Positions 1 through 64,000 of a stretch of 64,000 nucleotides of DNA are shown here, one piece after another. Both the position numbers and the translations under genes were made by a program. The stretch is from Nakamurella lactea DSM 19367 (lineage in GTDB: Bacteria > Actinomycetota > Actinomycetes > Mycobacteriales > Nakamurellaceae): contig NZ_AUFT01000007.1 of NCBI RefSeq assembly GCF_000426645.1, positions 310,001 to 374,000 on the forward strand. Direction: 5' to 3'. The stretch's first letter is position 1, and each line of letters opens with the position of its first letter. Under the pieces are notes generated by a model. It saw only the letters and a list, made by a program, of their open reading frames with translations, was not told where the DNA came from and did not search any database.

Positions 1-818
1 AGCACCTTCGGCGCGAATCCCTGCGCGACCAGGAACTCCTCGTAGCCGCGCAGCTCGGTGAAGCCCAGGCTGCGGCGGATATCGACCAACTCGCTGTCGA
101 TGCCGCCGATGATCCGGCACACCGCAGGGCTGGCTCCGCTGCCCCACAACAGGAACTTGCCCGGTCCGGCATCGATCGCGCCCAGGTTGCACAGGATCGG
201 CGGCACGTGGTCGATGGCGTTGAAGTTGAGCAGGATGGTTTCCAGCACGTTCTGCACCGGCGACACGGTCGGCCACAGCCGCAGCGCGGTCTCGACAGCG
301 GGGTTGTCCACGCTCGGGATGCCGGCGACCAGGGTGCCGCCCGACTTGCGGGACGCCGTCACCAGACCAGGTGCGCGGACCCGGGTTCCGTACGGCAGGC
401 TGTTCAGTTCGGCCATCGCCAGGTCGACCTCGCGCCCGCTGCCGGCCAGTGCGGCGCCCAGCGCCAGGCAGCCGCCGCCCTCGCCGGCGAAGATCACCTG
501 AGTGCCGTCCTGCGCATGCTCGGCCAGTAGCGCGGCGAAGGTGTCGTGCCCGAAGGCCGGCACGCACACCACGATGATCGCTGAGCGCCTGATCGCCGCC
601 GCCGGATCCCGGTCCGCCCTGGCGGGAGATTCGGTGATGCCCTGCCACGGCGACTTGAGCCGGACCACGCCCGACTCGGCGATGGCATCGACATTGGCCG
701 GGAACTGCGGCAGGTCCGAGACCACCACATCGATCCCGGCCTGGGCGAACTCGTTCGCGCAGGACAGCGCCCCGGCACCGGAGCCGAGAATCAGGACGGT
801 ATCGGGCAGGGTGCTCAT
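1..818 (-). CDS. NAD(P)-dependent opine (octopine/nopaline-type) dehydrogenase, 3' end cut by window edge
   Basis: About 272 residues are visible, reading leftward off the window. The protein opens with a Rossmann nucleotide-binding loop (GSGAGA, residues 12-17). The distal part carries NFNAIDHVPP, which matches the conserved Asn/His segment of the octopine dehydrogenase C-terminal domain. Enzymes of this family reductively condense an amino acid with a 2-oxo acid, or run in reverse as catabolic opine dehydrogenases. The ATG start overlaps the stop of the upstream LLM gene by ATGA, so it is the sixth gene of the 6906-to-1 operon and should be cotranslated with it. The natural substrate cannot be read from the sequence; the Mo-hydroxylase and LLM neighbours suggest catabolism rather than opine synthesis. 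It runs off the edge and shows no internal damage. Confidence 0.85.
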   Translation of the reverse strand, partial: MSTLPDTVLILGSGAGALSCANEFAQAGIDVVVSDLPQFPANVDAIAESGVVRLKSPWQGITESPARADRDPAAAIRRSAIIVVCVPAFGHDTFAALLAEHAQDGTQVIFAGEGGGCLALGAALAGSGREVDLAMAELNSLPYGTRVRAPGLVTASRKSGGTLVAGIPSVDNPAVETALRLWPTVSPVQNVLETILLNFNAIDHVPPILCNLGAIDAGPGKFLLWGSGASPAVCRIIGGIDSELVDIRRSLGFTELRGYEEFLVAQGFAPKV

Positions 819-1831
819 CGGACGATTTCCTTTGCCAGGTCAGTCAGTTGGGTGCGGTAGCCGGCGGCGTCGCTGCCGCCGACGCTGATGATCACTTCGT
901 CGACGCCGCGTTGCTCGAGTTCGGCCAGCCCATCGGCGATCCGGCCGGCCGAGCCGGCCAGCCCGAACGCCTTGGCCATGTCGTCGGTGACCAGGGCGGC
1001 GGCTGCGGCGCGGTCGCCGGACCGCAGCGCCGTTCGGGCAAGGCCGACCTGCTCCGGATCGAGTCCGTACACGGGGATCAGCTCGTCGGCGTAGGCGCCG
1101 GCCGCCATCGTCAGGCAGCGCGGCCGCAGTCCGGCCCAGGCCCGGGTCTCGTCGCCGTCGACCTCGACGTCCAGCATCAGCGCGAGCGAGATCGATCGGC
1201 CGCTCGAGCCGGGATCGCTGGTGCCGTCGGCAATCCCGGCGGCGGCCTGGGCGGCGCCGGCTGCGACCCGGTCGCGGACGAAGTCGATGTGCGCCGCCGA
1301 GATGCCGTGGGTGATGACGCCATCGGCGATCCGGCCGGCGAGTTGCAACATCTTCGGGCCGCGCGCCGCCAGGTACACCGGGCCGTCAGCGGCCGCCCAA
1401 CGCAGTTGCGAGCCCTTGGCGCTGAACGTGTCACCGCTGACCTCGGCCCGGCCGGCGGTCAGCTCGCGGACGATCGCGGTGGCCTCCTCGGTGATCCGCA
1501 GCGGCCGCGGCGACGCGATCCCCAGCTCGCTGGCGAACTCGTACCCGCCGACGCCCAGCCCGAGGATGAACCGATCCGGTCCGATCTCCCGAAGGGTGGC
1601 GGCCAGGCTGGCCAACAGCGTGGGATGACGCAGCAGTGGCGACATCACCGCGGTGCCGAGGGTGAGGCCGTTGGTGGCCGTCATCATCAAGGCCAGCGCG
1701 GCCGCGGCCTCCCGGTGGAAGTAGTGGTCGGCGATCCAGGCGCTCTGGTAGCCGAGATCCTCGATGAGCCGGGCGGTCTCGGCCGCGTCGACGATCGACT
1801 GGGTCGGCCGGACGGTCACTCCGAGTCTCAT
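815..1831 (-). CDS. LLM-class flavin/F420-dependent oxidoreductase
   Basis: This 338-residue protein has the bacterial luciferase-like TIM-barrel pattern: a start of the MRLGVTVRP type, ADHYFHRE near residue 45, the ILGLGVGG segment near residue 100, and a C-terminal GSAGRIADGLAELEQRGVDE segment shared by F420-dependent methylene-H4MPT reductase-like proteins. Such enzymes use F420 or FMN for hydride transfer or monooxygenation. The frame stays open far upstream, but the ATG at 1831 overlaps the stop of the FAD-subunit gene as ATGA and begins a canonical LLM N-terminus, so the longer frame is rejected. It is gene 5 of a six-gene overlapping operon. F420 rather than FMN use is inferred from family and actinobacterial context only; the substrate is unknown. 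Confidence 0.88.
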   Translation of the reverse strand: MRLGVTVRPTQSIVDAAETARLIEDLGYQSAWIADHYFHREAAAALALMMTATNGLTLGTAVMSPLLRHPTLLASLAATLREIGPDRFILGLGVGGYEFASELGIASPRPLRITEEATAIVRELTAGRAEVSGDTFSAKGSQLRWAAADGPVYLAARGPKMLQLAGRIADGVITHGISAAHIDFVRDRVAAGAAQAAAGIADGTSDPGSSGRSISLALMLDVEVDGDETRAWAGLRPRCLTMAAGAYADELIPVYGLDPEQVGLARTALRSGDRAAAAALVTDDMAKAFGLAGSAGRIADGLAELEQRGVDEVIISVGGSDAAGYRTQLTDLAKEIVR

Positions 1832-2715
1832 CGGTGGGTGCTCCTGATCTGTGCTGATGGTGTTGATGGTGTTGACGGCGGAACGTCGCCGAGTACTTCG
1901 CGCAGCAGACCGGCCGCGCAGCGACGGCGGTAGTCCGCCCCGGCCCGCAGGTCGTCGATCGGCCGGATATCCGCGGAGACCGCCGCAGCTGCCTGCGCTG
2001 CAACCTCCGGGGTGCTCGGTGCACCCTCGAGGACGGCCTCGGCCCGACGCAGCCGGACCACGGTGGGGGCGACCGCGCCCATCGCCAGCCGGACCGCGGT
2101 GCGCCGACCGTGTGGATCGAGTTCCCACTGCCAGGCCAGGCTGACCAGCGAGATCGCCTGCGCCCGGCGACCGGCGACCTTGCGCATCCCACCGGCCCCC
2201 GGCGGCGCCGGCAGCCACAGGGATTCGATCCATTCGCCCGCCCGCAGATCCACCCGGCGCGGGCCGAGAAGGAAATCGACCATCGTTACCTGGCGGCGCC
2301 GGTCCCGGCCGCGCAGCTCGACGACGGCGTCGGCGGCCAGCAGGGCTGGCACCGTGTCCGCCGCCGGCGACCCGGTCGCCAGGTTGCCGCCGAGCGTTGC
2401 CCGGTTCCGGATGGTCTCGGCGGCGAACACCGCGATGGCATCCAGGAGCGCGGGGAATCGCCCGTCCAGTCCGGCAGCGATGTCGGTCAGTGATGCGGTC
2501 GCGGCCAGTCGCAGCGCGCCGTTCTCCAGGCGCGTCACCGGATCCCCGTCGAGCCCCGACAGGTCGACGACGGCCGGGACAGACCGGCCGGATCTGCGCT
2601 GAACCAACAGATCTGTGCCGCCGGCCAGCGGGACTGCTTCCGTGCCGGTGGACAGCAGTCGGTCGGCGTCGTCGGCGGTCCGAGCGATGTGCATCGAGGT
2701 GATCGGCGCGGTCAT
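1828..2715 (-). CDS. Molybdenum hydroxylase (xanthine/CO dehydrogenase family) FAD-binding medium subunit
   Basis: This 295-residue protein has both FAD pyrophosphate signatures of the medium subunit: PLAGGTDLLVQ near residue 30 and TLGGNLATGSPAADTVPALL near residue 110. It passes electrons from the 2Fe-2S subunit to FAD and on to NAD+ or another acceptor. Start and stop both overlap neighbouring genes as ATGA, so the three hydroxylase subunits are translationally coupled in the order large, small, medium. The C-terminal CO-dehydrogenase flavoprotein domain is present and of usual length. It sits between the 2Fe-2S subunit and the LLM oxidoreductase. Confidence 0.93.
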   Translation of the reverse strand: MTAPITSMHIARTADDADRLLSTGTEAVPLAGGTDLLVQRRSGRSVPAVVDLSGLDGDPVTRLENGALRLAATASLTDIAAGLDGRFPALLDAIAVFAAETIRNRATLGGNLATGSPAADTVPALLAADAVVELRGRDRRRQVTMVDFLLGPRRVDLRAGEWIESLWLPAPPGAGGMRKVAGRRAQAISLVSLAWQWELDPHGRRTAVRLAMGAVAPTVVRLRRAEAVLEGAPSTPEVAAQAAAAVSADIRPIDDLRAGADYRRRCAAGLLREVLGDVPPSTPSTPSAQIRSTHR

Positions 2716-3266
2716 GATCCACCTGCCCGCTGGCCGTCGGAGTTGGCAGAGCCGACGGCACCGACGGGCCCGTCGCCGTCGCCGTCGCCGTCGTCAGCCG
2801 GCGCGGCGCCCCTGCGCGCAGCCGCGACGTCGCAGACGGCGTCGGTGAATCGCTGATAGCCGGTGCAGCGGCAGAGGTTCCCGCCAAGAGCAGTGGTGAC
2901 GTCGTCCCGCTGCGGCGTCGCATTCCGCTCGAGCAGGGCGGCGCAGGAGGTCAGCACGCCGGGAATGCAGTAACCGCATTGCACGGCATGGTGACGAACG
3001 AATGCAGCCTGCAGATCGCCGTGACCCCGGTCGGCGAGCCCCTCGACGGTGGTGATCTCGTTCCCGGCGACCTGCCCGGTCAGCACCAGACAGGAGCAGG
3101 CGGACCGGCCGTCGATGAGCACGGCGCAGGCGCCGCATTCGCCGACCCCGCAGCCCTCCTTGCTGCCCGTCAGCCCGAGCCGGTCCCGCAGGACATCGAG
3201 CAACCGGGTAGCGGCGAGCTGCGGGTCGCGGGGATCGAAGGGCACCGGCCGGCCGTTCACCCGCAT
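2712..3266 (-). CDS. Molybdenum hydroxylase 2Fe-2S small subunit
   Basis: The 184-residue protein holds the two cluster motifs of the family: the plant-ferredoxin type set CGVGECGAC with a following Cys (residues about 38-60), and the helical-domain set CGYC plus CRCTGY (residues about 97-137). It carries electrons from the molybdopterin active site to the FAD subunit. The last 30 or so residues form an Asp/Gly/Ser-rich tail (DDGDGDGDG) beyond the family domain. Its ATG at 3266 lies 10 bases inside the large-subunit gene and its stop overlaps the FAD-subunit start. Confidence 0.94.
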   Translation of the reverse strand: MRVNGRPVPFDPRDPQLAATRLLDVLRDRLGLTGSKEGCGVGECGACAVLIDGRSACSCLVLTGQVAGNEITTVEGLADRGHGDLQAAFVRHHAVQCGYCIPGVLTSCAALLERNATPQRDDVTTALGGNLCRCTGYQRFTDAVCDVAAARRGAAPADDGDGDGDGPVGAVGSANSDGQRAGGS

Positions 3267-5497
3267 GGCTGCTCCTCGAGCCAGGTGAGCATCCGTTCCG
3301 GGGTCACCGGAAGTCGGTCGGGCAGCACCCCGACGGCGTCGAGGACGGCGGCTGCCAGTGCCGGGGGAGCCGGCACCACGACCACCTCCGACATGCCCTT
3401 GGCGCCGTACGGGCCCGTGTCCTCGTGACCGGAGATCAGCACGGTCTGCATGTGGGGGGCGTCGGCAATGGTCGGCGCCAGGTAATTCTCCAGGTTGGTA
3501 GTCACCGGGACCCCGTCGACCAGTCGGTGCTCCTCCATCACCGCCAGGCCGAGGCCTTGCAGCGCACCACCTTCGGCCTGCCCGATGGTGGCCGCCGGGT
3601 TGATGGCGGTGCCGCAGTCCACGACGGAGAGCAGGTCGGGCACCCGCAGCTCACCGGTGCGGATGTTCACCTCGACCCTGACCACCTGGGTGCAGGCGCC
3701 GTAGACCCGGTGCGGCCCGTAGGTCGCCAGTTGGTCGGCGGGAATCAGCCCGATGTCCTCGGTGGACGGCAGGAAGAACTCGGCCTCGACCGCGGCGCTG
3801 CCCAGCTCCACCAGCTTCTCGCCGGTGCCGGCCGGGTCGGTGGCCAGCGGAAGGCCCAGCCGGGCACAGGTTTCCCGCAGTTCGGCGCAGGCCCGGGTCA
3901 CCGCGCCGCCGCCGGCGTAGGTGGAGCGGGACGCCGCAGTGGGTCCCGACTCGGGGACGAAATCGGTGTCGCCGACCCGCACCTCGATGGCGTCGATCGG
4001 CAGTCCGAGAGCGTCCGCGGCGATCTGTTCGTAGGTGGTCTGGATCGACTGGCCGGTGTGATTGGGTCCGGCCCAGATGGTCACCGCTCCGGTGGCATCG
4101 ATCTCCAACCGGGCCCGGGCGACATCGCCGGTGCCGGAGCCCATGCCGACACCCTTCATCGCGCAGGCCAGGCCGGTGCCGCGCCGCCAGAGCCCGTCGC
4201 CGGCTGCCTGCCAACCCTGCCGGTCGGTCCACAGCGGGTGGGCCGCCGCGGTGCGCAGCGTGGTCTCGACCTGCAGGCTGTCGGTGGTGCGATGCCGGTA
4301 GAGGCTGTGTGGGTCGCCGCCGCGCAACACGTTGCGCAGCCGGATCTCCACCGGGTCGATGCCGAGCTCGGCGGCGGCCTCGGTGAGGGCATTCTCGACG
4401 GCGAAGGCCACCTGCGGAACGCCGTAGCCGCGGAAGGCGCCGTTGTTGGAGTTGTTGCTGTACACCACCGTTCCGGAGAACGACGCCATCGGGAAGCGAT
4501 ACGGGCCGGTGGACATCTCTGCCGACGTCTTGAGCACGTTCGGCCCTGAGGTGATCACCGGTCCGGTGTCGGCGACGGCGATCACCTGGGAGGCGACGAT
4601 CTGTCCGGACCGGTCGAAGCCGATGTCGATCGAGGTGGTGAACGGGTGGCGTTTGGTGCCGGCGGTCATCACCTCCTCGCGGGTCAGGTGCAGGTGTACC
4701 GGCCGCCCGGTGGCGTGGGCCAGCACGGCCAGGTGCACCGGCACCGGATCGTCGTTGCGGGCACCGAACGCACCACCGACCGGGCCGGCGATCATCCGGA
4801 CCGCGGACGTCTCGATGTCCAGTGCCCTGGCGACCTTGCGCTGGTGCAGGCCGGGATTCTGCGACCCGCACCAGATGGTGACCTTCCCGTCCGCCCAGAT
4901 CGCCATCCCGCCCGGGGTTTCCAGCGCCAGGTGTTCCTGGGCGGGCGTGTGAACGGTCCGGCGCAGCACCAGATCGGCGCCGGCAAGTGCTGCCTCGACA
5001 TCGCCGCTGGCAAAGGCGATCCGGCCGGCGATGTTGCCGACGGAGTGCAGCTGGGGGCTGGCCGGATCCAGCGCGGCGTCCGGTCCGTCGACCACCGGCA
5101 GCGGCTCCAGGTCCACCGTCACCATGGCGGCCGCCGCGGCGGCGGTCGCCGCGTCCTCGGCGGCGACCAGCGCGATCGCGTCGCCGACCTGCCGCACCAC
5201 GGTCTTGCAGAGCACCGGTCCGTCGACCTCGCGCGGGCCGAGCGCGTTGACCGGCACATCCGCAGCGGTGAGCACGGCCACCACGCCGGGCAGGGCGGTA
5301 GCAGCGCTGGTGTCCAGCCGCCGGATCTCGGCGTGCGGGACGGTGCTGCGGACCACCACTGCGTGCAGCATGCCGGGCACCCGCCGGTCGGTGACGTACA
5401 CCAGTTCGCCGGTGACGATCTCGGCGCCCTCGACGGCAGGTCGGGACCGTCCCACCCAGTTGCGGGGCGGCGTGCCGGCGGTGTCGGGTGTCGTCAT
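3257..5497 (-). CDS. Molybdenum hydroxylase large subunit (molybdopterin-binding, aldehyde oxidase/xanthine dehydrogenase type)
   Basis: At 746 residues this is a normal-length catalytic subunit. It shows the AFRGYGVPQ segment that contacts the cofactor, GQSIQTTYEQIAADAL, and near the C-terminus GAKGMSEVVVVP, where the Glu aligns with the general-base Glu of the GxGE motif. The family hydroxylates heterocycles or aldehydes, or oxidises CO. The CO-dehydrogenase active-site loop AYRCSFR is absent, so hydroxylation of an organic substrate is more likely. The chosen ATG at 5497 overlaps the stop of the GH63 gene (ATGA); a longer open frame reaching 5959 lies inside that gene and is rejected. No xdhC-type maturation gene is visible in the window. 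Confidence 0.93.
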   Translation of the reverse strand: MTTPDTAGTPPRNWVGRSRPAVEGAEIVTGELVYVTDRRVPGMLHAVVVRSTVPHAEIRRLDTSAATALPGVVAVLTAADVPVNALGPREVDGPVLCKTVVRQVGDAIALVAAEDAATAAAAAAMVTVDLEPLPVVDGPDAALDPASPQLHSVGNIAGRIAFASGDVEAALAGADLVLRRTVHTPAQEHLALETPGGMAIWADGKVTIWCGSQNPGLHQRKVARALDIETSAVRMIAGPVGGAFGARNDDPVPVHLAVLAHATGRPVHLHLTREEVMTAGTKRHPFTTSIDIGFDRSGQIVASQVIAVADTGPVITSGPNVLKTSAEMSTGPYRFPMASFSGTVVYSNNSNNGAFRGYGVPQVAFAVENALTEAAAELGIDPVEIRLRNVLRGGDPHSLYRHRTTDSLQVETTLRTAAAHPLWTDRQGWQAAGDGLWRRGTGLACAMKGVGMGSGTGDVARARLEIDATGAVTIWAGPNHTGQSIQTTYEQIAADALGLPIDAIEVRVGDTDFVPESGPTAASRSTYAGGGAVTRACAELRETCARLGLPLATDPAGTGEKLVELGSAAVEAEFFLPSTEDIGLIPADQLATYGPHRVYGACTQVVRVEVNIRTGELRVPDLLSVVDCGTAINPAATIGQAEGGALQGLGLAVMEEHRLVDGVPVTTNLENYLAPTIADAPHMQTVLISGHEDTGPYGAKGMSEVVVVPAPPALAAAVLDAVGVLPDRLPVTPERMLTWLEEQPCG

Positions 5498-6906
5498 CCC
5501 CGGTCTCCCACCGGGTTTCGTTCGGCGGTGGCGGCGCCGGCGGCGTCCTCGGCCGCCTGCTCCGCGGCAGTCCAGGCGAGGGCAGCGGCGGCGGTCCATG
5601 ACTGCCGGGAGCTGCCCAGCGAACGGCCGGACAGCGGGTGGTAGTACTCGCCGAAGGTCCGGTCGCCGAGCTGGGCGAGGCCGGCGCTGCGCAGGGCGGC
5701 GGCGGCCTCGGTCCGGCCGTGGTGATCCAGACACCAGGTCACCAACCAGCTCACCACCGGCCAGACCGGCCCACGCCAATAGCTCGCTGCCACGAACGCC
5801 GGGCTGTCGGGGGAGGTGGTCGGCGGCTGCGGCAGATGCAGCGACGGGTGGCCGCACCAGCGCGGGCCGAGCAGTTCGGCGACCAGCGCGTCGTAGCCGT
5901 CCTGGCTGGTTCCGCAGATCAGCGGGGCGAAGCCGCCGATGGTCGAGGTGGACAGCCACTCGTCGGCTCGATGGTCGTGATCACGGGCCAGCCCGGTCGC
6001 CGGATCGACGCTGGACTGCACGGCCGACCTGGCCGCGTCCGCCATCGCATCGAGCTCGGCGGCATCGGCGGTCCGCCCGAGCCGCTCACCCAGCCGGGCG
6101 AGCAGCCGGGCCGACAGCGAGTGCAGCGCGGTGAAAAACGTGTCCCCGACCCGGAAATCAATGCTCTCCCGCGCGGCCACGTCGTCGTAACGGACGGCCA
6201 CCAGTTGATCGACCAGCCACACGTAGCGGTCGTAGTCGGCATCCGAGGGACGCTCCGCCGGGTCGGCGACGTGCAGCAGGTCCTGCCGCCGGTACGGCTG
6301 CAGGTCGCCGACCTCGATCCGGGAGTAGGGCCCGTCCCAGCGCGGTGAGTTGTCCATCCCCGACTCCCAGCCGTGGTGGATCTCGACCAGACCGGTGGGA
6401 TGGGTGCCGCGGACGTTCGCCAGCCAGCGGTGCCAGCCGAGCCAGGCGTCGAACGTCTCGGCCAGGAAGGCGTCGAACGCCTCGGCGTCGGCCCCGCCGC
6501 GCCGGTGGGCGGCAGCGCCGATCAGATGAACCGCCAGCCCATGTACAGGCGGTTGACATATTCCAGAGGTCGACACGCCGACCGGGGCGGTCGGTGCAAC
6601 CTCGGTCCGCCAGCGATCCGGACCGGGGAAATAGCCGGGCGCCGACGAGAAGACGATCTGCGGCAGCATCCCGGTCTGCCACTGGCCGGCCAGCAGGCTG
6701 CGCAGCTCGAGCAGCGCCCGATCGATCGAAAGAGATGCCCAGCCAACGGCAACGAAGGCGCTGTCCCACGACCACTGGTGCGGATAGAGCTGCGGCGCAG
6801 CCACCGTGTGGTCGCCCCGGTCGTTGTCGCGCAATACGGCCGCGGCAGCATCCGCCAAGGTTCCAGCGGAGGTGTGCACCCGTACTCCTTGCTCGCGCAG
6901 CGCCAT
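5494..6906 (-). CDS. ggh: Glucosylglycerate hydrolase-like GH63 glycosidase
   Basis: This 470-residue protein resembles, by eye, the mycobacterial glucosylglycerate hydrolase: YPHQWSWDSAFVAVG (residues 41-55), HHGWESGMDNSPRWD (178-191, with the likely catalytic acid Asp185), YWRGPVWPVVSWLVTW, and GEYYHPLSGRSLGSSRQSW, which should hold the general-base Glu. The fold is the (alpha/alpha)6 barrel of MGH1-type proteins. It would hydrolyse glucosylglycerate or mannosylglycerate, compatible solutes that accumulate under nitrogen limitation. There is no signal peptide, so it is cytoplasmic. It is the first gene of the six-gene minus operon and its ATG overlaps a 16-base palindrome. Its position ahead of a molybdenum hydroxylase is unusual, so a different glycoside substrate is possible. 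Confidence 0.85.
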   Translation of the reverse strand: MALREQGVRVHTSAGTLADAAAAVLRDNDRGDHTVAAPQLYPHQWSWDSAFVAVGWASLSIDRALLELRSLLAGQWQTGMLPQIVFSSAPGYFPGPDRWRTEVAPTAPVGVSTSGICQPPVHGLAVHLIGAAAHRRGGADAEAFDAFLAETFDAWLGWHRWLANVRGTHPTGLVEIHHGWESGMDNSPRWDGPYSRIEVGDLQPYRRQDLLHVADPAERPSDADYDRYVWLVDQLVAVRYDDVAARESIDFRVGDTFFTALHSLSARLLARLGERLGRTADAAELDAMADAARSAVQSSVDPATGLARDHDHRADEWLSTSTIGGFAPLICGTSQDGYDALVAELLGPRWCGHPSLHLPQPPTTSPDSPAFVAASYWRGPVWPVVSWLVTWCLDHHGRTEAAAALRSAGLAQLGDRTFGEYYHPLSGRSLGSSRQSWTAAAALAWTAAEQAAEDAAGAATAERNPVGDRG

Positions 6907-6920
6907 TGATTACGTTCAAT
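6905..6920. promoter_or_regulatory. Palindromic candidate operator (ATTGA-N6-TCAAT) at the start of the GH63 operon
   Basis: ATTGATTACGTTCAAT has 5-base perfect arms and overlaps the start codon of the minus-strand GH63 gene. It lies just downstream of that operon's predicted -10 box, so a protein bound there would block transcription. The divergent ROK regulator is the obvious candidate binder. Confidence 0.45.
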
Positions 6921-6925
6921 CGCCG

Positions 6926-6954
6926 AACCTAAAGGGTCTTGTGCTCGGCGTCAA
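6926..6954 (-). promoter_or_regulatory. Sigma70-like promoter of the GH63/Mo-hydroxylase operon
   Basis: On the minus strand a TTGACG -35 box (6949-6954) and a TAGGTT -10 box (6926-6931) are separated by exactly 17 bases. The predicted start is near 6919, about 13 bases before the GH63 start codon. Confidence 0.5.
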
Positions 6955-6984
6955 GGGTGGCAAGATGACCGATGTGGTGACGAG

Positions 6985-8202
6985 GTGGTGACTGAGCCCA
7001 GCGATGCGAGTGTTCGCGACCGGGCCGCGGCGGCGACATCCCCGGCGTCCCACGGTGCCCTGCTGCAGCTGATCCGGGCCCGGTCGGGCGCCACCCGCCA
7101 ACAACTGCTGGCCGCCACCGGGATGTCGCGCACCACGTTGTTCGAGCGGCTGGACGGATTGTTCCAGCACGGCTTGATCTATCAGGCCGGACTGGCACCG
7201 AACGGCGGGTCGAGGTCGGCGCCCGGGCGGCCGTCGGAGATCCTGCGCTGGGACGATCGCGGCCGGGTGGTGCTGGTGCTCGACCTGGGCCAGACGCACG
7301 CCCGGATCTGTGTCACCACGGTGCGTGGGCAGGTGCTGCGGATGCGCGAACTGGCCGTCAGTATCGACGTGGACGCCGAGACCTATCTGGCCCAGGCGCA
7401 CGAGATCGGCCGGATCCTGCTGACCGCCGGCACCGACGAGACGCTGGTCGGTGTCGGGGTCGGCATTCCCGGCCCGGTGAACAGCCGCACTGGCGTCCTC
7501 GGCCGCTCGACCACTATGCCGCAGTGGCAACACTATCCGTTGCTGGAACGCGAGCGGCAGCACTGGAACGTCGACGTGGTGATCGACAACGATGCCAGGG
7601 CCTTCGCCTTCGGTGAGGCGTCGGTGGCCGGCCCGCACGACACGCTGCTGGCGGTGAAGTTCGCGACCGGGATCGGTGCCGGCCTGGTCTCCGCCGGCCA
7701 TCTGCTCGAGGGATCGGACGGCACTGCCGGCGACATCGGCCATGTCCGGCTGTCCGTCGACGGGCCGCCCTGCACCTGCGGGCGGCATGGTTGCCTGGCC
7801 GCCTGGGCCTCCGGTGCTGCGCTGTTGCGCCAGCTCGCGCCGGTCGGGGTTCATCAACTCGACGACATCGTCGCCAGGGTGGCCGCCGGCGATGCCGAGG
7901 TGGTCGCGGCGATCGACCAGGCCGTCGAGCGGCTGGCCGGCGTGCTGGCCCCGGTGGTCGCGGCGGTCAACCCGGACACCCTGGTGTTGGGGGGGAAGCT
8001 GGGCCGGCTGCCACGGGTGGTCGCCGGGTTGGACGCGTTGATCCGCGACGACGTGTCCGAACGGGCCAGGGAACATCTGGTGGTGAGCGTCGGTCGGCTG
8101 GGATCGGACGGCGCGATGGTCGGACTGAGCCAACGCGTGGTGGATCTCGCCTTCGCCCCGGGGGCCATCGACGCCCAGATCGCCGCAGCGCCGGCGTCGT
8201 GA
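6985..8202 (+). CDS. ROK-family transcriptional regulator
   Basis: This 405-residue protein has an N-terminal winged helix (RQQLLAATGMSRTTLFERL, about residues 40-60). A ROK sugar-kinase fold follows: a DLGQTHARI phosphate loop, VGVGIPGPV, and the zinc motif CTCGRHGCLAAWASG near residue 265. NagC/Mlc-like ROK repressors release DNA on binding a sugar or sugar phosphate. It is divergent from the GH63 operon with about 78 bases between, which makes it the likely regulator of that operon. Two in-frame GTG starts (6985, 6988) are nearly equivalent. A downstream FAD oxidoreductase starts 20 bases after its stop and may be cotranscribed. Confidence 0.9.
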   Translation: MVTEPSDASVRDRAAAATSPASHGALLQLIRARSGATRQQLLAATGMSRTTLFERLDGLFQHGLIYQAGLAPNGGSRSAPGRPSEILRWDDRGRVVLVLDLGQTHARICVTTVRGQVLRMRELAVSIDVDAETYLAQAHEIGRILLTAGTDETLVGVGVGIPGPVNSRTGVLGRSTTMPQWQHYPLLERERQHWNVDVVIDNDARAFAFGEASVAGPHDTLLAVKFATGIGAGLVSAGHLLEGSDGTAGDIGHVRLSVDGPPCTCGRHGCLAAWASGAALLRQLAPVGVHQLDDIVARVAAGDAEVVAAIDQAVERLAGVLAPVVAAVNPDTLVLGGKLGRLPRVVAGLDALIRDDVSERAREHLVVSVGRLGSDGAMVGLSQRVVDLAFAPGAIDAQIAAAPAS

Positions 8203-8221
8203 GCCCCGGGGTCCCGTCGCG

Positions 8222-9571
8222 GTGAACGTCGATCCGCTGCTCCCCGGCGACCCGGGATTCGACGCCGCTGTCGCTGTCCTTCCGGCGACCGGCAGCGCCC
8301 CGAAAGCGGTACCGGCAGCCATCTTCGCCGCGTCCGACGAGGCCGATGTCGATGCGGCGGTGGGGTACGCGCGGGCGCTGGGTCGTCGGCTGACAGTCCG
8401 CAGCGGCGGGCATTCGCTCAGCGGCACCCATCTGCGCGGCGGAGCGGTCGCGCTGGATCTGCGCCGTTTGACCACCCTGGCGGTGGATCGCGAACGGGGG
8501 ATCGCCCGCCTGGGACCAGGGCTGACGTCGGCAGCGGCGGCGGCCGGACTGGCCGCCGCCGGGTGCAGTTTCCCGGTGGGTCATTCACCGCTGGTCGGTA
8601 TCGGCGGATTCCTGTTGGCCGGCGGGAACGGTTGGCAGATCGGCACTTCCGGCCCCGGCGCCGGCAATGTCAGGCCGGCCCCCGGTTGTGCGGCGGACCG
8701 GGTGCTGGCCGCCCGGGTGGTGACCGGCGACGGCAGCACCAGGCGGGTCGACGCTCGGTCCGATCCCGATCTGTGGTGGGCGTTGCGGGGTGCGGGCTCG
8801 GCGTTTCCCGGCGTCGTCACCGAGTTCACCGTCCGCGTCGACACCCACTCGCCGGTGGTCGGGCGGCGGACCTGGTCGGTGCCGGCGGCGGCCGCCGCCG
8901 AGCTCGGTGAGGCGCTGGATGCCCTGGAGCCGCTGCCGGCCGGCGTCGAGTTGACGGTGATGGCGCGGCCCGCCGTGCGCGGCGCGATGATCACCGTGGT
9001 GGCAACGACTTTCGCCGAGACCGAGCGCGCCCTTGTGGCAGTGCGGAGCGGGTCGGCCTCGCTCGACCGGCTTGCCGGCGAGGTTGTCGACTCGGGCCCG
9101 TATGCCTCGGCGGCGGCGCTGCTGGTGGCGATCCCCGACCACGCCGCCAATGCCCAGTGGTCGCATCACGTGTGGGGGACCGGGTCCTGGCGCGCGGTAC
9201 TCGACGCGGTACCGATGACCCAGGACCGTCCGTCCGAGCGCAGCACGGTGCTGATCGCCCGCGCCCCGTCCGGTGCACCCGAGCAGCCCGCTGCGTTGTA
9301 CCGGGCGCCTGGGACGCTCGGGGTTTCCGCTTATGCGCACTGGGATCCGGAATCGGGTACTGCCGGCGCCGCCATCGGGTGGACCCATCAGGTGCTGGCC
9401 GGTGTCGGCGGCAGCGCGCCACGCCGCTACATCGGCGAGGCCGACATCACGGGCGACCCGGCCCGGATTCGCGAGTGCTTCCCGCCCGGCGCGGTGGAAC
9501 GGTTGATCCGGCTGCGGAGCCGGGTCGACCCGGACCGGGTCGTGGCGAGCGTGCTGGATCTTCTCGACTGA
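8222..9571 (+). CDS. FAD-linked oxidoreductase of the BBE/VAO type, lacking a clear C-terminal BBE segment
   Basis: The 449-residue protein has the FAD_binding_4 pattern: RSGGHSLSG near residue 60, where the His is the usual covalent FAD attachment site, then GIGGFLLAGGNG and DLWWALRGAGSAFPGVVTEF. Relatives oxidise sugars, alkaloids or other alcohols with O2. The usual C-terminal berberine-bridge tail (an Asn-Tyr motif) is not recognisable; the protein ends in RSRVDPDRVVASVLDLLD. An insertion with GPGAGNVRPAPGCAADR sits where family members normally have a short GLxxD turn. The GTG start is chosen from the family N-terminus; the ribosome site is weak. It lies 20 bases behind the ROK regulator. 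Confidence 0.8.
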   Translation: MNVDPLLPGDPGFDAAVAVLPATGSAPKAVPAAIFAASDEADVDAAVGYARALGRRLTVRSGGHSLSGTHLRGGAVALDLRRLTTLAVDRERGIARLGPGLTSAAAAAGLAAAGCSFPVGHSPLVGIGGFLLAGGNGWQIGTSGPGAGNVRPAPGCAADRVLAARVVTGDGSTRRVDARSDPDLWWALRGAGSAFPGVVTEFTVRVDTHSPVVGRRTWSVPAAAAAELGEALDALEPLPAGVELTVMARPAVRGAMITVVATTFAETERALVAVRSGSASLDRLAGEVVDSGPYASAAALLVAIPDHAANAQWSHHVWGTGSWRAVLDAVPMTQDRPSERSTVLIARAPSGAPEQPAALYRAPGTLGVSAYAHWDPESGTAGAAIGWTHQVLAGVGGSAPRRYIGEADITGDPARIRECFPPGAVERLIRLRSRVDPDRVVASVLDLLD

Positions 9572-9590
9572 ACTATTTCCTGGCCATTTC

Positions 9591-9604
9591 AGCACGACCG
9601 TGCT
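9591..9604. promoter_or_regulatory. TetR-type operator palindrome AGCACG-AC-CGTGCT
   Basis: A perfect 6+2+6 palindrome lies immediately upstream of the tetR gene, directly before a -10-like TATGAT (9607-9612), which is classic autorepressor geometry. Thirteen of the 14 bases recur inside the start of the downstream hydrolase gene. Confidence 0.65.
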
Positions 9605-9615
9605 TTTATGATCCG

Positions 9616-10239
9616 GTGAGCAAGGGCGAGCAGACCCGGGAGGCGATCCTGCGGGAGGCGCTGGCGCAGTCGAGCCATGTCGGGCTGCAGGGCATCACCG
9701 TCGGCATGCTGGCCGAGAAGTTGAACATGTCCAAGAGCGGGCTGTTCGCCCATTTCCGGTCCAAGGAGCAACTCCAGACCGATGTGCTGTTGTTCGCGGC
9801 GGAGCACTTCCGCCGGGTGGTGCTGCTGCCTGCACTGCGACAGCCTCGCGGCCTGCCCCGGTTGACCAGGTTGTTCGAGACGTGGTCCGGCTGGGATGGA
9901 TACGCCGACTTCGCGCTGCCCGGCGGCTGCATCTTCGTCACGGTTGCCCGCGAGTACGACGACGAGCCGGACGGGCCGATCCGGGATCTGATCGTCCGTC
10001 AGCAGCGCGACTGGCTGGACTCGATCGCCATCGTCGTTCGCGGCGCGATCAGCGAGGGTCACTTCGCGCCGACCACCGATCCCGAGCGGTTCGCCCACGA
10101 TCTGCTGGCCGTCATGCTCGGCTACCACTTCGCCGCCCGACTGCTCCGTGACCCACAGGCCACCGACCGGGCCAGATGCAGTTTCCAGCGGCTGGTCGAG
10201 GAGGCCAGGACGCCGGCCAGCAATCAAGTGCAGCGGTAA
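9616..10239 (+). CDS. TetR/AcrR-family transcriptional regulator
   Basis: The 207-residue protein has an N-terminal TetR helix-turn-helix: REAILREALAQS, then ITVGMLAEKLNMSKSGLFAH, then FRSKEQLQTDVL. A ligand-binding C-terminal domain contains ALPGGCIFVTVAREYDD, typical of a TetR subgroup with the TetR_C_6-like domain. The GTG at 9616 is chosen because it opens a normal TetR N-terminus; the open frame extends upstream inside the oxidoreductase gene. A 14-base palindrome sits 12 bases upstream. The next gene, an alpha/beta hydrolase 39 bases downstream, is a likely target. Confidence 0.9.
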   Translation: MSKGEQTREAILREALAQSSHVGLQGITVGMLAEKLNMSKSGLFAHFRSKEQLQTDVLLFAAEHFRRVVLLPALRQPRGLPRLTRLFETWSGWDGYADFALPGGCIFVTVAREYDDEPDGPIRDLIVRQQRDWLDSIAIVVRGAISEGHFAPTTDPERFAHDLLAVMLGYHFAARLLRDPQATDRARCSFQRLVEEARTPASNQVQR

Positions 10240-10278
10240 CAGCAACCAAACCGATACACCCTCGACAAGGGAGCGGAA

Positions 10279-11226
10279 ATGTCTCCACAGAAAAGCACGA
10301 CCGTGCGGTTATTCGAGCGACCGACACCGGCTCGACCGCATATCGACCGTCGCCAGGAAGCGCTGCGGGCGGTGTTCGCCCGTCTCGACGCGACGGCCCC
10401 GGCGGCCTCCGCCCGGCTGGCCGCCTACCTGTGGTTCCGGCTGGCCCGGCCGCCGGAGCCGGCCCGCCGGCGTCGCCGGATGCCGGTCGGCGGCTGGCCG
10501 CTGGAGCTCGACGTCCCGGGCGTCGGACGGATCCGCGGGCTGGAGTTCGGTCCCGACGAGGGGCCGGTCGCCCTGTTGGTGCACGGCTGGGCCGGCTGGC
10601 GGGAACAGCTGTCCGCCTACATTGAACCGCTGACGGCACAGGGTTTCCGGGTGATCGGCTACGACGCACCGAGCCACGGTGAGTCCGGGGCCGGGCGGCA
10701 CGGCCGGCGGTCGAGCACGGTGCTGGAGATGGCCGAAGTGCTCGCCGCGGTGGCCGGCGCCGTCGGTCCGGTGCGCCTGGTGATCGCCCACTCGCTCGGC
10801 GCGATGGCACTGGCCTGGGAGGCGGCCAGGAGCGACCTGCGGATCGGTGCCGCTGTGCTGATCGCGCCCGCCGCGTCGGTCTCGCCGGTGCTGGACACCT
10901 TTCAGATGATGTGCGGCTTCGGGCCGGCGACCCGACGGCGGCTGACAGTGCTGCTGGAGCGCCGGTTCGGCCGGTCGCTGGCCGAATTCGACGTGCCGGC
11001 GATGGCCGCGGAGTGGGCGGCGGACGATCCGGTTCCGATGCTGGCCGTGCACGACTGCGACGACGCGGAACTCCCGGCCTCGGGAGCGGAGGCGATCGCC
11101 GCGGCCTGGCCCGGTGCCGAACTCATGCTCACCGAGGGGCTCGGGCACCGGCGCATTCTCTGGGATCCCGCCGTGGTGCGGCGGGTCGCCGAGTTCGCCG
11201 GGCAGGTAGCCGCCCAACCGGCCTGA
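10279..11226 (+). CDS. Alpha/beta hydrolase
   Basis: This 315-residue protein has the fold's landmarks: LLVHGWAGWREQ oxyanion region near residue 100, GYDAPSHGESG, the nucleophile elbow AHSLGAM near residue 173 (Ala in place of the first Gly), an acid near VHDCDDAELP, and a catalytic His in EGLGHRRILWDP. No signal peptide is seen. An arginine-rich stretch, RPPEPARRRRRMP, follows the first helices. The ATG at 10279 has a GGGAGCGG site just before it. Codons 6-10 contain a copy of the TetR palindrome, so regulator binding within the coding start is plausible. Substrate unknown; such TetR-hydrolase pairs often handle hydrophobic esters. Confidence 0.85.
   Translation: MSPQKSTTVRLFERPTPARPHIDRRQEALRAVFARLDATAPAASARLAAYLWFRLARPPEPARRRRRMPVGGWPLELDVPGVGRIRGLEFGPDEGPVALLVHGWAGWREQLSAYIEPLTAQGFRVIGYDAPSHGESGAGRHGRRSSTVLEMAEVLAAVAGAVGPVRLVIAHSLGAMALAWEAARSDLRIGAAVLIAPAASVSPVLDTFQMMCGFGPATRRRLTVLLERRFGRSLAEFDVPAMAAEWAADDPVPMLAVHDCDDAELPASGAEAIAAAWPGAELMLTEGLGHRRILWDPAVVRRVAEFAGQVAAQPA
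10294..10307. promoter_or_regulatory. Second copy of the TetR palindrome, inside the hydrolase coding start
   Basis: AGCACGACCGTGCG matches the upstream operator at 13 of 14 positions; only the last base breaks the palindrome. It overlaps codons 6-10 of the alpha/beta hydrolase, a position that would let the TetR protein block elongation. Confidence 0.55.
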
Positions 11227-11324
11227 CGAGGCGGCCGCCAGCTGTCCGGCGCTGCGGGCCTGGCGGCAGCAAAATTTGCCGTACCCCCTTGTCCGGACAT
11301 CGTCGCTGGGGGAAGGCTGGGGAC

Positions 11325-11399
11325 GTGAGCGAGCGTGCGAGCGAAGCATCGGCGCTGAACGATGTCAACCCGCGAGGGACGAGCGGGGAGACATCGTGA
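11325..11399 (+). CDS. Possible 24-residue leader ORF ahead of the EF-G-like gene
   Basis: A GTG-initiated frame (VSERASEASALNDV...) preceded by a purine-rich GGGGGAAGG ends with a TGA that overlaps the GTG start of the EF-G-like gene as GTGA. It lies in the 169-base gap after the hydrolase. The DNA is rich in GAGCG repeats, so chance is possible. No homologue is recognised. Confidence 0.25.
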   Translation: MSERASEASALNDVNPRGTSGETS

Positions 11400-13534
11400 G
11401 CAAGGGCGCGAGCAGAGCCGAGGCGTCACCGGCACCGGACCCGCAATCGCCCGACGAGCTACGCAACGTGGTGCTCGTCGGGCCGGGAGGTGCTGGCAAG
11501 TCCACCCTGTACGACGCGCTCATCGCGGCCCGGGTGCCGGGCCGCCGGGCAGCGCCGGAAACGCGGCCACGGTCGGTCGGCCTGAGCGCCGCCGCGATCG
11601 ACAGCTTCGGGCTGACGATCAACCTGCTGGACACCCCCGGCTATCCGGACTTCATCGGTGAGCTGCGGGCCGGCCTGCGGGCCGCGGACGCCGCGGTCTT
11701 CGTGATCGCCGCGGCCGACGGCATCGACGGTGCCACCGCGCTGCTCTGGCAGGAGCTGGCCGGCCTCGGGGTTCCCCGGGCGATCGCCGTCAGCAAACTC
11801 GACCTGCCGCGATCCGACTACGACGAGACGATCGCCACCTGCCGTCGGGTGTTCGGCGACGCGCAACCGCTGTACCTGCCGCTGCGGAACGCCGACCGGC
11901 AGGTGGTCGGAACTCTCGGACTGCTGAGCGGGCGGGTCTTCGACAGCAGTTCCGGCGAGCGGATCGAGCGCGATCCCACCGGCGAGGAGGCCGCCGCCAT
12001 CGAGGGCCGCCGCGGCGAGCTGATCGAGGCGATCATCGAGGAGTCCGAGGACGCCTCACTGCTGGACCGCTACCTCGAGGGCGAACAGCTCTCCACCGAC
12101 ACGGTGATCGACGACCTGCTGACGGCGGTCGGCAAGGCCACCTTCTTCCCGCTGGTGCCGATCTCGCCAGCCGCCGGTGTGGGCATCGAGGAGATCTTCG
12201 AGATCATCGAGAGGTGCTTCCCGTCGCCGCTGACGGGATCCGCGCCGGCCGCCTACCGCACGTCGGGCGTGGCGCTGGACCCGATCACCGCCGACCCGAA
12301 CGGGCCGTTGGTGGCCGAGGTGATCCGGACCACCAGCGATCCGTACGTCGGCCGCCTGTCGCTGGTACGAATCTTCTCCGGCACCCTGCGATCGGACGAA
12401 ACCGTCCATGTCTCAGGGCATCTCGGCGGATTCCTCGGACACGAGGTCGAGGGCCACGCCGACCACGATGCCGACGAACGAGTGGGGCCGCTGAGCTCGC
12501 CGCTGGACGAGCAGACCCGCCCGAAGCCGCGCGCGATCGCCGGCGACCTGGCGCTGGTCAGCGGGCTGAGCCGGGCCGAGACGTCCGACACGCTGTCCGG
12601 GACGGACCGGCCGATCCTGGTCGAGCCGTGGGTGCTGCCGGAACCGCTGCTGCCGGTGGCGATCCAGGCCGCGAACAAGCGTGACGAGGACAAGCTGGCC
12701 GGGGCGTTGCAGCGGATCGTCGCCGAAGACGTGACGATGCGGATGGAGCAGAATCCACGGACTCATCAGCTGGTGCTGTGGACGATGGGACAGGCGCACG
12801 TTGACGAGCTGCTGTCCCGGCTGGCCGATCGGTACGGCGTTCCGGTGCAGGCGGAACCGCTGCGGATCGCGCTTCGCGAGACGTTCATCCGCAAGGCCAC
12901 CGTGCAGGGCCGGCACGTCAAACAGTCCGGCGGGCACGGCCAGTATGCGGTGTGCCAGCTGGAGATCGAGCCGCTGGAGCGGGGCGCCGGGATCGAGTTC
13001 GTGGACAAGGTGGTGGGCGGATCCGTTCCGCGGCAGTTCATCCCGTCGGTGGAGAAGGGCGCGAGGGCGCAGTTGGACAGGGGTGTGCTGGCCGGCTATC
13101 CGGTGGTCGATGTCCGGGTGACGCTGCTCGACGGCAAGGCCCACTCGGTCGACTCCTCGGACATGGCGTTCCAGACCGCGGCGGCGATCGCGTTGCGGGA
13201 AGCGGCGAATGCCTCGACGGTGTCGCTGCTGGAGCCGGTCGACACGGTCGATATCACCGTGGACGACGACCATCTCGGGGCCGTGCTCTCGGACCTGCGC
13301 GGACGGCGCGGCCACGTGCTCGGTACCGAGCCCGCCGGCGACCTGGCGGCCGACGGTGGGCGCGCCGGTACCGGCCGGACCGTCGTGCACGCGGAGGTCC
13401 CGGCGCTCGAGTTGTCCAGGTACGCCGTCGATCTGCGTTCGGTGTCCCGCGGCACCGGCACCTTCAGCCGGGCTCTGCTGCGCTACGACTACCTCCCGAC
13501 GGAACTGGCCAAGGCGCAACTCGACGGGTCCTGA
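11396..13534 (+). CDS. EF-G-like translational GTPase (EF-G2 type)
   Basis: At 712 residues this matches the mycobacterial FusA2-type EF-G-like proteins. The P-loop is GPGGAGKS (residues 29-36) instead of the GHVDHGKT form of true EF-G. G3 is DTPGYPDF and G4 is SKLD in place of NKMD. The later domains are intact, with TVQGRHVKQSGGHGQYAVCQ and LRYDYLPTELAKAQ resembling EF-G domain IV and V motifs. The ribosomal role of this subfamily is unclear; some members hydrolyse GTP without translocating. The open frame extends 40 codons upstream, but the GTG at 11396 follows GGGGAG and begins the recognisable protein. It is convergent with the esterase gene. Confidence 0.88.
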   Translation: MSKGASRAEASPAPDPQSPDELRNVVLVGPGGAGKSTLYDALIAARVPGRRAAPETRPRSVGLSAAAIDSFGLTINLLDTPGYPDFIGELRAGLRAADAAVFVIAAADGIDGATALLWQELAGLGVPRAIAVSKLDLPRSDYDETIATCRRVFGDAQPLYLPLRNADRQVVGTLGLLSGRVFDSSSGERIERDPTGEEAAAIEGRRGELIEAIIEESEDASLLDRYLEGEQLSTDTVIDDLLTAVGKATFFPLVPISPAAGVGIEEIFEIIERCFPSPLTGSAPAAYRTSGVALDPITADPNGPLVAEVIRTTSDPYVGRLSLVRIFSGTLRSDETVHVSGHLGGFLGHEVEGHADHDADERVGPLSSPLDEQTRPKPRAIAGDLALVSGLSRAETSDTLSGTDRPILVEPWVLPEPLLPVAIQAANKRDEDKLAGALQRIVAEDVTMRMEQNPRTHQLVLWTMGQAHVDELLSRLADRYGVPVQAEPLRIALRETFIRKATVQGRHVKQSGGHGQYAVCQLEIEPLERGAGIEFVDKVVGGSVPRQFIPSVEKGARAQLDRGVLAGYPVVDVRVTLLDGKAHSVDSSDMAFQTAAAIALREAANASTVSLLEPVDTVDITVDDDHLGAVLSDLRGRRGHVLGTEPAGDLAADGGRAGTGRTVVHAEVPALELSRYAVDLRSVSRGTGTFSRALLRYDYLPTELAKAQLDGS

Positions 13535-13568
13535 GCCTGGGCGTTGCTGCCGCCGGCATGGTGTCCCG

Positions 13569-14849
13569 TCAGATTCCGAGTTGTCGCATCCCGGTGGCCA
13601 GTTCCTCACGCCACCAGGCGTAGTCGTGACCGCCCCGGAATTCGGTGTAGGACACCGCGGCTCCGGCAGCGCGGGCTGCATCGCGGAACTGCCGCGCCTG
13701 CGTCGTCATTTCGGCCTCGTCGGTACCGACCTGGACAGCCAACCGCGGCCGGTGACCAAGAGTCCGTCCCGCCAGACTCCTGGTGAGGTGCCCCGGCGCG
13801 GTGGCGCCGGGCGCCGAGCTGACATCGCGATCGAACCAGAACGACCCGGACTGGACGATGGCCGAAGTCGCCAGATCGGGTCTGTCGATGACGAGCCCGG
13901 CGGCTGCGAGTCCGCCGAAGGACTGCCCGGCGATCGTGGTCCGGTCCGGGTCGACGGTCACCAACCCGGTCCGCCGCACGGCGGCGAGCAGGTCGGTGAT
14001 GATCCGTGCACAACGGTCGGGGATGGGCAGTTCTGCGGCTCGTCGCTGCAGATCGACGGAGTCCATCAGGACCAGGGTGGGGCGCCGTCGTCCGGTCCGG
14101 AGCGCCGACAGGTTCCATGGACGCCAGGCCTCGCCGTCCAGCAGAATCAGCAGCGGTGCGCCGGGATCGGCGCCCGTCAGCAGCGTTGCCCGCCTGCTGC
14201 GGCCGTCCGAGTGCTCGACGAGCAGCTCGCGTCCGGCCGGGCCGCGGGGGTCGACGACTCCGTCGACGGGCTCGAAGTGTTGGGCCGTCGGGTGTCTCGG
14301 CGTGCCCGGTCCCCGGAACACCGATGCGGGTCCGGTGTGTGGGCGAGTCAGCAGCGCCGGGTTGCGCGGATCGGGTCGGCCGTCCTGCCGCACCCGAACC
14401 CAGCCCGGACGGTCCGCGCCGACTTGGAGCGGGAAGTGGTCGCGATACACCAACTGGTAGCTGTAGCGCCCGTCGGCGGGGAGCAGATAGCTGACCTGTC
14501 GCACCGGGCCACCGCAGATCGGTTGCAGTAGTGCAGGTTCGATGTTTGCCCGGTGGTTGTCGGTCAGGCTGGTCAGACAGACCATCACCTCGCGGTCGGT
14601 GTCCACCCTGGCCAGGAACGAGACCTCGACCAGGTCGACACCGTCGACCGCCACCTGCTTGCCGATCAACGGCGTCCTGGCCTGTGCCGTCCAGAACCGG
14701 TCGGCAGCCGGCTGTGGCCGGGCAGCGGACCCCAGCGCGTCGATCCACCCCGGCCGGATCCGGATCGGTGCGCCGTCGGCCGCCACCGGCGACGGCCGGA
14801 GCTCGATATCCGCCGGTGGGGTGAACGGATCGACCGGGTTCAGCTCCAT
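13569..14849 (-). CDS. fes: Enterochelin-esterase-like hydrolase (Fes/IroD type)
   Basis: The 426-residue protein has a Fes-type N-terminal beta domain (residues about 50-165, with DRFWTAQARTPLIG and YSYQLVYRD), then an esterase domain with nucleophile GQSFGG (Ser310) and a C-terminal GGHDYAWWREEL that supplies the His. Without a signal peptide it would act in the cytoplasm on imported ferric catecholate-type siderophores, cutting the ester backbone to release iron. It ends the minus operon of two permeases and an ATPase, overlapping the ATPase gene by 10 bases. No siderophore biosynthesis gene is visible, so use of foreign siderophores is plausible. Confidence 0.87.
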   Translation of the reverse strand: MELNPVDPFTPPADIELRPSPVAADGAPIRIRPGWIDALGSAARPQPAADRFWTAQARTPLIGKQVAVDGVDLVEVSFLARVDTDREVMVCLTSLTDNHRANIEPALLQPICGGPVRQVSYLLPADGRYSYQLVYRDHFPLQVGADRPGWVRVRQDGRPDPRNPALLTRPHTGPASVFRGPGTPRHPTAQHFEPVDGVVDPRGPAGRELLVEHSDGRSRRATLLTGADPGAPLLILLDGEAWRPWNLSALRTGRRRPTLVLMDSVDLQRRAAELPIPDRCARIITDLLAAVRRTGLVTVDPDRTTIAGQSFGGLAAAGLVIDRPDLATSAIVQSGSFWFDRDVSSAPGATAPGHLTRSLAGRTLGHRPRLAVQVGTDEAEMTTQARQFRDAARAAGAAVSYTEFRGGHDYAWWREELATGMRQLGI

Positions 14850-15706
14850 GTCGCCGATCGATCGCGAACGTCCAGCGGTCCACGGCCGTCACCGGCGGGC
14901 GCGGCGCCGCCGATTCCGGTGCGGCGCACCGGTATTACCGTCGGCAGTCCGTCGAACGGGTCGTCGAACAGGTGTGCCCGCAGTCCGAATACCTCCAGGA
15001 GCAACTCTTCGGACAGCACCTCGGCCGGCGGTCCCTGGGCGACGATGCTGCCCGCCTTCATCACTACCAGGTCGTCGCTGTAGCGGGCGGCCAGCCCGAG
15101 GTCGTGCAGCACCACAACGATGGTCCGGCCGGTGACGTCCCGGAGCGTCGTCACCAGCTCGAGGACGTCGACCGCATGTGCCATGTCCAGGTGCGTCGTC
15201 GGCTCGTCCAGCAACAACAACTCCGTCTGCTGCGCCAAGGACATCGCGATCCAGGCCCGCTGGCGCTGGCCACCGGACAGTCGATCCACCGCCGTGTCTG
15301 CCAGCTCCGCAACCTGGGTGTCCCGCATGGCATCGGCGGTGATCCGTTCGTCCTGCTCCGACCACTGTCGGTACCAGGGCTGGTGCGGCTGCCGGCCACG
15401 CCGGACCAGCTCGGCCACCGTCATCCCGTCCGGCGCCACCGGGAGCTGGGGCAGGACGGCCAAAGATCGGGCGATCTCCCTGGTGCGCAACTGTTCCAAC
15501 GGACTGCCGGACAGCAGCACGCTGCCTGCGGTGGGCCGCAGCAGTCGGGACAGGACCTTGAGCAGGGTCGATTTCCCGCAGCCATTCGGGCCGATGATGG
15601 TGGTGATCTTGCCGCCACCCACCCGCAGGTCAACGCCCTTGAGGACGTCGCCGTGGCCGTAACCGGCCCGAATGTCGATGGCTTGCAGGGGAGGGGTTTC
15701 AGCCAC
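14840..15706 (-). CDS. Ferric-siderophore ABC transporter ATPase (FecE/FepC type)
   Basis: The 288-residue protein has Walker A GPNGCGKST (near residue 39), the Q-loop in VLPQLPVAPDGMTV, the signature LSGGQRQRAWIAM, Walker B LLLLDEPTTHLD and the H-loop His in VVVLHDLGLAARYS. It powers the two FecCD permeases encoded just upstream and overlaps the nearer one by 8 bases. A roughly 30-residue tail beyond the usual end (GIGGAAPAGDGRG) is low in complexity. Confidence 0.95.
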   Translation of the reverse strand: MAETPPLQAIDIRAGYGHGDVLKGVDLRVGGGKITTIIGPNGCGKSTLLKVLSRLLRPTAGSVLLSGSPLEQLRTREIARSLAVLPQLPVAPDGMTVAELVRRGRQPHQPWYRQWSEQDERITADAMRDTQVAELADTAVDRLSGGQRQRAWIAMSLAQQTELLLLDEPTTHLDMAHAVDVLELVTTLRDVTGRTIVVVLHDLGLAARYSDDLVVMKAGSIVAQGPPAEVLSEELLLEVFGLRAHLFDDPFDGLPTVIPVRRTGIGGAAPAGDGRGPLDVRDRSATWS

Positions 15707-16766
15707 TGGTCTTCCTGACGTAGGAGCGCATGAGGAACAACAGGTACGGGGCGCCGATCAACGGGGTGAGCACGCCGACCGGGAGCGTCCCCGGTAACCG
15801 GTCGGCCACCTGGGCGGCGATCATCATCACGCCCGCGCCGGCCAGGCCGCCGACCAACGGCGGCGGACCGGCAGTACGGAACAGTCGCATGGCGATCTGC
15901 GGGGCCACGAATGCGACGAACGCGATCGGTCCGGCCACCGCCGTCGACGCGCTGGTGAGGATCACGGCGACCGCGAGGGCGACCAACTCGACCCGGCCCG
16001 GCACGGTGCCGACGGTGGCGGCGACGTCCCGGCCAAGTCGCAGGGCCCCGACGTCGCGGCCCAGCCGGATGCAGACGAACAGGGCCAACGCACTGATGCC
16101 CGCCAGCAGCCAGAGATCGCCGATCTTCACTCCGTTCACCGATCCGGAGAGCCATCGCACGGCCACCTGCGCGTTGAGCAGATCGGTCCTGGTCAGCATC
16201 CAGGCTGTGCCGGCCAGTGCCAGCGCGTTCACCGCCAGACCGACGAGAACTACTCGCACACCGTCGAATCCGGTCCGCCAGGACAGCGCGAGGATGATGC
16301 CTGCGGTCAGTAGGCCGCCGACGATGGCGGCCGGCGTCAGCAGCGAGGACGCCGGGTTGTCGCCCACCAACCCGGCCACCGCCGGGGTGGTGATCAGCAG
16401 GACGGCGAAGGCGCCGGCCCCCGAGGTCACGCCCAGGATGTCCGGGCTGGCGATCGGGTTGCGGGTGATCGACTGCGTCAGCCCGCCCGCACAGCCGAGC
16501 GCGAAACCGACCAGCAGCGCGGCCAGTGCCGGTGCGAGTCGGTTGTCGATGACGACGAGCCGCTCGACCCGGGTTCCGCCACCGGACAACACGGCCACCA
16601 CCCGGTCGACCGGCATCGCCAGGGTTCCGGTGAACACCGCCAACGCCAGCAACCCGAGCAGCACGAGCACGGCCGTCAGCGCGCCGATGACCAGCCGGCG
16701 GCGCACCCGCAGCCCGATCGGACCGACCCGGAGCTGCCAGGAGCGGGGAGGGGTCGAGGCGGTCAC
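15699..16766 (-). CDS. FecCD-family siderophore ABC permease, second of pair
   Basis: This 355-residue polytopic protein shows the FecCD hallmarks: ALLVGFALGCAGGLTQSITRNPIASPDILGVTSGA split over two helices (residues about 85-125), SGSVNGVKIGDLW, and the C-terminal coupling region VAPQIAMRLF and GAPYLLFLMRS. It forms the membrane heterodimer with the 16763-17800 product and overlaps that gene as ATGA. Confidence 0.95.
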   Translation of the reverse strand: MTASTPPRSWQLRVGPIGLRVRRRLVIGALTAVLVLLGLLALAVFTGTLAMPVDRVVAVLSGGGTRVERLVVIDNRLAPALAALLVGFALGCAGGLTQSITRNPIASPDILGVTSGAGAFAVLLITTPAVAGLVGDNPASSLLTPAAIVGGLLTAGIILALSWRTGFDGVRVVLVGLAVNALALAGTAWMLTRTDLLNAQVAVRWLSGSVNGVKIGDLWLLAGISALALFVCIRLGRDVGALRLGRDVAATVGTVPGRVELVALAVAVILTSASTAVAGPIAFVAFVAPQIAMRLFRTAGPPPLVGGLAGAGVMMIAAQVADRLPGTLPVGVLTPLIGAPYLLFLMRSYVRKTSG

Positions 16767-17800
16767 AGGGCGACCAGCCGACGGCGTCGGGTGATGGCGA
16801 GTAGAACCGGTGCGCCGATCACCGCCAGGACGATTCCGACCTGCAGTTCACCGTTGTCGACGGTGATCCGGCCGACGGTGTCGGCCGTCAGCAGCAGTAC
16901 CGCTCCGGTCAGTCCGGCGAACGGCACGATGCGTCGGTAGTCGGATCCGCCGATCGCCCTGGCGACGTGCGGTGCCACCAGGCCCAGGAACGAGATCGGC
17001 CCGCAGATCGCGGTGGCCGCCCCGGCGAGCAGGGTGATCGAGACGATGCTCACCATCCGGCTGGCCGCCACCCTGGTGCCCAAGGACGTGGCAACCTGTT
17101 CGCCCAGGCCGAGTGCGTTCAACGAAATGCTGTTGTACAGCGCCAACAACAGTCCGACGACGAGCAGCGGAACCAGCAGTCCGACCAGGTCGTAGTTGCG
17201 TTGAGCCAGCGTTCCGACGTTCCAGAACCGCACCGCGTCCAACGCGCTCGCATCCAGCAACACCAGGGCGGTGGTCAATGCGGCCAACAGCGCCGCCAGC
17301 GTCGTGCCGACAACGGCGAGCATCATCAGCGAACTGCCGCTGATGTCCCGCAGGCCGAAGGCGAACACGATGACCGCAGCCGCCCCGGCCCCGACCAGCG
17401 CGGCGACCACCAATCCACCAGACGACACCCCGCCGAACAGCGACACCGACAGGGCAACGCCGAAACTGGCGCCGGCGTTCACCCCGAACAGCCCGGGGTC
17501 GGCGAGTGGATTGCGGGTGTGGCCCTGCATCAGCGCACCGGCCATCCCCAGCGCGACACCGACCAGCAGGCCGAGCAGGGTTCTGGGCAGTCGCTGCGAG
17601 GTGATGACGGTGGCATCGTCGCTGTCCGCGCCGGTGAACAGGGCGGACAGCACCTCGGACGGCGCGATGTTCCGGCTGCCGACAGCCAGACTCAACAGCA
17701 CCACGACGAGCAGGACGACGACCAGGACGAAACCCAGCACCAGGTAGCGTGTGACACCTCCGGAGCGTGACCGGGGTGTGGGAGAGAGCGACACCGTCAT
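16763..17800 (-). CDS. FecCD-family siderophore ABC permease, first of pair
   Basis: This 345-residue permease has LLVGVALGMAGALMQGHTRN, DPGLFGVNAGASFGV, GPISFLGLVAPHVARAIGG and a C-terminal GAPVLLAITRRRR. It is the first gene of the minus iron-uptake operon. Its ATG at 17800 overlaps the last base pairs of the iron box, and the GGTGAGG inside that box is the only ribosome-binding-like sequence. Repressor binding would therefore cover the translation start as well as the promoter. A later start is possible but would shorten the first cytoplasmic segment. Confidence 0.94.
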   Translation of the reverse strand: MTVSLSPTPRSRSGGVTRYLVLGFVLVVVLLVVVLLSLAVGSRNIAPSEVLSALFTGADSDDATVITSQRLPRTLLGLLVGVALGMAGALMQGHTRNPLADPGLFGVNAGASFGVALSVSLFGGVSSGGLVVAALVGAGAAAVIVFAFGLRDISGSSLMMLAVVGTTLAALLAALTTALVLLDASALDAVRFWNVGTLAQRNYDLVGLLVPLLVVGLLLALYNSISLNALGLGEQVATSLGTRVAASRMVSIVSITLLAGAATAICGPISFLGLVAPHVARAIGGSDYRRIVPFAGLTGAVLLLTADTVGRITVDNGELQVGIVLAVIGAPVLLAITRRRRLVAL

Positions 17801-17817
17801 AGGTTAGCCTCACCTAA
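17799..17817. promoter_or_regulatory. IdeR/DtxR-type iron box between divergent siderophore genes
   Basis: The 19-base site reads ATAGGTTAGCCTCACCTAA. It matches the consensus TTAGGTTAGCCTAACCTAA at 17 of 19 positions. It sits between the permease operon (minus) and the binding lipoprotein (plus), so iron-loaded IdeR/DtxR should repress both directions. Confidence 0.85.
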
Positions 17818-17844
17818 ACATCCAACGTGACCCGGAGTTGTGAC

Positions 17845-19002
17845 ATGAAATTTGTGAGTCGAGCGGCGGCCGTAGTGACCGCCGCGGTCCTCCTTGCTGC
17901 CTCGGCGGCCTGCGGTTCGTCGGACGACCCGGCGGACGGCAACGACATCGCCGCCGTTGCGACGACCGCAGGCCCGGCCACGTCCGGGTCCGAATCGGCG
18001 CCGGCGTCGTCGGCGGGTTCGTCGGTGGCGGGTTCGTCGGCCGCTACCGGTTCGTCGGCGGCGGGTTCGTCGGCCGGGTCCGCAGCAGCCGCGCCCGGGT
18101 CGAGTGGCCCTGGCCCGGCAACGGTGACCACGGCATCCGACGGAACCCATACCGTCACCGGCACTTTCACCGGTGAGGTGACCGGCGTTCCCGCCAAGCC
18201 GCAACGGGTGGTCGCACTGTGGCGCACCGGTTCCGAGCTGGCCGAGCTCGGCGTGGTGCCGGTCGGGTCGCTGGAGGGCGAATTCCTGGAGGGTGAGCTC
18301 GGCGCCGACCTGTACAGGTCCGTCGCCGAGGTGCCCACTGTCGGCAGCTTCGAGGGAGTGGACATCGAGAAGGTGATCGCCGCCAAGCCCGACCTGATCA
18401 TCGGCATGGACAACGGTGGGCTGAGCATCGACTACGCGACCCTCGCCGAGATCGCCCCGACGGTGATTCTCAAGATCGCCGAGCCGACCGATGTTTGGCG
18501 GAACTACCCGGTGGTTGCCGAGATCGTCGATAAGACAAGTGATTTCACCACCAAGAACGCCGACCTGGATGCCAAGCTCGGGGCGATCGCCGACGAGTAC
18601 GGCGACAAGCTCAAGGACAAGTCGGTGACGGCGTTCGGCGTCTCGGCGGACGAGATCTGGATCAGTACCAGCAAATCACTGCTCTACCAGCGTCTGGCGC
18701 AGGCGGGCTTCACCTACAACCCGGTCTACACCGACGATCCCGAACGGTACGTGACCGTCCTCACCGCCGAGAACATCCCGAACCTGGCGGACCAAGCCGC
18801 GATCTTCTACCAGACCAACCTCGATGGCAGCCCCATCGCCGGCAACGACATCGTGCAGAAACAGGAGTCATACCAACGACTTCCCGCGGTCAAGGCCGGC
18901 CGGGAGTATCCGGTGACCAGCGGCGTCATTTACACCTTCGTCGGCGCCGACGAGCAGGTCGAGGACATCAGGGCTGCGGCCAAGGCGCTCGCCGAAAGCT
19001 GA
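17845..19002 (+). CDS. Iron-siderophore ABC transporter substrate-binding lipoprotein
   Basis: From the ATG at 17845 the protein has 385 residues with a lipoprotein signal (MKFVSRAAAVVTAAVLLAAS, then Cys in SAACGSS). A Ser/Ala/Gly-rich tether of about 70 residues with repeated GSSAAGSS-like units follows, then a FepB/FhuD-type domain (KPQRVVALWRTGSELAELGV, PTVGSFEGVDIEKVIAAKPDLIIG). An upstream in-frame GTG at 17827 is rejected because it would place Arg and Asp ahead of the signal peptide and crowd the iron box. It captures the ferric siderophore outside the cell for the divergent permease/ATPase operon. Confidence 0.92.
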   Translation: MKFVSRAAAVVTAAVLLAASAACGSSDDPADGNDIAAVATTAGPATSGSESAPASSAGSSVAGSSAATGSSAAGSSAGSAAAAPGSSGPGPATVTTASDGTHTVTGTFTGEVTGVPAKPQRVVALWRTGSELAELGVVPVGSLEGEFLEGELGADLYRSVAEVPTVGSFEGVDIEKVIAAKPDLIIGMDNGGLSIDYATLAEIAPTVILKIAEPTDVWRNYPVVAEIVDKTSDFTTKNADLDAKLGAIADEYGDKLKDKSVTAFGVSADEIWISTSKSLLYQRLAQAGFTYNPVYTDDPERYVTVLTAENIPNLADQAAIFYQTNLDGSPIAGNDIVQKQESYQRLPAVKAGREYPVTSGVIYTFVGADEQVEDIRAAAKALAES

Positions 19003-19046
19003 CCTGGTCCGACAGTCGCACCATCCCACCGAGTAGGAGATCTCCC

Positions 19047-20849
19047 GTGGCCGGCCGCCGTAACAAGAGCTACCCCATCGTGATCCGCGACCTCGAGGTG
19101 ATCGATGCCTACGACGTCACCCCACTGATGCGTCGTGTCGTGGTCGGAGGTGATCAGCTCGGTCACTTCGTCAACAACGGCCATCGGGTTGAGCCGTTCC
19201 GCACCGAGAACGCCGACGACCACGTGAAGCTGGTGGTGCTCGGGCCCGATGACTCGATCGAGGTCCCGGCTCAGTTGGACGGGCACCTCGACTGGTCGCG
19301 GGAGGCGCTGGACCGGGCCAGGGACTACACCCCCCGACGGTTCGATCCGGTCGGCCACCGGCTGGAGCTCGACTTCGTCCGGCACGCCGGCGGAGTCGCC
19401 TCCGAGTGGGCCGTGCGGGCACAGCCCGGCGACCGTGCGCTGGTCGCGGGTCCGCGCGGCACCACCGTGCTGCCCGACGACATCGATTGGTTCTTCCTGG
19501 TCGGCGACGAGACCGCGCTGCCGGCCATTGCCCGGCGGATCGAGGAACTGCCGGCCGGCACCCCGGTGACGGCGGTGGTCAGCGTACCGAGCGCTGCCGA
19601 GGAGCAAACCTTCGAGCACAGCACGGATCTGACGATCACCTGGGTCCATCGGGACGTCGCCGGACCGAACGCGCCGATGGGCGCCGGCTTGATGGAAGCG
19701 GTGACAGCCGCGCGCTGGCGGGACGGCACCGTCTACGCCTGGGCCGCCGGCGAGGCCGGAATGCTGCGCCCGCTGCGCCGCTGGCTCAAGGGCGACAGAG
19801 CGGTTCCGCCGACCCACATCGACATCGCGGGCTACTGGCGCTCCGGCCAGTCCCAGTCCGACGCCGCCCACCTGCGGCAGAGGGTGCAGGCGCTGACCTC
19901 GCTGGCGGTTCCGTACGCCGTGCGGGCCGCGGTGACACTCGAGCTGGCCGAGCACGTGGCCGACGGTCGGACCACGATCCCCACGCTCGCCGCCGCGGCC
20001 GGCGCACACCCCGTTGGGGTGCGCAAACTGATCCGGATGCTCACCTTCCACCAGCTCTTCGAGCTGGACGGCGACTCCGTCCGGTTGGGAGCGAGCGGAT
20101 CCGTGCTGCTGGACGAGGCGACCCACCAGGCGCTGGATCGGCGCAGCGGCATGGCCCGGTTGGACGACAGCTGGCCAGGATTGCTGCACACGATCCGGAC
20201 CGGCCGGTCCGGGTACGAAGAGGCGATCGGCGAAAGCTTCTGGGCGACGATGGCCGTCGACCGGCAATTGGGCGAATCCTTCGACGCATCGCTCAGCGAC
20301 TGGTCGGCGGTCTGGAGCCGGGGAGTCGCCGGCTCATTGGAGCTGACGGACGAGACCGTCGTCGACGTCGGCGGTGGGACCGGGACCCTCATCGGTGAGG
20401 TGCTGCAGACCTACCCGCAGACCAGCGGCACCCTGGTAGAGCTGCCGTCCGTGGCCGAACGGGCCCGGGCCAATCTGGCTGCGCGCGGCCTGTCCGATCG
20501 GGTCGGGATTCTGCAGCAGAGCTTCTTCGAGCCGCTGCCCGCCGGCGCCGATGTCTATCTGCTCGCCCAGGTGCTGCACGACTGGCCGGACCCGGAGGCC
20601 GTGAAGATCCTGCGGCGGGTGGCGGATGCGGCCGGTGATCGGCGAATCGCCCTGGTCGAACGTCTCGCCGCCGACGAAGACCACGACCACGACGTGATGT
20701 TCGACCTGCAGATGTACGCGACGTTCGGGTCCGGCGAGCGCAGCCTCGACGAATTCGCCGCGCTGGGCGATCGGGCGGGTCTGACGGTGACCGGCACCAC
20801 GCCGATCGGCGAGGACCTGCATCTCATCGAGCTGCGGGCCACGAGTTGA
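19047..20849 (+). CDS. Fusion protein: siderophore-interacting ferric reductase (SIP) plus O-methyltransferase
   Basis: The 600-residue protein joins two families. Residues 1 to about 267 are a SIP-type FAD reductase: the FAD motif DYTPRRFDP (93-101), LVAGPRGTTVLP, FFLVGDETALPAI, and the typical terminal HIDIAGYWRSG (257-267). Residues about 280-600 are a family-2 O-methyltransferase: a winged-helix dimerisation domain, the SAM motif VVDVGGGTG (438-446), and AQVLHDWPDPEAVKILRRV. The first half would release iron from a siderophore by reduction; the second would methylate a hydroxyl or phenol. No stop or frameshift separates them. It follows the binding-protein gene by 44 bases and its 3' end overlaps the convergent GH38-like gene by 26 bases. 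Confidence 0.9.
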   Translation: MAGRRNKSYPIVIRDLEVIDAYDVTPLMRRVVVGGDQLGHFVNNGHRVEPFRTENADDHVKLVVLGPDDSIEVPAQLDGHLDWSREALDRARDYTPRRFDPVGHRLELDFVRHAGGVASEWAVRAQPGDRALVAGPRGTTVLPDDIDWFFLVGDETALPAIARRIEELPAGTPVTAVVSVPSAAEEQTFEHSTDLTITWVHRDVAGPNAPMGAGLMEAVTAARWRDGTVYAWAAGEAGMLRPLRRWLKGDRAVPPTHIDIAGYWRSGQSQSDAAHLRQRVQALTSLAVPYAVRAAVTLELAEHVADGRTTIPTLAAAAGAHPVGVRKLIRMLTFHQLFELDGDSVRLGASGSVLLDEATHQALDRRSGMARLDDSWPGLLHTIRTGRSGYEEAIGESFWATMAVDRQLGESFDASLSDWSAVWSRGVAGSLELTDETVVDVGGGTGTLIGEVLQTYPQTSGTLVELPSVAERARANLAARGLSDRVGILQQSFFEPLPAGADVYLLAQVLHDWPDPEAVKILRRVADAAGDRRIALVERLAADEDHDHDVMFDLQMYATFGSGERSLDEFAALGDRAGLTVTGTTPIGEDLHLIELRATS

Positions 20850-23610
20850 CCGGGAGACTGGGTGGTGGGTCAACCCTGATGGTCTGGATGTGCCAGGCGG
20901 GCAGCCGGAGCCGGACGCTCGACGGCCCGATCCGTCCCAGGTCGCCGGCCGACTGATCCTTGAGGTCGACACCTGCAACGGACCCGGTGAGCAGCGGGCC
21001 GGTCAGCGTCGTCACTGCCGGCGTCGGCCGGAGATTCGCGATCCGGATCAGGTACGAGCCCCGGTTCGGGTACAGCGCGGACAGCACTACCGGATCGCCA
21101 TCGGCGGCCAGCAGGCCCGGAAGGTCCACTGCTGCTGCAGTAGTCAGGTACTGCCGACCCCGCCAGTCGGCGTCGCCGAGCTCCGGCGCTCCTGCCTCGA
21201 TCCAGGATGACTCGCCCGGGCGCAGGGTGAACCGCCACAACTGCGGCCCGTAGTTGTGCCAGACGAAATGCTCGTCGCCGCAGGATGTCGGGGTCCGCAG
21301 CAGTACGGCCTCCAGCACGCCGTCGGGTGGCCGGTCGAGTCCCGTCCGGTCAACGCGTGACGGGTCGACGCCCGGTTGATCGATGCCCGGTCGATCGCCA
21401 CCCGGTTCATCGATGCTGTGGCGCAGACCCAGGAGATCGCCGGTGATCGTCAGGCCGCCGTTCGCTCCGGCGACGTGCGCCCAGTGCTGCGCCTCCCGGT
21501 AGCGCGGATAGTCGGCCGGATCGATCTCATCGGTGTGTGAGGGCCCGGCACCGGCCGGCACGTCCGACCAGTTGGTGGCGTGAAACGGCGTCCCGTAACT
21601 GATCTGCTCTGGGCCGCTCGGCCGGGCAAGGCCGAGTCGGACCTGCCGGTCGGGCGTTCCCGGCCAGCGCACGCCGACCTCCAGGTCGAGCCTCGGACCG
21701 TCGGTCCAGACCGTCAGCAGTTGGGTCCAACGAACATCCAGCAAGTCCTGGACGATTCTGATCTGGGTGGCCAGCGGACCGTGCGAAACCACCCCGACCT
21801 CCGCCGTGGCCGCCCGGGTCGGGGCCGATTCGTCGGTACGAAGGGTCACGTCGTTGCCGGTCTCCGGGACCGATCGCAACACCCCGAGCGACCCGGCATG
21901 GTCGGTGCCCCGGTCGCGGTCCACCAGGCTCACGATCCGTCCGTCGGACCGGTCGACCGCGACCAGCAGATGCGCTGTGGTCACGGTGATCACGTCGCCG
22001 TCCACCACGTGCGCCGGCGGGCCGGCGGCTACCAGGTCGGCGGCCCGCAGCAGCCTGCCGCCCACCGCCGGGACCGGCGGTGTGGCCAGCGCCAGCACCC
22101 CACCGCCGAGCGCATCGGCCAGTCGCTGGACCCCCAGCGGTCGTTCCGTGGACGACGGGTCGTCGTCCGCCAGCCAGCGGGTGAGCACCGCGCCCGCAGG
22201 GCTCGCCGGGTCGATCCGGTCGGTGCGGCTCCCGCTGCACAGGCCCGGGTTGAAGGCGACCAGTGTCTCGACCGGCCCGGCGCCGTTCGGTGATGCGGTG
22301 CCGTTGGATCGTGCCGTGTCGTTCGATGGTGCCGTGTCGTTCGATGGTGCCGTGTCGTTCGATGGTGCCGTGTCGTTCGATGGTGCCGTGTCGTTCGATG
22401 GTGCCGTGCCGATCGACTGCTCGATGAGCTGCCGGCTGTAGTCGATCACCCGATCCTGCCGGATCCGCTTGTGGTAGCTGCTGAGCGCACCCTCCTGCCC
22501 GCCGCCGTTGTGGTCCTGGGTGAACAGATGCATCCGCCACAGACCTTCGAATTCTGCGCCGGCCGGGATCGGGTCCTTGCGGGCGAAGAAGGCGTCCTCG
22601 TGGAAGCTGCCCTTCCACTCCCCGACCTCGGCCGGCCAGGGCGACCGGCCGGCGTGAACAGCCAGCACCGCAGCGGTTTCGGCCGTCAGCAGCAGCGACT
22701 CGGCGGCGCGGGCGCGGCGGAAGAAGTCCGCCGACTCGTCGGCCGCGACACCCCAGACGCTCGGGATGCCCTGTCGGGTTTCGGCCAGCGGCACCGGGTG
22801 ATCCCGGTAGGGAGCCAGGACGGCGGCCGGCGTCGAGTAGCCGAACTCGATCCCCGGGAGCTGCCGGCGGTAGGCCTCGATGAACTCCGCCAACGGCCGC
22901 CCGTAGCCGGCGCCGAAATCGTCGTGCGTTGTCAGGTCGCCGGCCGTGCCGGAGATCGGAACGGTGCCCAGCGGGAAGCGGTCGGCCACCTCGTCGAGGT
23001 TCAGTTGCCAGTCGCCCCACCGCGGCGTCTCGGCGGGCAGGTCGGCGACCTGCAGCGGAATGAAGTTGTAGTGGCCGGGCCAGCGCAGTACCAGCAGCTC
23101 GGATCCGTCGGGGCTGACGGACCGCCAGATCCTGCCCTCCGGAAAGATCTTCCGCGCGGTGGCATAGAAGTCGACACCGCACTGCCGGCAGAGCTGCGCG
23201 GTCTGCGGGTTGAGTCCGGGCAGATCCGGATGGATCGCGGTGTGCGGCAGGTAGTTCAGCCGTTCGCGCAGCAGATCCCGGCCGAGCTGCAGGTTGCGGA
23301 TGTGGGACTCACCCAGGACCAGGTTCTCCCAGACGTCGATGTACGCCGCCCCGATCTCCACCCGGCCCTGCGCCAACAGCCGGATCAGATCCCGCTCGTG
23401 CTCGGGATGGACCAGCAGAAAATGCTCGGCGAACACCGCGGTCTCGATGACGAAGGTTTCGTCGGGATGCGTCAGACACCGCTGGAGATAGCCGAGGATG
23501 ATGTCCGCGCCGCGGGCCAGGCAGGTCAGATAGCTGCCGAGCCAGTACAGATCCAGGTGCGAACCAGGGACGTAGACGATCCGGTCCGGCAGCGGAGCGC
23601 CGTCAGCCAT
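20824..23610 (-). CDS. GH38-like glycosidase (alpha-mannosidase superfamily), atypical active site
   Basis: At 928 residues this has the layout of a bacterial GH38 protein: an N-terminal barrel beginning IVYVPGSHLDLYWLG with the metal-binding HxD pair, a central helical domain with TQDHNGGGQEGALSSYHKR, and C-terminal beta domains. Where GH38 enzymes usually read D-x-N-L-P-S-G-E with the Asp nucleophile, this reads VWENLVLGESHIRNLQLG, so the nucleophile position looks altered. A (APSNDT)n repeat interrupts the middle. No signal peptide is present. It lies 3 bases after the sugar permease and is the last gene of the GntR/RraA/ABC operon, so it probably trims an imported glycoside. Confidence 0.75.
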   Translation of the reverse strand: MADGAPLPDRIVYVPGSHLDLYWLGSYLTCLARGADIILGYLQRCLTHPDETFVIETAVFAEHFLLVHPEHERDLIRLLAQGRVEIGAAYIDVWENLVLGESHIRNLQLGRDLLRERLNYLPHTAIHPDLPGLNPQTAQLCRQCGVDFYATARKIFPEGRIWRSVSPDGSELLVLRWPGHYNFIPLQVADLPAETPRWGDWQLNLDEVADRFPLGTVPISGTAGDLTTHDDFGAGYGRPLAEFIEAYRRQLPGIEFGYSTPAAVLAPYRDHPVPLAETRQGIPSVWGVAADESADFFRRARAAESLLLTAETAAVLAVHAGRSPWPAEVGEWKGSFHEDAFFARKDPIPAGAEFEGLWRMHLFTQDHNGGGQEGALSSYHKRIRQDRVIDYSRQLIEQSIGTAPSNDTAPSNDTAPSNDTAPSNDTAPSNDTARSNGTASPNGAGPVETLVAFNPGLCSGSRTDRIDPASPAGAVLTRWLADDDPSSTERPLGVQRLADALGGGVLALATPPVPAVGGRLLRAADLVAAGPPAHVVDGDVITVTTAHLLVAVDRSDGRIVSLVDRDRGTDHAGSLGVLRSVPETGNDVTLRTDESAPTRAATAEVGVVSHGPLATQIRIVQDLLDVRWTQLLTVWTDGPRLDLEVGVRWPGTPDRQVRLGLARPSGPEQISYGTPFHATNWSDVPAGAGPSHTDEIDPADYPRYREAQHWAHVAGANGGLTITGDLLGLRHSIDEPGGDRPGIDQPGVDPSRVDRTGLDRPPDGVLEAVLLRTPTSCGDEHFVWHNYGPQLWRFTLRPGESSWIEAGAPELGDADWRGRQYLTTAAAVDLPGLLAADGDPVVLSALYPNRGSYLIRIANLRPTPAVTTLTGPLLTGSVAGVDLKDQSAGDLGRIGPSSVRLRLPAWHIQTIRVDPPPSLPVNSWPAAR
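22311..22400 (-). repeat. 18-base minisatellite in the GH38-like gene, five perfect copies
   Basis: GTGCCGTGTCGTTCGATG repeats five times without a mismatch, with degenerate half-units on both sides. On the coding strand it encodes five APSNDT hexapeptides, a likely flexible linker. The period is a multiple of three, so copy-number change keeps the frame. Confidence 0.97.
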
Positions 23611-23613
23611 GCC

Positions 23614-24498
23614 TCACCCCTTCACCGTTCCGATCGTCAGCCCTGCCACGAAGTATCGCTGTAGGGCGAAGAATGCGACAACCGGCGGAACGGTGGCGAT
23701 GGTCGCCGCCGCCATCAGTTGGCCGAGATTGGTGTCGTGCCGGCCGATCAGACCGGCCAGCTGGACGGTGACGGTGGTGGTGTTCGAGGTGAGTAGCACC
23801 AGGGCCAGGAGGAATTCGCTCCAGCAGGTCAGCGCCGTGTAGATGGCGGTCGCCGCCAGTGCCGGCCGGGCGATCGGCAGCACGATGGACCACAGGATCC
23901 GGACGTTGGAGGCCCCGTCGATGCGACCGGCCTCGGTGAGGTCGAGTGGGATGCCGCGGAAGAACCCGGTCAGCATCCACACCGCGACCGGCAGGTAGAG
24001 CGCCAGATAGACCAGGCCGAGGCCGGCACCGGTTCCGGTGAGGCCCAGTGAGTTCCACAGCAGGTAGACCGGCACCAGCACCGCACTCTGCGGCAACAGC
24101 TGGGTGAACAGGATGCCGATCAGGAAGCCCTTGGACCCACGGAAGGTCAGGTGGCTGACGGCGAAGGCCGCGCACGAACCCAGTACCACCACGACGATGG
24201 TCGTCAGCCCGGCGATCACGGCGCTGTAACCCAGCGACCGGAGCAGGGCGCCGCCGGCCAGTACCGCCCGGAACTGCTCCAGCGTGGGATGATGCGGGTA
24301 CAGAGTCGGTGCCAGCGCAGCGATCTCGGCGTTGGTCTTGAACGCCGACGACACCATCCAGTAGACCGGCACCAATGCGAACACCAGCAGGACGCCGAGC
24401 ACCAGCGCCGCGCACCGGCGCCCGGCGGCCGTCGACAGCGCACCACCCGACCGCGCATTCCCCGACCGCGCGCTACCCGACCGCCCCGTGCCGGTCAC
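23614..24498 (-). CDS. Carbohydrate ABC transporter permease (MalG type)
   Basis: The 294-residue inner-membrane protein has a first helix LVFALVPVYWMVSSAFKT, the sugar-permease layout AFAVSHLTFRGSKGFLIG, and the EAA coupling loop EAGRIDGASNVRILWSIVLP near residue 185. It pairs with the 24495-25385 product. The GTG start overlaps that gene's stop as GTGA. The first 25 residues are a run of GSARSGNARSG-like units before the first helix. Confidence 0.95.
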   Translation of the reverse strand: MTGTGRSGSARSGNARSGGALSTAAGRRCAALVLGVLLVFALVPVYWMVSSAFKTNAEIAALAPTLYPHHPTLEQFRAVLAGGALLRSLGYSAVIAGLTTIVVVVLGSCAAFAVSHLTFRGSKGFLIGILFTQLLPQSAVLVPVYLLWNSLGLTGTGAGLGLVYLALYLPVAVWMLTGFFRGIPLDLTEAGRIDGASNVRILWSIVLPIARPALAATAIYTALTCWSEFLLALVLLTSNTTTVTVQLAGLIGRHDTNLGQLMAAATIATVPPVVAFFALQRYFVAGLTIGTVKG

Positions 24499-25385
24499 CG
24501 CGCGGTCGCCTTCGAGACGCGCAGATAGCTGCCGATGGCGACCGCCATCAGCGCGAAGGTGAGCACCGACTGCGCGGCTCCCTCGTCGAGCCGGTTGAAC
24601 TGGAATGACGTCTGCCAGATCAGGAACGGCACAGTACTGGTGGCGCCGTTCGGCCCACCCGAGGTCAGCGTGTAGATCAGGTCGAAGTAGTTGAACGTCC
24701 AGATGAACGCCAGCGTGCCGGTCAGCGCCAGCACCGTCGACAGGCCCGGCAACACCACGGCACGGATCCGCTGCCGGTAGCTCGCGCCGTCCATCGCGGC
24801 CGCCTCGTGCAGCTCACTGGGAATGGCCCTGAGCCCGGCGGAGATCATCAGCATCCAGAACGGGAAGCCCTTCCATACGTTCGCGAAGATCACCGCCGGC
24901 AGCGCGGTCGACGACCGGCCGAGCAGGTCGACGCCGTCGGCCCCGAACCAACCGAGCACCTCGGTCAGCAGACCGCTGATCGGGTGGTAGATGGCCAGCC
25001 AGACCGCGCCGATCACCACTCCTGGCATCACCCACGGGGTCAGCAGCAGGGCACGGATCACCCCGGCGCCGCGGATGCCGGTGTCCAGGGCGAGCGCAGC
25101 GACGAATCCGATGACGAACTGCACGGCGATGCTGCCCAGCGTCCAGATCAGCGTGGTACGCAGCACCGACCAGAAGTCGTCGAAGGCGAAGACGTTGCGG
25201 TAGTTCAACAATCCGGCGAACTCGCCGTCGGCCTGGCTCAGGTTGTTGACGTGCAGGCTGATCCAGATGTTGTACAGCAACGGATACAGCGCCACCGCGG
25301 CAACGACCAGCGCCGGCACGATGACGAACCCGAGCGTGCGCGGGCCACCGCGGGAGGGCCCGGTATCAGCACCGCCCGCCGTCAT
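24495..25385 (-). CDS. Carbohydrate ABC transporter permease (MalF type)
   Basis: The protein is 296 residues from the ATG at 25385, which overlaps the binding-protein stop as ATGA; the longer open frame upstream is inside that gene. It has the first helix VIVPALVVAAVALYPLLYNI, RALLLTPWVMPGVVIGAVW, and the EAA loop EAAAMDGASYRQRIRAVVLP (residues about 194-213). Together with the MalG-type protein it forms the channel. No ATPase gene is present, as is usual when a shared MsiK-like ATPase serves many sugar importers. Confidence 0.94.
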   Translation of the reverse strand: MTAGGADTGPSRGGPRTLGFVIVPALVVAAVALYPLLYNIWISLHVNNLSQADGEFAGLLNYRNVFAFDDFWSVLRTTLIWTLGSIAVQFVIGFVAALALDTGIRGAGVIRALLLTPWVMPGVVIGAVWLAIYHPISGLLTEVLGWFGADGVDLLGRSSTALPAVIFANVWKGFPFWMLMISAGLRAIPSELHEAAAMDGASYRQRIRAVVLPGLSTVLALTGTLAFIWTFNYFDLIYTLTSGGPNGATSTVPFLIWQTSFQFNRLDEGAAQSVLTFALMAVAIGSYLRVSKATAR

Positions 25386-26857
25386 CGCCGCAGGATCTGC
25401 TGGTTCACCTGGGTGTCGAAGGCGGCGAGCGCGTCGTGCGCGGAGGTTCCGCTGAGCAGCGCAGGTGCCACGTTCTTCTGCAGCGCCGCCGCTACCTGGG
25501 CGAGCTGGGGGACCGGCGGGATCGGCAGCCCGCTGTTCGGCAGCTCGGCCTTGAACGCTTCGTAGAACGGATCGGACTTCCACGGTTCGGAATCCAGCCC
25601 GGCGGTGAGCGGCGGGAAGGTACTGGAGGCCGCGATCGCGTTCAGGTTGTCCGGCCGTTCGATGAACGCGACGAGAGCCTTGGCGGCGTCCGGGTTCTTG
25701 CCGGTTGCCGAGATCCCGATCTGCCAGCCGCCCGAGGTGCTGGCCGACTTGCCGCCGGTCTGCTGGGCGGGGATCGGCGTGGTGGCGAAATCCTTGCCGT
25801 ACTTGGCGTTCGGGTTGTCCTTCAGGATCGTCGGGCGTTCCCACGGACCGCCCACCATGAACGCCAGCTTGCCCTGGGCGAACAGCTGGTTCATGGTGTC
25901 CTCGGTCATGTTCGACTGCCCCGGCGGCAACGCCCCGGTCTTGACGATGTCCTGCAGCAGGGTGACCGCGGCGACGGTGCCGGCCGAATCGGCCGCCGTT
26001 GCCCGGGTGCCGTCGGCGTTCAGCAGCTCACCGTCGGCGGTCTTCAGGTACGGGCCGACCGTCTCGTAGGCCATGTCGTAGTCGCCCGAGTTGCGGAAGG
26101 CGTAGCCGTAGGCGCCGGTGACCTTGACCTTCGCCACATCGCTGAGCAGTTCGTCCCAGGTGGTCGGTGGCCCGGTGATGCCGGCCTTCGCCAGCAGATC
26201 GGGGTCGTAGTAGAGCGCGCGGGCGTCGGTGTCCATCGGCAGCGTGTACTGGGTACCGTTCACCTGGCCGGCGGTCACCAGCGCGGATATGAACGGTGTC
26301 GTGTCGACGCCGACATCCGTCAGCGGCGCAAGGAATTTCGCGGTGGCCCAGGCTTGAATGTTCGGATGGTTGACCCGGAACACGTCCGGTCCGTTGCCGG
26401 CCCGCAGCGCGGTGGTGAGCTTGGTGTCGTAGGAGTCGAAGGCGACCGCGTCCACCGTCACGGTGATCGACGGGTTGGCCGTGTGGAAGTCGGCCAGCAC
26501 CTTCTTCTCGGCGTCCAGTTGCGGGCCGCTCGACTCGGTCGCCCAGGTGAGGGTGGCCGGCGGACCGTGGTATCCGGAGCCGGCGGTCTCACCGCCGGAC
26601 GTCATCCCGGACGTTGTCCCGGAAGACGGACCGCCGGACGAAGCACCCGATGTGACAGTCGAGGACGCGACGGATGGCGTCAGACCCGTTGCGGCGGAGC
26701 CGGTACCCGAACCGGGCGGTCCCCCGGACGCGGCGGGGGAACTCCCGCCGCAGCCGCTGAGCAGCAGACCGGCGGCCGCGCCGACGGCGATCAGGCCAGT
26801 CCGGCGCTGCCGGGATGCACCGCTGCCGCGCCCGCGGGTGCCGACGAGTTCGTGCAT
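25382..26857 (-). CDS. Extracellular sugar-binding lipoprotein
   Basis: This 491-residue family-1 solute-binding protein starts with a lipoprotein signal: arginine-rich RGRGSGASRQRR, then a hydrophobic core ending LLLSGC. A Ser/Gly/Thr-rich tether of about 65 residues precedes the binding domain (ATLTWATESSGPQLDAEKKV, VFRVNHPNIQAWATA, FMVGGPWERPTIL). It delivers an oligosaccharide or glycoside to the permease pair encoded behind it. A 39-base gap separates it from the RraA-like gene. Confidence 0.93.
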   Translation of the reverse strand: MHELVGTRGRGSGASRQRRTGLIAVGAAAGLLLSGCGGSSPAASGGPPGSGTGSAATGLTPSVASSTVTSGASSGGPSSGTTSGMTSGGETAGSGYHGPPATLTWATESSGPQLDAEKKVLADFHTANPSITVTVDAVAFDSYDTKLTTALRAGNGPDVFRVNHPNIQAWATAKFLAPLTDVGVDTTPFISALVTAGQVNGTQYTLPMDTDARALYYDPDLLAKAGITGPPTTWDELLSDVAKVKVTGAYGYAFRNSGDYDMAYETVGPYLKTADGELLNADGTRATAADSAGTVAAVTLLQDIVKTGALPPGQSNMTEDTMNQLFAQGKLAFMVGGPWERPTILKDNPNAKYGKDFATTPIPAQQTGGKSASTSGGWQIGISATGKNPDAAKALVAFIERPDNLNAIAASSTFPPLTAGLDSEPWKSDPFYEAFKAELPNSGLPIPPVPQLAQVAAALQKNVAPALLSGTSAHDALAAFDTQVNQQILRR

Positions 26858-26896
26858 GACCGCTCCCTTCTGCGCAGCCGTCGACCGGTTCGACCG

Positions 26897-27595
26897 CTAC
26901 AGAATGCCGAACTCGGCGTACGCGTCGGTGCTGCTCATTCCGTTGCTGATGGCCTCGCGCACCCGGTCCTCGGTGGCTGCCTTGGCCAGCGCCCTGTCGA
27001 TCACCTCGGCCTCGATCTCGCTGGGCACCACCAGCACACCGTCCCGGTCGCCGAACACCAGATCGCCCGGCGCCACCTCGACGCCGCCGATCTCGACCGG
27101 GATCCGGTAGTCGAGGACCGCGGCCCGCACACCGGCGTCCTGGGCGTAGCCGCCGCGGCTGAAGACCGGCCAGCGCTGCGGCAGGATGCGCGAGGTGTCA
27201 CGGTGGTAGCCGTCGATCACGGCACCGGCCGCTCGCCGCTCGCGGGCGACCGCCGTCAGTAGTTCGCCCCAGGCGGAGCAGGCCAGCCGGCCCGACCTGG
27301 CCAGGTAGACGTCGCCGGCGGCCAGCTGGTCCAGCGCCTCGGTGAGCTTGCCGAACGGCTTGGACCGGGGTCCGAACACATCGGCGATCACTACCGGCAT
27401 GGCCCGGCCGATCACGGTCAGTTCCGGGTCCAACGGGCGGATCTCGGCGGGCAGGAACTGATGCCGCCGGCCCAGCTCATCGAGGATGTCGCCGACCGCG
27501 GCGGTGTGCAGCTTGGACCGGATGGTGTCGAACAGGGCGGAGTCGGCCAGGGCCGGGTCGATCCGGCCGGTGTCGATCCGGGCGGGCTCGGTCAC
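26897..27595 (-). CDS. RraA-like protein (HMG/CHA-aldolase family)
   Basis: This 232-residue protein carries the RraA-fold motifs GDILDELGRRHQFLP, GRAMPVVIADVFG, GAVIDGYHRDTSRI (the conserved G-x-x-x-D/RD region) and PGDLVFGDRDGVLVVP. Family members are class II pyruvate aldolases acting on 4-hydroxy-4-methyl-2-oxoglutarate or related 2-oxo acids; in sugar-acid loci they may be decarboxylases or aldolases of unknown specificity. A role in E. coli-style RNase E regulation is unlikely in this context. It overlaps the GntR stop as ATGA and comes before the ABC genes. Confidence 0.88.
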   Translation of the reverse strand: MTEPARIDTGRIDPALADSALFDTIRSKLHTAAVGDILDELGRRHQFLPAEIRPLDPELTVIGRAMPVVIADVFGPRSKPFGKLTEALDQLAAGDVYLARSGRLACSAWGELLTAVARERRAAGAVIDGYHRDTSRILPQRWPVFSRGGYAQDAGVRAAVLDYRIPVEIGGVEVAPGDLVFGDRDGVLVVPSEIEAEVIDRALAKAATEDRVREAISNGMSSTDAYAEFGIL

Positions 27596-28311
27596 GAGCC
27601 GGATTTCCGCGTCGATCGGGCGGCTTTGCCGCCGGCGGCCGCCGCGTCGACCCGGTGCCAGACGACGGTGACGTGCTCACGGAACAGCGGCCCAGCGACG
27701 TCCGGATCGTTCCCGTGCAGGCTGTCGATCAGTGGTTGGTGCGTCTCGGCGATCTCGGACAGCGAGCCGAAATAGATCCGGTTCGACACCGTGGTGACCG
27801 CCCGGAGGCTGCCCTCGACCAGCGGCCACATCCGGGCCAACAGGTCGTTGCCGGTGGACTCCCAGACGGTGCGGTGGAAGTTGATGTCCTGCTCGATCAC
27901 CTGCCGCAGGTCGTCGGCCGCAGCGGCCGCCCGCATCTCGGTGAGCACGCCCGCCAGCTTCTCGACGGCGGTGTCGTCGGCATAACTGCAGAACTCGCGG
28001 GCGGCGTGATCCTCGAGTAGCGCCCGCAGTTGATAGGTCCGGCGGGCCGTCTTCTCGTCGATGGTGGCCACAAAGCTGCCGCGGCGCGGAAGTTGCAGCA
28101 CCATGCCGCCATGGGCCAGCCGCTTGAGCGCCTCGCGGACGGGTGCCTGACTGACCGACAGCTGCCGGGCGATCTCGGACTCGACCAGCCGCTGGCCCGG
28201 CTCCAGCCGGCCGGCGGCGATCGCGTCGATGAGCACGTCGTAGATCTGGTCGGAGAGCAGCGTGCGGCTGAGCGTCTTCGTCGGCTGCAGTGCGGCCTGG
28301 TAATCGCTCAC
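27592..28311 (-). CDS. GntR-family regulator (FadR/FCD type)
   Basis: The 239-residue protein has a GntR winged helix (LLSDQIYDVLIDAIAAG, GQRLVESEIARQLSVSQAPV, REALKRL) and an all-helical FCD ligand domain with the metal-binding His residues in DINFHRTVWES and LFREHVTVVWHRVD. FCD regulators in such loci sense sugar acids or carboxylates. GTG at 28311 is chosen for its AGGAAGGA site eight bases upstream; the frame extends further without a start signal. It is the first gene of the minus operon and probably controls itself and the divergent SDR/uxuA pair. Confidence 0.9.
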   Translation of the reverse strand: MSDYQAALQPTKTLSRTLLSDQIYDVLIDAIAAGRLEPGQRLVESEIARQLSVSQAPVREALKRLAHGGMVLQLPRRGSFVATIDEKTARRTYQLRALLEDHAAREFCSYADDTAVEKLAGVLTEMRAAAAADDLRQVIEQDINFHRTVWESTGNDLLARMWPLVEGSLRAVTTVSNRIYFGSLSEIAETHQPLIDSLHGNDPDVAGPLFREHVTVVWHRVDAAAAGGKAARSTRKSGS

Positions 28312-28400
28312 AGCCGTCCTTCCTCGTGGCGGCCTGTGGTACGCCGACCGCTGGTCACGATTGTCGCCCGAATAGGTGGTTCCTCTTGACAATCTCCGCG

Positions 28401-28436
28401 ACAGTAGCGAGTCTATCGCTGATCGGCAATCGATAG
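28401..28436 (-). promoter_or_regulatory. Promoter and overlapping dyad for the GntR/RraA/ABC operon
   Basis: On the minus strand TTGCCG (28424-28429) and TACTGT (28401-28406) are spaced by exactly 17 bases. A dyad CTATCG-N12-CGATAG (28413-28436) covers the spacer and the -35 box, the place expected for an autorepressor site. Confidence 0.45.
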
Positions 28437-28952
28437 GCGATTAGTACGCCGTCCGGGGGGCGCACCCCACCCGGGCAACGTAGGTGGCCTGGGTACTGCG
28501 GACCGACGGCCGACGCAGTCGTGCCGTCGTTCTCGGCGGCGCCCGGTGCCCCGACATCTGAAGTGTGGATCGGCAGACCGGGGCGGGCCTGTCGATGGCA
28601 GAAACTTGGTGCTGAAAGCGATGGACCGCAATGCGGGCAGTGGGATCGGATGCGACCGGGCGGGTTCCGCCCTGGTCTACGCGCGCCGGGATGCGGTGAC
28701 GCGCCGGCTGTACACGCCGTGGCTGCCCGCGCAGCAGCCGAGCGCACGCGCGTGGGCCTCGGCGGATCCTGCCGGTTCCGGCGTCGGGCGCCCGACTCTG
28801 GCCGACAGGTGGTCCGAGCTGCGCCGATGCCTGCAGGACATGGACGCGGCGGCGGTCCCGACCAGTCGGACCAGCGGCCAGGGGTAACAGGCGGGATCGG
28901 GTGCCGGCAACCTCGGGGTGAGTAGTTGTCGGCGGTGGGGGAGGATCGGTCG
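28437..28952. other. Intergenic region between the GntR operon and the SDR gene, no recognisable gene
   Basis: This 516-base stretch has open frames on both strands, as expected at this GC content, but none gives a recognisable protein. One frame, 28621-28887 (88 residues, starting MDRNAGSGIGCDRAGSALVY), has coding-like third positions but no family match and no clear ribosome site; it is either a small orphan gene or a decayed one. A TTGACA box on plus at 28386-28391 might start transcription towards the SDR gene, but no good -10 box follows. Confidence 0.4.
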
Positions 28953-29807
28953 GTGCGGACTGAGACGAGCGCCGGCCGTTCGGCCGTGGTGATCGGCGGT
29001 GCCTCGGGCATCGGCGCGGCCACCGCCGACCTGCTGGCCGCGCGCGGCTGGCACGTCGTCTGCGCCGACATCGCCGATCCGCCGGACCAGAGCGACGCCG
29101 TTGGCCGCGGGCTGGACGGTCCCGGGCCGGACCGCCCCGAGCGGGACAATCGCGAAGTGGACGATCGCGCCGTCGGCGGCGCCGATGACGCGCCCGGATC
29201 GATGCGACACCGGTACGCCGACGCCACCCGATTGGCGGACCTGCGGCGGGTGGTGGCCGAGGCCGACGCCATCGCCCCGTTGAAGGCGTTGGTGTTCTCG
29301 GCCGGCGCCGAACGCCACGGCGACGTGCTGGCCGAGGACGGCACCATCTGGGACCAGATGATCGACGTGAACCTCACCGCCGCGTACCTGTCCGCCCGCG
29401 CCGGGATCCCGTTGCTGATCGCCAACGGCGGCGGGTCCGTCGTCGTGCTGTCGTCGGTACAGGGCATCGCCACCGAACCGGGCAACGCCGGCTACGCCGC
29501 GGCGAAGGCCGGTGCGATGGGATTGGTGCGGGCGATGGCGCTGGATCACGGCCGGCAGGGTGTGCGGGTCAACGCCGTCGCCCCGGGCACCGTCGACACA
29601 CCCCTGGTCCGCCGGAACGCGGCGGCCGTCCGGCCGGAGGACCCCGACGCGGTGCTGGCCGGCTGGGGAGAGTTGCACGCGCTGGGTCGGGTGGCCCGGT
29701 CCAGTGAGATCGCCGCGGTGGTCGCCTTTCTCGTCTCCGACGAGGCCTCCTTCGTCACCGGCGCTACCTGGACCGTCGACGGCGGCCTGCTGGCGTCCTA
29801 TGGCTGA
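28953..29807 (+). CDS. Short-chain dehydrogenase/reductase with a low-complexity insertion
   Basis: From the GTG at 28953 (GGGGAGGAT about eight bases upstream) the protein has 284 residues. SDR landmarks are present: GGASGIGAAT cofactor loop, catalytic Ser in VVVLSSVQGIA, YAAAKAGAMGLVRAMA (Tyr-x-x-x-Lys), and a C-terminal GATWTVDGGLL. Between beta strands 2 and 3 an Asp/Arg/Gly/Pro-rich stretch of about 40 residues (PGPDRPERDNREVDD) replaces a normally short loop. With mannonate dehydratase 30 bases downstream, a fructuronate-reductase role (D-fructuronate to D-mannonate) is plausible. Upstream TTG (28926) and GTG starts remain possible. Confidence 0.85.
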   Translation: MRTETSAGRSAVVIGGASGIGAATADLLAARGWHVVCADIADPPDQSDAVGRGLDGPGPDRPERDNREVDDRAVGGADDAPGSMRHRYADATRLADLRRVVAEADAIAPLKALVFSAGAERHGDVLAEDGTIWDQMIDVNLTAAYLSARAGIPLLIANGGGSVVVLSSVQGIATEPGNAGYAAAKAGAMGLVRAMALDHGRQGVRVNAVAPGTVDTPLVRRNAAAVRPEDPDAVLAGWGELHALGRVARSSEIAAVVAFLVSDEASFVTGATWTVDGGLLASYG

Positions 29808-29837
29808 CGAAGAACCACACCTGCGGAATGAGGATCG

Positions 29838-30866
29838 ATGAGGCTCAGCGAGTTGCTGCACAGTACTCCGGAACCGTTGTGGCACTTGGTGAAGCAGTGC
29901 GGTGTTGACCACGCCGTGATGATCCTGGACGGCGCCGAGCAGGAGTCCCGCTGGCTGCGGGCGGCCGATCGGCCGGCACCGGAGGTCGTCGACGGCGACG
30001 ACGTGCCCTGGTCCGAGTCGCGCCTTCGCACGTTGCAGCAGCAGGTCGCCGGCTACGGGATGAGCATCGCCGCGATCGAGGACACTCCGCCGATGGACCG
30101 GATCCGGCTCGGCCTACCCGGCCGCGACCAGGACATCGACGCCGTGCTGGTGCAGATCGCGGCGATGGGCCGGCTGGGCATCCCGGTGCTCTGCTACAAC
30201 TGGATGGCGATCACCAGCTGGGCCCGCACCGACGTCGGGGTCCCGCTGCGTGGTGGGGCACTGTCGTCCGGGTTCTCCCAGCGGGCCGCCGACCGGTTGC
30301 CCGCGCTGGCCGAGCCCGGCGAGATCACCGGCGAGCAGCTCTGGGATGCCCTGCAGTACTTCCTGAATGCCGCCGTTCCGGCGGCGGAGCAGGCCGGCGT
30401 CCGGCTGTCCCTGCACCCGGACGACCCGCCGCTGCCGTCGATGCGCGGGGTGCCGCGGATCGTCAGCTCGATCGATGCCTACCGCCGGGTGCTGGCGTTG
30501 TACCCGTCGCCGAACAACGCGATCACCCTGTGTCAGGGCAACTTCGCGTTGATGACCGATGAGCTGCCGTCGGTGATCCGCGAGTTCGGCGGGCAGCACG
30601 CGGTGGCGTTCGTGCACTTCCGGGACGTCCGCGGCACCGCCGCCGACTTCATCGAGACGTTCCACGACGAGGGACAGAACGATCTGGAGGCGTGCATGCG
30701 GGCCTATGCCGAGGTCGGCTTCGACGGGCCGATGCGCCCCGACCACGTGCCGACGTTGTTCGGCGAGTCGAATGAGCGCCCCGGCTACGCCACGCTGGGC
30801 CGGCTGTATGCCCTCGGTTACCTCCGGGCGCTGCAGCAGGTCGCGTACGGCCGCGGCCAGGTCTGA
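29838..30866 (+). CDS. uxuA: Mannonate dehydratase
   Basis: This 342-residue protein has the UxuA pattern: IAAIEDTPPMDRIRLG, LCYNWMAITSWARTDV, LHPDDPPLPSMRGVPRI, NAITLCQGNFALM, VAFVHFRDVRGTAADFIETF and MRPDHVPTLFGE, with the His, Cys, His and Asp ligands of the catalytic metal. It dehydrates D-mannonate to 2-keto-3-deoxygluconate in hexuronate breakdown. It lies 30 bases after the SDR, so the pair would cover fructuronate to KDG. No KDG kinase or aldolase is in the window, although the RraA-like protein might act later. Confidence 0.93.
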   Translation: MRLSELLHSTPEPLWHLVKQCGVDHAVMILDGAEQESRWLRAADRPAPEVVDGDDVPWSESRLRTLQQQVAGYGMSIAAIEDTPPMDRIRLGLPGRDQDIDAVLVQIAAMGRLGIPVLCYNWMAITSWARTDVGVPLRGGALSSGFSQRAADRLPALAEPGEITGEQLWDALQYFLNAAVPAAEQAGVRLSLHPDDPPLPSMRGVPRIVSSIDAYRRVLALYPSPNNAITLCQGNFALMTDELPSVIREFGGQHAVAFVHFRDVRGTAADFIETFHDEGQNDLEACMRAYAEVGFDGPMRPDHVPTLFGESNERPGYATLGRLYALGYLRALQQVAYGRGQV

Positions 30867-30916
30867 CGCCCGCTGTCGAGCCCGCTCACCCTCCTGGAGG
30901 TAGCGGAAACCTGGCC

Positions 30917-30962
30917 AGGTAGCGGAATTCTCGCGGCGCGTCGGCGCAAGATTCCGCTACCT
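30917..30962. terminator. Strong hairpin between uxuA and the convergent amidohydrolase remnant
   Basis: AGGTAGCGGAAT and ATTCCGCTACCT form a perfect 12-base-pair stem around a 22-base loop. A direct copy of the left arm, AGGTAGCGGAA, lies at 30898-30908. No U-tract follows. It is placed where a bidirectional terminator would be expected, 50 bases after the uxuA stop. Confidence 0.5.
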
Positions 30963-30988
30963 CGCGGGTGGGTTGCTCTTGTTGCCGG

Positions 30989-31162
30989 CCCATTGGGGCC
31001 ATCGCGTACCTGAATGCCGAACTCGCGCAGCCGCTGCGCGACGGCCGCGGCCGTCCGGTATTCCTGGTGCGATAGCTCTGGATGGGCGTGCAGGTCCCGG
31101 TAGCACTCCTCCTGCCAGGATCGCACCGCGGCCAGGCCGGCGAGCTCGGTCGCGGCGGTCAT
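30989..31162 (-). pseudogene. Truncated M20-family amidohydrolase, N-terminal remnant
   Basis: The ATG at 31162 overlaps the methyltransferase stop as ATGA and opens MTAATELAGLAAVRSWQEE, then RDLHAHPELSHQEYRTA, then AVAQRLREFGIQV. This is the unmistakable N-terminus of an M20 aminoacylase/amidohydrolase. After about 58 residues similarity stops; the frame runs on as arginine-rich nonsense through the hairpin and into the antisense end of uxuA. The remaining roughly 330 residues, including all metal ligands, are missing. This looks like a deletion or rearrangement breakpoint rather than a functional small protein. Confidence 0.75.
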
Positions 31163-31875
31163 CGTTGCGCCAGACCCGCGATGCTGCCTCTTCGAAGGAC
31201 GGCGATGATCCGCGGATGCCCGTCGATCTCCGGCTGGTCGATGACCTCGACGTCGCGGAGGCCGACAACGCCGGCCAACCGACGGAGGGCTTCGACGGGA
31301 AATCCCCAGTAGACGAAGTCGTCGCGCGCGTACACGTCGGCGAGCGCCCGCAACAACGCGATCGGGTCCGTTACCCGGTGCAGGATACCGAAACACAGGA
31401 CTACGTCGAAGGACTCACCGAGCCGGCGCACGTCCAGCGCATCCATCCGGTGGTACTCGACCCGCGATTCGAGCAGCTCGGCGATCGCCCGAAACCCGGC
31501 AGCGGCCGGCAATGTCACGCCGAAACGAGCACCCACCCATTCGACGTACTGCTCGTTGTCGACAGCGACGACGCGGCGCGCGCCGCGGCCCTCCGCCAGG
31601 AAGCTGTAGAAGCCGTCGAACGTGCCGACGTCCAGCACGCTGCGTCCCGCGAAGCGGTCGGCACCCACGGCGGGGAGCCGGTAACCGTGGTCGCGGGCGA
31701 TGCCGGGCGTGTAGATCCCGGGGGCAAGGGCGAAAGTGTGAAACCAGAGCGGCACCGAGTGACGGACGCGTTCGGCGGCCGCGGCCGTCGCGCCGATGGC
31801 CAACTCGTCGGCGACCAGCCGCTCGGCGGCGGACGTCTCCGGAATCGGCTCGATCGCGGTGGGGTGACCCTCCAC
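31159..31875 (-). CDS. SAM-dependent methyltransferase (CmoB/DUF1698-like)
   Basis: This 238-residue class I methyltransferase has FAGRSVLDVGTFDGFYSF (SAM motif I), RVVAVDNEQY, DALDV, and VVLCFGILHRVTDPIALLRA, the pattern of tRNA wobble-uridine carboxymethyl/methyltransferase-like proteins. It is shorter than E. coli CmoB and probably acts on a small molecule or natural product. The GTG start is preceded by GGAGGTGG nine bases upstream. The truncated amidohydrolase is its only operon partner, so its original context has been lost. Confidence 0.8.
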   Translation of the reverse strand: MEGHPTAIEPIPETSAAERLVADELAIGATAAAAERVRHSVPLWFHTFALAPGIYTPGIARDHGYRLPAVGADRFAGRSVLDVGTFDGFYSFLAEGRGARRVVAVDNEQYVEWVGARFGVTLPAAAGFRAIAELLESRVEYHRMDALDVRRLGESFDVVLCFGILHRVTDPIALLRALADVYARDDFVYWGFPVEALRRLAGVVGLRDVEVIDQPEIDGHPRIIAVLRRGSIAGLAQR

Positions 31876-32070
31876 CCGAACCCACCTCCGTTCGGCGCCG
31901 TGCCGTAGCGCCCGGTGGGGCTCCCGAGCAGTCCCTCCGGGCGACGCGAACCTGCCTGCCGGCAGCTGCCGCGCGGGGTCGATGCCGCTGCAGTCGGTGA
32001 GCAGCAGGCGCTCTAGCGGTTACGGACGAGATTACCCCCGGCGAATGACGGACGGCCTAGTGTTGTGCGA

Positions 32071-32127
32071 ATGAGCCTGCGCGTTCGCCGATCCGGCCGC
32101 CGAGGAAGTTCATGGCGTTCGCCGTAG
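32071..32127 (+). CDS. Possible 18-residue arginine-rich leader ORF ahead of the ornithine cyclodeaminase-like gene
   Basis: MSLRVRRSGRRGSSWRSP contains seven arginines and stops 12 bases before the next gene's GTG. A -10-like TAGTGT at 32058-32063 would start the transcript at or next to its ATG, giving a leaderless ORF. It may be chance in GC-rich DNA, but an Arg-rich peptide ahead of an ornithine-family enzyme fits translational attenuation. The rest of the 31876-32070 gap shows nothing recognisable. Confidence 0.25.
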   Translation: MSLRVRRSGRRGSSWRSP

Positions 32128-32139
32128 AAAGGAATTGCC

Positions 32140-33093
32140 GTGATCATCCTTGGCCGGGCCGAGGTGCGGGAGCTACTGACCTCGTTGGACGTGATTGCGT
32201 TGCAGCGCGCGGCTTTTCTGGCCCTTGAACAACACCCTGAGCTGCTGGCGCCCAGAGTGCTGCTGGACGGCGGGGCCGGATCGATGGTGTTCAGTTATCT
32301 GGCCAAGGCGAGCACCGGCGGGCCGGTGGTGGCGAAGATCGGCTCGGTGCATCGACCCGTCGACGGCCGGAGCGTCGATGCGTACCTGATGGTGATGGAC
32401 CCGGTGACCGGTGACTGTCTGGCTCTGCTCGACGGTGAGGAGATCACCGCTGCCCGGACGCCGGCGGCGACCCTTGCGGCCGTCGAGGCCCTCGGACTGC
32501 GGCCCGCGGTGGTCGCGATTCTGGGTGCGGGTGTTCAGGGCAGCGGGCACGCCCGGTGGTTCGACGCCCGGTTCCCGGGTTGCGAGATCCGGCTCTGGTC
32601 GCCGAGTCCTGCGCGCGCCAGGAACGCGGTCGAGGCGCTGCGGGCCGACGGCGTACGCGCCAGCGCGCCGCAGAGCAGGCGGGCAACCCTGGAGGGTGCC
32701 GAGGTGATCGTGACTGCGACGACGTCCGGGGTCCCGGTGCTGGACGCCGGTGACGTCGCTGCCGGTGTGCTCATCGCCGGTGTCGGATCGTTCGCCCCGG
32801 ACCGGCGGGAGATCGGGTCGGACCTGTTGGGCCGGGCGCGGGCCGTGGTGGTGGACGACATCGCCACCGCGGCACGGCAATCGGGCCCGTTGGTGGCGGA
32901 CGGAGGGAAGCTGACGGCGGGCCGGACCTTCTCGCTGGGCGCTGTACTGGCCGGCGCCGAGCTGCCTGCACCCGACGCCGACCGCGATCTGACGCTGTTC
33001 CTCAGCGTCGGACTCGGCATCCAGGACGCGGCGATCGCGGTACCCCTGGTCGAGCTCGCGGTCCGCTCGGGTGCGCATCAGATCGACCTGTAA
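32140..33093 (+). CDS. Ornithine cyclodeaminase / mu-crystallin family protein
   Basis: The 317-residue protein has the family's NAD-binding domain (AILGAGVQGSGHARWF near residue 130), the conserved substrate-side GEEITAARTPAATLAAVEAL, and the C-terminal FLSVGLGIQDAAIAVPLVE. Members cyclise ornithine to proline with NH3 release, or reduce imines and dehydrogenate alanine or N-substituted amino acids; exact activity cannot be assigned. The GTG start follows AGAAAGGAATTG. It is convergent with a GNAT gene only seven bases away. Confidence 0.9.
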   Translation: MIILGRAEVRELLTSLDVIALQRAAFLALEQHPELLAPRVLLDGGAGSMVFSYLAKASTGGPVVAKIGSVHRPVDGRSVDAYLMVMDPVTGDCLALLDGEEITAARTPAATLAAVEALGLRPAVVAILGAGVQGSGHARWFDARFPGCEIRLWSPSPARARNAVEALRADGVRASAPQSRRATLEGAEVIVTATTSGVPVLDAGDVAAGVLIAGVGSFAPDRREIGSDLLGRARAVVVDDIATAARQSGPLVADGGKLTAGRTFSLGAVLAGAELPAPDADRDLTLFLSVGLGIQDAAIAVPLVELAVRSGAHQIDL

Positions 33094-33100
33094 GGTCCGA

Positions 33101-33625
33101 TCACCCTCCCGGAAGCGTCACCCAGTAGCGCTCGCTCGTGCCGAGGGTGTTCTCCAGGGCGCCACCTGCGGCGACGATGGTGCGCCTGGAAATCGCGTTG
33201 CCGGCGTCGCAGACCAGCAGGGCCTTGCCGATCCCCAGCCGGCCCGCTTCCGCCAGACACAGCTGCAGGGCCGCGGTCGCGACCCCGTTCCCCCGTGCCG
33301 AAGGCCGGACGCCGTAACCGATGTGCCCGCCCTCGGCCAGCAGTGCATCGTTCAACTCGTGCCGCAGGTGAATGGAGCCGAGGACTTCGGTCGGTCGAAC
33401 GTCATCGACGATCCACCACACCGTCGCGGGCACGAACCCGTCCAGGGCCTCCGTCCGCTGCCGGATCTCACGCTGCAGCCAGCGTTCGAAGACCTCGTGT
33501 TGCGTCAGGTCTTCATCGTCGAACCCGAACGTCGAGAAGCCGTGCAATTCGCCGCCGTCGAACTCGGCCATCGCCTCGGTCCACGACTTCCAGCGGGCAC
33601 GATCGGGCAACGCCAGCGAAATCAC
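33101..33625 (-). CDS. GNAT-family N-acetyltransferase
   Basis: The 174-residue protein matches GNAT acetyltransferases with VLGSIHLRHELND, GHIGYGVRPSARGNGVATAAL (the acetyl-CoA loop R-x-x-G-x-G/A, residues about 101-119) and GIGKALLVCDAGNAISRRTI. The GTG at 33625 is chosen because the protein begins there in family register and a TATACT box lies six bases upstream, implying a leaderless message. The substrate is unknown. The frame remains open far upstream across the antisense of the GHL10 gene and is rejected. Confidence 0.85.
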   Translation of the reverse strand: MISLALPDRARWKSWTEAMAEFDGGELHGFSTFGFDDEDLTQHEVFERWLQREIRQRTEALDGFVPATVWWIVDDVRPTEVLGSIHLRHELNDALLAEGGHIGYGVRPSARGNGVATAALQLCLAEAGRLGIGKALLVCDAGNAISRRTIVAAGGALENTLGTSERYWVTLPGG

Positions 33626-33631
33626 CCGGCG

Positions 33632-33637
33632 AGTATA
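33632..33637 (-). promoter_or_regulatory. -10 box TATACT for a leaderless GNAT transcript
   Basis: TATACT ends six bases before the GTG of the GNAT gene, so the predicted transcription start coincides with the start codon. No convincing -35 box is seen. Confidence 0.4.
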
Positions 33638-33802
33638 GGCAAGGGAACGGCCTCGGCGAACGACACGACGCTGAACAGCAAATCGGAGACTTGACCAAGC
33701 GTGACCCGGTCCCGCGCACCATTCCTCCAACTGGGGCTGGCAGAACCGGCCGACTCGTGAGACCGTAGAAATCCACCAACAATGGCCGCTCAGGAGGAAA
33801 AA

Positions 33803-35386
33803 ATGTCCCCTGCACTGGATCGCCGCCACTTTCTCGGCTTGACCGCCGCCGCCGCTGCCGGCGGCGCGTTCGCCGTCACCATCGGATCCCTGCCGGCTCC
33901 GGCCGAAGTCGGCGCGCCCGCCGGCGGTGATCCGAATCGGCCGAAGCGGCAGTTCCGGGCGATGTGGATCGCCTCCGTGGTCAACATCGACTGGCCGAGC
34001 CGGACCGGGCTGACGATCGAGCAGCAGCAGGCGGAGTTCGTCGGCTGGCTGGATCTGGCCGAGCAGCTCAACCTCAACGCCGTCATCTCCCAGGTTCGGC
34101 CGACCGCCGACGCGTTCTGGCCCTCCCCCTACGAGCCGTGGTCGCAGTGGATCACCGGTACCCAGGGCGCCGATCCCGGCTACGACCCGCTGGCCTTCCA
34201 GATCGCCGAGGCGCACCAGCGAAACCTGGAGTACCACGCCTGGTTCAACCCCTACCGGGTGTCCATGGGTACCGACCCGAACTCGCTGGTGCCGACGCAC
34301 CCGGCCAGGGTGCACCCGGACTGGGTGTTCCCCTACGGCGGCAAGCTGTACTACAACCCCGGGATCCCCGCCGTCCGAAAGTTCGTGCAGGACGCCATGT
34401 TCGACGCGGTGAGCCGCTACGACATCGACGGCGCCCACTTCGACGACTACTTCTATCCGTACCCGTCCGGCAGCACCCCACTGCCCGACCAGGACACCTT
34501 CGCCACCTACGGGCACGGCTTCGACGACATCGGGGACTGGCGGCGGGACAACGTGAATCGGCTGGTCTCCGAGTTCCACGACCGGGTCGGCCGGGCCAAG
34601 CCGTGGGTGAAGTTCGGCATCAGCCCGTTCGGTATCTGGGCCAACAGGTCTGCCGAGCACCCGGACGGCTCGGACACCGGTGGGACGCAGTCGTACAACG
34701 CCATCTACGCCGACACCCGCCGCTGGGTGAAGCAGGGCTGGGTCGATTACCTGAACCCGCAGATCTATTGGCAGGTAGGGCTTGCGGTGGCCGACTACGC
34801 CAAGCTGGTGCCGTGGTGGGCGGACGTGGCGGACGGCACCGACGTGGCGCTGTACATCGGCCAGGCGACCTACAAGGAGACCAGTGGGGTGTTCGGTCCG
34901 GACGAACTGGCCACCCATCTCACCTTCAACCAGGATTACCCGCAGGTCGACGGTGACGTGTTCTTCAGTGCTAAGGACGTCCGCGCCGACGCCCAGGGTT
35001 CGACGTCAGCCATGGTCGCTGAGCACTACACCCGTCCGGCGATCGTCCCGGTGATCGAGCACCTGGGCGGGAAGGCGCCGCGGCCCCCGGTGGCGCCGTC
35101 CGCGCGCCGGGAAGCCGGCGGGGTCCGGCTCGGCTGGGTGTCGCCGGGGGCGACCCCGCGCTCCGGTGACGCCACCTCCTATGCGATCTGGCGGCTGCCC
35201 GGCCGGGTCGTGCCCACCGACTTCGTCGACGCCGCACACCTGCTGGCGACGGTCCGGCGGACCGGTCGCGGCCGGCAGAGCTACCTGGACACCACCGCCG
35301 ACCCGGGCGAGCACTACACCTACGTGGTCACCGCGCTGGACCGGTTGTGGCACGAGAGCCCGCGGTCGGTGGCGCTGCGGGTCTGA
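33803..35386 (+). CDS. Exported GHL10-type glycosyl hydrolase-like protein (DUF187 family)
   Basis: The 527-residue protein starts with a Tat-like signal (LDRRHFLGLTAAAAAGGAFA). A GHL10 barrel follows: FRAMWIASVVNIDWPSR, NAVISQVRPTADAFWPSPYE, EYHAWFNPYRVSM, YDIDGAHFDDYFYPYP, KPWVKFGISPFGIWANRS, WVDYLNPQIYWQVG. The C-terminal 110 residues form a fibronectin-III-like module. Related proteins are probable glycosidases acting on cell-wall or extracellular polysaccharide. ATG at 33803 has a strong AGGAGG site. The gene stands alone between a divergent GNAT gene and a hairpin element. Confidence 0.88.
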   Translation: MSPALDRRHFLGLTAAAAAGGAFAVTIGSLPAPAEVGAPAGGDPNRPKRQFRAMWIASVVNIDWPSRTGLTIEQQQAEFVGWLDLAEQLNLNAVISQVRPTADAFWPSPYEPWSQWITGTQGADPGYDPLAFQIAEAHQRNLEYHAWFNPYRVSMGTDPNSLVPTHPARVHPDWVFPYGGKLYYNPGIPAVRKFVQDAMFDAVSRYDIDGAHFDDYFYPYPSGSTPLPDQDTFATYGHGFDDIGDWRRDNVNRLVSEFHDRVGRAKPWVKFGISPFGIWANRSAEHPDGSDTGGTQSYNAIYADTRRWVKQGWVDYLNPQIYWQVGLAVADYAKLVPWWADVADGTDVALYIGQATYKETSGVFGPDELATHLTFNQDYPQVDGDVFFSAKDVRADAQGSTSAMVAEHYTRPAIVPVIEHLGGKAPRPPVAPSARREAGGVRLGWVSPGATPRSGDATSYAIWRLPGRVVPTDFVDAAHLLATVRRTGRGRQSYLDTTADPGEHYTYVVTALDRLWHESPRSVALRV

Positions 35387-35410
35387 GTCGTGGTTCCCGG
35401 CCCGGGGTTG

Positions 35411-35484
35411 ACCCGATCCGGCCTCAACTTTCCGGTCGCCGCAGGTTGGCCTGGACGGATGCAGAAGTTGAGGCCCGATCGGGC
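35411..35484. repeat. 74-base hairpin element, copy 1
   Basis: The left arm CCCGATCCGGCCTCAACTT and right arm AAGTTGAGGCCCGATCGGG pair over 18 of 19 bases around a 34-base loop. It shares arms, loop length and much of the loop with the element at 43316-43389. It lies between convergent genes (GHL10 and HMG-CoA lyase). The rest of the 35387-35555 gap holds nothing else. Confidence 0.85.
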
Positions 35485-35555
35485 CGAGCCGTGCCGTGAT
35501 AGGCCCGGATCGGCACTGGTCGCCTGACCGTGGACGACTCGCCGGCGGCGAAAGA

Positions 35556-36473
35556 CTACTCCGTCGGCGGCGGGAACAGCCCGGCCCGGCCGAGCAGGGC
35601 GGGCGTCGGCGCACCCAGCTGTTCGCCGACCCAGCGGGAGATGTCGGTGAGCGCGGCGAGGTCCAGGCCGCTGTCGAAACCCTGACGGTGTAACAAGTAT
35701 CCGACATCCTCGGTGGCGACGTTGCCGGTCGCTGCCGGCGCGAACGGGCAGCCGCCGATGCCACCGACGCTGGCATCGATCGCCGTCGGCCCGGCGTCAA
35801 CGGCCGCCTGCACGTTGGCGTACCCGGTGTTGCGGGTGTTGTGGAAGTGCCAGCGCAGCGGGACGCCGGGGCAGGCCGCGGTCGCGACGTCGGCCAGCGT
35901 CCGGACCTGCGCGGGCACCCCGACGCCGATGGTGTCGGCGATCGCGAGCTCGTCCGGCTGGATGTCTGCCACCCGTTCGGCAATGGCCAGCACCCGTTCG
36001 GCCGGCACCTCGCCCTCGAAGGGGCACCCGAAGGCCGCGGCGAGCGTCACCGTGATGCGGGCGCCGTTGCTGTGCGCGCGGTCCGCGACACGCTGCGCGG
36101 TCGCGATCATCTCGTCGATGCCGGCGTTCTGATTGCGCCGGCCGAACGTCTCGGAACAGACCACCACGACGTTGATCTCGTCCATGCCGGCCGCCAGCGC
36201 CCGGTCCAGGCCCCGATCGTTCAACGCCAGCGCACTGAAGGTGACGCCGTCGGCCCTTGGCAGTCCGGCCGCGACCTGTTCGGCGTCGGCCATCTGCGGA
36301 ACCAGCCGGGGATGCACGAAGCTGGTGGCCTCGATGCGTCTGGCGCCGGCGCCGATCAGCGCCGAGATCAGCTGAAGTTTTGTCTCGGTCGACAGGATCG
36401 CGGCCTCGTTCTGCAGGCCGTCGCGCGGCGAGACCTCGACGATCTCCGGCCCGATGCGGGTCTGCGCAGCCAT
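35556..36473 (-). CDS. Hydroxymethylglutaryl-CoA lyase family protein
   Basis: The 305-residue TIM-barrel protein has EVSPRDGLQNEA (catalytic Arg/Asp), RRIEATSFVHPRLVPQMADA, WHFHNTRNTGYANV (metal-binding His-x-His) and the signature SVGGIGGCPFAPAATGN with the loop Cys. It would cleave HMG-CoA or a related 3-hydroxy-3-methyl acyl-CoA to acetyl-CoA or pyruvate plus a keto acid. The ATG at 36473 begins the family N-terminus. It is divergent from a GntR regulator and a CoA-transferase operon, which could make its acyl-CoA substrate; one GntR palindrome lies 26 bases upstream. Confidence 0.92.
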   Translation of the reverse strand: MAAQTRIGPEIVEVSPRDGLQNEAAILSTETKLQLISALIGAGARRIEATSFVHPRLVPQMADAEQVAAGLPRADGVTFSALALNDRGLDRALAAGMDEINVVVVCSETFGRRNQNAGIDEMIATAQRVADRAHSNGARITVTLAAAFGCPFEGEVPAERVLAIAERVADIQPDELAIADTIGVGVPAQVRTLADVATAACPGVPLRWHFHNTRNTGYANVQAAVDAGPTAIDASVGGIGGCPFAPAATGNVATEDVGYLLHRQGFDSGLDLAALTDISRWVGEQLGAPTPALLGRAGLFPPPTE

Positions 36474-36498
36474 CCGTTCAATGTATCGCCGCGCCGAG

Positions 36499-36510
36499 AT
36501 TGCATGCAAT
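36499..36510. promoter_or_regulatory. ATTGCATGCAAT operator, HMG-CoA-lyase side
   Basis: A perfect 12-base palindrome lies 26 bases upstream of the lyase start codon. The same sequence recurs 64 bases away next to the GntR gene. Confidence 0.7.
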
Positions 36511-36562
36511 AGCCGGAGATCGTTGCCGGCCATCCCTTGTGTATCCGCGAACCGTGTGCCAG

Positions 36563-36574
36563 ATTGCATGCAAT
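36563..36574. promoter_or_regulatory. ATTGCATGCAAT operator, GntR side
   Basis: An identical perfect palindrome lies 68 bases upstream of the GntR GTG. Two copies in one 168-base divergent region strongly suggest the binding sites of the adjacent FCD regulator. Confidence 0.7.
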
Positions 36575-36641
36575 CGAGGAAGATGCCCGAAGTCTCCGTC
36601 AGCGCCCGTTCGCCACCGTCAGCCAATCGGGAAGGGTCACC

Positions 36642-37331
36642 GTGCCAGCAGAACAGCCAGCGGTCCGTGCGGTCGACCGCGTACTGGACGTGCTGCGTGG
36701 TCGGATGCTCGACGGCTCACTGGCCCCCGGCGACCACGTTGCGGAGGCCGAACTGGCCGAGGTGTTGGGAGTCAGCCGCACGCCGGTCCGCGAGGCCATC
36801 GGCCGGCTCAGCGCCGAAGGGCTGTTGGACCAACAACCGAACCGGGGAGCCAGGGTCGCGGTCTGGACGACCGAACAGCTCGCGGAGATCTTCGAACTCC
36901 GGTTGCAGCTGGAGTCGTACGCGGCGCGGCTGGCCGCCACCAACGCCACCGAGGACGCGATCGTCGCACTGGACGAGATGGCCGAGCGGATGGCGAAGAT
37001 CGGCCTGCCCGGCCAGGGTCAGGACATCGCCGAACTGCATCTGCTCAACCGCCGGTTCCACGACCTGCTGGTTGCCCAGGCGCACCGCCCGGCGCTGGCG
37101 GCGGCGCTCGCGACCGCCATTCACGCTGCGGTCATCCGACACAACTTCGAGATCTATGACGATGCATCGATGCTGCGCAGCCTGCAGCACCACCGGGAGA
37201 TCGTCGCCGCGCTGCGCGCCCGGGACCCGGACTGGACAGAGGCGGTGATGCGGGCCCACCTGTGCAATGCCCGCTCCACCTTGCTCGCCAGAAATGAACC
37301 ATTGATCGAACCCGAGGACGAGAACCGATGA
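36642..37331 (+). CDS. GntR-family regulator (FCD type)
   Basis: The 229-residue protein has a winged helix (VLDVLRGRMLDGSLAPGDHV, AEAELAEVLGVSRTPVREAI) and an FCD domain with LHLLNRRFHDLL and QHHREIVAALRARD contributing His/Asp metal ligands. GTG at 36642 has GGAAGGG upstream. Its stop overlaps the CoA-transferase start as ATGA, so it is the first gene of a GntR-CaiB-HyuA-HyuB-amidase operon and is probably autoregulated through the twin palindromes. Confidence 0.92.
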   Translation: MPAEQPAVRAVDRVLDVLRGRMLDGSLAPGDHVAEAELAEVLGVSRTPVREAIGRLSAEGLLDQQPNRGARVAVWTTEQLAEIFELRLQLESYAARLAATNATEDAIVALDEMAERMAKIGLPGQGQDIAELHLLNRRFHDLLVAQAHRPALAAALATAIHAAVIRHNFEIYDDASMLRSLQHHREIVAALRARDPDWTEAVMRAHLCNARSTLLARNEPLIEPEDENR

Positions 37332-38542
37332 CCGAGCCGACCCCCGACGACGCCCTGCCGCTCGGCGACCTGCGAGTCGTCGAGCTCGGGCAGCTGCTGG
37401 CCGGCCCGTTCTGCGGCCAGCTGTTGGGCGACTTCGGCGCCGACGTGATCAAGGTGGAGGATCCGGGCCGCGGCGACCCGATGCGGCAGTGGGGCCGGGA
37501 GAAGCCGTACGGCAAGTCGCTCTGGTGGCCGGTGGTGGCCCGGAACAAGAGGTCGGTGACGGCAAACCTGCGCGATGAACAGGGCCAGAAACTGGTGCGG
37601 CAGTTGATCGACCGGGCGGACGTGCTGGTCGAGAACTTTCGGCCGGGCACCCTGGAGCGGTGGGGGATGGCGCCCGAGCAGCTCTGGCAGACCAACCCGC
37701 GGCTGGTGATCACCAGGGTCACCGGCTACGGCCAGACCGGCCCGTACGCCGAGCGCGCCGGCTACGGGTCCATCGGCGAGGCGATGGGCGGGATCCGTTA
37801 CGTCACCGGCGATCCGGAGCGCCCGCCGTCGCGGGCGGGCATCTCGTTGGGCGATTCACTGGCCGCCACCTTCGCGTGCCTCGGCACCATGGTGGCGCTG
37901 CACCAGCGGGAGCGCAGCGGGCGCGGACAGGTGGTCGACTCGGCAATCTACGAGGCGGTCCTGGGCATGATGGAGTCGCTGCTGCCGGAATGGGACGTCG
38001 CCGGTTACCAGCGGGAGCGGACCGGCGCGACCCTGCCGAACGTGGCGCCCAGCAACGTGTATCCCACTGCTGACGGACAACTCGTGCTGATCGCCGCCAA
38101 CCAGGACACCGTGTTCGCCCGGTTGGCCGCGGTGATGGGCCAACCGGAGCTGGCGCAGGACCCGCGGTACGCAACCCACGGCGCCCGCGGCGCTTCGATG
38201 GAAGAGCTCGACGGGCTAATCGCCGAGTGGACGGCCACCCAGGATGCCGAACCGCTGCTGACGGTGCTGCATACCGGCGGCGTCCCGGCCGGCCGGATCT
38301 TCTCCGCACGGGAGATGTTCGCCGACCCGCACTTCGCCGCCCGGGAGGCGATCGTCCGGGTTGCCCACCCCGAGTTCGGTTCGCTCGCCATGCCCAACGT
38401 CTTTCCGCGGCTGAGCCGGACACCGGGCGCGGTCCGGCACACCGGACCCGAACTCGGCGAGCACAACGACGAGGTCTACGGCCGGCTGCTGGGGATCGAC
38501 GAGGCCGCCTTGTCCGCCCTCAAGGAACGCAAGGTGATCTGA
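37328..38542 (+). CDS. Family III CoA transferase (CaiB/BaiF type)
   Basis: The 404-residue protein has the family pattern LRVVELGQLLAGPFCGQLLG, GADVIKVEDPGRGDPMR, RNKRSVTANLRDEQG, DVLVENFRPGTLERWG and the substrate region GYGSIGEAMGGIRYVTGDPE. It moves CoA between carboxylic acids, for example from succinyl-CoA to a substrate acid. With the divergent lyase it implies an acyl-CoA intermediate that is finally cleaved. It overlaps the GntR gene by four bases. Confidence 0.93.
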   Translation: MTEPTPDDALPLGDLRVVELGQLLAGPFCGQLLGDFGADVIKVEDPGRGDPMRQWGREKPYGKSLWWPVVARNKRSVTANLRDEQGQKLVRQLIDRADVLVENFRPGTLERWGMAPEQLWQTNPRLVITRVTGYGQTGPYAERAGYGSIGEAMGGIRYVTGDPERPPSRAGISLGDSLAATFACLGTMVALHQRERSGRGQVVDSAIYEAVLGMMESLLPEWDVAGYQRERTGATLPNVAPSNVYPTADGQLVLIAANQDTVFARLAAVMGQPELAQDPRYATHGARGASMEELDGLIAEWTATQDAEPLLTVLHTGGVPAGRIFSAREMFADPHFAAREAIVRVAHPEFGSLAMPNVFPRLSRTPGAVRHTGPELGEHNDEVYGRLLGIDEAALSALKERKVI

Positions 38543-38615
38543 CCCCGGAGTACCAGTTCCACCCACAGGGCGGAGCACCGCCCGCCGATCGCGGCAATGC
38601 CGCAAGGAGGTTGCG

Positions 38616-40676
38616 ATGAGCTATCGACTCGGAGTGGACGTCGGTGGCACCTTCACCGACGTGCTGTTGGTCGATGCCGATTCGGGCCAGACGTGGCGGG
38701 CGAAAACGTCCTCGACGCCGGCCGATCAGTCGATCGGGGTGCTGGCCGGAATCCGCCAGGTCTGTGAGCGGGCCGGCGCCCCGTTGGACGGCATCACCGA
38801 AGTCCTGCACGGCACAACCGTTGCCACCAACGCGATCCTGGAGGGCAAGGGCACCACGGTCGGCCTGGTGACCACCAGCGGATTTCGCCAGGTGCTACAG
38901 ATCGCCCGCTCCTTCGTGCCCGGCGGTCTCGCGGGCTGGATCATCTGGCCGAAGCCCGAGCCGCTGGCCGCCCTGGAGAACACCGTCGAGGTGACCGAAC
39001 GGATCGCCACCGATGGCGCGGTGGTGACCGAACTCGACGAGGATGACGTCCGCCGGGCGCTCGGTCGGCTGGCCGACCGCGGCATCAAATCGCTGGCGGT
39101 GTCGCTGATCAATGCGTTCGCCAACGGCGCCCACGAGCAACGCATCGCGGCCATTGCCGCCGAGTTGCTCCCCGGCGTGCCGGTGTCGCTGTCCTCGCAG
39201 GTATCGCCGGAGTTGCGGGAGTACGAGCGCACCATTACCACGGTGGCCAACGGCTACGTCCGACCGCAGGTCGCCAGGTACGTCTCGAATCTGTCCCGGG
39301 AACTGGTCGGGGCCGGGATCGACGGAAAGCTGTCGATCCTGCGCAGCGACGGCGGTACGGCCAACGCCCAGGCGGCCGCTGACTCGCCGGTCAACATGCT
39401 GATGTCCGGTCCGGCCGGTGGGGTGACCGGCGCGGTCTGGGTGGCCGAACAGTGCGGAGTGTCCGACCTGATCACCTTCGACATGGGCGGTACCTCCACC
39501 GATATCGCTCTGGTGCAAGGGCTCAAGCCGCGCATCGGCCGGGAGACGAAGGTCGGCGACCTTGCCGTCCGCGCGACGTCGATCGACGTCCGCACGGTGG
39601 GTGCGGGCGGTGGCTCGATCGCGCACGTGCCGGAGCTGACGAAGGCCTTGCGGGTCGGACCGCAGTCCGCCGGCGCGGATCCGGGCCCGGCGGCCTACGC
39701 GAGGGGCGGCACCGATCCCACCGTCACCGACGCCAACCTGGTGCTCGGCTACCTGCCCACCGAACTCGCCGGCGGCGAGATCACCCTGGACGTCGACGCC
39801 GCCCGACGCGCGGTCCAGACCGTCGCCGACGCCATGGATCTGCCGGACACCGACGCCGCCGCCGCCGGAATCATCGATATCGTCAACGAGAACATGCTCG
39901 GCGGCCTGCGGCTGGTCAGCGTCCAGCAGGGCTTCGATCCGCGTGACTTCGCGCTCGTCGCCTTCGGCGGAGCGGGGCCCTTGCACGCCAACGCATTGGG
40001 GCGGTTGACCGGGGCATGGCCGGTCATCATCCCGCCCTCTCCCGGGGTGCTGTGCGCCCTGGGCGATGCCACCACGTCAGCCAGGGACGAGTCGGCGCGC
40101 ACGGTGCTGCGCCGGGTCGGCGAGCTGACCGCTGCGGAACTGGCCGGCACCCTGACCGAGCTCGCCGGCGACGCCGGCCGCCGACTCGCCGAGCAGGGCG
40201 TGACCGGCCCGACGGTGCACTACGAACTCGACGTCCGCTATCACGGCCAGGGGTTCGAGGTCCCGGTAGCGGTCGATCCGGGCTGGTTGAACGGGGCGTC
40301 GGACTCACTGCTGTCGAAGGTGACGGCGGCGTTCGACGCCGAACACCAGCGACTGTTCTCGTTCACCCTGGACACCGACCACGAGATCGTCAACGCGCGG
40401 GCCGCCGTCGTCGGGCCACGACCGGGCGTTGCCACCACCACCTTGGCCTCCGGCGACGGTGATCCGGCGGCCGCGCTGCTGCGCACGACGCAGATCGTGG
40501 CCGACCGGGAACGGGTGGAAGCCAGGGTCTACGACCGGCTGAAGCTACGTGCCGGCGACGTGATCCCCGGTCCGGCCGTCGTGACCGAGATGGACTCCAC
40601 CGCGCTGGTTCTGCCCGGCTACGCGGCGACCGTTCACCCCTCGGGCAGCCTGATGATCCGCCCAACGGAGGTCTGA
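38616..40676 (+). CDS. hyuA: Hydantoinase/oxoprolinase subunit A
   Basis: This 686-residue ASKHA-fold protein starts RLGVDVGGTFTDVLLVDADS and has LHGTTVATNAILEGKG, MSGPAGGVTGAVWVAEQCGV, DMGGTSTDIALVQG and RTVGAGGGSIAHV, the ATP-binding motifs of HyuA/OplA and acetone-carboxylase beta subunits. It phosphorylates the substrate amide or ketone so that the HyuB partner can hydrolyse or carboxylate it. A strong AAGGAGG site precedes the ATG. HyuB starts six bases after its stop. Confidence 0.95.
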   Translation: MSYRLGVDVGGTFTDVLLVDADSGQTWRAKTSSTPADQSIGVLAGIRQVCERAGAPLDGITEVLHGTTVATNAILEGKGTTVGLVTTSGFRQVLQIARSFVPGGLAGWIIWPKPEPLAALENTVEVTERIATDGAVVTELDEDDVRRALGRLADRGIKSLAVSLINAFANGAHEQRIAAIAAELLPGVPVSLSSQVSPELREYERTITTVANGYVRPQVARYVSNLSRELVGAGIDGKLSILRSDGGTANAQAAADSPVNMLMSGPAGGVTGAVWVAEQCGVSDLITFDMGGTSTDIALVQGLKPRIGRETKVGDLAVRATSIDVRTVGAGGGSIAHVPELTKALRVGPQSAGADPGPAAYARGGTDPTVTDANLVLGYLPTELAGGEITLDVDAARRAVQTVADAMDLPDTDAAAAGIIDIVNENMLGGLRLVSVQQGFDPRDFALVAFGGAGPLHANALGRLTGAWPVIIPPSPGVLCALGDATTSARDESARTVLRRVGELTAAELAGTLTELAGDAGRRLAEQGVTGPTVHYELDVRYHGQGFEVPVAVDPGWLNGASDSLLSKVTAAFDAEHQRLFSFTLDTDHEIVNARAAVVGPRPGVATTTLASGDGDPAAALLRTTQIVADRERVEARVYDRLKLRAGDVIPGPAVVTEMDSTALVLPGYAATVHPSGSLMIRPTEV

Positions 40677-40681
40677 CGAAC

Positions 40682-42553
40682 ATGGCAACCATCATCGAAG
40701 CGGCCCACGAGAGCCGGCACGTGGAGGTCGACCCGGTGACCGTCGACCTGATCGAGAACGGTCTGCGCAACGCGCGCTATGAGATGGACGAGGTGCTCTT
40801 CCGGACGGCGCTCTCGCCAGGGATCCGCGAACAGCACGACGAGTTCCCGCTGATCGGCACCCCCGACGGCAAGATGATCGTCGGCCAGTTCGGACTGTCG
40901 GTGCCGGACTTCCTGGCCAACTTCGACGGCGAGATCCGCGAAGGCGACGTCCTTTTGACCTCCGACCCGTACTCCTGCGGTGCGGCGATCAGCCACGCCA
41001 ACGACTGGCTGGTCGTGATGCCGATCTATCACGACGGGCGGCTGGTCGGCTGGGCGAGCATGTTCGGGCACATGACCGACGTCGGCGGAAAGACGCCGAG
41101 CTCCATGCCGACCGACGCGCGCACCATCTACGAAGAGGGCGTGGTGATCCCGCCGTTCAAGCTCTACGACCAGGGCCGGCTGGACGAGACGGCGCTGCGC
41201 ATCATCCTGAATCAGGTCCGCATGCCACTGTGGAACCGGGCAGACCTCAACGGACTGGTCGCCGCCTGCCGGACGGCAGGTCGACGGGTCAACGAGATGT
41301 GCGAACGATTCGGGGTCGACACCTACCTCAGCACGCTGGACTCGCTGCTGGACCGCAACTATCAGGCGATGAAGATTCTGCTGGCGGCGGTCTTCACCGA
41401 CGGCGAGACGATCTCGTTCACCGACTACGTCTGCGACGACGGCGTCGGGTACGGCCCGTACGAGTTGAAGATGTCGCTGACCCGGCACGGCGACAAGGTG
41501 CACATCGATCTAACCGGGTCGTCGCCGCAGGCGGTCGGGCCGGTCAACTACTTCATCAACGAGAACCTGCTGCGGATGTTCTTCGGCATCTACATGATCA
41601 CGGTGGCGGATCCGCAGATCCTGTGGAATGACGGCTACTACCCGCTGGTGGACGTGACGATCCCCGAGGACTCGTACTGGAAGCCGAGGTTCCCCGCGGC
41701 TCTGAATGCCCGAAACCACGGACTGGGCAGGCTGTTCGACCTGTTCGGCGGGTTGCTCGGGCAGACCAACCCCAGCCTGCTGAATGCGGCGGGATTCTCG
41801 TCATCCCCGCACTTCATGTTCTCCGGGCACTACACCAGCGGCGACCGCAAGGGCGAGTGGTTCCAGCTGTACTCGCTCGGTTTCGGAGGCATCCCGGGCC
41901 GGCCGATCGGAGACGGGCCGGACGGGTATTCGCTGTGGCCGAGCTTCATGAACATCCCCTGCGAATACCTGGAGTCGTACTACCCGATGCGGATCGAGCG
42001 CTGGGAGACCATCGCCGACACCGGTGGCGCCGGCCTGCACCGCGGTGGCAACGGCGTCGACGTCGCCTACCGCTTCCTGGAGCCGGGGACCATCGCCATC
42101 CACGACGACCGCTGGCTGACCTACCCGTGGGGCGTCAATGGAGGTGAACCCGGCGCCCGCGGGCGCAAATGGATCGAGCACGCCGACGGCTCGAAGACCG
42201 TGCTGCCCAGCAAGTGTCACAACGTTCCGGTCGCCGCCGGCGACCTGCTTCACTTCGACACCTGGGGTGGCGGCGGCTGGGGCGACCCGATCGCGCGGGA
42301 CCCGGAGTTGGTGGGACTCGAGGTGCTCCGCGGACTGGTCACCACCGACGGGGCGCGCCGTTATGGCGTGGTCTGCAGCGAAGCCGGAGAGGTCGACGCC
42401 GCGGCGACCGCCGAGCTGCGGGCGGCCATTGGCGCCGAGCGTCCCGCCGAGCTGCCGGTGTTCAACATGGGCCCGCCGCTGCAGGAGATTCTGGATCGCT
42501 GCGAGCAGGAGACCGGCCTCCCGGCGCCCAAGGCGCCGCAGCCGGCGCTGTAG
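40682..42553 (+). CDS. hyuB: Hydantoinase/oxoprolinase subunit B
   Basis: The 623-residue protein has HyuB motifs: FRTALSPGIREQHDEFPLIG, GDVLLTSDPYSCGAAISHAN, GHMTDVGGKTPSSMPTDART, and the C-terminal GGAGLHRGGNGVDVAYRF and DTWGGGGWGDPIARDPE. It forms the hydrolase or carboxylase half with HyuA. The family includes ATP-dependent N-methylhydantoinase, 5-oxoprolinase, caprolactamase and acetone carboxylase; the amidase gene that follows without a gap favours a hydantoin-like substrate. Confidence 0.94.
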   Translation: MATIIEAAHESRHVEVDPVTVDLIENGLRNARYEMDEVLFRTALSPGIREQHDEFPLIGTPDGKMIVGQFGLSVPDFLANFDGEIREGDVLLTSDPYSCGAAISHANDWLVVMPIYHDGRLVGWASMFGHMTDVGGKTPSSMPTDARTIYEEGVVIPPFKLYDQGRLDETALRIILNQVRMPLWNRADLNGLVAACRTAGRRVNEMCERFGVDTYLSTLDSLLDRNYQAMKILLAAVFTDGETISFTDYVCDDGVGYGPYELKMSLTRHGDKVHIDLTGSSPQAVGPVNYFINENLLRMFFGIYMITVADPQILWNDGYYPLVDVTIPEDSYWKPRFPAALNARNHGLGRLFDLFGGLLGQTNPSLLNAAGFSSSPHFMFSGHYTSGDRKGEWFQLYSLGFGGIPGRPIGDGPDGYSLWPSFMNIPCEYLESYYPMRIERWETIADTGGAGLHRGGNGVDVAYRFLEPGTIAIHDDRWLTYPWGVNGGEPGARGRKWIEHADGSKTVLPSKCHNVPVAAGDLLHFDTWGGGGWGDPIARDPELVGLEVLRGLVTTDGARRYGVVCSEAGEVDAAATAELRAAIGAERPAELPVFNMGPPLQEILDRCEQETGLPAPKAPQPAL

Positions 42554-43312
42554 ATGTCCGGGCCCACCGCGCCGTCCGGTGACCCTGCGCCGTCCGGTGA
42601 CCCTGCGCCGTCCGGTGACCCTGCGCGGCCCCGCGACGCTGCGCTGTCCGGTGACCCTGCGCGGCCCGGCGACCCTGCGCTGTCCGGTGACGCTGCGCGG
42701 CCCGGCGACGGGCCGTTCGGTCACCGGCTCGGTTGGGGCTCGGCGCCTGCCCTGCTGGTGATCGATATGGTGCGCGCCTACTTCGCCCCGGAGGCGCCGT
42801 TCTACTTGGGCCGGCCGGACGTCGTCGACCGCTGCGCGGAGTTGCTCGGCGCCGCGCGGGGTGCCGGCATACCGGTGGTGCACACCACGGTGCGGTATCG
42901 GGCGGACGGGGTCGACGGCGGGCTGTTCATCCGCAAGGTCCCGGCGCTGCGGCTGTTCTGTGACGGGGCCGGCACCGACTGGCACGAGACGCTGCCGGCG
43001 GTGGCGCCCAGGGCGGGAGAGCTGGTGATCACCAAGCAGTACGCGTCCGCCTTCGCGGGGACGTCGCTGGCCGCCAGCCTGGTGGCGATGGGGGTGGACA
43101 CGCTGGTGCTGTGCGGCGTGTCCACCTCGGGTTGTGTGCGGGCCACCGCGACCGACGCGATTGCGCTGGGATTCCGGCCGATGGTGGTGGCCGAGGCCTG
43201 CGGCGATCGGAGCGAGGGGATCCATCGGGCGAACCTGACCGACCTGGATCTCAAGTCCGCGGACGTGGTGGACATCGACGAGGTACTGACCCGGCTGAGG
43301 CAATCGGGCTGA
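42554..43312 (+). CDS. Isochorismatase-fold cysteine hydrolase, N-carbamoylsarcosine-amidase-like
   Basis: The 252-residue protein has the catalytic triad of the fold: Asp in ALLVIDMVRAYF (near residue 73), Lys in VITKQYASAFAGTSL, and Cys in LCGVSTSGCVRATATDA. The GVSTSGCVR loop is typical of N-carbamoylsarcosine amidase. It would hydrolyse a carbamoyl amino acid, releasing CO2 and NH3, after HyuAB opens a hydantoin. The first 57 residues are a (PSGDPA)n-like repeat ahead of the domain, which really begins near LGWGSAPALLV. ATG follows directly on the HyuB stop. Confidence 0.87.
   Translation: MSGPTAPSGDPAPSGDPAPSGDPARPRDAALSGDPARPGDPALSGDAARPGDGPFGHRLGWGSAPALLVIDMVRAYFAPEAPFYLGRPDVVDRCAELLGAARGAGIPVVHTTVRYRADGVDGGLFIRKVPALRLFCDGAGTDWHETLPAVAPRAGELVITKQYASAFAGTSLAASLVAMGVDTLVLCGVSTSGCVRATATDAIALGFRPMVVAEACGDRSEGIHRANLTDLDLKSADVVDIDEVLTRLRQSG
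42572..42715 (+). repeat. 18-base minisatellite at the amidase N-terminus, eight units
   Basis: Units of CCGTCCGGTGACCCTGCG: the first three are perfect, then variants alternate (CGGCCC-type and CTGTCC-type), giving a 36-base higher-order period. They encode PSGDPA, RPGDPA and LSGDPA hexapeptides, in frame throughout. Confidence 0.95.
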
Positions 43313-43315
43313 GCG

Positions 43316-43389
43316 ACCCGATCCGGCCTCAACTTGTCGATCGTCGCAGGTCGACCTGCGAGAATGCGGAAGTTGAGGCCCGATCGGGT
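43316..43389. repeat. 74-base hairpin element, copy 2
   Basis: Arms ACCCGATCCGGCCTCAACTT and AAGTTGAGGCCCGATCGGGT pair over 19 of 20 bases. The 34-base loop contains a perfect 16-base palindrome CGCAGGTCGACCTGCG. It starts three bases after the amidase stop and supplies the last 20 codons and the stop of the convergent alpha/beta hydrolase gene. Confidence 0.88.
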
Positions 43390-44081
43390 CGGGCGTCCAC
43401 GCCATCGGTCAGGATCGCGAAGAGCTCATCCGGCGCCTCGTTCATCACCTCGTGACCGACGGCCAGCTCGTGCACCTCCCAGGTCGGGTCGCTGCGGAGT
43501 CGCTCGTACTGGCCGCGCAGCGGTGTCGTCGACGCCCACCCGGACGCGTAGATCAGGGTGCGCCGGCGGACGCGGTCGATGCCATCGCCGAGCCGAAGCC
43601 GTTGCAGGAAAGACGGCATGGGGTGCGGGCGGGTTCGTGGATCTGCTCCGACCCGCGGCGCCGCGGTGCGTCCGTCGGCCCGGGCGCCGGCAATGACCCG
43701 CTCCCGGTAGTACTCGTTGGCGCGTTCCCACCAGGAGTCGCCGTCCGCCGGCACGAACGCGTCGCAGTAGACCAGCCGATGGACCGGCCGTGCCGACCGG
43801 TCGGCCGCACCGGCAATCACGAAACCGGCATAACTGTGGCCACACAGCGTGATCGGGCCCGGGCCGCCCGCGTCCAGCGCGGCGAGCACCCGGACGATAT
43901 GGGTATCCAGGTTCGCGGAGGCGCCGTCCACCGTCGGCTCGGTCTCCAGCCCGTCCAGGGTGACGGCGATCGCCCGGTGGCCGGCTGCCTGCAGTCGGTC
44001 GACGATGCCGTCCCAGGTCCACGCTCCGTGCCACGCACCGGGCACCAGGACAAAGGTCTGCGTGCTGCTCGTCATCTCCAT
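43329..44081 (-). CDS. Alpha/beta hydrolase (esterase EstC/salicylate-esterase-like)
   Basis: The 250-residue protein has FVLVPGAWHGAWTWDGI at the N-terminus, the nucleophile elbow LCGHSYAGFVIAG (Ser near 85), HRLVYCDAFVPADGDSWWE, and HELAVGHEVMNEAPDEL with the catalytic His, a pattern shared by plant-type methylesterase-like hydrolases. No signal peptide. Two ATGs (44081, 44075) are equally good. The last 20 residues (RPDRASTSAFSQVDLRRSTS) are encoded by the inserted hairpin element. It is divergent from an AraC regulator, its likely controller. Confidence 0.85.
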   Translation of the reverse strand: MEMTSSTQTFVLVPGAWHGAWTWDGIVDRLQAAGHRAIAVTLDGLETEPTVDGASANLDTHIVRVLAALDAGGPGPITLCGHSYAGFVIAGAADRSARPVHRLVYCDAFVPADGDSWWERANEYYRERVIAGARADGRTAAPRVGADPRTRPHPMPSFLQRLRLGDGIDRVRRRTLIYASGWASTTPLRGQYERLRSDPTWEVHELAVGHEVMNEAPDELFAILTDGVDARPDRASTSAFSQVDLRRSTS

Positions 44082-44135
44082 GGGACCAGGGTTCGCCCGC
44101 GCGGGCCTGGCTGTCCACCGGTACGCTGCCAGGTT

Positions 44136-45014
44136 ATGCCCGTTGGCCGCCAACCTGCCGCGCCACCGGCCACCGAGCCGCCGATCCTGTGGGCCACCGG
44201 CGGTCGGCACCACTGGTCCGCCGGCCAAACCGTTGCCCCACATACCCACTCGCGCGGCCATCTCGTCTATGCCGCCCGCGGCGTCCTGTCCGTGCACACC
44301 GAGCGGGGCACCTCGGTCGTACCGACCAACCGGGTCGCCTGGGTTCCGGCCGGTGTCTCGCATTTCCATCGGGCGCACAGTGCCACCGACATGCGCATCC
44401 TGTTCCTTCCGCACGCCGACAACGACCGGCTGCCGGACCATCCGGTGGTGCTGCTGGCCGAGAACCTCGCCCGTGAACTCCTGCTCACCCTCACCGGGCC
44501 GCGCAGCTACGCCGGCCCGGACGTCGAGGATCGCGGCCGGCTGGGCCGGTTGCGACGCGTGCTGCTCGACGAACTGCACGACGCCCGGGAGCAACCGCTG
44601 CAGATCCCGGAACCGGTGGACGACCGGCTGCGTAGCATCGCCCGGCGATTGCAGGACGACCCGGCCGACAACAGCTCGTTGGCCGAACTCGGCCGAACCG
44701 GCGGCGCCAGCGCCCGCACCCTGAGCCGACTGTTGCAGCGCGAGCTCGGCATGACCTTCTACCAGTGGCGCACCCAGCTGCGGCTGGCCCATGCGCTCGC
44801 CCTGCTGGCCGACGGCCACGACATCACCTCGGTCGCGCACTCCTGCGGCTGGAGCAACCCCAGCAGTTTCATCGCCGCCTTCACCGGGCTGCTCGGCACC
44901 ACGCCCGGCCGCTATCAGCACCTCGGGGCCGAGGATCTCACCCGGCCGGGTGCTCAGATGGTCGGCAGCCCAAGCACTTCGACGATGGAGCTGGTGGCCC
45001 CACCCCTGGGCTGA
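44136..45014 (+). CDS. AraC-family regulator with N-terminal cupin sensor
   Basis: The 292-residue protein has a cupin sensor (HHWSAGQTVAPHTHSRGHLV, ERGTSVVPTNRVAWVPAGVS, HFHRAHSATDMR) and a C-terminal AraC DNA-binding domain with two helix-turn-helix units: SLAELGRTGGASARTLSRLL, and ITSVAHSCGWSNPSSFIAAF, ending TTPGRYQ. It is divergent from the alpha/beta hydrolase across 54 bases containing the palindrome GCCCGCGCGGGC (44095-44106). The ATG at 44136 is chosen because it opens the cupin; the frame is open much further upstream. Confidence 0.9.
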   Translation: MPVGRQPAAPPATEPPILWATGGRHHWSAGQTVAPHTHSRGHLVYAARGVLSVHTERGTSVVPTNRVAWVPAGVSHFHRAHSATDMRILFLPHADNDRLPDHPVVLLAENLARELLLTLTGPRSYAGPDVEDRGRLGRLRRVLLDELHDAREQPLQIPEPVDDRLRSIARRLQDDPADNSSLAELGRTGGASARTLSRLLQRELGMTFYQWRTQLRLAHALALLADGHDITSVAHSCGWSNPSSFIAAFTGLLGTTPGRYQHLGAEDLTRPGAQMVGSPSTSTMELVAPPLG

Positions 45015-45144
45015 CGAGACCGGACCGCCCATCGGGCGCGGTCGGACACGCTCAGCGATAGTGCCGATCCGCCGAAAGGGTGCAAATCCAGTTGGCCGCG
45101 ACCTGAAGTCCCGGAGGCGTAGACGCCGACCGTCAATCATGCTA

Positions 45145-45156
45145 ATTGTAAACAAT
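45145..45156. promoter_or_regulatory. ATTGTAAACAAT palindrome upstream of the GH36 pair
   Basis: Arms ATTGT and ACAAT surround AA. It ends 64 bases before the first GH36 ATG. A near-identical sequence, ATTGTTAACAAT, lies at almost the same distance from the ABC binding-protein gene at 59845. The rest of the 45015-45220 gap shows nothing recognisable. Confidence 0.6.
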
Positions 45157-45220
45157 GAGTAGTCGACAGGGCGGTCGCCAGCCGGGCGCGCTCGATTCTG
45201 CGTAAGGAACCAGTGGTCGC

Positions 45221-47701
45221 ATGGCGCAGCACCCGTTCAATTCTGCAGGGGCCATCGGGCCGAAGCGCACTCCCCCCACCTGGTCGGTACCCGACTTCGA
45301 CAAGCACCCGCCGTTCTCGTTCACCTACGGGGGCGTGGCGTCCAGCAAGCTGCTGCCGAAGTGGCGGCACCGGAGTTCGGGTGGTCGGTTCTCGGGCGGC
45401 CGAATCGAGCGACACACCTGGACCGACCCGGTCACCGGCCTGGCGGCAGTCCTGGACGCCAAGCGGTTCACCAGCTCCGGCGCCGTCAGCTGGATCGTGT
45501 ACTTCCGGAACACCTCGAAGATCGGCACTCGGCTCATCGGTGATGTGCTGGCACTGGACCTCTCGACCCAGCGACGGTCGACGGAGCAGCTGCTCATTCG
45601 CAGCAACAACGGTAGCGACGCGCGGGTCGTCGACTTCGCGCCCTTCGAGTTGGAGCTCACCGACGGGAAGTGCTGGCTGTTCTCCAACTCGGCCGGGCGG
45701 CCCAGCGACGGCATCGTCGCCGGCGAGAGCAGCCCGTGGCGCTACTTCAGCGGCGGTGACGCACCCGGGTACATCAACTCCGACCAGCATTCGACGGTGA
45801 TCGCCGGCGGCACCGCGACCCTGACCTTCACCGGCACCTCGATCACCTGGATCGGCGTGCGCAACATCGACTGTGGAATGGCCGACGTGTTCATCGACGG
45901 TGAGCAGGCCGCGGTGGTGGACCAGTACGGAACGTCCTGGCTCAAGCAGCAGGAACTGTTCACCAGGGCAGACCTGCCGGACGGCGAGCACACCATCATG
46001 ATCCAGTCCAGGGCGGACCGGAATCCGGCCGGTATCGGCAACAACGTCAACATCGACGCGTTCACCGTCGGCCGTCCTGGCGCCGAGGCCGAGGTGATCA
46101 ACGACGACGACGCGCGCATCGTCTACGGCATGCAGCCCGTCGGCTCGTCCAGCTGGGTCCGCAACGGTTGGCCGTACTTCAACTTCGATGCCGGTGGCGA
46201 GGGGCTGATCGCGGCCGTCGGTTGGCCAGGGCAGTGGGCGCTGCAGGCGGAGCGGTCGGGCACCGAGGTCCGGATCCGCGCCGGCATGGCCCAGGTGGAT
46301 CAGCTACAGGACGGCGACCGCATCCAGCAGGCCGAGCTGACCGAGCTGTGGCTGCAGCCGGGTGAGGAGATCCGCACCCCGCAGATCGTGCTGCTGCCAT
46401 GGAGCGGAGCCGACCATCACGACGGTCAGAATGCCTGGCGTGCCTGGTTTGTCGACCACCACATGCCGCGCACCGGTGGCGTCCCGGTGCCGCCGCTGTG
46501 CCCGACCCAGTCCAACGACTACTTCGACGGGCAGTGGGACACCGCAGCGGACGAGCTCACCTGGCTCAACGCCTACGGCGAGCACGGCGCCACCCCGGGG
46601 ACCGGCGGCGCCCACGACCATTGGTGGATCGATGCCGGTTGGTACGCGGTTCCCGAGGGCGCGTCCGAGGACTGGAACTGGCCGGGGACCTGGTATCCGG
46701 ACCCGAATCGCTACCCGGACGGGCTCAAGCCGATCCTGGACCGGGCGCACGAACTCGGTATGCGCAGCATCGTCTGGTTCGAACCGGAACGGGTCCGCAA
46801 GGGCACCTGGGTGCACCAGCATCATCCGGAGTGGTTGTTGCCGATCGAGGGCAACGACGACGTGCACCTGCTGGATTTCGGCAACGCCGAGGCGCAGCAG
46901 TGGATGACGCAGACCGTCGGCGACATGATCGAGCACGACGGCATCGACGTCTACCGGGAGGACTTCAACATCGGCCCGCTGCAGTACTGGCGCGAGAACG
47001 ACACGTTCGGTCGCCGCGGGATGGTGCAGATACGGTACGTGACAGGACATCTGGCCTACTGGCGAGCACTGCAGGAGCGAAAGCCGGGCCTGGTGATCGA
47101 CACCTGCGCCAGCGGCGGCAAGCGATTGGACATCGAGACGCTCGGACTTGCCGTCAATCTGCTGCGCAGCGATCTGGTGCGGCACGCCGTCGGGAACCAG
47201 TCGCACCTTCACGCACTGTCCAGCTGGGTGCCGCTGCACGGCGGCGTGGTCAGGGTGACCGGCAGCCCCACCGACCTGTACGACTCCCGCAGTGCCTACG
47301 GCCCGTCGCTGCACCACGCGTTGGACGTTCGTCAGGCCGATGCCCCCTGGGACACCCTCAATCAGACCGCCGCGGAATGGAAGGCGATCTCCGGGCACTT
47401 CTACGGCAACTTCTTCCCGCTGACGCCAGGCGGTTCGGGAGACGACATCTGGGTCGGCTGGCAGTTCGGTCAGCGGGATGCCTTCGCCGGTGTCGTGCAG
47501 GTCTTCCGCCGGGCGGACAGCCAGGAGTCGAGTGCCACGCTTCTACTGCGAGGGTTGACCGAGAAGCAGCGGTACGCCGTGACGGATCGCGACTCCGGTG
47601 ACACCCAGGTCCTGCTCGGTAGCGAGCTGATGAATGACGGGCTGAAGGTGTCGATCGACACGGCGCCGGCCGCTCGAATCCTGGAATACCAGCGGGCCTG
47701 A
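45221..47701 (+). CDS. GH36-like alpha-galactosidase homologue without export signal, with inserted beta-sandwich
   Basis: The 826-residue protein is a GH-D clan glycosidase: N-terminal supersandwich parts (residues about 30-175 and 290-420), barrel with DHWWIDAGWY (467-475), the probable nucleophile Asp581 in DVYREDFN, and probable acid/base Asp637 in DTCASGGKRLDIETL. Residues about 178-285 (ITWIGVRNIDCGMADVFIDG, ELFTRADLPDGEHTI) form a jelly-roll, carbohydrate-binding-like module inserted in the N-terminal domain. The YREDFN motif differs from the KWDMN of classical alpha-galactosidases, so specificity is open. No signal peptide. It is paralogous along its whole length to the next gene. Confidence 0.85.
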   Translation: MAQHPFNSAGAIGPKRTPPTWSVPDFDKHPPFSFTYGGVASSKLLPKWRHRSSGGRFSGGRIERHTWTDPVTGLAAVLDAKRFTSSGAVSWIVYFRNTSKIGTRLIGDVLALDLSTQRRSTEQLLIRSNNGSDARVVDFAPFELELTDGKCWLFSNSAGRPSDGIVAGESSPWRYFSGGDAPGYINSDQHSTVIAGGTATLTFTGTSITWIGVRNIDCGMADVFIDGEQAAVVDQYGTSWLKQQELFTRADLPDGEHTIMIQSRADRNPAGIGNNVNIDAFTVGRPGAEAEVINDDDARIVYGMQPVGSSSWVRNGWPYFNFDAGGEGLIAAVGWPGQWALQAERSGTEVRIRAGMAQVDQLQDGDRIQQAELTELWLQPGEEIRTPQIVLLPWSGADHHDGQNAWRAWFVDHHMPRTGGVPVPPLCPTQSNDYFDGQWDTAADELTWLNAYGEHGATPGTGGAHDHWWIDAGWYAVPEGASEDWNWPGTWYPDPNRYPDGLKPILDRAHELGMRSIVWFEPERVRKGTWVHQHHPEWLLPIEGNDDVHLLDFGNAEAQQWMTQTVGDMIEHDGIDVYREDFNIGPLQYWRENDTFGRRGMVQIRYVTGHLAYWRALQERKPGLVIDTCASGGKRLDIETLGLAVNLLRSDLVRHAVGNQSHLHALSSWVPLHGGVVRVTGSPTDLYDSRSAYGPSLHHALDVRQADAPWDTLNQTAAEWKAISGHFYGNFFPLTPGGSGDDIWVGWQFGQRDAFAGVVQVFRRADSQESSATLLLRGLTEKQRYAVTDRDSGDTQVLLGSELMNDGLKVSIDTAPAARILEYQRA

Positions 47702-47782
47702 GGACGCGCTCGACCAACCCATTGTCCACCACCAGGCGCCGGCCCGGGCGCGCTGGAATCCTAGCCAAGGAACGGTAATCGC

Positions 47783-50389
47783 ATGCCACAGCACCCGATC
47801 GAATCAGCGCCTGAGGATTCACCGAAGTCGGCGGTCAACCGGCGGAAGTTCCTGGAGTTCGCCGGTCTGGCCGCCGGGACGGCAGCGCTGCTGCCGTTGA
47901 CCGGACAGCAGGCGGCCGCCGCCACCGGCGGGAAGCCGGGAACGCCGGTCGCGGCGTCGGCCGGATGGTCGCTGCCGGACTTCGCCACCACACCGCCGTT
48001 CTCGTTCACCTACGGCGGTGTTCCGTCCCATGAGCTGTTGCCGCGGTGGCGCCGGTCCCGGTCGTCCCGCAACGTCGCCGGCGGCCGTCAGTCGACGGTC
48101 ACCTGGACCGATCCGGTGACCGGACTGAAGGTGGCGCTGGAGAGCGTGCAGTACAGCCGGACGAACGCCGTCTCCTGGCTGGTCAACTTCACCAACACTT
48201 CCACCATCGGCACCCGGCTGATCGAAAACGTTCTCGCACTGGATGTCTCGCTCAAGCCGCGATCGCTGGGGGAGTGGACCGTCCACACCAGCAGCGGCAG
48301 TGACGCCAAGGCACAGGACTTCAGCCCGTTCGACGTCCGCCTGCCCGCCGACAGCTTCCGGCTCTTCTCCACCGCGAACGGCCGCCCGTCGGACGGGGTG
48401 TACAGAGCCGCGGCCGGCAATCCGTGGGCCTACCTGACCGGCAGTGGCGCACCGGGATACATCAACTCCGACCAGCACTCCACCACGGCGGCCGGCGCGA
48501 CCGCGAGCCTGACCTTCGAGGGCACAGCGATCACCTGGATCGGCGTCCGGAACGTGGACTGCGGCAAGGCCGATGTGCTGATCGATGGCGAGCAGGTCGC
48601 CGTCGTCGATCAATACGCGACGTCCTGGCTCAAGCAGGTCGAGCTGTTCACCAAGACCGATCTCGCGGCCGGCACGCACACCATCGTGGTGCGATCCAGG
48701 TCCGACAAGAACCCGGCCGGCATTGGGGTGAACGTCAATGTGGACGCGTTCAAGATCGGCACCGGCGACGACGCCGAGGTGGTCAACGACAACGATCCCC
48801 GGATCACCTACGGCATGGACAGCTCGCAGGTCTCGACCTTCATCCGCAACGGCTGGCCCTACTTCAACTTCGACTGGGGTGGCCAGGGGATGATCGCCGC
48901 GATCGGCTGGCCGGGCCAATGGGCCCTGCAGAGCGAGCGGATCGGCACCGGCACCCTCCGGGTGAAAGCGGGGATGACGCAGCTGGACTCGGTCGCCGAC
49001 GGCAGCCGGATCGAGGCCGCCGAGCTCACCGCACTCTGGCTGGAACCGCGCGAGCAGATCCGCACGCCGCGGATCGTCGTGCTGCCCTGGCAGGGCCAGG
49101 ACTGGCATGCAGGGCAGAACGACTGGCGGCAGTGGTTCGTCGCGCACCAGCTACCGCACACCGACGGCGCCGTCGTCCAGCCACTGGCGCCGACCCAGTC
49201 GAACGACTACTTCCCGGAGCAGTGGGACACCTCCGCCGACCAGATCACCTGGCTCAACGCCTACGGCGAAAACCACGCCACGCCCGCGACCGGTGGCTCG
49301 CTCGATCACTGGTGGATCGATGCCGGCTGGGCCGCCGTTCCCGAGGGCGCCTCGCACAGCTGGAACTGGCCCGGCTCCTGGTTCCCGGATCCCGACCGGT
49401 ATCCGGACGGCCTGAAGCCGGCGCTGGACCGGGCACACGAACTGGGCATGCGGACCATTGTCTGGTTCGAACCCGAACGGGTACGCCAAGGTACCTGGCT
49501 GCACGTGAACCACCCCGAGTGGTTGTTGTCGATGCCCGGCAACTCCGACATCTTCCTGCTCGACTTCGGCAAGCCCGCGGTCCGTCAGTGGGCGACGAAG
49601 ACCATCGGCGACATGATCGTGCACGACGGCATCGACGTCTACCGCGAGGACTTCAACGTCGGTCCTCTCCCGTACTGGCGGGAGAACGACGCCTACGGCC
49701 GTCGCGGCATGCTGCAGATCCGATATGTGGAAGGGCATCTCGCCTTCTGGCAGGGGCTGCAGCAGCGCAAGAAGGGGCTGGTCATCGACACCTGTGCCAG
49801 CGGTGGGCGCCGGATGGATGTAGAGACCCTGGGGCTGGCGGTCAACCTACTCCGCAGCGACTACGTGCTCAACGCCATCGGCAATCAAACGCACATCCAT
49901 GGCGCCTCGAGTTGGGTGCCGTTGCACGGTGGGGCAGTACGGGTCACCGGCAGCCCGGATGATGTCTATAACGTGCGAAGCAACTACGGGCCGTCGTTGC
50001 ACAACGCCTTGGACGTCAACCAGCAAAATACACCGTGGGACACCCTCAAGGAGACGACGGCAGAGTGGAAGAAGCTGTCCACGCACCTGTACGGCGACTA
50101 CTTCCCGCTGACCGACGGCGGTCCCGCGTCGGATGTCTGGATCGCCTGGCAGTTCGGCGAGCGGGACGCCTCCGCCGGCTTCGTGCAGGTCTTCCGGCGC
50201 CCGGACAGCCCGGACAGCTCGACCACCATCAAGTTCCGCGGGCTGCAGCAGAACCGGCAGTACAAGGTGACGGACCGCGATTCCGGTGCCTCGCAGGAGA
50301 TTCCCGGCAGTGACCTGATGAACGCCGGTCTGCAGGTGTCCGTGGATGCGGCTCCGGCCGCCCGGATCCTGGAGTACCAACGGGTATGA
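47783..50389 (+). CDS. GH36-like alpha-galactosidase homologue, Tat-exported paralogue
   Basis: The 868-residue protein repeats the architecture of the preceding gene but begins with a twin-arginine signal (NRRKFLEFAGLAAGTAALLP, then cleavage near AAAATG). The barrel has LDHWWIDAGWA, DVYREDFNVG and DTCASGGRRMDVETL, and the inserted module has ITWIGVRNVDCGKADVLIDG. The first eight residues (MPQHPIES) resemble those of the paralogue (MAQHPFNS), so the Tat segment lies between shared ends. The upstream leader is also similar to that of the first gene, indicating a tandem duplication. Its stop overlaps the FAD oxidoreductase start as ATGA. Confidence 0.86.
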   Translation: MPQHPIESAPEDSPKSAVNRRKFLEFAGLAAGTAALLPLTGQQAAAATGGKPGTPVAASAGWSLPDFATTPPFSFTYGGVPSHELLPRWRRSRSSRNVAGGRQSTVTWTDPVTGLKVALESVQYSRTNAVSWLVNFTNTSTIGTRLIENVLALDVSLKPRSLGEWTVHTSSGSDAKAQDFSPFDVRLPADSFRLFSTANGRPSDGVYRAAAGNPWAYLTGSGAPGYINSDQHSTTAAGATASLTFEGTAITWIGVRNVDCGKADVLIDGEQVAVVDQYATSWLKQVELFTKTDLAAGTHTIVVRSRSDKNPAGIGVNVNVDAFKIGTGDDAEVVNDNDPRITYGMDSSQVSTFIRNGWPYFNFDWGGQGMIAAIGWPGQWALQSERIGTGTLRVKAGMTQLDSVADGSRIEAAELTALWLEPREQIRTPRIVVLPWQGQDWHAGQNDWRQWFVAHQLPHTDGAVVQPLAPTQSNDYFPEQWDTSADQITWLNAYGENHATPATGGSLDHWWIDAGWAAVPEGASHSWNWPGSWFPDPDRYPDGLKPALDRAHELGMRTIVWFEPERVRQGTWLHVNHPEWLLSMPGNSDIFLLDFGKPAVRQWATKTIGDMIVHDGIDVYREDFNVGPLPYWRENDAYGRRGMLQIRYVEGHLAFWQGLQQRKKGLVIDTCASGGRRMDVETLGLAVNLLRSDYVLNAIGNQTHIHGASSWVPLHGGAVRVTGSPDDVYNVRSNYGPSLHNALDVNQQNTPWDTLKETTAEWKKLSTHLYGDYFPLTDGGPASDVWIAWQFGERDASAGFVQVFRRPDSPDSSTTIKFRGLQQNRQYKVTDRDSGASQEIPGSDLMNAGLQVSVDAAPAARILEYQRV

Positions 50390-51438
50390 CGGATGTCCAC
50401 CACGACGTGGTGGTCGTCGGGGACGGACCGGTCGGCCTCGTGCATGCGGCGGCGCAGGCGGCGGCCGGCCGGTCCGTTGCGGTGATCGGTCCCGGCCGCC
50501 GGCACCCGGCAGGGACCTTCGAACTGCTGTCCGGCGACCTGGCGCCTGTGCTCCAGGTGGTCGGCATCCTGCACGACGTTCGGACCCGGGCGCCGCGCTG
50601 TGCCGGCACCGTCTTCCGGTGGGGGAACGACGCTTTCACCGAGCAGAATGGACAGCAGGACCGCTGGGCGGGCGGCTGGGTCATCGACCGGTCCTGGTTC
50701 GACCAGGCGCTGCGGGACGTCGTCGCGGCGAGCTTCCCGCAGATCGAGTTCCTGGACGGTAATGCCACCACGGTGCAGCGGGCCGCGGGTGTCTGGGCCG
50801 TTGAGGTGGCCGGTCCGGCGCAGGACCGGATGGCAGTGGCCGGGCGATCGTTGTCGCTGGCCACCGGCCGATCCGATCGGCTGCACAGCGGTGCCGGTCT
50901 GCCGGCCGTCCGTCGTCATCCGATGGTCGCGATCACCTGCCGGATACCCAACGGGTTGCCCGACCTCGGGCCACGGCTGCTGGTCGACGCAGCGGACAAC
51001 GGCTGGTGGTATGCCATGGGGGACGGGCGGTCGAGCACGGTGGGCTATGTGACCGACGCCGATCTGCTGGCGGCCGGGCCGGACCGGATCCGGGCCACCT
51101 GGGCCGCGGCGATCCCTTCCGCGCCGTGGGTTCCGGGCGACCTCGTCGATGCCCCGGTGGTCGCCCGCCGGTCGGTGGTCGGCGACTGCCCACCGCGCGC
51201 CGGTGACACCGCGGCGTTGCCGGTCGGCGACGCCGTGCTGTCGGCAGATCCGTTGTCCGGCCATGGATTGCTGGTCGGTCTGCGCGGGGCGCTGCACGCC
51301 GCCGCCGACCTCGACGGGTACCTGAGCTGGGTGAGTGAGCAGATCACCGTCCACCGCGAGCAGGAGCGTCGGCTGTACAAGCATGTCGCCGGAGCCCGCC
51401 CGGGTCACGGGGAGTTCTGGATCCGGCGGTGTCGTTGA
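50386..51438 (+). CDS. FAD-dependent oxidoreductase (PHBH/halogenase-fold, LodB-like)
   Basis: The 350-residue protein has an N-terminal FAD loop VVVVGDGPVGLVHAAAQAAA with Asp in place of the second Gly, and a second FAD motif PVGDAVLSADPLSGHGLLVG (residues about 280-300). This matches the p-hydroxybenzoate-hydroxylase-fold group, including tryptophan-halogenase-like and LodB-like flavoproteins that modify or activate partner proteins. It is short for a full monooxygenase. It overlaps the exported GH36 gene by four bases, so it is cotranslated. The role beside glycosidases is unclear; it might oxidise a released sugar or aglycone. Confidence 0.75.
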   Translation: MTDVHHDVVVVGDGPVGLVHAAAQAAAGRSVAVIGPGRRHPAGTFELLSGDLAPVLQVVGILHDVRTRAPRCAGTVFRWGNDAFTEQNGQQDRWAGGWVIDRSWFDQALRDVVAASFPQIEFLDGNATTVQRAAGVWAVEVAGPAQDRMAVAGRSLSLATGRSDRLHSGAGLPAVRRHPMVAITCRIPNGLPDLGPRLLVDAADNGWWYAMGDGRSSTVGYVTDADLLAAGPDRIRATWAAAIPSAPWVPGDLVDAPVVARRSVVGDCPPRAGDTAALPVGDAVLSADPLSGHGLLVGLRGALHAAADLDGYLSWVSEQITVHREQERRLYKHVAGARPGHGEFWIRRCR

Positions 51439-51450
51439 TCGGCAGGCTGT

Positions 51451-52878
51451 TCAGCTCGCTGCGCGCTCCCGCAAACGATCGACCGCGGCGCGGTACTCGG
51501 TACGGATCTGCTCCGCGGTCAGTCTGTCGGCGGCACCGGGCGGGATTGTCTGGACCTCACCGAGCATGGCGGAACTGACTCCGGCGAGCGGCGCGCTGGT
51601 CACGGCAGCCACGGCGAGCATCGCCGCGCCGAGCGCGCTGGTGTCGGGCTCGGAGTGCAGGACCGCCTCTACTCCCCACACCTCGGCCCTGGCCAGCTGC
51701 CAGGCCCTCGCCTGTGCCGACGACCCGCCGACATGCACCGGTTCGTCCCGATGACCCGCGGTGTCCAGCACGTGACGGTCCGCGCTGGCGACGCCGCGCA
51801 GCACTGACCGGGTGAGCTCTGCGCGTCCGCTCTCGGCGGATATGCCGATGAACTCGCCACGCAGCTGCGGCATCCAGACCGGCGCCCGCTCACCGGACAG
51901 GTACGGCACGAACTGCGGGACCGCCTGGAGTTCAGCGGATTCCGCCTCGATGAGCAGCCCGCCGACGTCGCCGCCGGTGACCCGCGCCCACCACAACAGG
52001 CTGGCGCCGGAGGACTGGGTCGGGCCGTAGTCGACGGCGAACGGCGCGCAGGAAGCCGGCACGCACAGCAGGTCGTCGTACGGTCCGCCGCCCAGGGTGC
52101 TCCCGACGATGTTCGAGGTGCCGGTGAGGACGAAAGCGGTGGGCTCGGCGAACGCACCGATGCCGGTCATCCCGCCAAGGGCGTCGGTCCAGCCGACCGC
52201 GACCGGGGTGCCGGTGAGCAGGCCCGACCAGCTGGCACCGTCCGGGTCGACAGATCCCTGCACCGACCAGGGATCCAACCGCGGCGGCAGCAGCGTGCTC
52301 GGGATCCCGCAGAGTTCGAACAGCGGCTCGACAGGCTCGCCGTCGTCGATCCGGCACAGCCCCTTGGAGCCCCAGGTGTCCGTGGCCGGCACGCCGGTCA
52401 GGGCGAACGCCAGGGCGTCCTTGGGCTGCAACAGCCACCCGGCCGGTGCCCCGGAACGGCTGTACCACAGCAGCTTCGCCGGCAGATAGGCCGGATTCCA
52501 GGGCAGCCGGCCGCCGATCAATGCTCTCTCGTCACCGAAGATGCGTGCCAGCTCCGCGGCCTCCGCGTCGGCGCGGACGTCCTGCCAGGTGATCGCCGGG
52601 CCGGGTGCCACCCGGCGCTGGTCCAACACTGCCAGGGACGGGGTGTGCCCGACGATCGCCACCGCATCGATCGGCCCGTCGGCGGTGGCACGGATCTGCG
52701 TCACCACCGAGCGCAGGGCCCGCTGCCAGTCGTCGAGCTCCTGCTCTGACCGCCCCGGTGCCGGGCTTGCGGTGGGGTATCCGGCCGCTGCCCTGGCGAC
52801 GGCGCGCCCGGCGTCGTCGACCAGGAGGCCCTTGAGGCCGGAGGTGCCGATGTCCAGCCCGAGGACGCGCACGCTCAC
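51451..52878 (-). CDS. FGGY-family carbohydrate kinase (xylulokinase-like)
   Basis: The 475-residue protein has the phosphate-binding start RVLGLDIGTSGLKGLLVDD, the FGGY regions VGHTPSLAVLD, AITWQDVRADAEA, SKGLCRIDDG and DALGGMTGIGAF, and the C-terminal VHVGGSSAQARAWQLARAEV. It phosphorylates a ketose or polyol with ATP. The GTG at 52878 overlaps the GntR stop as GTGA, so the pair is cotranscribed. It is convergent with the FAD oxidoreductase, leaving 12 bases between stops. Confidence 0.92.
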   Translation of the reverse strand: MSVRVLGLDIGTSGLKGLLVDDAGRAVARAAAGYPTASPAPGRSEQELDDWQRALRSVVTQIRATADGPIDAVAIVGHTPSLAVLDQRRVAPGPAITWQDVRADAEAAELARIFGDERALIGGRLPWNPAYLPAKLLWYSRSGAPAGWLLQPKDALAFALTGVPATDTWGSKGLCRIDDGEPVEPLFELCGIPSTLLPPRLDPWSVQGSVDPDGASWSGLLTGTPVAVGWTDALGGMTGIGAFAEPTAFVLTGTSNIVGSTLGGGPYDDLLCVPASCAPFAVDYGPTQSSGASLLWWARVTGGDVGGLLIEAESAELQAVPQFVPYLSGERAPVWMPQLRGEFIGISAESGRAELTRSVLRGVASADRHVLDTAGHRDEPVHVGGSSAQARAWQLARAEVWGVEAVLHSEPDTSALGAAMLAVAAVTSAPLAGVSSAMLGEVQTIPPGAADRLTAEQIRTEYRAAVDRLRERAAS

Positions 52879-53618
52879 CGGTCGGTCGCTGGTGTGCCGG
52901 TGGCGGTCGCGGCGTCCGCTCCGAGTCCGGTTCGGATCCAGGCATGGGTGCCGCGGAAGTGCTCGGTCATGGCCGCTCTCGCGCCGTCCGGGTCCCGTGC
53001 CCGCAGCCGCTCCACAATGCGGCGGTGGTGGGCAACGTCGTCCTCGGGTGCCGAGATGCCGCTGGCCAGTTGTGGTCTCACCCCGTCCAGCACTGTCCAG
53101 AACGCCTGGACCAGCTGCTGCACCAGGCTGTTGCCCATCCGCGAGTACAGCAGGAGATGGAAGTCCCGGTCGGCGTCCTGGAACGACTCGCCGGCTGCCA
53201 CCGCCCGTTCCATGTCGTCGACACAGGTGTCCAGGTCGGCCAGCAGCTGCTCGTCCGGGTCGGCGGCCACCTGTGCCACCAGCCCGGATTCCAGCACGTC
53301 GCGGACGGCCACCAGCTCGGCGGCCGTGGTGAGGTCGTTGCGGCTGCGGTCCAGCCGGCCGTGGAAGATCAGTCCGTCGACCAACGAATCCATCGACAGT
53401 GCGCCGACGAACATCCCCCGACCGTGCTGCACATCGACGATGCCCCTGGCCTGCAGGCCCTTCAGTGCCTCGCGCAACGAACCGCGGCTGATGCCCAGCT
53501 CCTCCATGAGTTCGGTCTCGGTGGGAATCGGCGCTCCCGGCGGCAGTTTGCGCTTCAGGATCACCGACTTGATCTCTTCCTGGGCATCGAATCGATGTCG
53601 ATCGGAACGCGCTGCCAT
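52875..53618 (-). CDS. GntR-family regulator (FadR/FCD type)
   Basis: The 247-residue protein has the winged helix (QEEIKSVILKRKLPPGAPIP, TETELMEELGISRGSLREAL, RGIVDVQHGRGMFV) and an FCD domain with RDFHLLLYSRMG and AHHRRIVERLRARDPDGAR. An AGGAGGTCAAG-type ribosome site precedes the ATG. It is divergent from the E2/E1/SDR operon, and the palindrome TTAGACGTCTAA lies between them, so it probably represses both its own kinase operon and the plus operon in response to a pathway sugar acid. Confidence 0.93.
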   Translation of the reverse strand: MAARSDRHRFDAQEEIKSVILKRKLPPGAPIPTETELMEELGISRGSLREALKGLQARGIVDVQHGRGMFVGALSMDSLVDGLIFHGRLDRSRNDLTTAAELVAVRDVLESGLVAQVAADPDEQLLADLDTCVDDMERAVAAGESFQDADRDFHLLLYSRMGNSLVQQLVQAFWTVLDGVRPQLASGISAPEDDVAHHRRIVERLRARDPDGARAAMTEHFRGTHAWIRTGLGADAATATGTPATDR

Positions 53619-53661
53619 CTTGACCTCCTCGGGTCACCCACCCTAGCATCGACATCAGACG

Positions 53662-53673
53662 TTAGACGTCTAA
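53662..53673. promoter_or_regulatory. TTAGACGTCTAA palindrome, candidate GntR operator
   Basis: A perfect 12-base palindrome in the 118-base divergent region. It adjoins a -10-like TAATGT (53671-53676) directed to the E2 gene and lies over the likely -35 area of the minus promoter (-10 TAGGGT at 53640-53645), so binding would repress both directions. Confidence 0.65.
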
Positions 53674-53736
53674 TGTCGCGAGGCCGCGGATGACGAGGCG
53701 GCGAGCACCTCCGGACTTCGACAGCAGGGTGGCTGC

Positions 53737-54945
53737 ATGCAAGAGGTATTCATTCCGGTGACGGGTATGGCCCCGGACGATGTCGTCCTGGCCGCGATCC
53801 TGCGGGGGAGCGGCGAACCGGTGGCCAAGGGCGACGTCGTCGCCTCCATCGAGACGTCCAAGGCGGAACTGGAGATCGAGGCACCCATCGCCGGCGTGCT
53901 CGGGCCCTGGCTGTTCGACGTCGGCGACCTGATCGCACCGGGCAGCACCATCGTTGCGGTCCTGGAGGACGGCGAGAAACCGCCACCCACCCGCACCGAG
54001 CCGCTGCCGGAGCCGGCCAGGACCCAGCAGACGGCTCCGGTGGAACCGGGTGCCGCACCGCGCGTTTCGCCCCTCGACGACGGTGACGGGCGGCCGCATC
54101 GGCTCAGCCCGCGCCGACGGCGGGAGCTGGCCGAGACCGCGGCCAGGGAGCCGGCGGCGCCGGCTCCGCACATCCCGCCGCCGCCACCGCCGCCGGGGAC
54201 GGCGGCGGCGCCCCGCGCTGTGACCGCGACCGCCACCACGGCACCGGCCAGCGCAACGCCGGCAACCGCGGCGCCGGCCGGCAGTCGGCCCGGTACTGAC
54301 TACCGCGCGGCCATCTCGGCGGCCGTCAGCCGATCATGGCAGGAGATCCCGCATTTCGCGGTGACCCGCGAGATCGACGTCGCGGTACTGGCTTCCACGG
54401 TGCAGGACCTGCGGATCGTGCTGCCCAAGCTGACCGTCACCGACCTGCTGATCCGTGCCCAGGCGCTCGCCTTCCTGGAGCACGAGGGCCGGTCGGACCT
54501 GGGCATCGGCCTGGCGGTCGCCACCGGCCGAGGCGTCGCGATCCCGGTGGTCGGTGATGTCCCCGGACTCGACCTGCCGGCCCTGGTGCGGGCCAGGGTC
54601 GCAGCGGTGGACCGCGCCCGCTCCGGTCTGATGAGCGCCGCTGACGGGACCACCCCGGTCAGCACCCTGTCGAACCTGGGTGCCCTGGGCGTCGACCAGT
54701 TCACCGCCATCGTGCCGTATGGGCAGGCCAGCATCCTGAGCGTCGGTCGCGCGGCCGACCGGCCGGTGGTCCGCGACGGAGCAGTAGTGGTGGGGCACAC
54801 CATGTTCGCCTCGCTCAATGTGGACCACCGCGTCTTCGACGGCGCCGACGCCGCGGTGATTCTCGACCGGTTCGCCCGCATCCTCGGCGCGCCGACCCTG
54901 CTCACCGCACCCGCGGCACTCACCCACTCAACGGAGGGTTCATGA
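53737..54945 (+). CDS. Dihydrolipoamide acyltransferase (E2) with degenerate E1/E3-binding domain
   Basis: The 402-residue protein starts with a lipoyl domain whose ETSKAELEIEAP holds the lipoyl Lys42. A Pro/Ala-rich linker includes a short PHRLSPRRRRELAET, a remnant of a peripheral subunit-binding domain without the usual G-x-G-x-x-G-R-I core. The catalytic domain spans about residues 190-390 with ITREIDV-like strands, and the catalytic NVDHRVFDGADA (His364, Asp368). It would carry the acyl group from E1 to CoA. Start and stop context (overlap with E1-alpha as ATGA) show it heads a six-gene operon. Confidence 0.88.
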   Translation: MQEVFIPVTGMAPDDVVLAAILRGSGEPVAKGDVVASIETSKAELEIEAPIAGVLGPWLFDVGDLIAPGSTIVAVLEDGEKPPPTRTEPLPEPARTQQTAPVEPGAAPRVSPLDDGDGRPHRLSPRRRRELAETAAREPAAPAPHIPPPPPPPGTAAAPRAVTATATTAPASATPATAAPAGSRPGTDYRAAISAAVSRSWQEIPHFAVTREIDVAVLASTVQDLRIVLPKLTVTDLLIRAQALAFLEHEGRSDLGIGLAVATGRGVAIPVVGDVPGLDLPALVRARVAAVDRARSGLMSAADGTTPVSTLSNLGALGVDQFTAIVPYGQASILSVGRAADRPVVRDGAVVVGHTMFASLNVDHRVFDGADAAVILDRFARILGAPTLLTAPAALTHSTEGS

Positions 54946-55952
54946 CCACCAGCACTGCCCAGCCGATGCCGGACGTCGATCCAGCCGCCGCCCGCGAGTG
55001 GCTGGCCGCGATGATTCTCATCCGCACCTTCGAGGAACGCGGCGACGAGCTCGCGCTGCGCGGCAAGATCCCCGGCGGGATGCACCCGGCGATCGGCCAG
55101 GAAGCCGCCGCCGTCGGGATCGCCAGGGGACTTCGCGGCACCGATCTGGTGGCCGGCACCCATCGTGCCCACCACCACGCATTGGCCAAGGGCATGACGC
55201 CGAGCGCGGTACTGGCCGAGTTGTACGGCAAGGCCAGCGGCAGCAACGGCGGCCGGGGTGGCTCGATGCACCTGGCCGACTTCGACCTCGGGCTCTGGGG
55301 ATCGAACGGCGTGGTTGGCGCCGGTCTCGGCATCGCCATGGGCGCTGCCCTGGGCGCCAAACAGCGGGGCACCGACCAGGTGGCCGCCGGCATTTTCGGC
55401 GACGGCGGCGCCAACGTGGGCCGGGTCTGGGAGTTCACCAACCTGGCCGCGATCTGGAAGCTGCCGCTGATCGTGGTGTGCGAGAACAACTTGTACGCGG
55501 TGGAGACCCAGACGAGCTCGGTGACCGGCGGCGCCGACATCACGCGGCGGGCAGCCGGTTTCGGACTGCCTGCGTTCACCGTCGACGGCCAGGACGTGGT
55601 CTCCGTGCATCAGGCGGTGTCCGAGGCCGCCGACCGGGCCCGGACCGGATCCGGACCGACCTTCCTGGAGATCCTGACCTATCGCTACAAGGGCCACGAC
55701 AGCGGCCAGGTGATCCGCTACCGCACCGACGACGAGGTGCAGCGGTGGCGCTCGTCCAAGGACCCGATCGAGAACTACGCCGCCCGGTTGATCACCGCCG
55801 GGCTGCTCGACGAGGCCGGACTGGCCGCGTTGACCGACACCGCCCGAACGACCGTCGACGAGGCGGTCACCTTTGCCGAGGAGGCACCGTGGCCGGACCC
55901 CTGCACCGCCGCCGAGAACGTGAGCGCCTACACCGGGAACGAGCAGCGATGA
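54942..55952 (+). CDS. Thiamine-diphosphate dehydrogenase E1 alpha subunit (acetoin/pyruvate type)
   Basis: The 336-residue protein has the acetoin-type pattern GGMHPAIGQEAAAVG, GTHRAHHHALAKGM, LYGKASGSNGGRGGSMHLAD, and the TPP motif GDGGANVGRVWEFTNLAAIW ending in ENN. It decarboxylates or cleaves a 2-oxo acid or diketone with TPP and passes the acyl group to the E2. Placed among sugar-acid genes it may act on a sugar-derived 2-oxo acid or diketo compound. It overlaps E2 and E1 beta by four bases each. Confidence 0.9.
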   Translation: MTTSTAQPMPDVDPAAAREWLAAMILIRTFEERGDELALRGKIPGGMHPAIGQEAAAVGIARGLRGTDLVAGTHRAHHHALAKGMTPSAVLAELYGKASGSNGGRGGSMHLADFDLGLWGSNGVVGAGLGIAMGAALGAKQRGTDQVAAGIFGDGGANVGRVWEFTNLAAIWKLPLIVVCENNLYAVETQTSSVTGGADITRRAAGFGLPAFTVDGQDVVSVHQAVSEAADRARTGSGPTFLEILTYRYKGHDSGQVIRYRTDDEVQRWRSSKDPIENYAARLITAGLLDEAGLAALTDTARTTVDEAVTFAEEAPWPDPCTAAENVSAYTGNEQR

Positions 55953-56941
55953 GCAACGACGAAACCTATTCCACCGCCTATCGATCCGGCATGCGCGAGG
56001 AGATGGAACGGGACGGGACGATCTTCGTCCTCGGCACCGATCTGTTCGACCGGGGTGGGCACTTCTCCCAGGTGAAGGGCCTCGGTCCGGAATTCGGTGC
56101 CGACCGCATCCGGGACACCCCGATCTCCGAGGCGGCGATGGTCGCGGCCGGCGTCGGCGCAGCGATGAACGGCACCCGCCCGGTCGTCGACCTGAACTTC
56201 ATGGACTTCGCCTACGGAGCCATGGACGAGCTGATCAACCAGGCGGCCAAGATCCGGTACATGTGGGGTCGCCCGGTGCCTTTGGTGGTGCGGGCCACCG
56301 CCGGCGTGGCCCAGGGCGGCGCGCAGCACAACAACAGCCTGCAGTCGACGTTCATGAGCACCCCGGGGCTGTCCGTGGTGTTCCCGTCCCGACCCTGGGA
56401 TGTGAAGGGGCTGTTGAAATCCGCGCTGCGCGGCGAGGACCCGGTGGTCTTCATGATGCACAAGATGTTGACCGGTGCCCGCGGCCCGGCGGGCGGCCCG
56501 GACGAGCTGGTGCCGATCGGTTCGGCCCGGATCGCCCGCCCCGGGCGGGACGTCACCCTGATCAGCTACGGCTACGGGGTGACGATCGCCGAGAAGGCTG
56601 CGCAATCCGTTGCGGCCCAGGGCATCGACACCGAAGTGATCGACCTGCGGAGCCTCTCCCCGCTGGATCTGAACACCATCGTGACCTCCGTGCGCAAGAC
56701 CGGAAAGGTGATCGTGCTGGACGAGGCGCCGATCAGCGCCGGCCCGGCCGCCGAGATCACCGCGCAGATCAACGACCACGCCTTCTGGTACCTCGACCAG
56801 CCGGTGGGTCGGGTGTGCGGGGCGGACAGCCCGATCCCGCACAGCCCCGCCCTGGTCGACGCACTGCTGCCGAGCGAGGCCGGCGTGGTCGCCGCGCTGC
56901 AGCAGATCGCGGCGGCCACCGGCCCGGCGCTCGCCTCATGA
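55949..56941 (+). CDS. Thiamine-diphosphate dehydrogenase E1 beta subunit
   Basis: The 330-residue protein shows E1-beta features: RDTPISEAAMVAAGVGAAMN with the conserved Glu that activates TPP, VVDLNFMDFAYGAMDELINQ, RATAGVAQGGAQHNNSLQ and a C-terminal transketolase_C domain (EVIDLRSLSPLDLNTIVTSV). It forms the alpha2-beta2 E1 with the preceding subunit. The ATG at 55949 overlaps the E1-alpha stop as ATGA, and a longer frame inside E1 alpha is rejected. No E3 lipoamide dehydrogenase gene follows. Confidence 0.93.
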   Translation: MSNDETYSTAYRSGMREEMERDGTIFVLGTDLFDRGGHFSQVKGLGPEFGADRIRDTPISEAAMVAAGVGAAMNGTRPVVDLNFMDFAYGAMDELINQAAKIRYMWGRPVPLVVRATAGVAQGGAQHNNSLQSTFMSTPGLSVVFPSRPWDVKGLLKSALRGEDPVVFMMHKMLTGARGPAGGPDELVPIGSARIARPGRDVTLISYGYGVTIAEKAAQSVAAQGIDTEVIDLRSLSPLDLNTIVTSVRKTGKVIVLDEAPISAGPAAEITAQINDHAFWYLDQPVGRVCGADSPIPHSPALVDALLPSEAGVVAALQQIAAATGPALAS

Positions 56942-57708
56942 CGGTCGCACCCGGGCCGCGGGTCGCGGTCGTCACCGGCGCCGCCCAGGGCATCGGCGCG
57001 GCCGTGGTCGACGCCCTGCGGGCCGACGGCCTCGCCGTCGTCGGACTCGATCTGCGCGCCAACGACACGGGGGACGAAGCAACCGCGGTGCTGGCCTGCG
57101 ACGTCAGCGACCCGGTCCAACTCCGGACGGTGATCGATGGCATCGGCGAGCGCTACGGCCGGATCGACGTGCTGGTCAGCAATGCGGCCCTTGGCAGCCA
57201 CACGCTGCCGGACGATCTCGTCGCGGACGAGTTCGACCGGGTGCTGCGGACCAACATCGGCGGCTGCTTCTTCGGCGCCCAGGCCGCGGCCCGCTGGATG
57301 ACCGCCGGCGGCTCGATCGTCAGCCTGTCCTCGATCGCCGGCACGTCGGCGCTGGGTCGCGGCAACCTGGCCTACAGCATCAGTAAGGCGGCGATCGACG
57401 GGCTCACCCGGGAGCTGGCGGTGGAGTGGGCACCCCGGGGCATCCGGGTCAACGCCGTCGCGCCCTGCCAGGTGAGCACGCCCGGCTTCGTGCCGCTGCT
57501 GACGGACCGGACACTGGACCACGGGACGGTCGGCACCAGGATGCTGGCCGGCATCCCGATGGGCCGCTACGCCGAGCCACACGAGATCGCTGCCGCGGTA
57601 GCCTTTCTGGCCTCGCCGGCGGCCGCATTCATCACCGGCGTCGTCCTTCCGGTGGACGGCGGCAACTTGGCCCTCAACCCCGGCGGAACAGTGGGAGCAC
57701 CTCGATGA
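56938..57708 (+). CDS. SDR-family oxidoreductase
   Basis: The 256-residue classical SDR has VVTGAAQGIGAAVVDAL, NAALG (usually NNAG), catalytic Ser in VSLSSIAGTSAL, Tyr and Lys in AYSISKAAIDGL, and FITGVVLPVDGGNLAL. It probably oxidises a sugar or sugar alcohol, feeding the lactonase encoded next. It overlaps E1 beta and the SMP-30 gene by four bases on each side. Confidence 0.92.
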   Translation: MTVAPGPRVAVVTGAAQGIGAAVVDALRADGLAVVGLDLRANDTGDEATAVLACDVSDPVQLRTVIDGIGERYGRIDVLVSNAALGSHTLPDDLVADEFDRVLRTNIGGCFFGAQAAARWMTAGGSIVSLSSIAGTSALGRGNLAYSISKAAIDGLTRELAVEWAPRGIRVNAVAPCQVSTPGFVPLLTDRTLDHGTVGTRMLAGIPMGRYAEPHEIAAAVAFLASPAAAFITGVVLPVDGGNLALNPGGTVGAPR

Positions 57709-58586
57709 GTACCACGACAGAGCCGACCTGGCGGACCGCGGATCAGTGGCTGACGGTCGGCGCGGAGCTCGGCGAGGGCCCGTTCTGGGACGGCCGCACC
57801 GGCGACCTCGGATTCGTGGACATCGCCGCCGGACGGCTCTTCCGCACGGATGGCAGCCAGTTGACGACGGTCTGTGAGATCGACCGGCCGCTCGGCGCCG
57901 CCCTGCCGTCGGTGCGTGACGGCGAGTATCTGTTGGCCGCCAGGGAAGGTTTCCTGCTCCGTCGCGGCAGCGGCGAGATCCAGACGCTCCTCGAGGTGCT
58001 GGGCAACCGGCCGGACCTGCGGTTCAACGACGCGAAGTGCGATCCCGCCGGACGGGTCGTCGCCGGGACCCTTTCGCTCACCGAAGAACCCGCCGCGGCC
58101 GCCCTGCTGGTGCTCGACGACGGGCCGGCAATGCGGGAACTCCTTGCGCCGGTGGGGCTGTCCAACGGCCTCGGCTGGTCCCCGGACGGCGGCACGCTGT
58201 ACTTCGCCGACACCGTGGCCGGCACCGTCACCCGATTCGGCTACGACCCGGGCACCGCGACCCTGCGCGGCGGCGAGGTGATCGTGACGGTGAGCGGCCC
58301 GGACGGCCTGTGCATCGACGAGACCGGGGCGGTGTGGCTGGCGCTCTGGGATGGCGGCCGGGTGCACCGGTACACCCCGGACGGGCGGCTCGACCTGGTG
58401 GTCGAGCTCCCGGTCCCGCACGCGACCAGCTGTGCCTTCTTCGGCGACCTGCTGGTGATCACCACGGCCAGGGCCACCCGCCCCGACGGCAGCGCGTGTG
58501 CCCCGCTGGCCGGGGACCTGTTCGCGATCGATGTCGGGGTGAGCGCCCCGCCGGCGCAGCTGTGGAACCCGGTGACGAGCCGATGA
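57705..58586 (+). CDS. SMP-30/gluconolactonase-family lactonase
   Basis: The 293-residue beta-propeller protein has LGEGPFWDGRTGDLGFVDI with the metal-binding Glu, RFNDAKCDPAGRVVAGTLS with the conserved Asn, VGLSNGLGWSPDGGTLYFAD and ISGPDGLCIDETGAVWLALW-like segments. It would open an aldonolactone to the aldonic acid in sugar oxidation. ATG at 57705 overlaps the SDR stop as ATGA. Confidence 0.93.
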   Translation: MSTTTEPTWRTADQWLTVGAELGEGPFWDGRTGDLGFVDIAAGRLFRTDGSQLTTVCEIDRPLGAALPSVRDGEYLLAAREGFLLRRGSGEIQTLLEVLGNRPDLRFNDAKCDPAGRVVAGTLSLTEEPAAAALLVLDDGPAMRELLAPVGLSNGLGWSPDGGTLYFADTVAGTVTRFGYDPGTATLRGGEVIVTVSGPDGLCIDETGAVWLALWDGGRVHRYTPDGRLDLVVELPVPHATSCAFFGDLLVITTARATRPDGSACAPLAGDLFAIDVGVSAPPAQLWNPVTSR

Positions 58587-59608
58587 CCACCAGGCTGCTC
58601 GACGTCGAGGAACTTGTCCGGCGCGGCACGACCCTGATGGTCGCGGTCGGCACGCCGGTGCCCGCGGCGCAGCGGGTCGCCCGCTCTCTGGCCGAGGCCA
58701 ACCGCTGCGGACACGATTCGCACGGCGTGGTCCGGATCCCGTGGTACGCCGACTTCGTGCCGGACGGCCGCGCCGTCCCGACCGCCGAACCCGTGGTGGT
58801 CAACGAGTTCGGTGCCACCGCGGTGATCGACGGGCAGCGCTGCTGGGGGCAGCTGGCCGGCCACCTGGCCTGTGACGTCGCCGAGCGGATCGTGGCCGGC
58901 ACCGGGATCGCGGCGGTCACGGTGCGCTCGGCCAACCACGTAGGCCGGCTCGGGGAGTACGTCGAGCGGCTGGTCGCCAAGGGATTGGTGGGCATCATGT
59001 GGTGCAATGCCGATCCGGCGATGGCGCCGTTCGGCGGCCGCGACCGGATGCTCGGTACCAACCCGATGGCGATCGGGGTGCCGGCCGGCGACGCCGACCC
59101 GATGATCGTCGACTTCGCCAGCGCGGCGGTCGCCGAGGGGAAACTCCGGCTGGAGCGCGCGGCCGGTCGGTCGGTTGCTCCCGGGCTGATCCAGGACGGC
59201 GCAGGCGGCCCGTCCACCGATCCGGAAGATTTCTACCGCGGGGGCGCCCTGCTGCCGTTCGGGCTGCACAAGGGATTCGGGCTGGCGCTGATGATCGAAC
59301 TGCTGGGCGGCGCGCTGTCGGGCAACCACGTGGGCTTCCTGCCCGAATATCACTGGGGCAACGGAGTGGTGCTCATTGCTCTGGCCCCGGAGGCGTTCGG
59401 TGACCCGGCCGTCATCACCGACGAGTTCCGCCGGGGGTTGCAGGGCATTCGCGGCGCCCGCCCGGCGGCCGGCTTCGACGAGGTGCTGGCCCCCGGCGAC
59501 ATCGAAAAGCGGGTCAGGGAGCAGCGGGACGCCGAGGGCATCCCGGTGCCGCAGGAGGTCTGGGAGCAGCTGTCCGCGACGGCCGATCGGCTGGGTGTCC
59601 CGTGGTGA
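58583..59608 (+). CDS. Malate/L-lactate/ureidoglycolate dehydrogenase family (Ldh2/DlgD-like)
   Basis: The 341-residue protein has the non-Rossmann Ldh2 fold: CGHDSHGVVRIPWYADFVPD with the catalytic His, VTVRSANHVGRLGEYVERLV, GRDRMLGTNPMAIGVPAGDA, VDFASAAVAEGKL and LPFGLHKGFGLALMIELLGG. Relatives reduce 2,3-diketo-L-gulonate or oxidise 2-hydroxy acids with NAD(P). In this operon it may interconvert a diketo and a keto sugar acid just before the E1/E2 step. It overlaps the lactonase gene by four bases and ends the overlapping block. Confidence 0.92.
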   Translation: MTTRLLDVEELVRRGTTLMVAVGTPVPAAQRVARSLAEANRCGHDSHGVVRIPWYADFVPDGRAVPTAEPVVVNEFGATAVIDGQRCWGQLAGHLACDVAERIVAGTGIAAVTVRSANHVGRLGEYVERLVAKGLVGIMWCNADPAMAPFGGRDRMLGTNPMAIGVPAGDADPMIVDFASAAVAEGKLRLERAAGRSVAPGLIQDGAGGPSTDPEDFYRGGALLPFGLHKGFGLALMIELLGGALSGNHVGFLPEYHWGNGVVLIALAPEAFGDPAVITDEFRRGLQGIRGARPAAGFDEVLAPGDIEKRVREQRDAEGIPVPQEVWEQLSATADRLGVPW

Positions 59609-59612
59609 CGCC

Positions 59613-59666
59613 GTCAGCCGGTGCCTTGTCGTCAGCCGGTGCCTTGTCGTCAGTCGGTGCCCTGCC
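59613..59666. repeat. 18-base minisatellite after the Ldh2 gene, three units
   Basis: GTCAGCCGGTGCCTTGTC occurs twice perfectly, followed by a third copy with three mismatches. It begins five bases after the Ldh2 stop. In one minus-strand frame (start 59759) it reads KAPADD hexapeptides. Confidence 0.9.
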
Positions 59667-59702
59667 GCCGGCGGTGCCCGCCGGCACCAGGGGCGCGGTG
59701 GA

Positions 59703-59759
59703 CTCGGCCACGATCCGGCTCGCGCTCTTGACAGGCTCGACTCGGATGCGCACACTCAT
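59703..59759 (-). other. Possible 5' remnant of a divergent IclR-type regulator gene
   Basis: A minus-strand ATG at 59759 opens MSVRIRVEPVKSASRIVAE, whose VKSASR core resembles the start of IclR-family regulators. Similarity ends at once and the frame runs into the KAPADD minisatellite and the antisense of Ldh2. An ATTGTTAACAAT palindrome lies 11 bases upstream. This rests on a very short match and may be chance. A TTGACA box on plus (59728-59733) also lies in this interval. Confidence 0.2.
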
Positions 59760-59770
59760 GTCAACCGGTG

Positions 59771-59782
59771 ATTGTTAACAAT
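59771..59782. promoter_or_regulatory. ATTGTTAACAAT palindrome upstream of the sugar ABC genes
   Basis: A perfect 12-base palindrome ends 62 bases before the binding-protein ATG. It differs at one base from the palindrome upstream of the first GH36 gene. A TTGACA box 38 bases further upstream may be part of the promoter, though the matching -10 (CACACT) is poor. Confidence 0.65.
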
Positions 59783-59844
59783 AAGCGAAGACTCGTCCGC
59801 GAACACCCGGCAACGATGCCGACATCCGTCCAGGAGGAACACCG

Positions 59845-61275
59845 ATGAAGCGGTTCCAGAGCAGTGACAGCAGCCTTCCGGCCGGGCACCCACTTGCCCG
59901 CCGTAGCTTCCTCAAGGGGGTCGCGGCCACCGGCGCGTTGGCGCTCGGCGGCGGCCTGCTCAGTGCCTGTGGGGGTACGGCGAGCCCGGGGGAGTCGGGC
60001 ACCTCGGCCGATAACGCCGGCGCCGGCACCACCGCTGCCGCCTCTGGCGGCGCCACCAGCGCGGCCGCCGGCGGGTCGGGATCCGGTGGAAACAAGACGC
60101 TCACCCTGATGCTGGCCTCCTGGGTGGACCAAGGGTTCATCACCGACGTAATGATGGGATCGGCGGCCAAGTCCATCGGCGCCGAGCTCAAGCTCGTCAC
60201 GGTCGACGACGGCACCTATCCGGCGCAGGCCGCGGCCGCGCAGAAGGCGGGCCAGGCGCCGGATCTCATCTTCTGGACCGCCCAGGGCGCCACCGCGCTG
60301 CTGGCCAGCGGGGTCAAACTTGCCGACCTGGACTCGTACGTGGCGACCGAGGACAAGGCTGCCTTCTACTCCGCCGACTACGATGCCAACACCATCGACG
60401 GGAAGATCAAGGGGCTGGGCTTCCGCTGCAACTGCCGCGGCATCGTCTACCGGGGCGACTACGCCAAGTCGGCCGGGCTGACGGTTCCGGACAGCTGGAC
60501 CTTCGACGAGTTCGGCAAGTTCGCCACCGCACTGAACGTGGACAACCACATCGGCTTCGGCTTCGAGGCCAAGACCGGCGACGGCCGCTCGTCGTCGAAC
60601 TTCCTGCCGCTGATCTGGTCCACCGGTTCGCCCTTCGTCACCGGCGGCGACGGGGCCTGGAAGCCGGGCTTCACCAAGGACCAGATGACCCAGGTGATGC
60701 AGTTCTACTACGACGCCGTGCACACCTGGAAGTCCACCCCGTCCGACGCCGGCACCTGGGGCTACGAGAACACCGACGGCAACTTCGCCAAGGGGCTGCT
60801 GGCCTCATACTCGGCCGGCCCGTTCGTCTACCCGAACTCCAAGAACTACCCGGAAACGTTGCAGAATCTGGCGGTCGGCCCGCTCCCGCACATCTCCAAA
60901 CCGACCACCTTCTGGGAGGAGCACACCCTGTTCATCCACGGCGATTCGGCCAACCAGGACCTGGCCTGGAAGTTCATCGAGGCGATGCGCGGCGAGGAGA
61001 CCCAGAACCTGATCGCCACCCGCACCGGCGACGCCCAGCTGGCTGTCCGCAAGGCCGCCAACGAGGCGATCACCGATCCGTTCGTCCAGGGCTTCGCCGG
61101 CCTGCTGGACAATGCCGTTGTGCCCGAGCCGGTTCCGATCGCCCCGCTGATGAACAATGCGGTGCTGCCGGCGATCCAGTCGGTCTCGCTCAAGGACACC
61201 GCACCAGCTGATGCGGCGGCTGCGCTGATCGCGGCCATGGAGAAGGAGCTCGAGACCATCAACGCACAGAAATGA
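59845..61275 (+). CDS. Sugar ABC transporter binding protein, Tat-type lipoprotein
   Basis: The 476-residue family-1 binding protein has a twin-arginine lipoprotein signal (ARRSFLKGVAATGALALGGG, then LLSAC), a Ser/Ala/Gly tether to about residue 85, and the binding domain (TLTLMLASWVDQGFITD, APDLIFWTAQGATAL, SYSAGPFVYPNSKNYPETLQ). An AGGAGGAACACC site precedes the ATG. It would deliver an oligosaccharide or glycoside to the fused permease, which starts inside its last codons (ATGA overlap). Confidence 0.93.
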   Translation: MKRFQSSDSSLPAGHPLARRSFLKGVAATGALALGGGLLSACGGTASPGESGTSADNAGAGTTAAASGGATSAAAGGSGSGGNKTLTLMLASWVDQGFITDVMMGSAAKSIGAELKLVTVDDGTYPAQAAAAQKAGQAPDLIFWTAQGATALLASGVKLADLDSYVATEDKAAFYSADYDANTIDGKIKGLGFRCNCRGIVYRGDYAKSAGLTVPDSWTFDEFGKFATALNVDNHIGFGFEAKTGDGRSSSNFLPLIWSTGSPFVTGGDGAWKPGFTKDQMTQVMQFYYDAVHTWKSTPSDAGTWGYENTDGNFAKGLLASYSAGPFVYPNSKNYPETLQNLAVGPLPHISKPTTFWEEHTLFIHGDSANQDLAWKFIEAMRGEETQNLIATRTGDAQLAVRKAANEAITDPFVQGFAGLLDNAVVPEPVPIAPLMNNAVLPAIQSVSLKDTAPADAAAALIAAMEKELETINAQK

Positions 61276-63161
61276 CGCTGGTGACGTCAGCGACGAACCC
61301 CACGACGACTGCTCCATCGGCTCCGGTGGAGCGGTCGTCGGGGGTCGATCCCCGACGATCCCGCCGGCCGGGCGCCCGGGGCGGCGGCACCTACCTGATG
61401 TTGCTGGTGCCCGCGCTGGTGCTGCTGGTCGGTTTCGTGCTGTACCCCATCATCTCCAGCGTCATCACCAGCTTCAAGGCCGGCAACACCGGCAACTTCG
61501 TGGGGATGGACAACTACCGCCGGTTCTTCGAGAACCCGGACGCCGGCGCGATCATCGGCCACACCTTCATCCGCGGCATCGGCGGCGTGGTGCCGAGCTA
61601 CCTGCTTGGCATGCTGGCTGCGATCTCCCTGCACCAGAAACTCAAGGGCCGCACCCTGATCCGAGTGCTGGTGCTGGTGCCGTTCGTGATCTCGGCCCCG
61701 GTCGGGCTCAACATGTGGCGGCTGCTGCTCGACCCCTACACCGGGGTGCCGGCCGCCCTCGGGTTCCATGGCGGCGATCTGCTGGCCAATCCCGACGCCA
61801 TCTGGCCGGTGCTGCTGATCATCAACACCTGGGCCTCGTTCCAGTTCTATACGATCGTGTTGCTGGCCGGACTGAGCCGGATTCCGCAGGAGCTCTACGA
61901 AGCGGCCGAGGCCGACGGTGCCAACAGATGGCAGCGGTTCCGGCACATCACCTTGCCCGGCATCGGCTCGATCGGCCTGGCGGCCTGCGTGGTGCACTTC
62001 ATGGCCAGCTTCCAGGAGTTCAACCTGATCTGGATCCTGACCGGCGGCGGGCCGCTGGGCAGTACCCAGACGCTGGCAACCTTCGCCTATGCCAAGGCAT
62101 TCAGCGACTACGACAACGGGTACGCCACCGCCACCACCACCATCAGCATGATCATCATGATCCTGACGCTGGCGGTCGGCTTCGTGCTGCTCCGGCTGCT
62201 GCGCCCGGTGTTCCGGTCCGTCCGGCGGGCCATACCGGACCTGCCCCGCCGGCAGCGGCCGGTGGTGGTCGGCGGCGGCCGAAGTCGTGGCCGGCGGCAC
62301 GGACCGGGATTGCTGCTGCCGTCGATCGGCGCGCTGTTGGTGCTCGTCACGTCATTGCTGCCGATCCTGTTCATCGTGTCCAGGGCGTTCGACTCGACCC
62401 CCGGCGGACTCGAACCCGTCACGTTGATCCCGCGCCAGTGGTCGCTGACCAACTTCAAGCAGGTGCTCGGCAACCCGGAGTTGTACAACACCGGAAACCT
62501 GGTGGTGCCGCCGCTGGCGGTGAACTTCCTCAACAGCGTGCTGGTCTCGGTGGCCACGACCGTGCTGGTGCTCATCCTGGGAATGACTGCGGGATACGCG
62601 CTTTCCCGCTGGCGCTCGCCGCTGGCCAAGGTCGGCATCGGCCTGGTGCTGGTGCTGCAACTGGTGCCGGTGATCGTGCTGGTGTTCCCGCTGTACGACC
62701 TGTTGGCCAAGATCGGCTTGTTGGGCACGTTGACCGGACTGGTGCTGGCGACGGCGGCGCTGTACCTGCCGATCTGCACGCTGCTGTTCAAGGTGTTCTT
62801 CGACGGGATGCCAAGGGAGGTGGAGGAAGCGGCGGCGATCGACGGTGCCGGCACCATTCGCGTGCTGCTGTCCATCATCCGGCCCTCCGCAAAGCCGGTG
62901 ATCGGCGCGGTCGCGGCGTACACCCTGATCAACACCTGGAACGAGTACCTGTTGGGCACCACGCTGATCAGCGACCTGAACCGGCGGACCTTCCCGGCGG
63001 CACTGCAGCAGTTCATGTCCTCCTACAGCTTCAAGGCCCAGACCACACCGGGGATGCAGGCCGTCTACCTGCTGATCCCGATCGTCGCCGCGGTGATCCT
63101 GCTGGCCTTCACCCAGCGACACCTGGCGACCGCCTACCAGGGCGGCTCCGTCAAGGGCTGA
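61272..63161 (+). CDS. Fused MalF-MalG carbohydrate ABC permease
   Basis: The 629-residue protein contains two complete permeases in one chain. The first half has helix YLMLLVPALVLLVGFVLYPI (41-60) and an EAA loop EAAEADGANRWQRFRHITLP (210-229). An arginine-rich linker (about 311-345) follows. The second half has LLLPSIGALLVLVTSLLPIL (347-366) and a second EAA loop EEAAAIDGAGTIRVLLSIIR (518-537). Sugar importers normally use two separate proteins. No stop or frameshift lies at the junction and the second half keeps the usual C-terminal GSVKG. No ATPase gene is encoded here. Confidence 0.93.
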   Translation: MTLVTSATNPTTTAPSAPVERSSGVDPRRSRRPGARGGGTYLMLLVPALVLLVGFVLYPIISSVITSFKAGNTGNFVGMDNYRRFFENPDAGAIIGHTFIRGIGGVVPSYLLGMLAAISLHQKLKGRTLIRVLVLVPFVISAPVGLNMWRLLLDPYTGVPAALGFHGGDLLANPDAIWPVLLIINTWASFQFYTIVLLAGLSRIPQELYEAAEADGANRWQRFRHITLPGIGSIGLAACVVHFMASFQEFNLIWILTGGGPLGSTQTLATFAYAKAFSDYDNGYATATTTISMIIMILTLAVGFVLLRLLRPVFRSVRRAIPDLPRRQRPVVVGGGRSRGRRHGPGLLLPSIGALLVLVTSLLPILFIVSRAFDSTPGGLEPVTLIPRQWSLTNFKQVLGNPELYNTGNLVVPPLAVNFLNSVLVSVATTVLVLILGMTAGYALSRWRSPLAKVGIGLVLVLQLVPVIVLVFPLYDLLAKIGLLGTLTGLVLATAALYLPICTLLFKVFFDGMPREVEEAAAIDGAGTIRVLLSIIRPSAKPVIGAVAAYTLINTWNEYLLGTTLISDLNRRTFPAALQQFMSSYSFKAQTTPGMQAVYLLIPIVAAVILLAFTQRHLATAYQGGSVKG

Positions 63162-63221
63162 CCCGTTTCGCTCGGCAGTGCACGTCGGTCCCGGCTCGGG
63201 ACCTGTATCGGAAGGACTCCC

Positions 63222-64000
63222 ATGTCTTCGCTCACCATCGCCGTCGCGGACGGCGCCCTCAGTACCCAGGCCGAGATCGAGCAACGCTACGGGGGTCAGG
63301 CCCGATTCGTCACCGGGCCAATGGATTCGCCGGACAGCCTGGCCCGGACCGCGGCCGGGGCCGACGCCATCGTGGTCACCCTGCACCGGCTGTCGGCCGA
63401 GCACTTCGCGGCGCTGCCCGAGTCGGTCAGGGTGGTCGGGCGGGCCGGGGTCGGTCTGGACACCATCGACCTGGTCGCGGCCGACGAACGGGGCACGGCG
63501 GTGGTCTACCAGCCCGACTACGCCACCAACGAGGTCGCCGATCACGCTGCGGCAATGGCCCTCTCGGCCGTTCGGCTGATTCCCCTTGCCGACCGGAGCC
63601 TGCGCACCGGGCAGTGGGCGTCCGGGCCGCAGTTGGGCCCGATCCTGGATCTTCAGGAGGTGAGCGCCGGGATCGTCGGCGCCGGCCGGATCGGCCGGGC
63701 CGCCGGCCGCCGGCTGCGGCCGTTCGTCCGCGAGGTGCTCGGCTATGACGTCCCCGGCACCCCCGGGTCCGACGAACTGGAGATGGTCGGCTCGCTGCCG
63801 GAACTGCTGTCCCGCAGTTCGATCGTCTCACTGCACGTGCCGCTGACGCCGCAGACCCGTGGCCTGATCGGGGCGGACGAACTCGCCCTGCTACCGCCGG
63901 GTGCGGTGCTGGTCAACGTCTCCCGTGGCGGCCTGGTCGACGAGGCGGCGGTCGCCGAGGCGCTGCACTCCGGCCGGCTGGGTGCCGCCGCCCTCGACGT
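63222..64000 (+). CDS. D-isomer-specific 2-hydroxyacid dehydrogenase (SerA-like), 3' end cut by window edge
   Basis: About 259 residues are visible. The catalytic-domain segment VRVVGRAGVGLDTIDL, NEVADHAAAMALSAVR, the NAD loop SAGIVGAGRIGRAAGRRL (Gly-x-Gly-x-x-Gly), IVSLHVPLTPQTRGLIG and VLVNVSRGGLVDEAAV (catalytic Arg) follow the D-2-hydroxyacid dehydrogenase order. A GGAAGGACTCCC site precedes the ATG. It lies 60 bases after the fused permease and may interconvert a 2-hydroxy and 2-oxo acid of the same pathway. Serine biosynthesis is less likely in this context. Confidence 0.88.
   Translation, partial: MSSLTIAVADGALSTQAEIEQRYGGQARFVTGPMDSPDSLARTAAGADAIVVTLHRLSAEHFAALPESVRVVGRAGVGLDTIDLVAADERGTAVVYQPDYATNEVADHAAAMALSAVRLIPLADRSLRTGQWASGPQLGPILDLQEVSAGIVGAGRIGRAAGRRLRPFVREVLGYDVPGTPGSDELEMVGSLPELLSRSSIVSLHVPLTPQTRGLIGADELALLPPGAVLVNVSRGGLVDEAAVAEALHSGRLGAAALD

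Follow-up and report, generated by a model that had tools for sequence, protein, structure and literature searches.

A SIP reductase fused to a family-2 O-methyltransferase in an iron-boxed siderophore-uptake locus of Nakamurella lactea, with methyltransferase residues missing from most of the related fusions found

Ferric-catecholate systems such as Fes/FepBDGC and BesA/FeuABC-YusV comprise a binding protein, permeases, an ATPase and an esterase. The siderophore-interacting (SIP) reductases YqjH, ViuB, SbSIP and the Thermobifida fusca siderophore utilisation protein 4yhb, which we take to be FscN, are single-domain proteins. In mycobacterial IrtA, a SIP domain is fused to an ABC transporter. 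The actinobacterial family-2 O-methyltransferases (OMTs) NcsB1 (3i53), MmcR (3gwz) and DnrK are separate proteins of antibiotic biosynthesis pathways. To our knowledge, what becomes of a siderophore once its iron has been removed is known in few cases. In Bacillus subtilis, cleavage by the BesA esterase leaves catechols from bacillibactin that are toxic and lead to lysis if they are not cleared by CatDE, a dioxygenase under Fur control (PMC6212828), which provides a precedent for the need of a catechol-removal step after siderophore hydrolysis. The kasichelin siderophore cluster contains a separate methyltransferase of unknown role, KasB, which its authors assign to the UbiG superfamily (PMC12305651).

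Here, we report the analysis of a gene of Nakamurella lactea DSM 19367, and of its relatives, in which a SIP reductase and an OMT are joined in one polypeptide. The gene lies in a 64-kb stretch of DNA, which we refer to as the window (Table 1). The original prediction, made from the letters of the window, described an uninterrupted frame of 600 residues that joins a complete reductase to a complete family-2 OMT. The frame opens at a GTG codon behind an AGGAG site, closes with TGA and has zero internal stops. In an hmmscan search against Pfam, FAD_binding_9 (80.6 bits; cut-off 23), SIP (127.4; 26.3), Dimerisation (26.8; 25.6) and Methyltransf_2 (107.4; 22.3) all exceeded their curated cut-offs, and the motifs GYWRSG and VVDVGGGTG, cited in the original prediction for the two halves, were located at residues 262-267 and 438-446, respectively. 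Among NCBIfam models, none matched the fusion protein above its cut-off, the two hits, BchU and FlxJ, falling far below.

Table 1. Features of the fusion gene and the adjoining iron-uptake locus, in window coordinates
Feature	Position	Strand	Details
Fes-type enterochelin esterase	13569..14849	-	PF11806 3e-12, PF00756 1.6e-10, over cut-off
FecE/FepC-type ATPase	14840..15706	-	NCBIfam FecE 3e-88, iron-enterobactin ATPase 3e-82, both below curated cut-offs
Second FecCD-type permease	15699..16766	-	PF01032
FecCD-type permease	16763..17800	-	PF01032
IdeR/DmdR-like iron box	17799..17817		17/19 against consensus, between divergent genes
Ferric-siderophore binding lipoprotein	17845..19002	+	Peripla_BP_2
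SIP-OMT fusion gene	19047..20849	+	600 aa
Reductase half	19098..19847	+	FAD_binding_9 (residues 18-139), SIP (147-267)
Linker	19848..19874	+	Residues about 268-276; model confidence <50 at 266-268
O-methyltransferase half	19875..20846	+	Dimerisation (277-344), Methyltransf_2 (376-578)

The locus is divergent around the iron box, with the binding protein and the fusion transcribed one way and two FecCD permeases, the ATPase and the Fes-type esterase the other. In this gene content and in the box it resembles Fes/FepBDGC and BesA/FeuABC-YusV, but the reductase is fused to an OMT and the esterase is divergent, its match to the NCBIfam enterochelin esterase model (7e-40) scoring 137 bits where the equivalog cut-off asks for 222. 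The open reading frame of the lipoprotein begins at 17827; the ATG at 17845, behind which lies a signal peptide whose end resembles a lipobox, appears to be the better-fitting start. Scored against what we take to be the IdeR/DmdR consensus, the box is the sole site of at least 14/19 within the window, and in 20 mononucleotide shuffles, scores of at least 14 and at least 15 turned up at 0.2 and 0.0 sites per 64 kb, respectively. A box of 16-18/19 occupies the matching place between the divergent promoters in all six orthologous loci described below (seven of seven with the window). Together with the ferric-siderophore uptake genes, these boxes support the predicted placement of the fusion in an iron-regulated siderophore locus, presumably under IdeR/DmdR control through the box at 17799.

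The N-terminal half of the fusion resembles the single-domain SIP reductases, 4yhb included, in its FAD and NAD(P)H motifs and in its siderophore-locus context, whereas the window protein continues past GYWR into a complete OMT. That OMT has in common with NcsB1, MmcR and DnrK the fold, the SAM motif, LHDW and the Glu; unlike them, it is fused to a reductase and sits in an iron-uptake locus. The likeness to IrtA lies in the joining of a SIP reductase to a siderophore-handling partner, a transporter in IrtA and a putative ligand-acting enzyme here. With CatDE, the fusion would share a purpose, the removal of toxic catechols under iron control, although CatDE is a dioxygenase, an unrelated protein that is not joined to a reductase. 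None of the literature matches listed, from a scope that most subscription journals fall outside, describes a SIP-OMT fusion, in agreement with the statement in the original prediction that no characterised example was known. The architecture is real and represents a domain combination from a known enzyme family that is undescribed within the literature searched.

We scanned 84,980 species, each represented by one genome, with short peptide patterns, a procedure that recovers close relatives only and so gives a lower bound. Full-length orthologues, 59-64% identical to the window protein over the whole length, were found in Streptomyces oceani, Streptomyces sp. AJS327, Streptomyces nanshensis, Actinomadura atramentaria, Actinomadura flavalba and Actinocatenispora comari. 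The presence of the full fusion in all six confirmed relatives excludes a frameshift or chance read-through at the junction and a sequencing or annotation artefact, and the linker aligns without gaps in all seven proteins. The joining of a SIP reductase and a family-2 OMT in one polypeptide is therefore confirmed. The host genome encodes further SIP-like and OMT-like stretches, so the fusion is not the sole copy of either domain.

Searches for this domain architecture, a check proposed with the original prediction, yielded 35 distinct fusions, 26 in a first count and nine more in a later one, which excludes a fusion unique to the host genome. Seven fusions form the clade of the window protein and 28 a sister clade. 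At E 1e-80, a profile of the seven-fusion alignment (A1) matched 11 of 397 genomes of the order, 2 of 396 of the phylum and 7 of 297 in the family of G552, and a broader profile (A3) matched 20 of 394 genomes of the class, six of the 20 by the SIP half only; the order, phylum and class counts include the host genome, and the draws overlap. Two fusions, in Tsukamurella and Pseudonocardia, are plasmid-borne. The fusion is old.

Among solved structures, the SIP half is closest to 4yhb, both by sequence (3e-47) and by comparison of its AlphaFold model (Z 30.2, rmsd 2.2 over 250 aligned residues). Alignments identify the reductase signatures K61, Y94-T95, G153-D154, E236 and GYWR at 262-265 in the window protein, K61 and R265 pairing with a lysine and an arginine of 4yhb. 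Y94-T95, G153-D154, E236 and G262-Y263-W264 are present in all 35 fusions. Within the sister clade, R265 is retained by 22 of the 28 members, and position 61 is lysine in 14, arginine in 10 and neither in four. A basic triad has been described for Shewanella SIPs (PMC11965169). Membership of the SIP family strongly suggests that this half of the fusion reduces Fe(III).

The OMT half of the window protein carries DVGGGTG (440-446), E465, LHDW (510-513) and E538. We take DxGGGxG to be the SAM motif, the acid at position 465 to be the residue that holds the SAM ribose, and H511 and E538 to be the catalytic His and Glu of family-2 OMTs. D440, G442, G444, E465 (as D or E), H511, D512 and E538 are kept in all seven members of the window's clade. 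In the sister clade, D440, H511 and D512 are found in none of the 28 members, and 25 also lack an acid at 465, the exceptions being L053, L154 and L155. Other positions persist (G444 in 24 of 28, E538 in 22, G446 in 18 and G442 in 14), and in L044, L045, L052, L053 and L154 a histidine lies one or two positions off column 511, so that there the loss of His rests on the alignment. Among 26 stand-alone OMTs, the catalytic His is kept in 18 and the Glu in 22; with eight of the 26 devoid of it, absence of this residue on its own is no rarity in the superfamily, and it is the joint loss that marks the sister clade.

On this residue evidence, the OMT halves of the sister clade are very probably catalytically dead. 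A family that consists throughout of methylating reductases is excluded, given that H511 and D440 are missing from every sister member. The original prediction had named inactivity of one domain in all homologues as grounds for abandoning the proposed coupling of reduction and methylation; such inactivity appears, from the sequences, to hold in the sister clade and not in the window's clade. The coupling itself accordingly fares unevenly: the signatures of both domains are conserved in all seven members of the window's clade, for which the mechanism originally suggested is possible, but 28 of the 35 fusions have lost both the acid of motif I and the catalytic His, a loss that the original prediction had not foreseen, so methylation is dispensable to the architecture and cannot account for the whole family. 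More surprising than this mechanism, and better supported, is the apparent disappearance of methyltransferase residues from the majority of the fusions recovered. A natural comparison thereby becomes available between a branch that has kept these residues and one that has lost them, the reductase being kept in both, and the scaffold with a seemingly dead OMT, taken across several actinobacterial families, would form a natural series for the study of pseudoenzyme evolution.

Several stand-alone actinobacterial OMT-like proteins close to the window's OMT, namely L012 and L010 (both ALTDW), L075 (ILPGW) and L087 (VLPGF), lack the catalytic His and keep the acid of the SAM motif, residues that suggest RdmB-like or other chemistry.

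For the window's clade we propose a two-headed cytoplasmic enzyme, induced by iron starvation, that would handle an imported ferric catecholate xenosiderophore by reduction of the iron and O-methylation of the freed catechol, and to this reading we assign a probability of roughly 0.4. At low iron, IdeR/DmdR would leave the box; the lipoprotein and the FecCD/FecE transporter would bring in an enterobactin- or bacillibactin-type ferric catecholate; and the Fes-type esterase would cleave its ester backbone. The SIP half would then reduce Fe(III) with NAD(P)H via FAD, and the OMT half would methylate the freed catechol with SAM as donor, such that the ligand could neither rebind iron nor undergo redox cycling. 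The OMT half may double as a dimerisation or ligand-binding module. We infer the order of these steps, the methylation and its target, the cargo and the regulation. O-methylation of the freed catechol, taken on its own, we regard as a tentative proposal, at somewhat below even odds, and the close sequence relatives of the OMT half, which include the non-methylating RdmB and TamK, speak against it; methylation has nonetheless probably been kept in the window's clade. Still more tentative is the wider picture in which a single protein strips a pirated catecholate siderophore of its iron and instantly caps the ligand by O-methylation, the dead-OMT scaffold serving elsewhere as a reductase platform.

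Because the reductase is covalently bound to the methyltransferase, ligand capping can be tested with one purified protein. Capping, if true, would destroy the chelator of another species and spare the cell catechol toxicity. Real methylation would constitute a form of xenosiderophore disposal with a bearing on microbial iron competition, and it may bear on the persistence of catechol-bearing compounds after import.

The nature of the cargo was approached through the siderophore-synthesis genes of the hosts. Searches of the N. lactea genome (98.27% complete) showed 0 NRPS condensation domains and 0 IucA/IucC synthetases, and no DhbA above the cut-off (best match 182 bits against 300). In control genomes, condensation domains were matched in Escherichia coli and B. 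subtilis, and of 14 controls two had IucA/IucC and two had DhbA over the cut-off. The host thus seems not to make such a siderophore and would have no reason to recycle or spare the ligand; the want of matches to these three families, together with the Fes gene, points to a foreign catecholate ester as the probable cargo. The host organism, in other words, probably takes up a foreign siderophore, and that this is a catecholate xenosiderophore can be held with moderate confidence. The adjoining Fes-type esterase, which the original prediction had not noted, makes likely the link to catechols drawn there.

Across the clade, the picture is less uniform. The binding-protein gene precedes the fusion in all seven loci, and FecC, FecD and FecE diverge from it in six, Actinocatenispora being the exception. 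A Fes gene lies beside the fusion in two of the seven, the window and Actinocatenispora, where it scores above the NCBIfam equivalog cut-off; in the other five relatives none was found in roughly 6 kb on each side of the fusion. PF11806 proteins occur in 9 of the 24 fusion-bearing genomes searched, including four of the seven of the window's clade, and were not found in the remaining three. With Fes beside the fusion in two of seven loci and PF11806 missing from three of seven genomes, a catecholate cargo is not established as clade-wide; the reading is strongest at the window locus and weaker elsewhere. All six relatives' genomes contain NRPS condensation domains and IucA/IucC, and DhbA exceeds the cut-off in two of the seven clade genomes, which makes the handling of an own siderophore conceivable in some hosts.

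Gene content places the sister clade, too, in siderophore handling. At 19 sister loci, mostly of 20 kb, similarity to our queries revealed a binding protein in 15, a permease or ATPase in 12, an enterochelin-esterase-like protein in six and NRPS genes in four, so the platform belongs to siderophore handling whether or not the methyltransferase residues are present. A recurrent sister operon is illustrated by L102 (7269-19551), where a divergent AraC-type regulator is followed by the fusion, a binding protein, FecC, FecD and FecE, and then by an enterochelin-esterase-like protein and a pair of ABC proteins whose domains are of exporter type; in L092, L098, L106, L107 and L108 this gene set is likewise present, in full or for the most part. 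On plasmid pLS2-1 of Pseudonocardia sp. HH130630-07 (L056, 11986-25815), a sister-type fusion heads a row of genes annotated as SidA-type monooxygenase, MbtH, aspartate decarboxylase and NRPS that resembles a siderophore cluster. The idea that OMT loss tracks a hydroxamate cargo fits this plasmid, with its hydroxylase and NRPS, but does not fit the six sister loci with esterase-like genes, and was abandoned.

The persistence of a seemingly dead domain in these loci raises the strongest alternative, that the OMT half serves as a module for structure or ligand binding, involved in dimerisation, siderophore docking or SAM sensing, and that in the window's clade, too, methylation is a side activity or has all but vanished. 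Beyond the residue losses given above, it is favoured by the integrity of the sister proteins: Dimerisation and Methyltransf_2 exceed their Pfam cut-offs in all six tested, and the predicted structure of a member from the host's own genus (G014; pLDDT 87.6, pTM 0.53) still matches DnrK (Z 32.5, rmsd 2.5 over 332 residues) and 4yhb (Z 32.2, rmsd 1.8 over 255). The window model (pLDDT 88.4, pTM 0.65) likewise has an uncertain domain arrangement, and at these pTM values the relative orientation of the two active sites is not usable. For the sister OMT halves, dN/dS falls at 0.12-0.41 in 10 of 11 pairs, in most cases close to the SIP-half value, and reaches 0.80 in L052/L053; members recur among the pairs, which makes the values non-independent, and the silent sites of L044/L045 are close to saturated. 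The sister OMT half thus appears to be maintained by purifying selection. Among members of the window's clade, the OMT half shows faster evolution than the reductase (dN/dS 0.31-0.54 against 0.19-0.35 in four pairs), which weighs against the two-headed enzyme proposed above.

Against a purely modular role stand the seven SAM and catalytic positions, conserved throughout the window's clade at 59-64% identity, and also the retention of E538 and G444 by most sister members, whose inactivity is deduced from residues. We consider such a role somewhat less likely for the window's clade than the proposed two-headed enzyme, and the most serious competitor to it. Across the fusions as a whole, the OMT half probably has some role besides methylation, such as dimerisation or ligand binding, and an additional role of this kind would explain why relatives retain the domain after catalysis has been lost.

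Phylogenetic analysis of the two halves bears on how often the fusion arose. In the OMT tree, the 35 fusions lie on one side of a branch that separates them from the 26 stand-alone OMTs (98/90), with support of 100/100 for the window's clade and 100/99 for the sister clade; the tree with 26 fusions gave 95/90 for all fusions, 100/100 for the window's clade and 97/99 for the sister clade. The stand-alone OMTs were picked by similarity to the window's OMT, which may bias these trees. The SIP half is less decisive. A 51-row SIP tree has weak deep nodes, splits the sister clade and places the stand-alone SIP L022 with L052/L053 (85/48). A 60-row tree, in which nine of 27 stand-alone SIPs were left out as long branches, fragments or duplicates, a choice that favours one clade, groups the fusions with seven solo SIPs of one genus (92/82) and sets the window's clade (100/99) apart from the rest; the omitted rows are L002, L003, L006, L007, L011, L022, L027, L033 and L035, of which L007 and L011 were already absent from the 51-row tree. 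Constraining the fusions together without the solo SIPs cost 7.4 log units and was not rejected (p 0.27). The seven solo proteins (L156-L162, genus g91) are close SIP relatives that stop at GYWRR, and no OMT-like frame was found in the 3-4 kb examined at these loci; their position beside the sister clade could mean that the OMT was lost or that they represent a deeper lineage without the fusion.

The simplest account would be a single fusion with a working OMT, kept in the window's branch, with catalysis lost in the sister branch. Two independent fusions of similar parents, one for each clade, would be compatible with the weak deep SIP nodes and with the stray position of L022, but the union of all fusions in the OMT tree and the separation, in both halves, of the window's clade from the remainder make such a double origin rather improbable.

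A role in biosynthesis, whereby the OMT would methylate a phenolic group of a host-made siderophore, could draw on the NRPS genes near L056, L093, L094 and L099, on the weaker NRPS matches and MbtH-like gene at L103, and on the DhbA of two clade genomes. The NRPS-adjoining sister members, however, lack H511 and D440, the N. lactea genome gave no match above the cut-off to the synthesis families searched, and a tailoring enzyme joined to an iron-release reductase would be unexpected; we regard this role as improbable, and disposal of a foreign ligand remains the preferred reading for the window's clade.

The similarity searches of the OMT half also touch on its chemistry, although rank among relatives, by sequence or by fold, does not alone decide it. 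By sequence, the half is closest to NcsB1 (3e-53) and MmcR (5e-51), far ahead of RdmB (2e-40), TamK (8e-40) and DnrK (2e-39). By fold, including Foldseek, it is closest to NcsB1 (Z 37.1, rmsd 2.2 over 319 residues, 39% identity) and DnrK; NcsB1, DnrK and MmcR score Z 36-37 and RdmB and TamK Z 33-35, a gap of 1 to 4 Z. RdmB, a hydroxylase, and TamK, a decarboxylase, slightly outrank DnrK by sequence, and a flavin half feeding electrons would suit a reaction that requires a reductant, yet a use of SAM of this sort, with no methyl transfer and an oxidative or decarboxylating attack on the dihydroxybenzoate of the siderophore, is very improbable in view of the better-matching methyltransferases by both measures and of the complete LHDW and E538 set in the window's clade.

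Downstream of the fusion, a GH38-type glycoside hydrolase gene (20824-23610) converges tail-to-tail with it and, when the longest open reading frames are taken, overlaps its last 26 bases. Further along the window, 45221-50389 on the forward strand holds two large melibiase-type (PF02065) genes side by side, which encode 826 and 868 aa and match the model weakly and in part.
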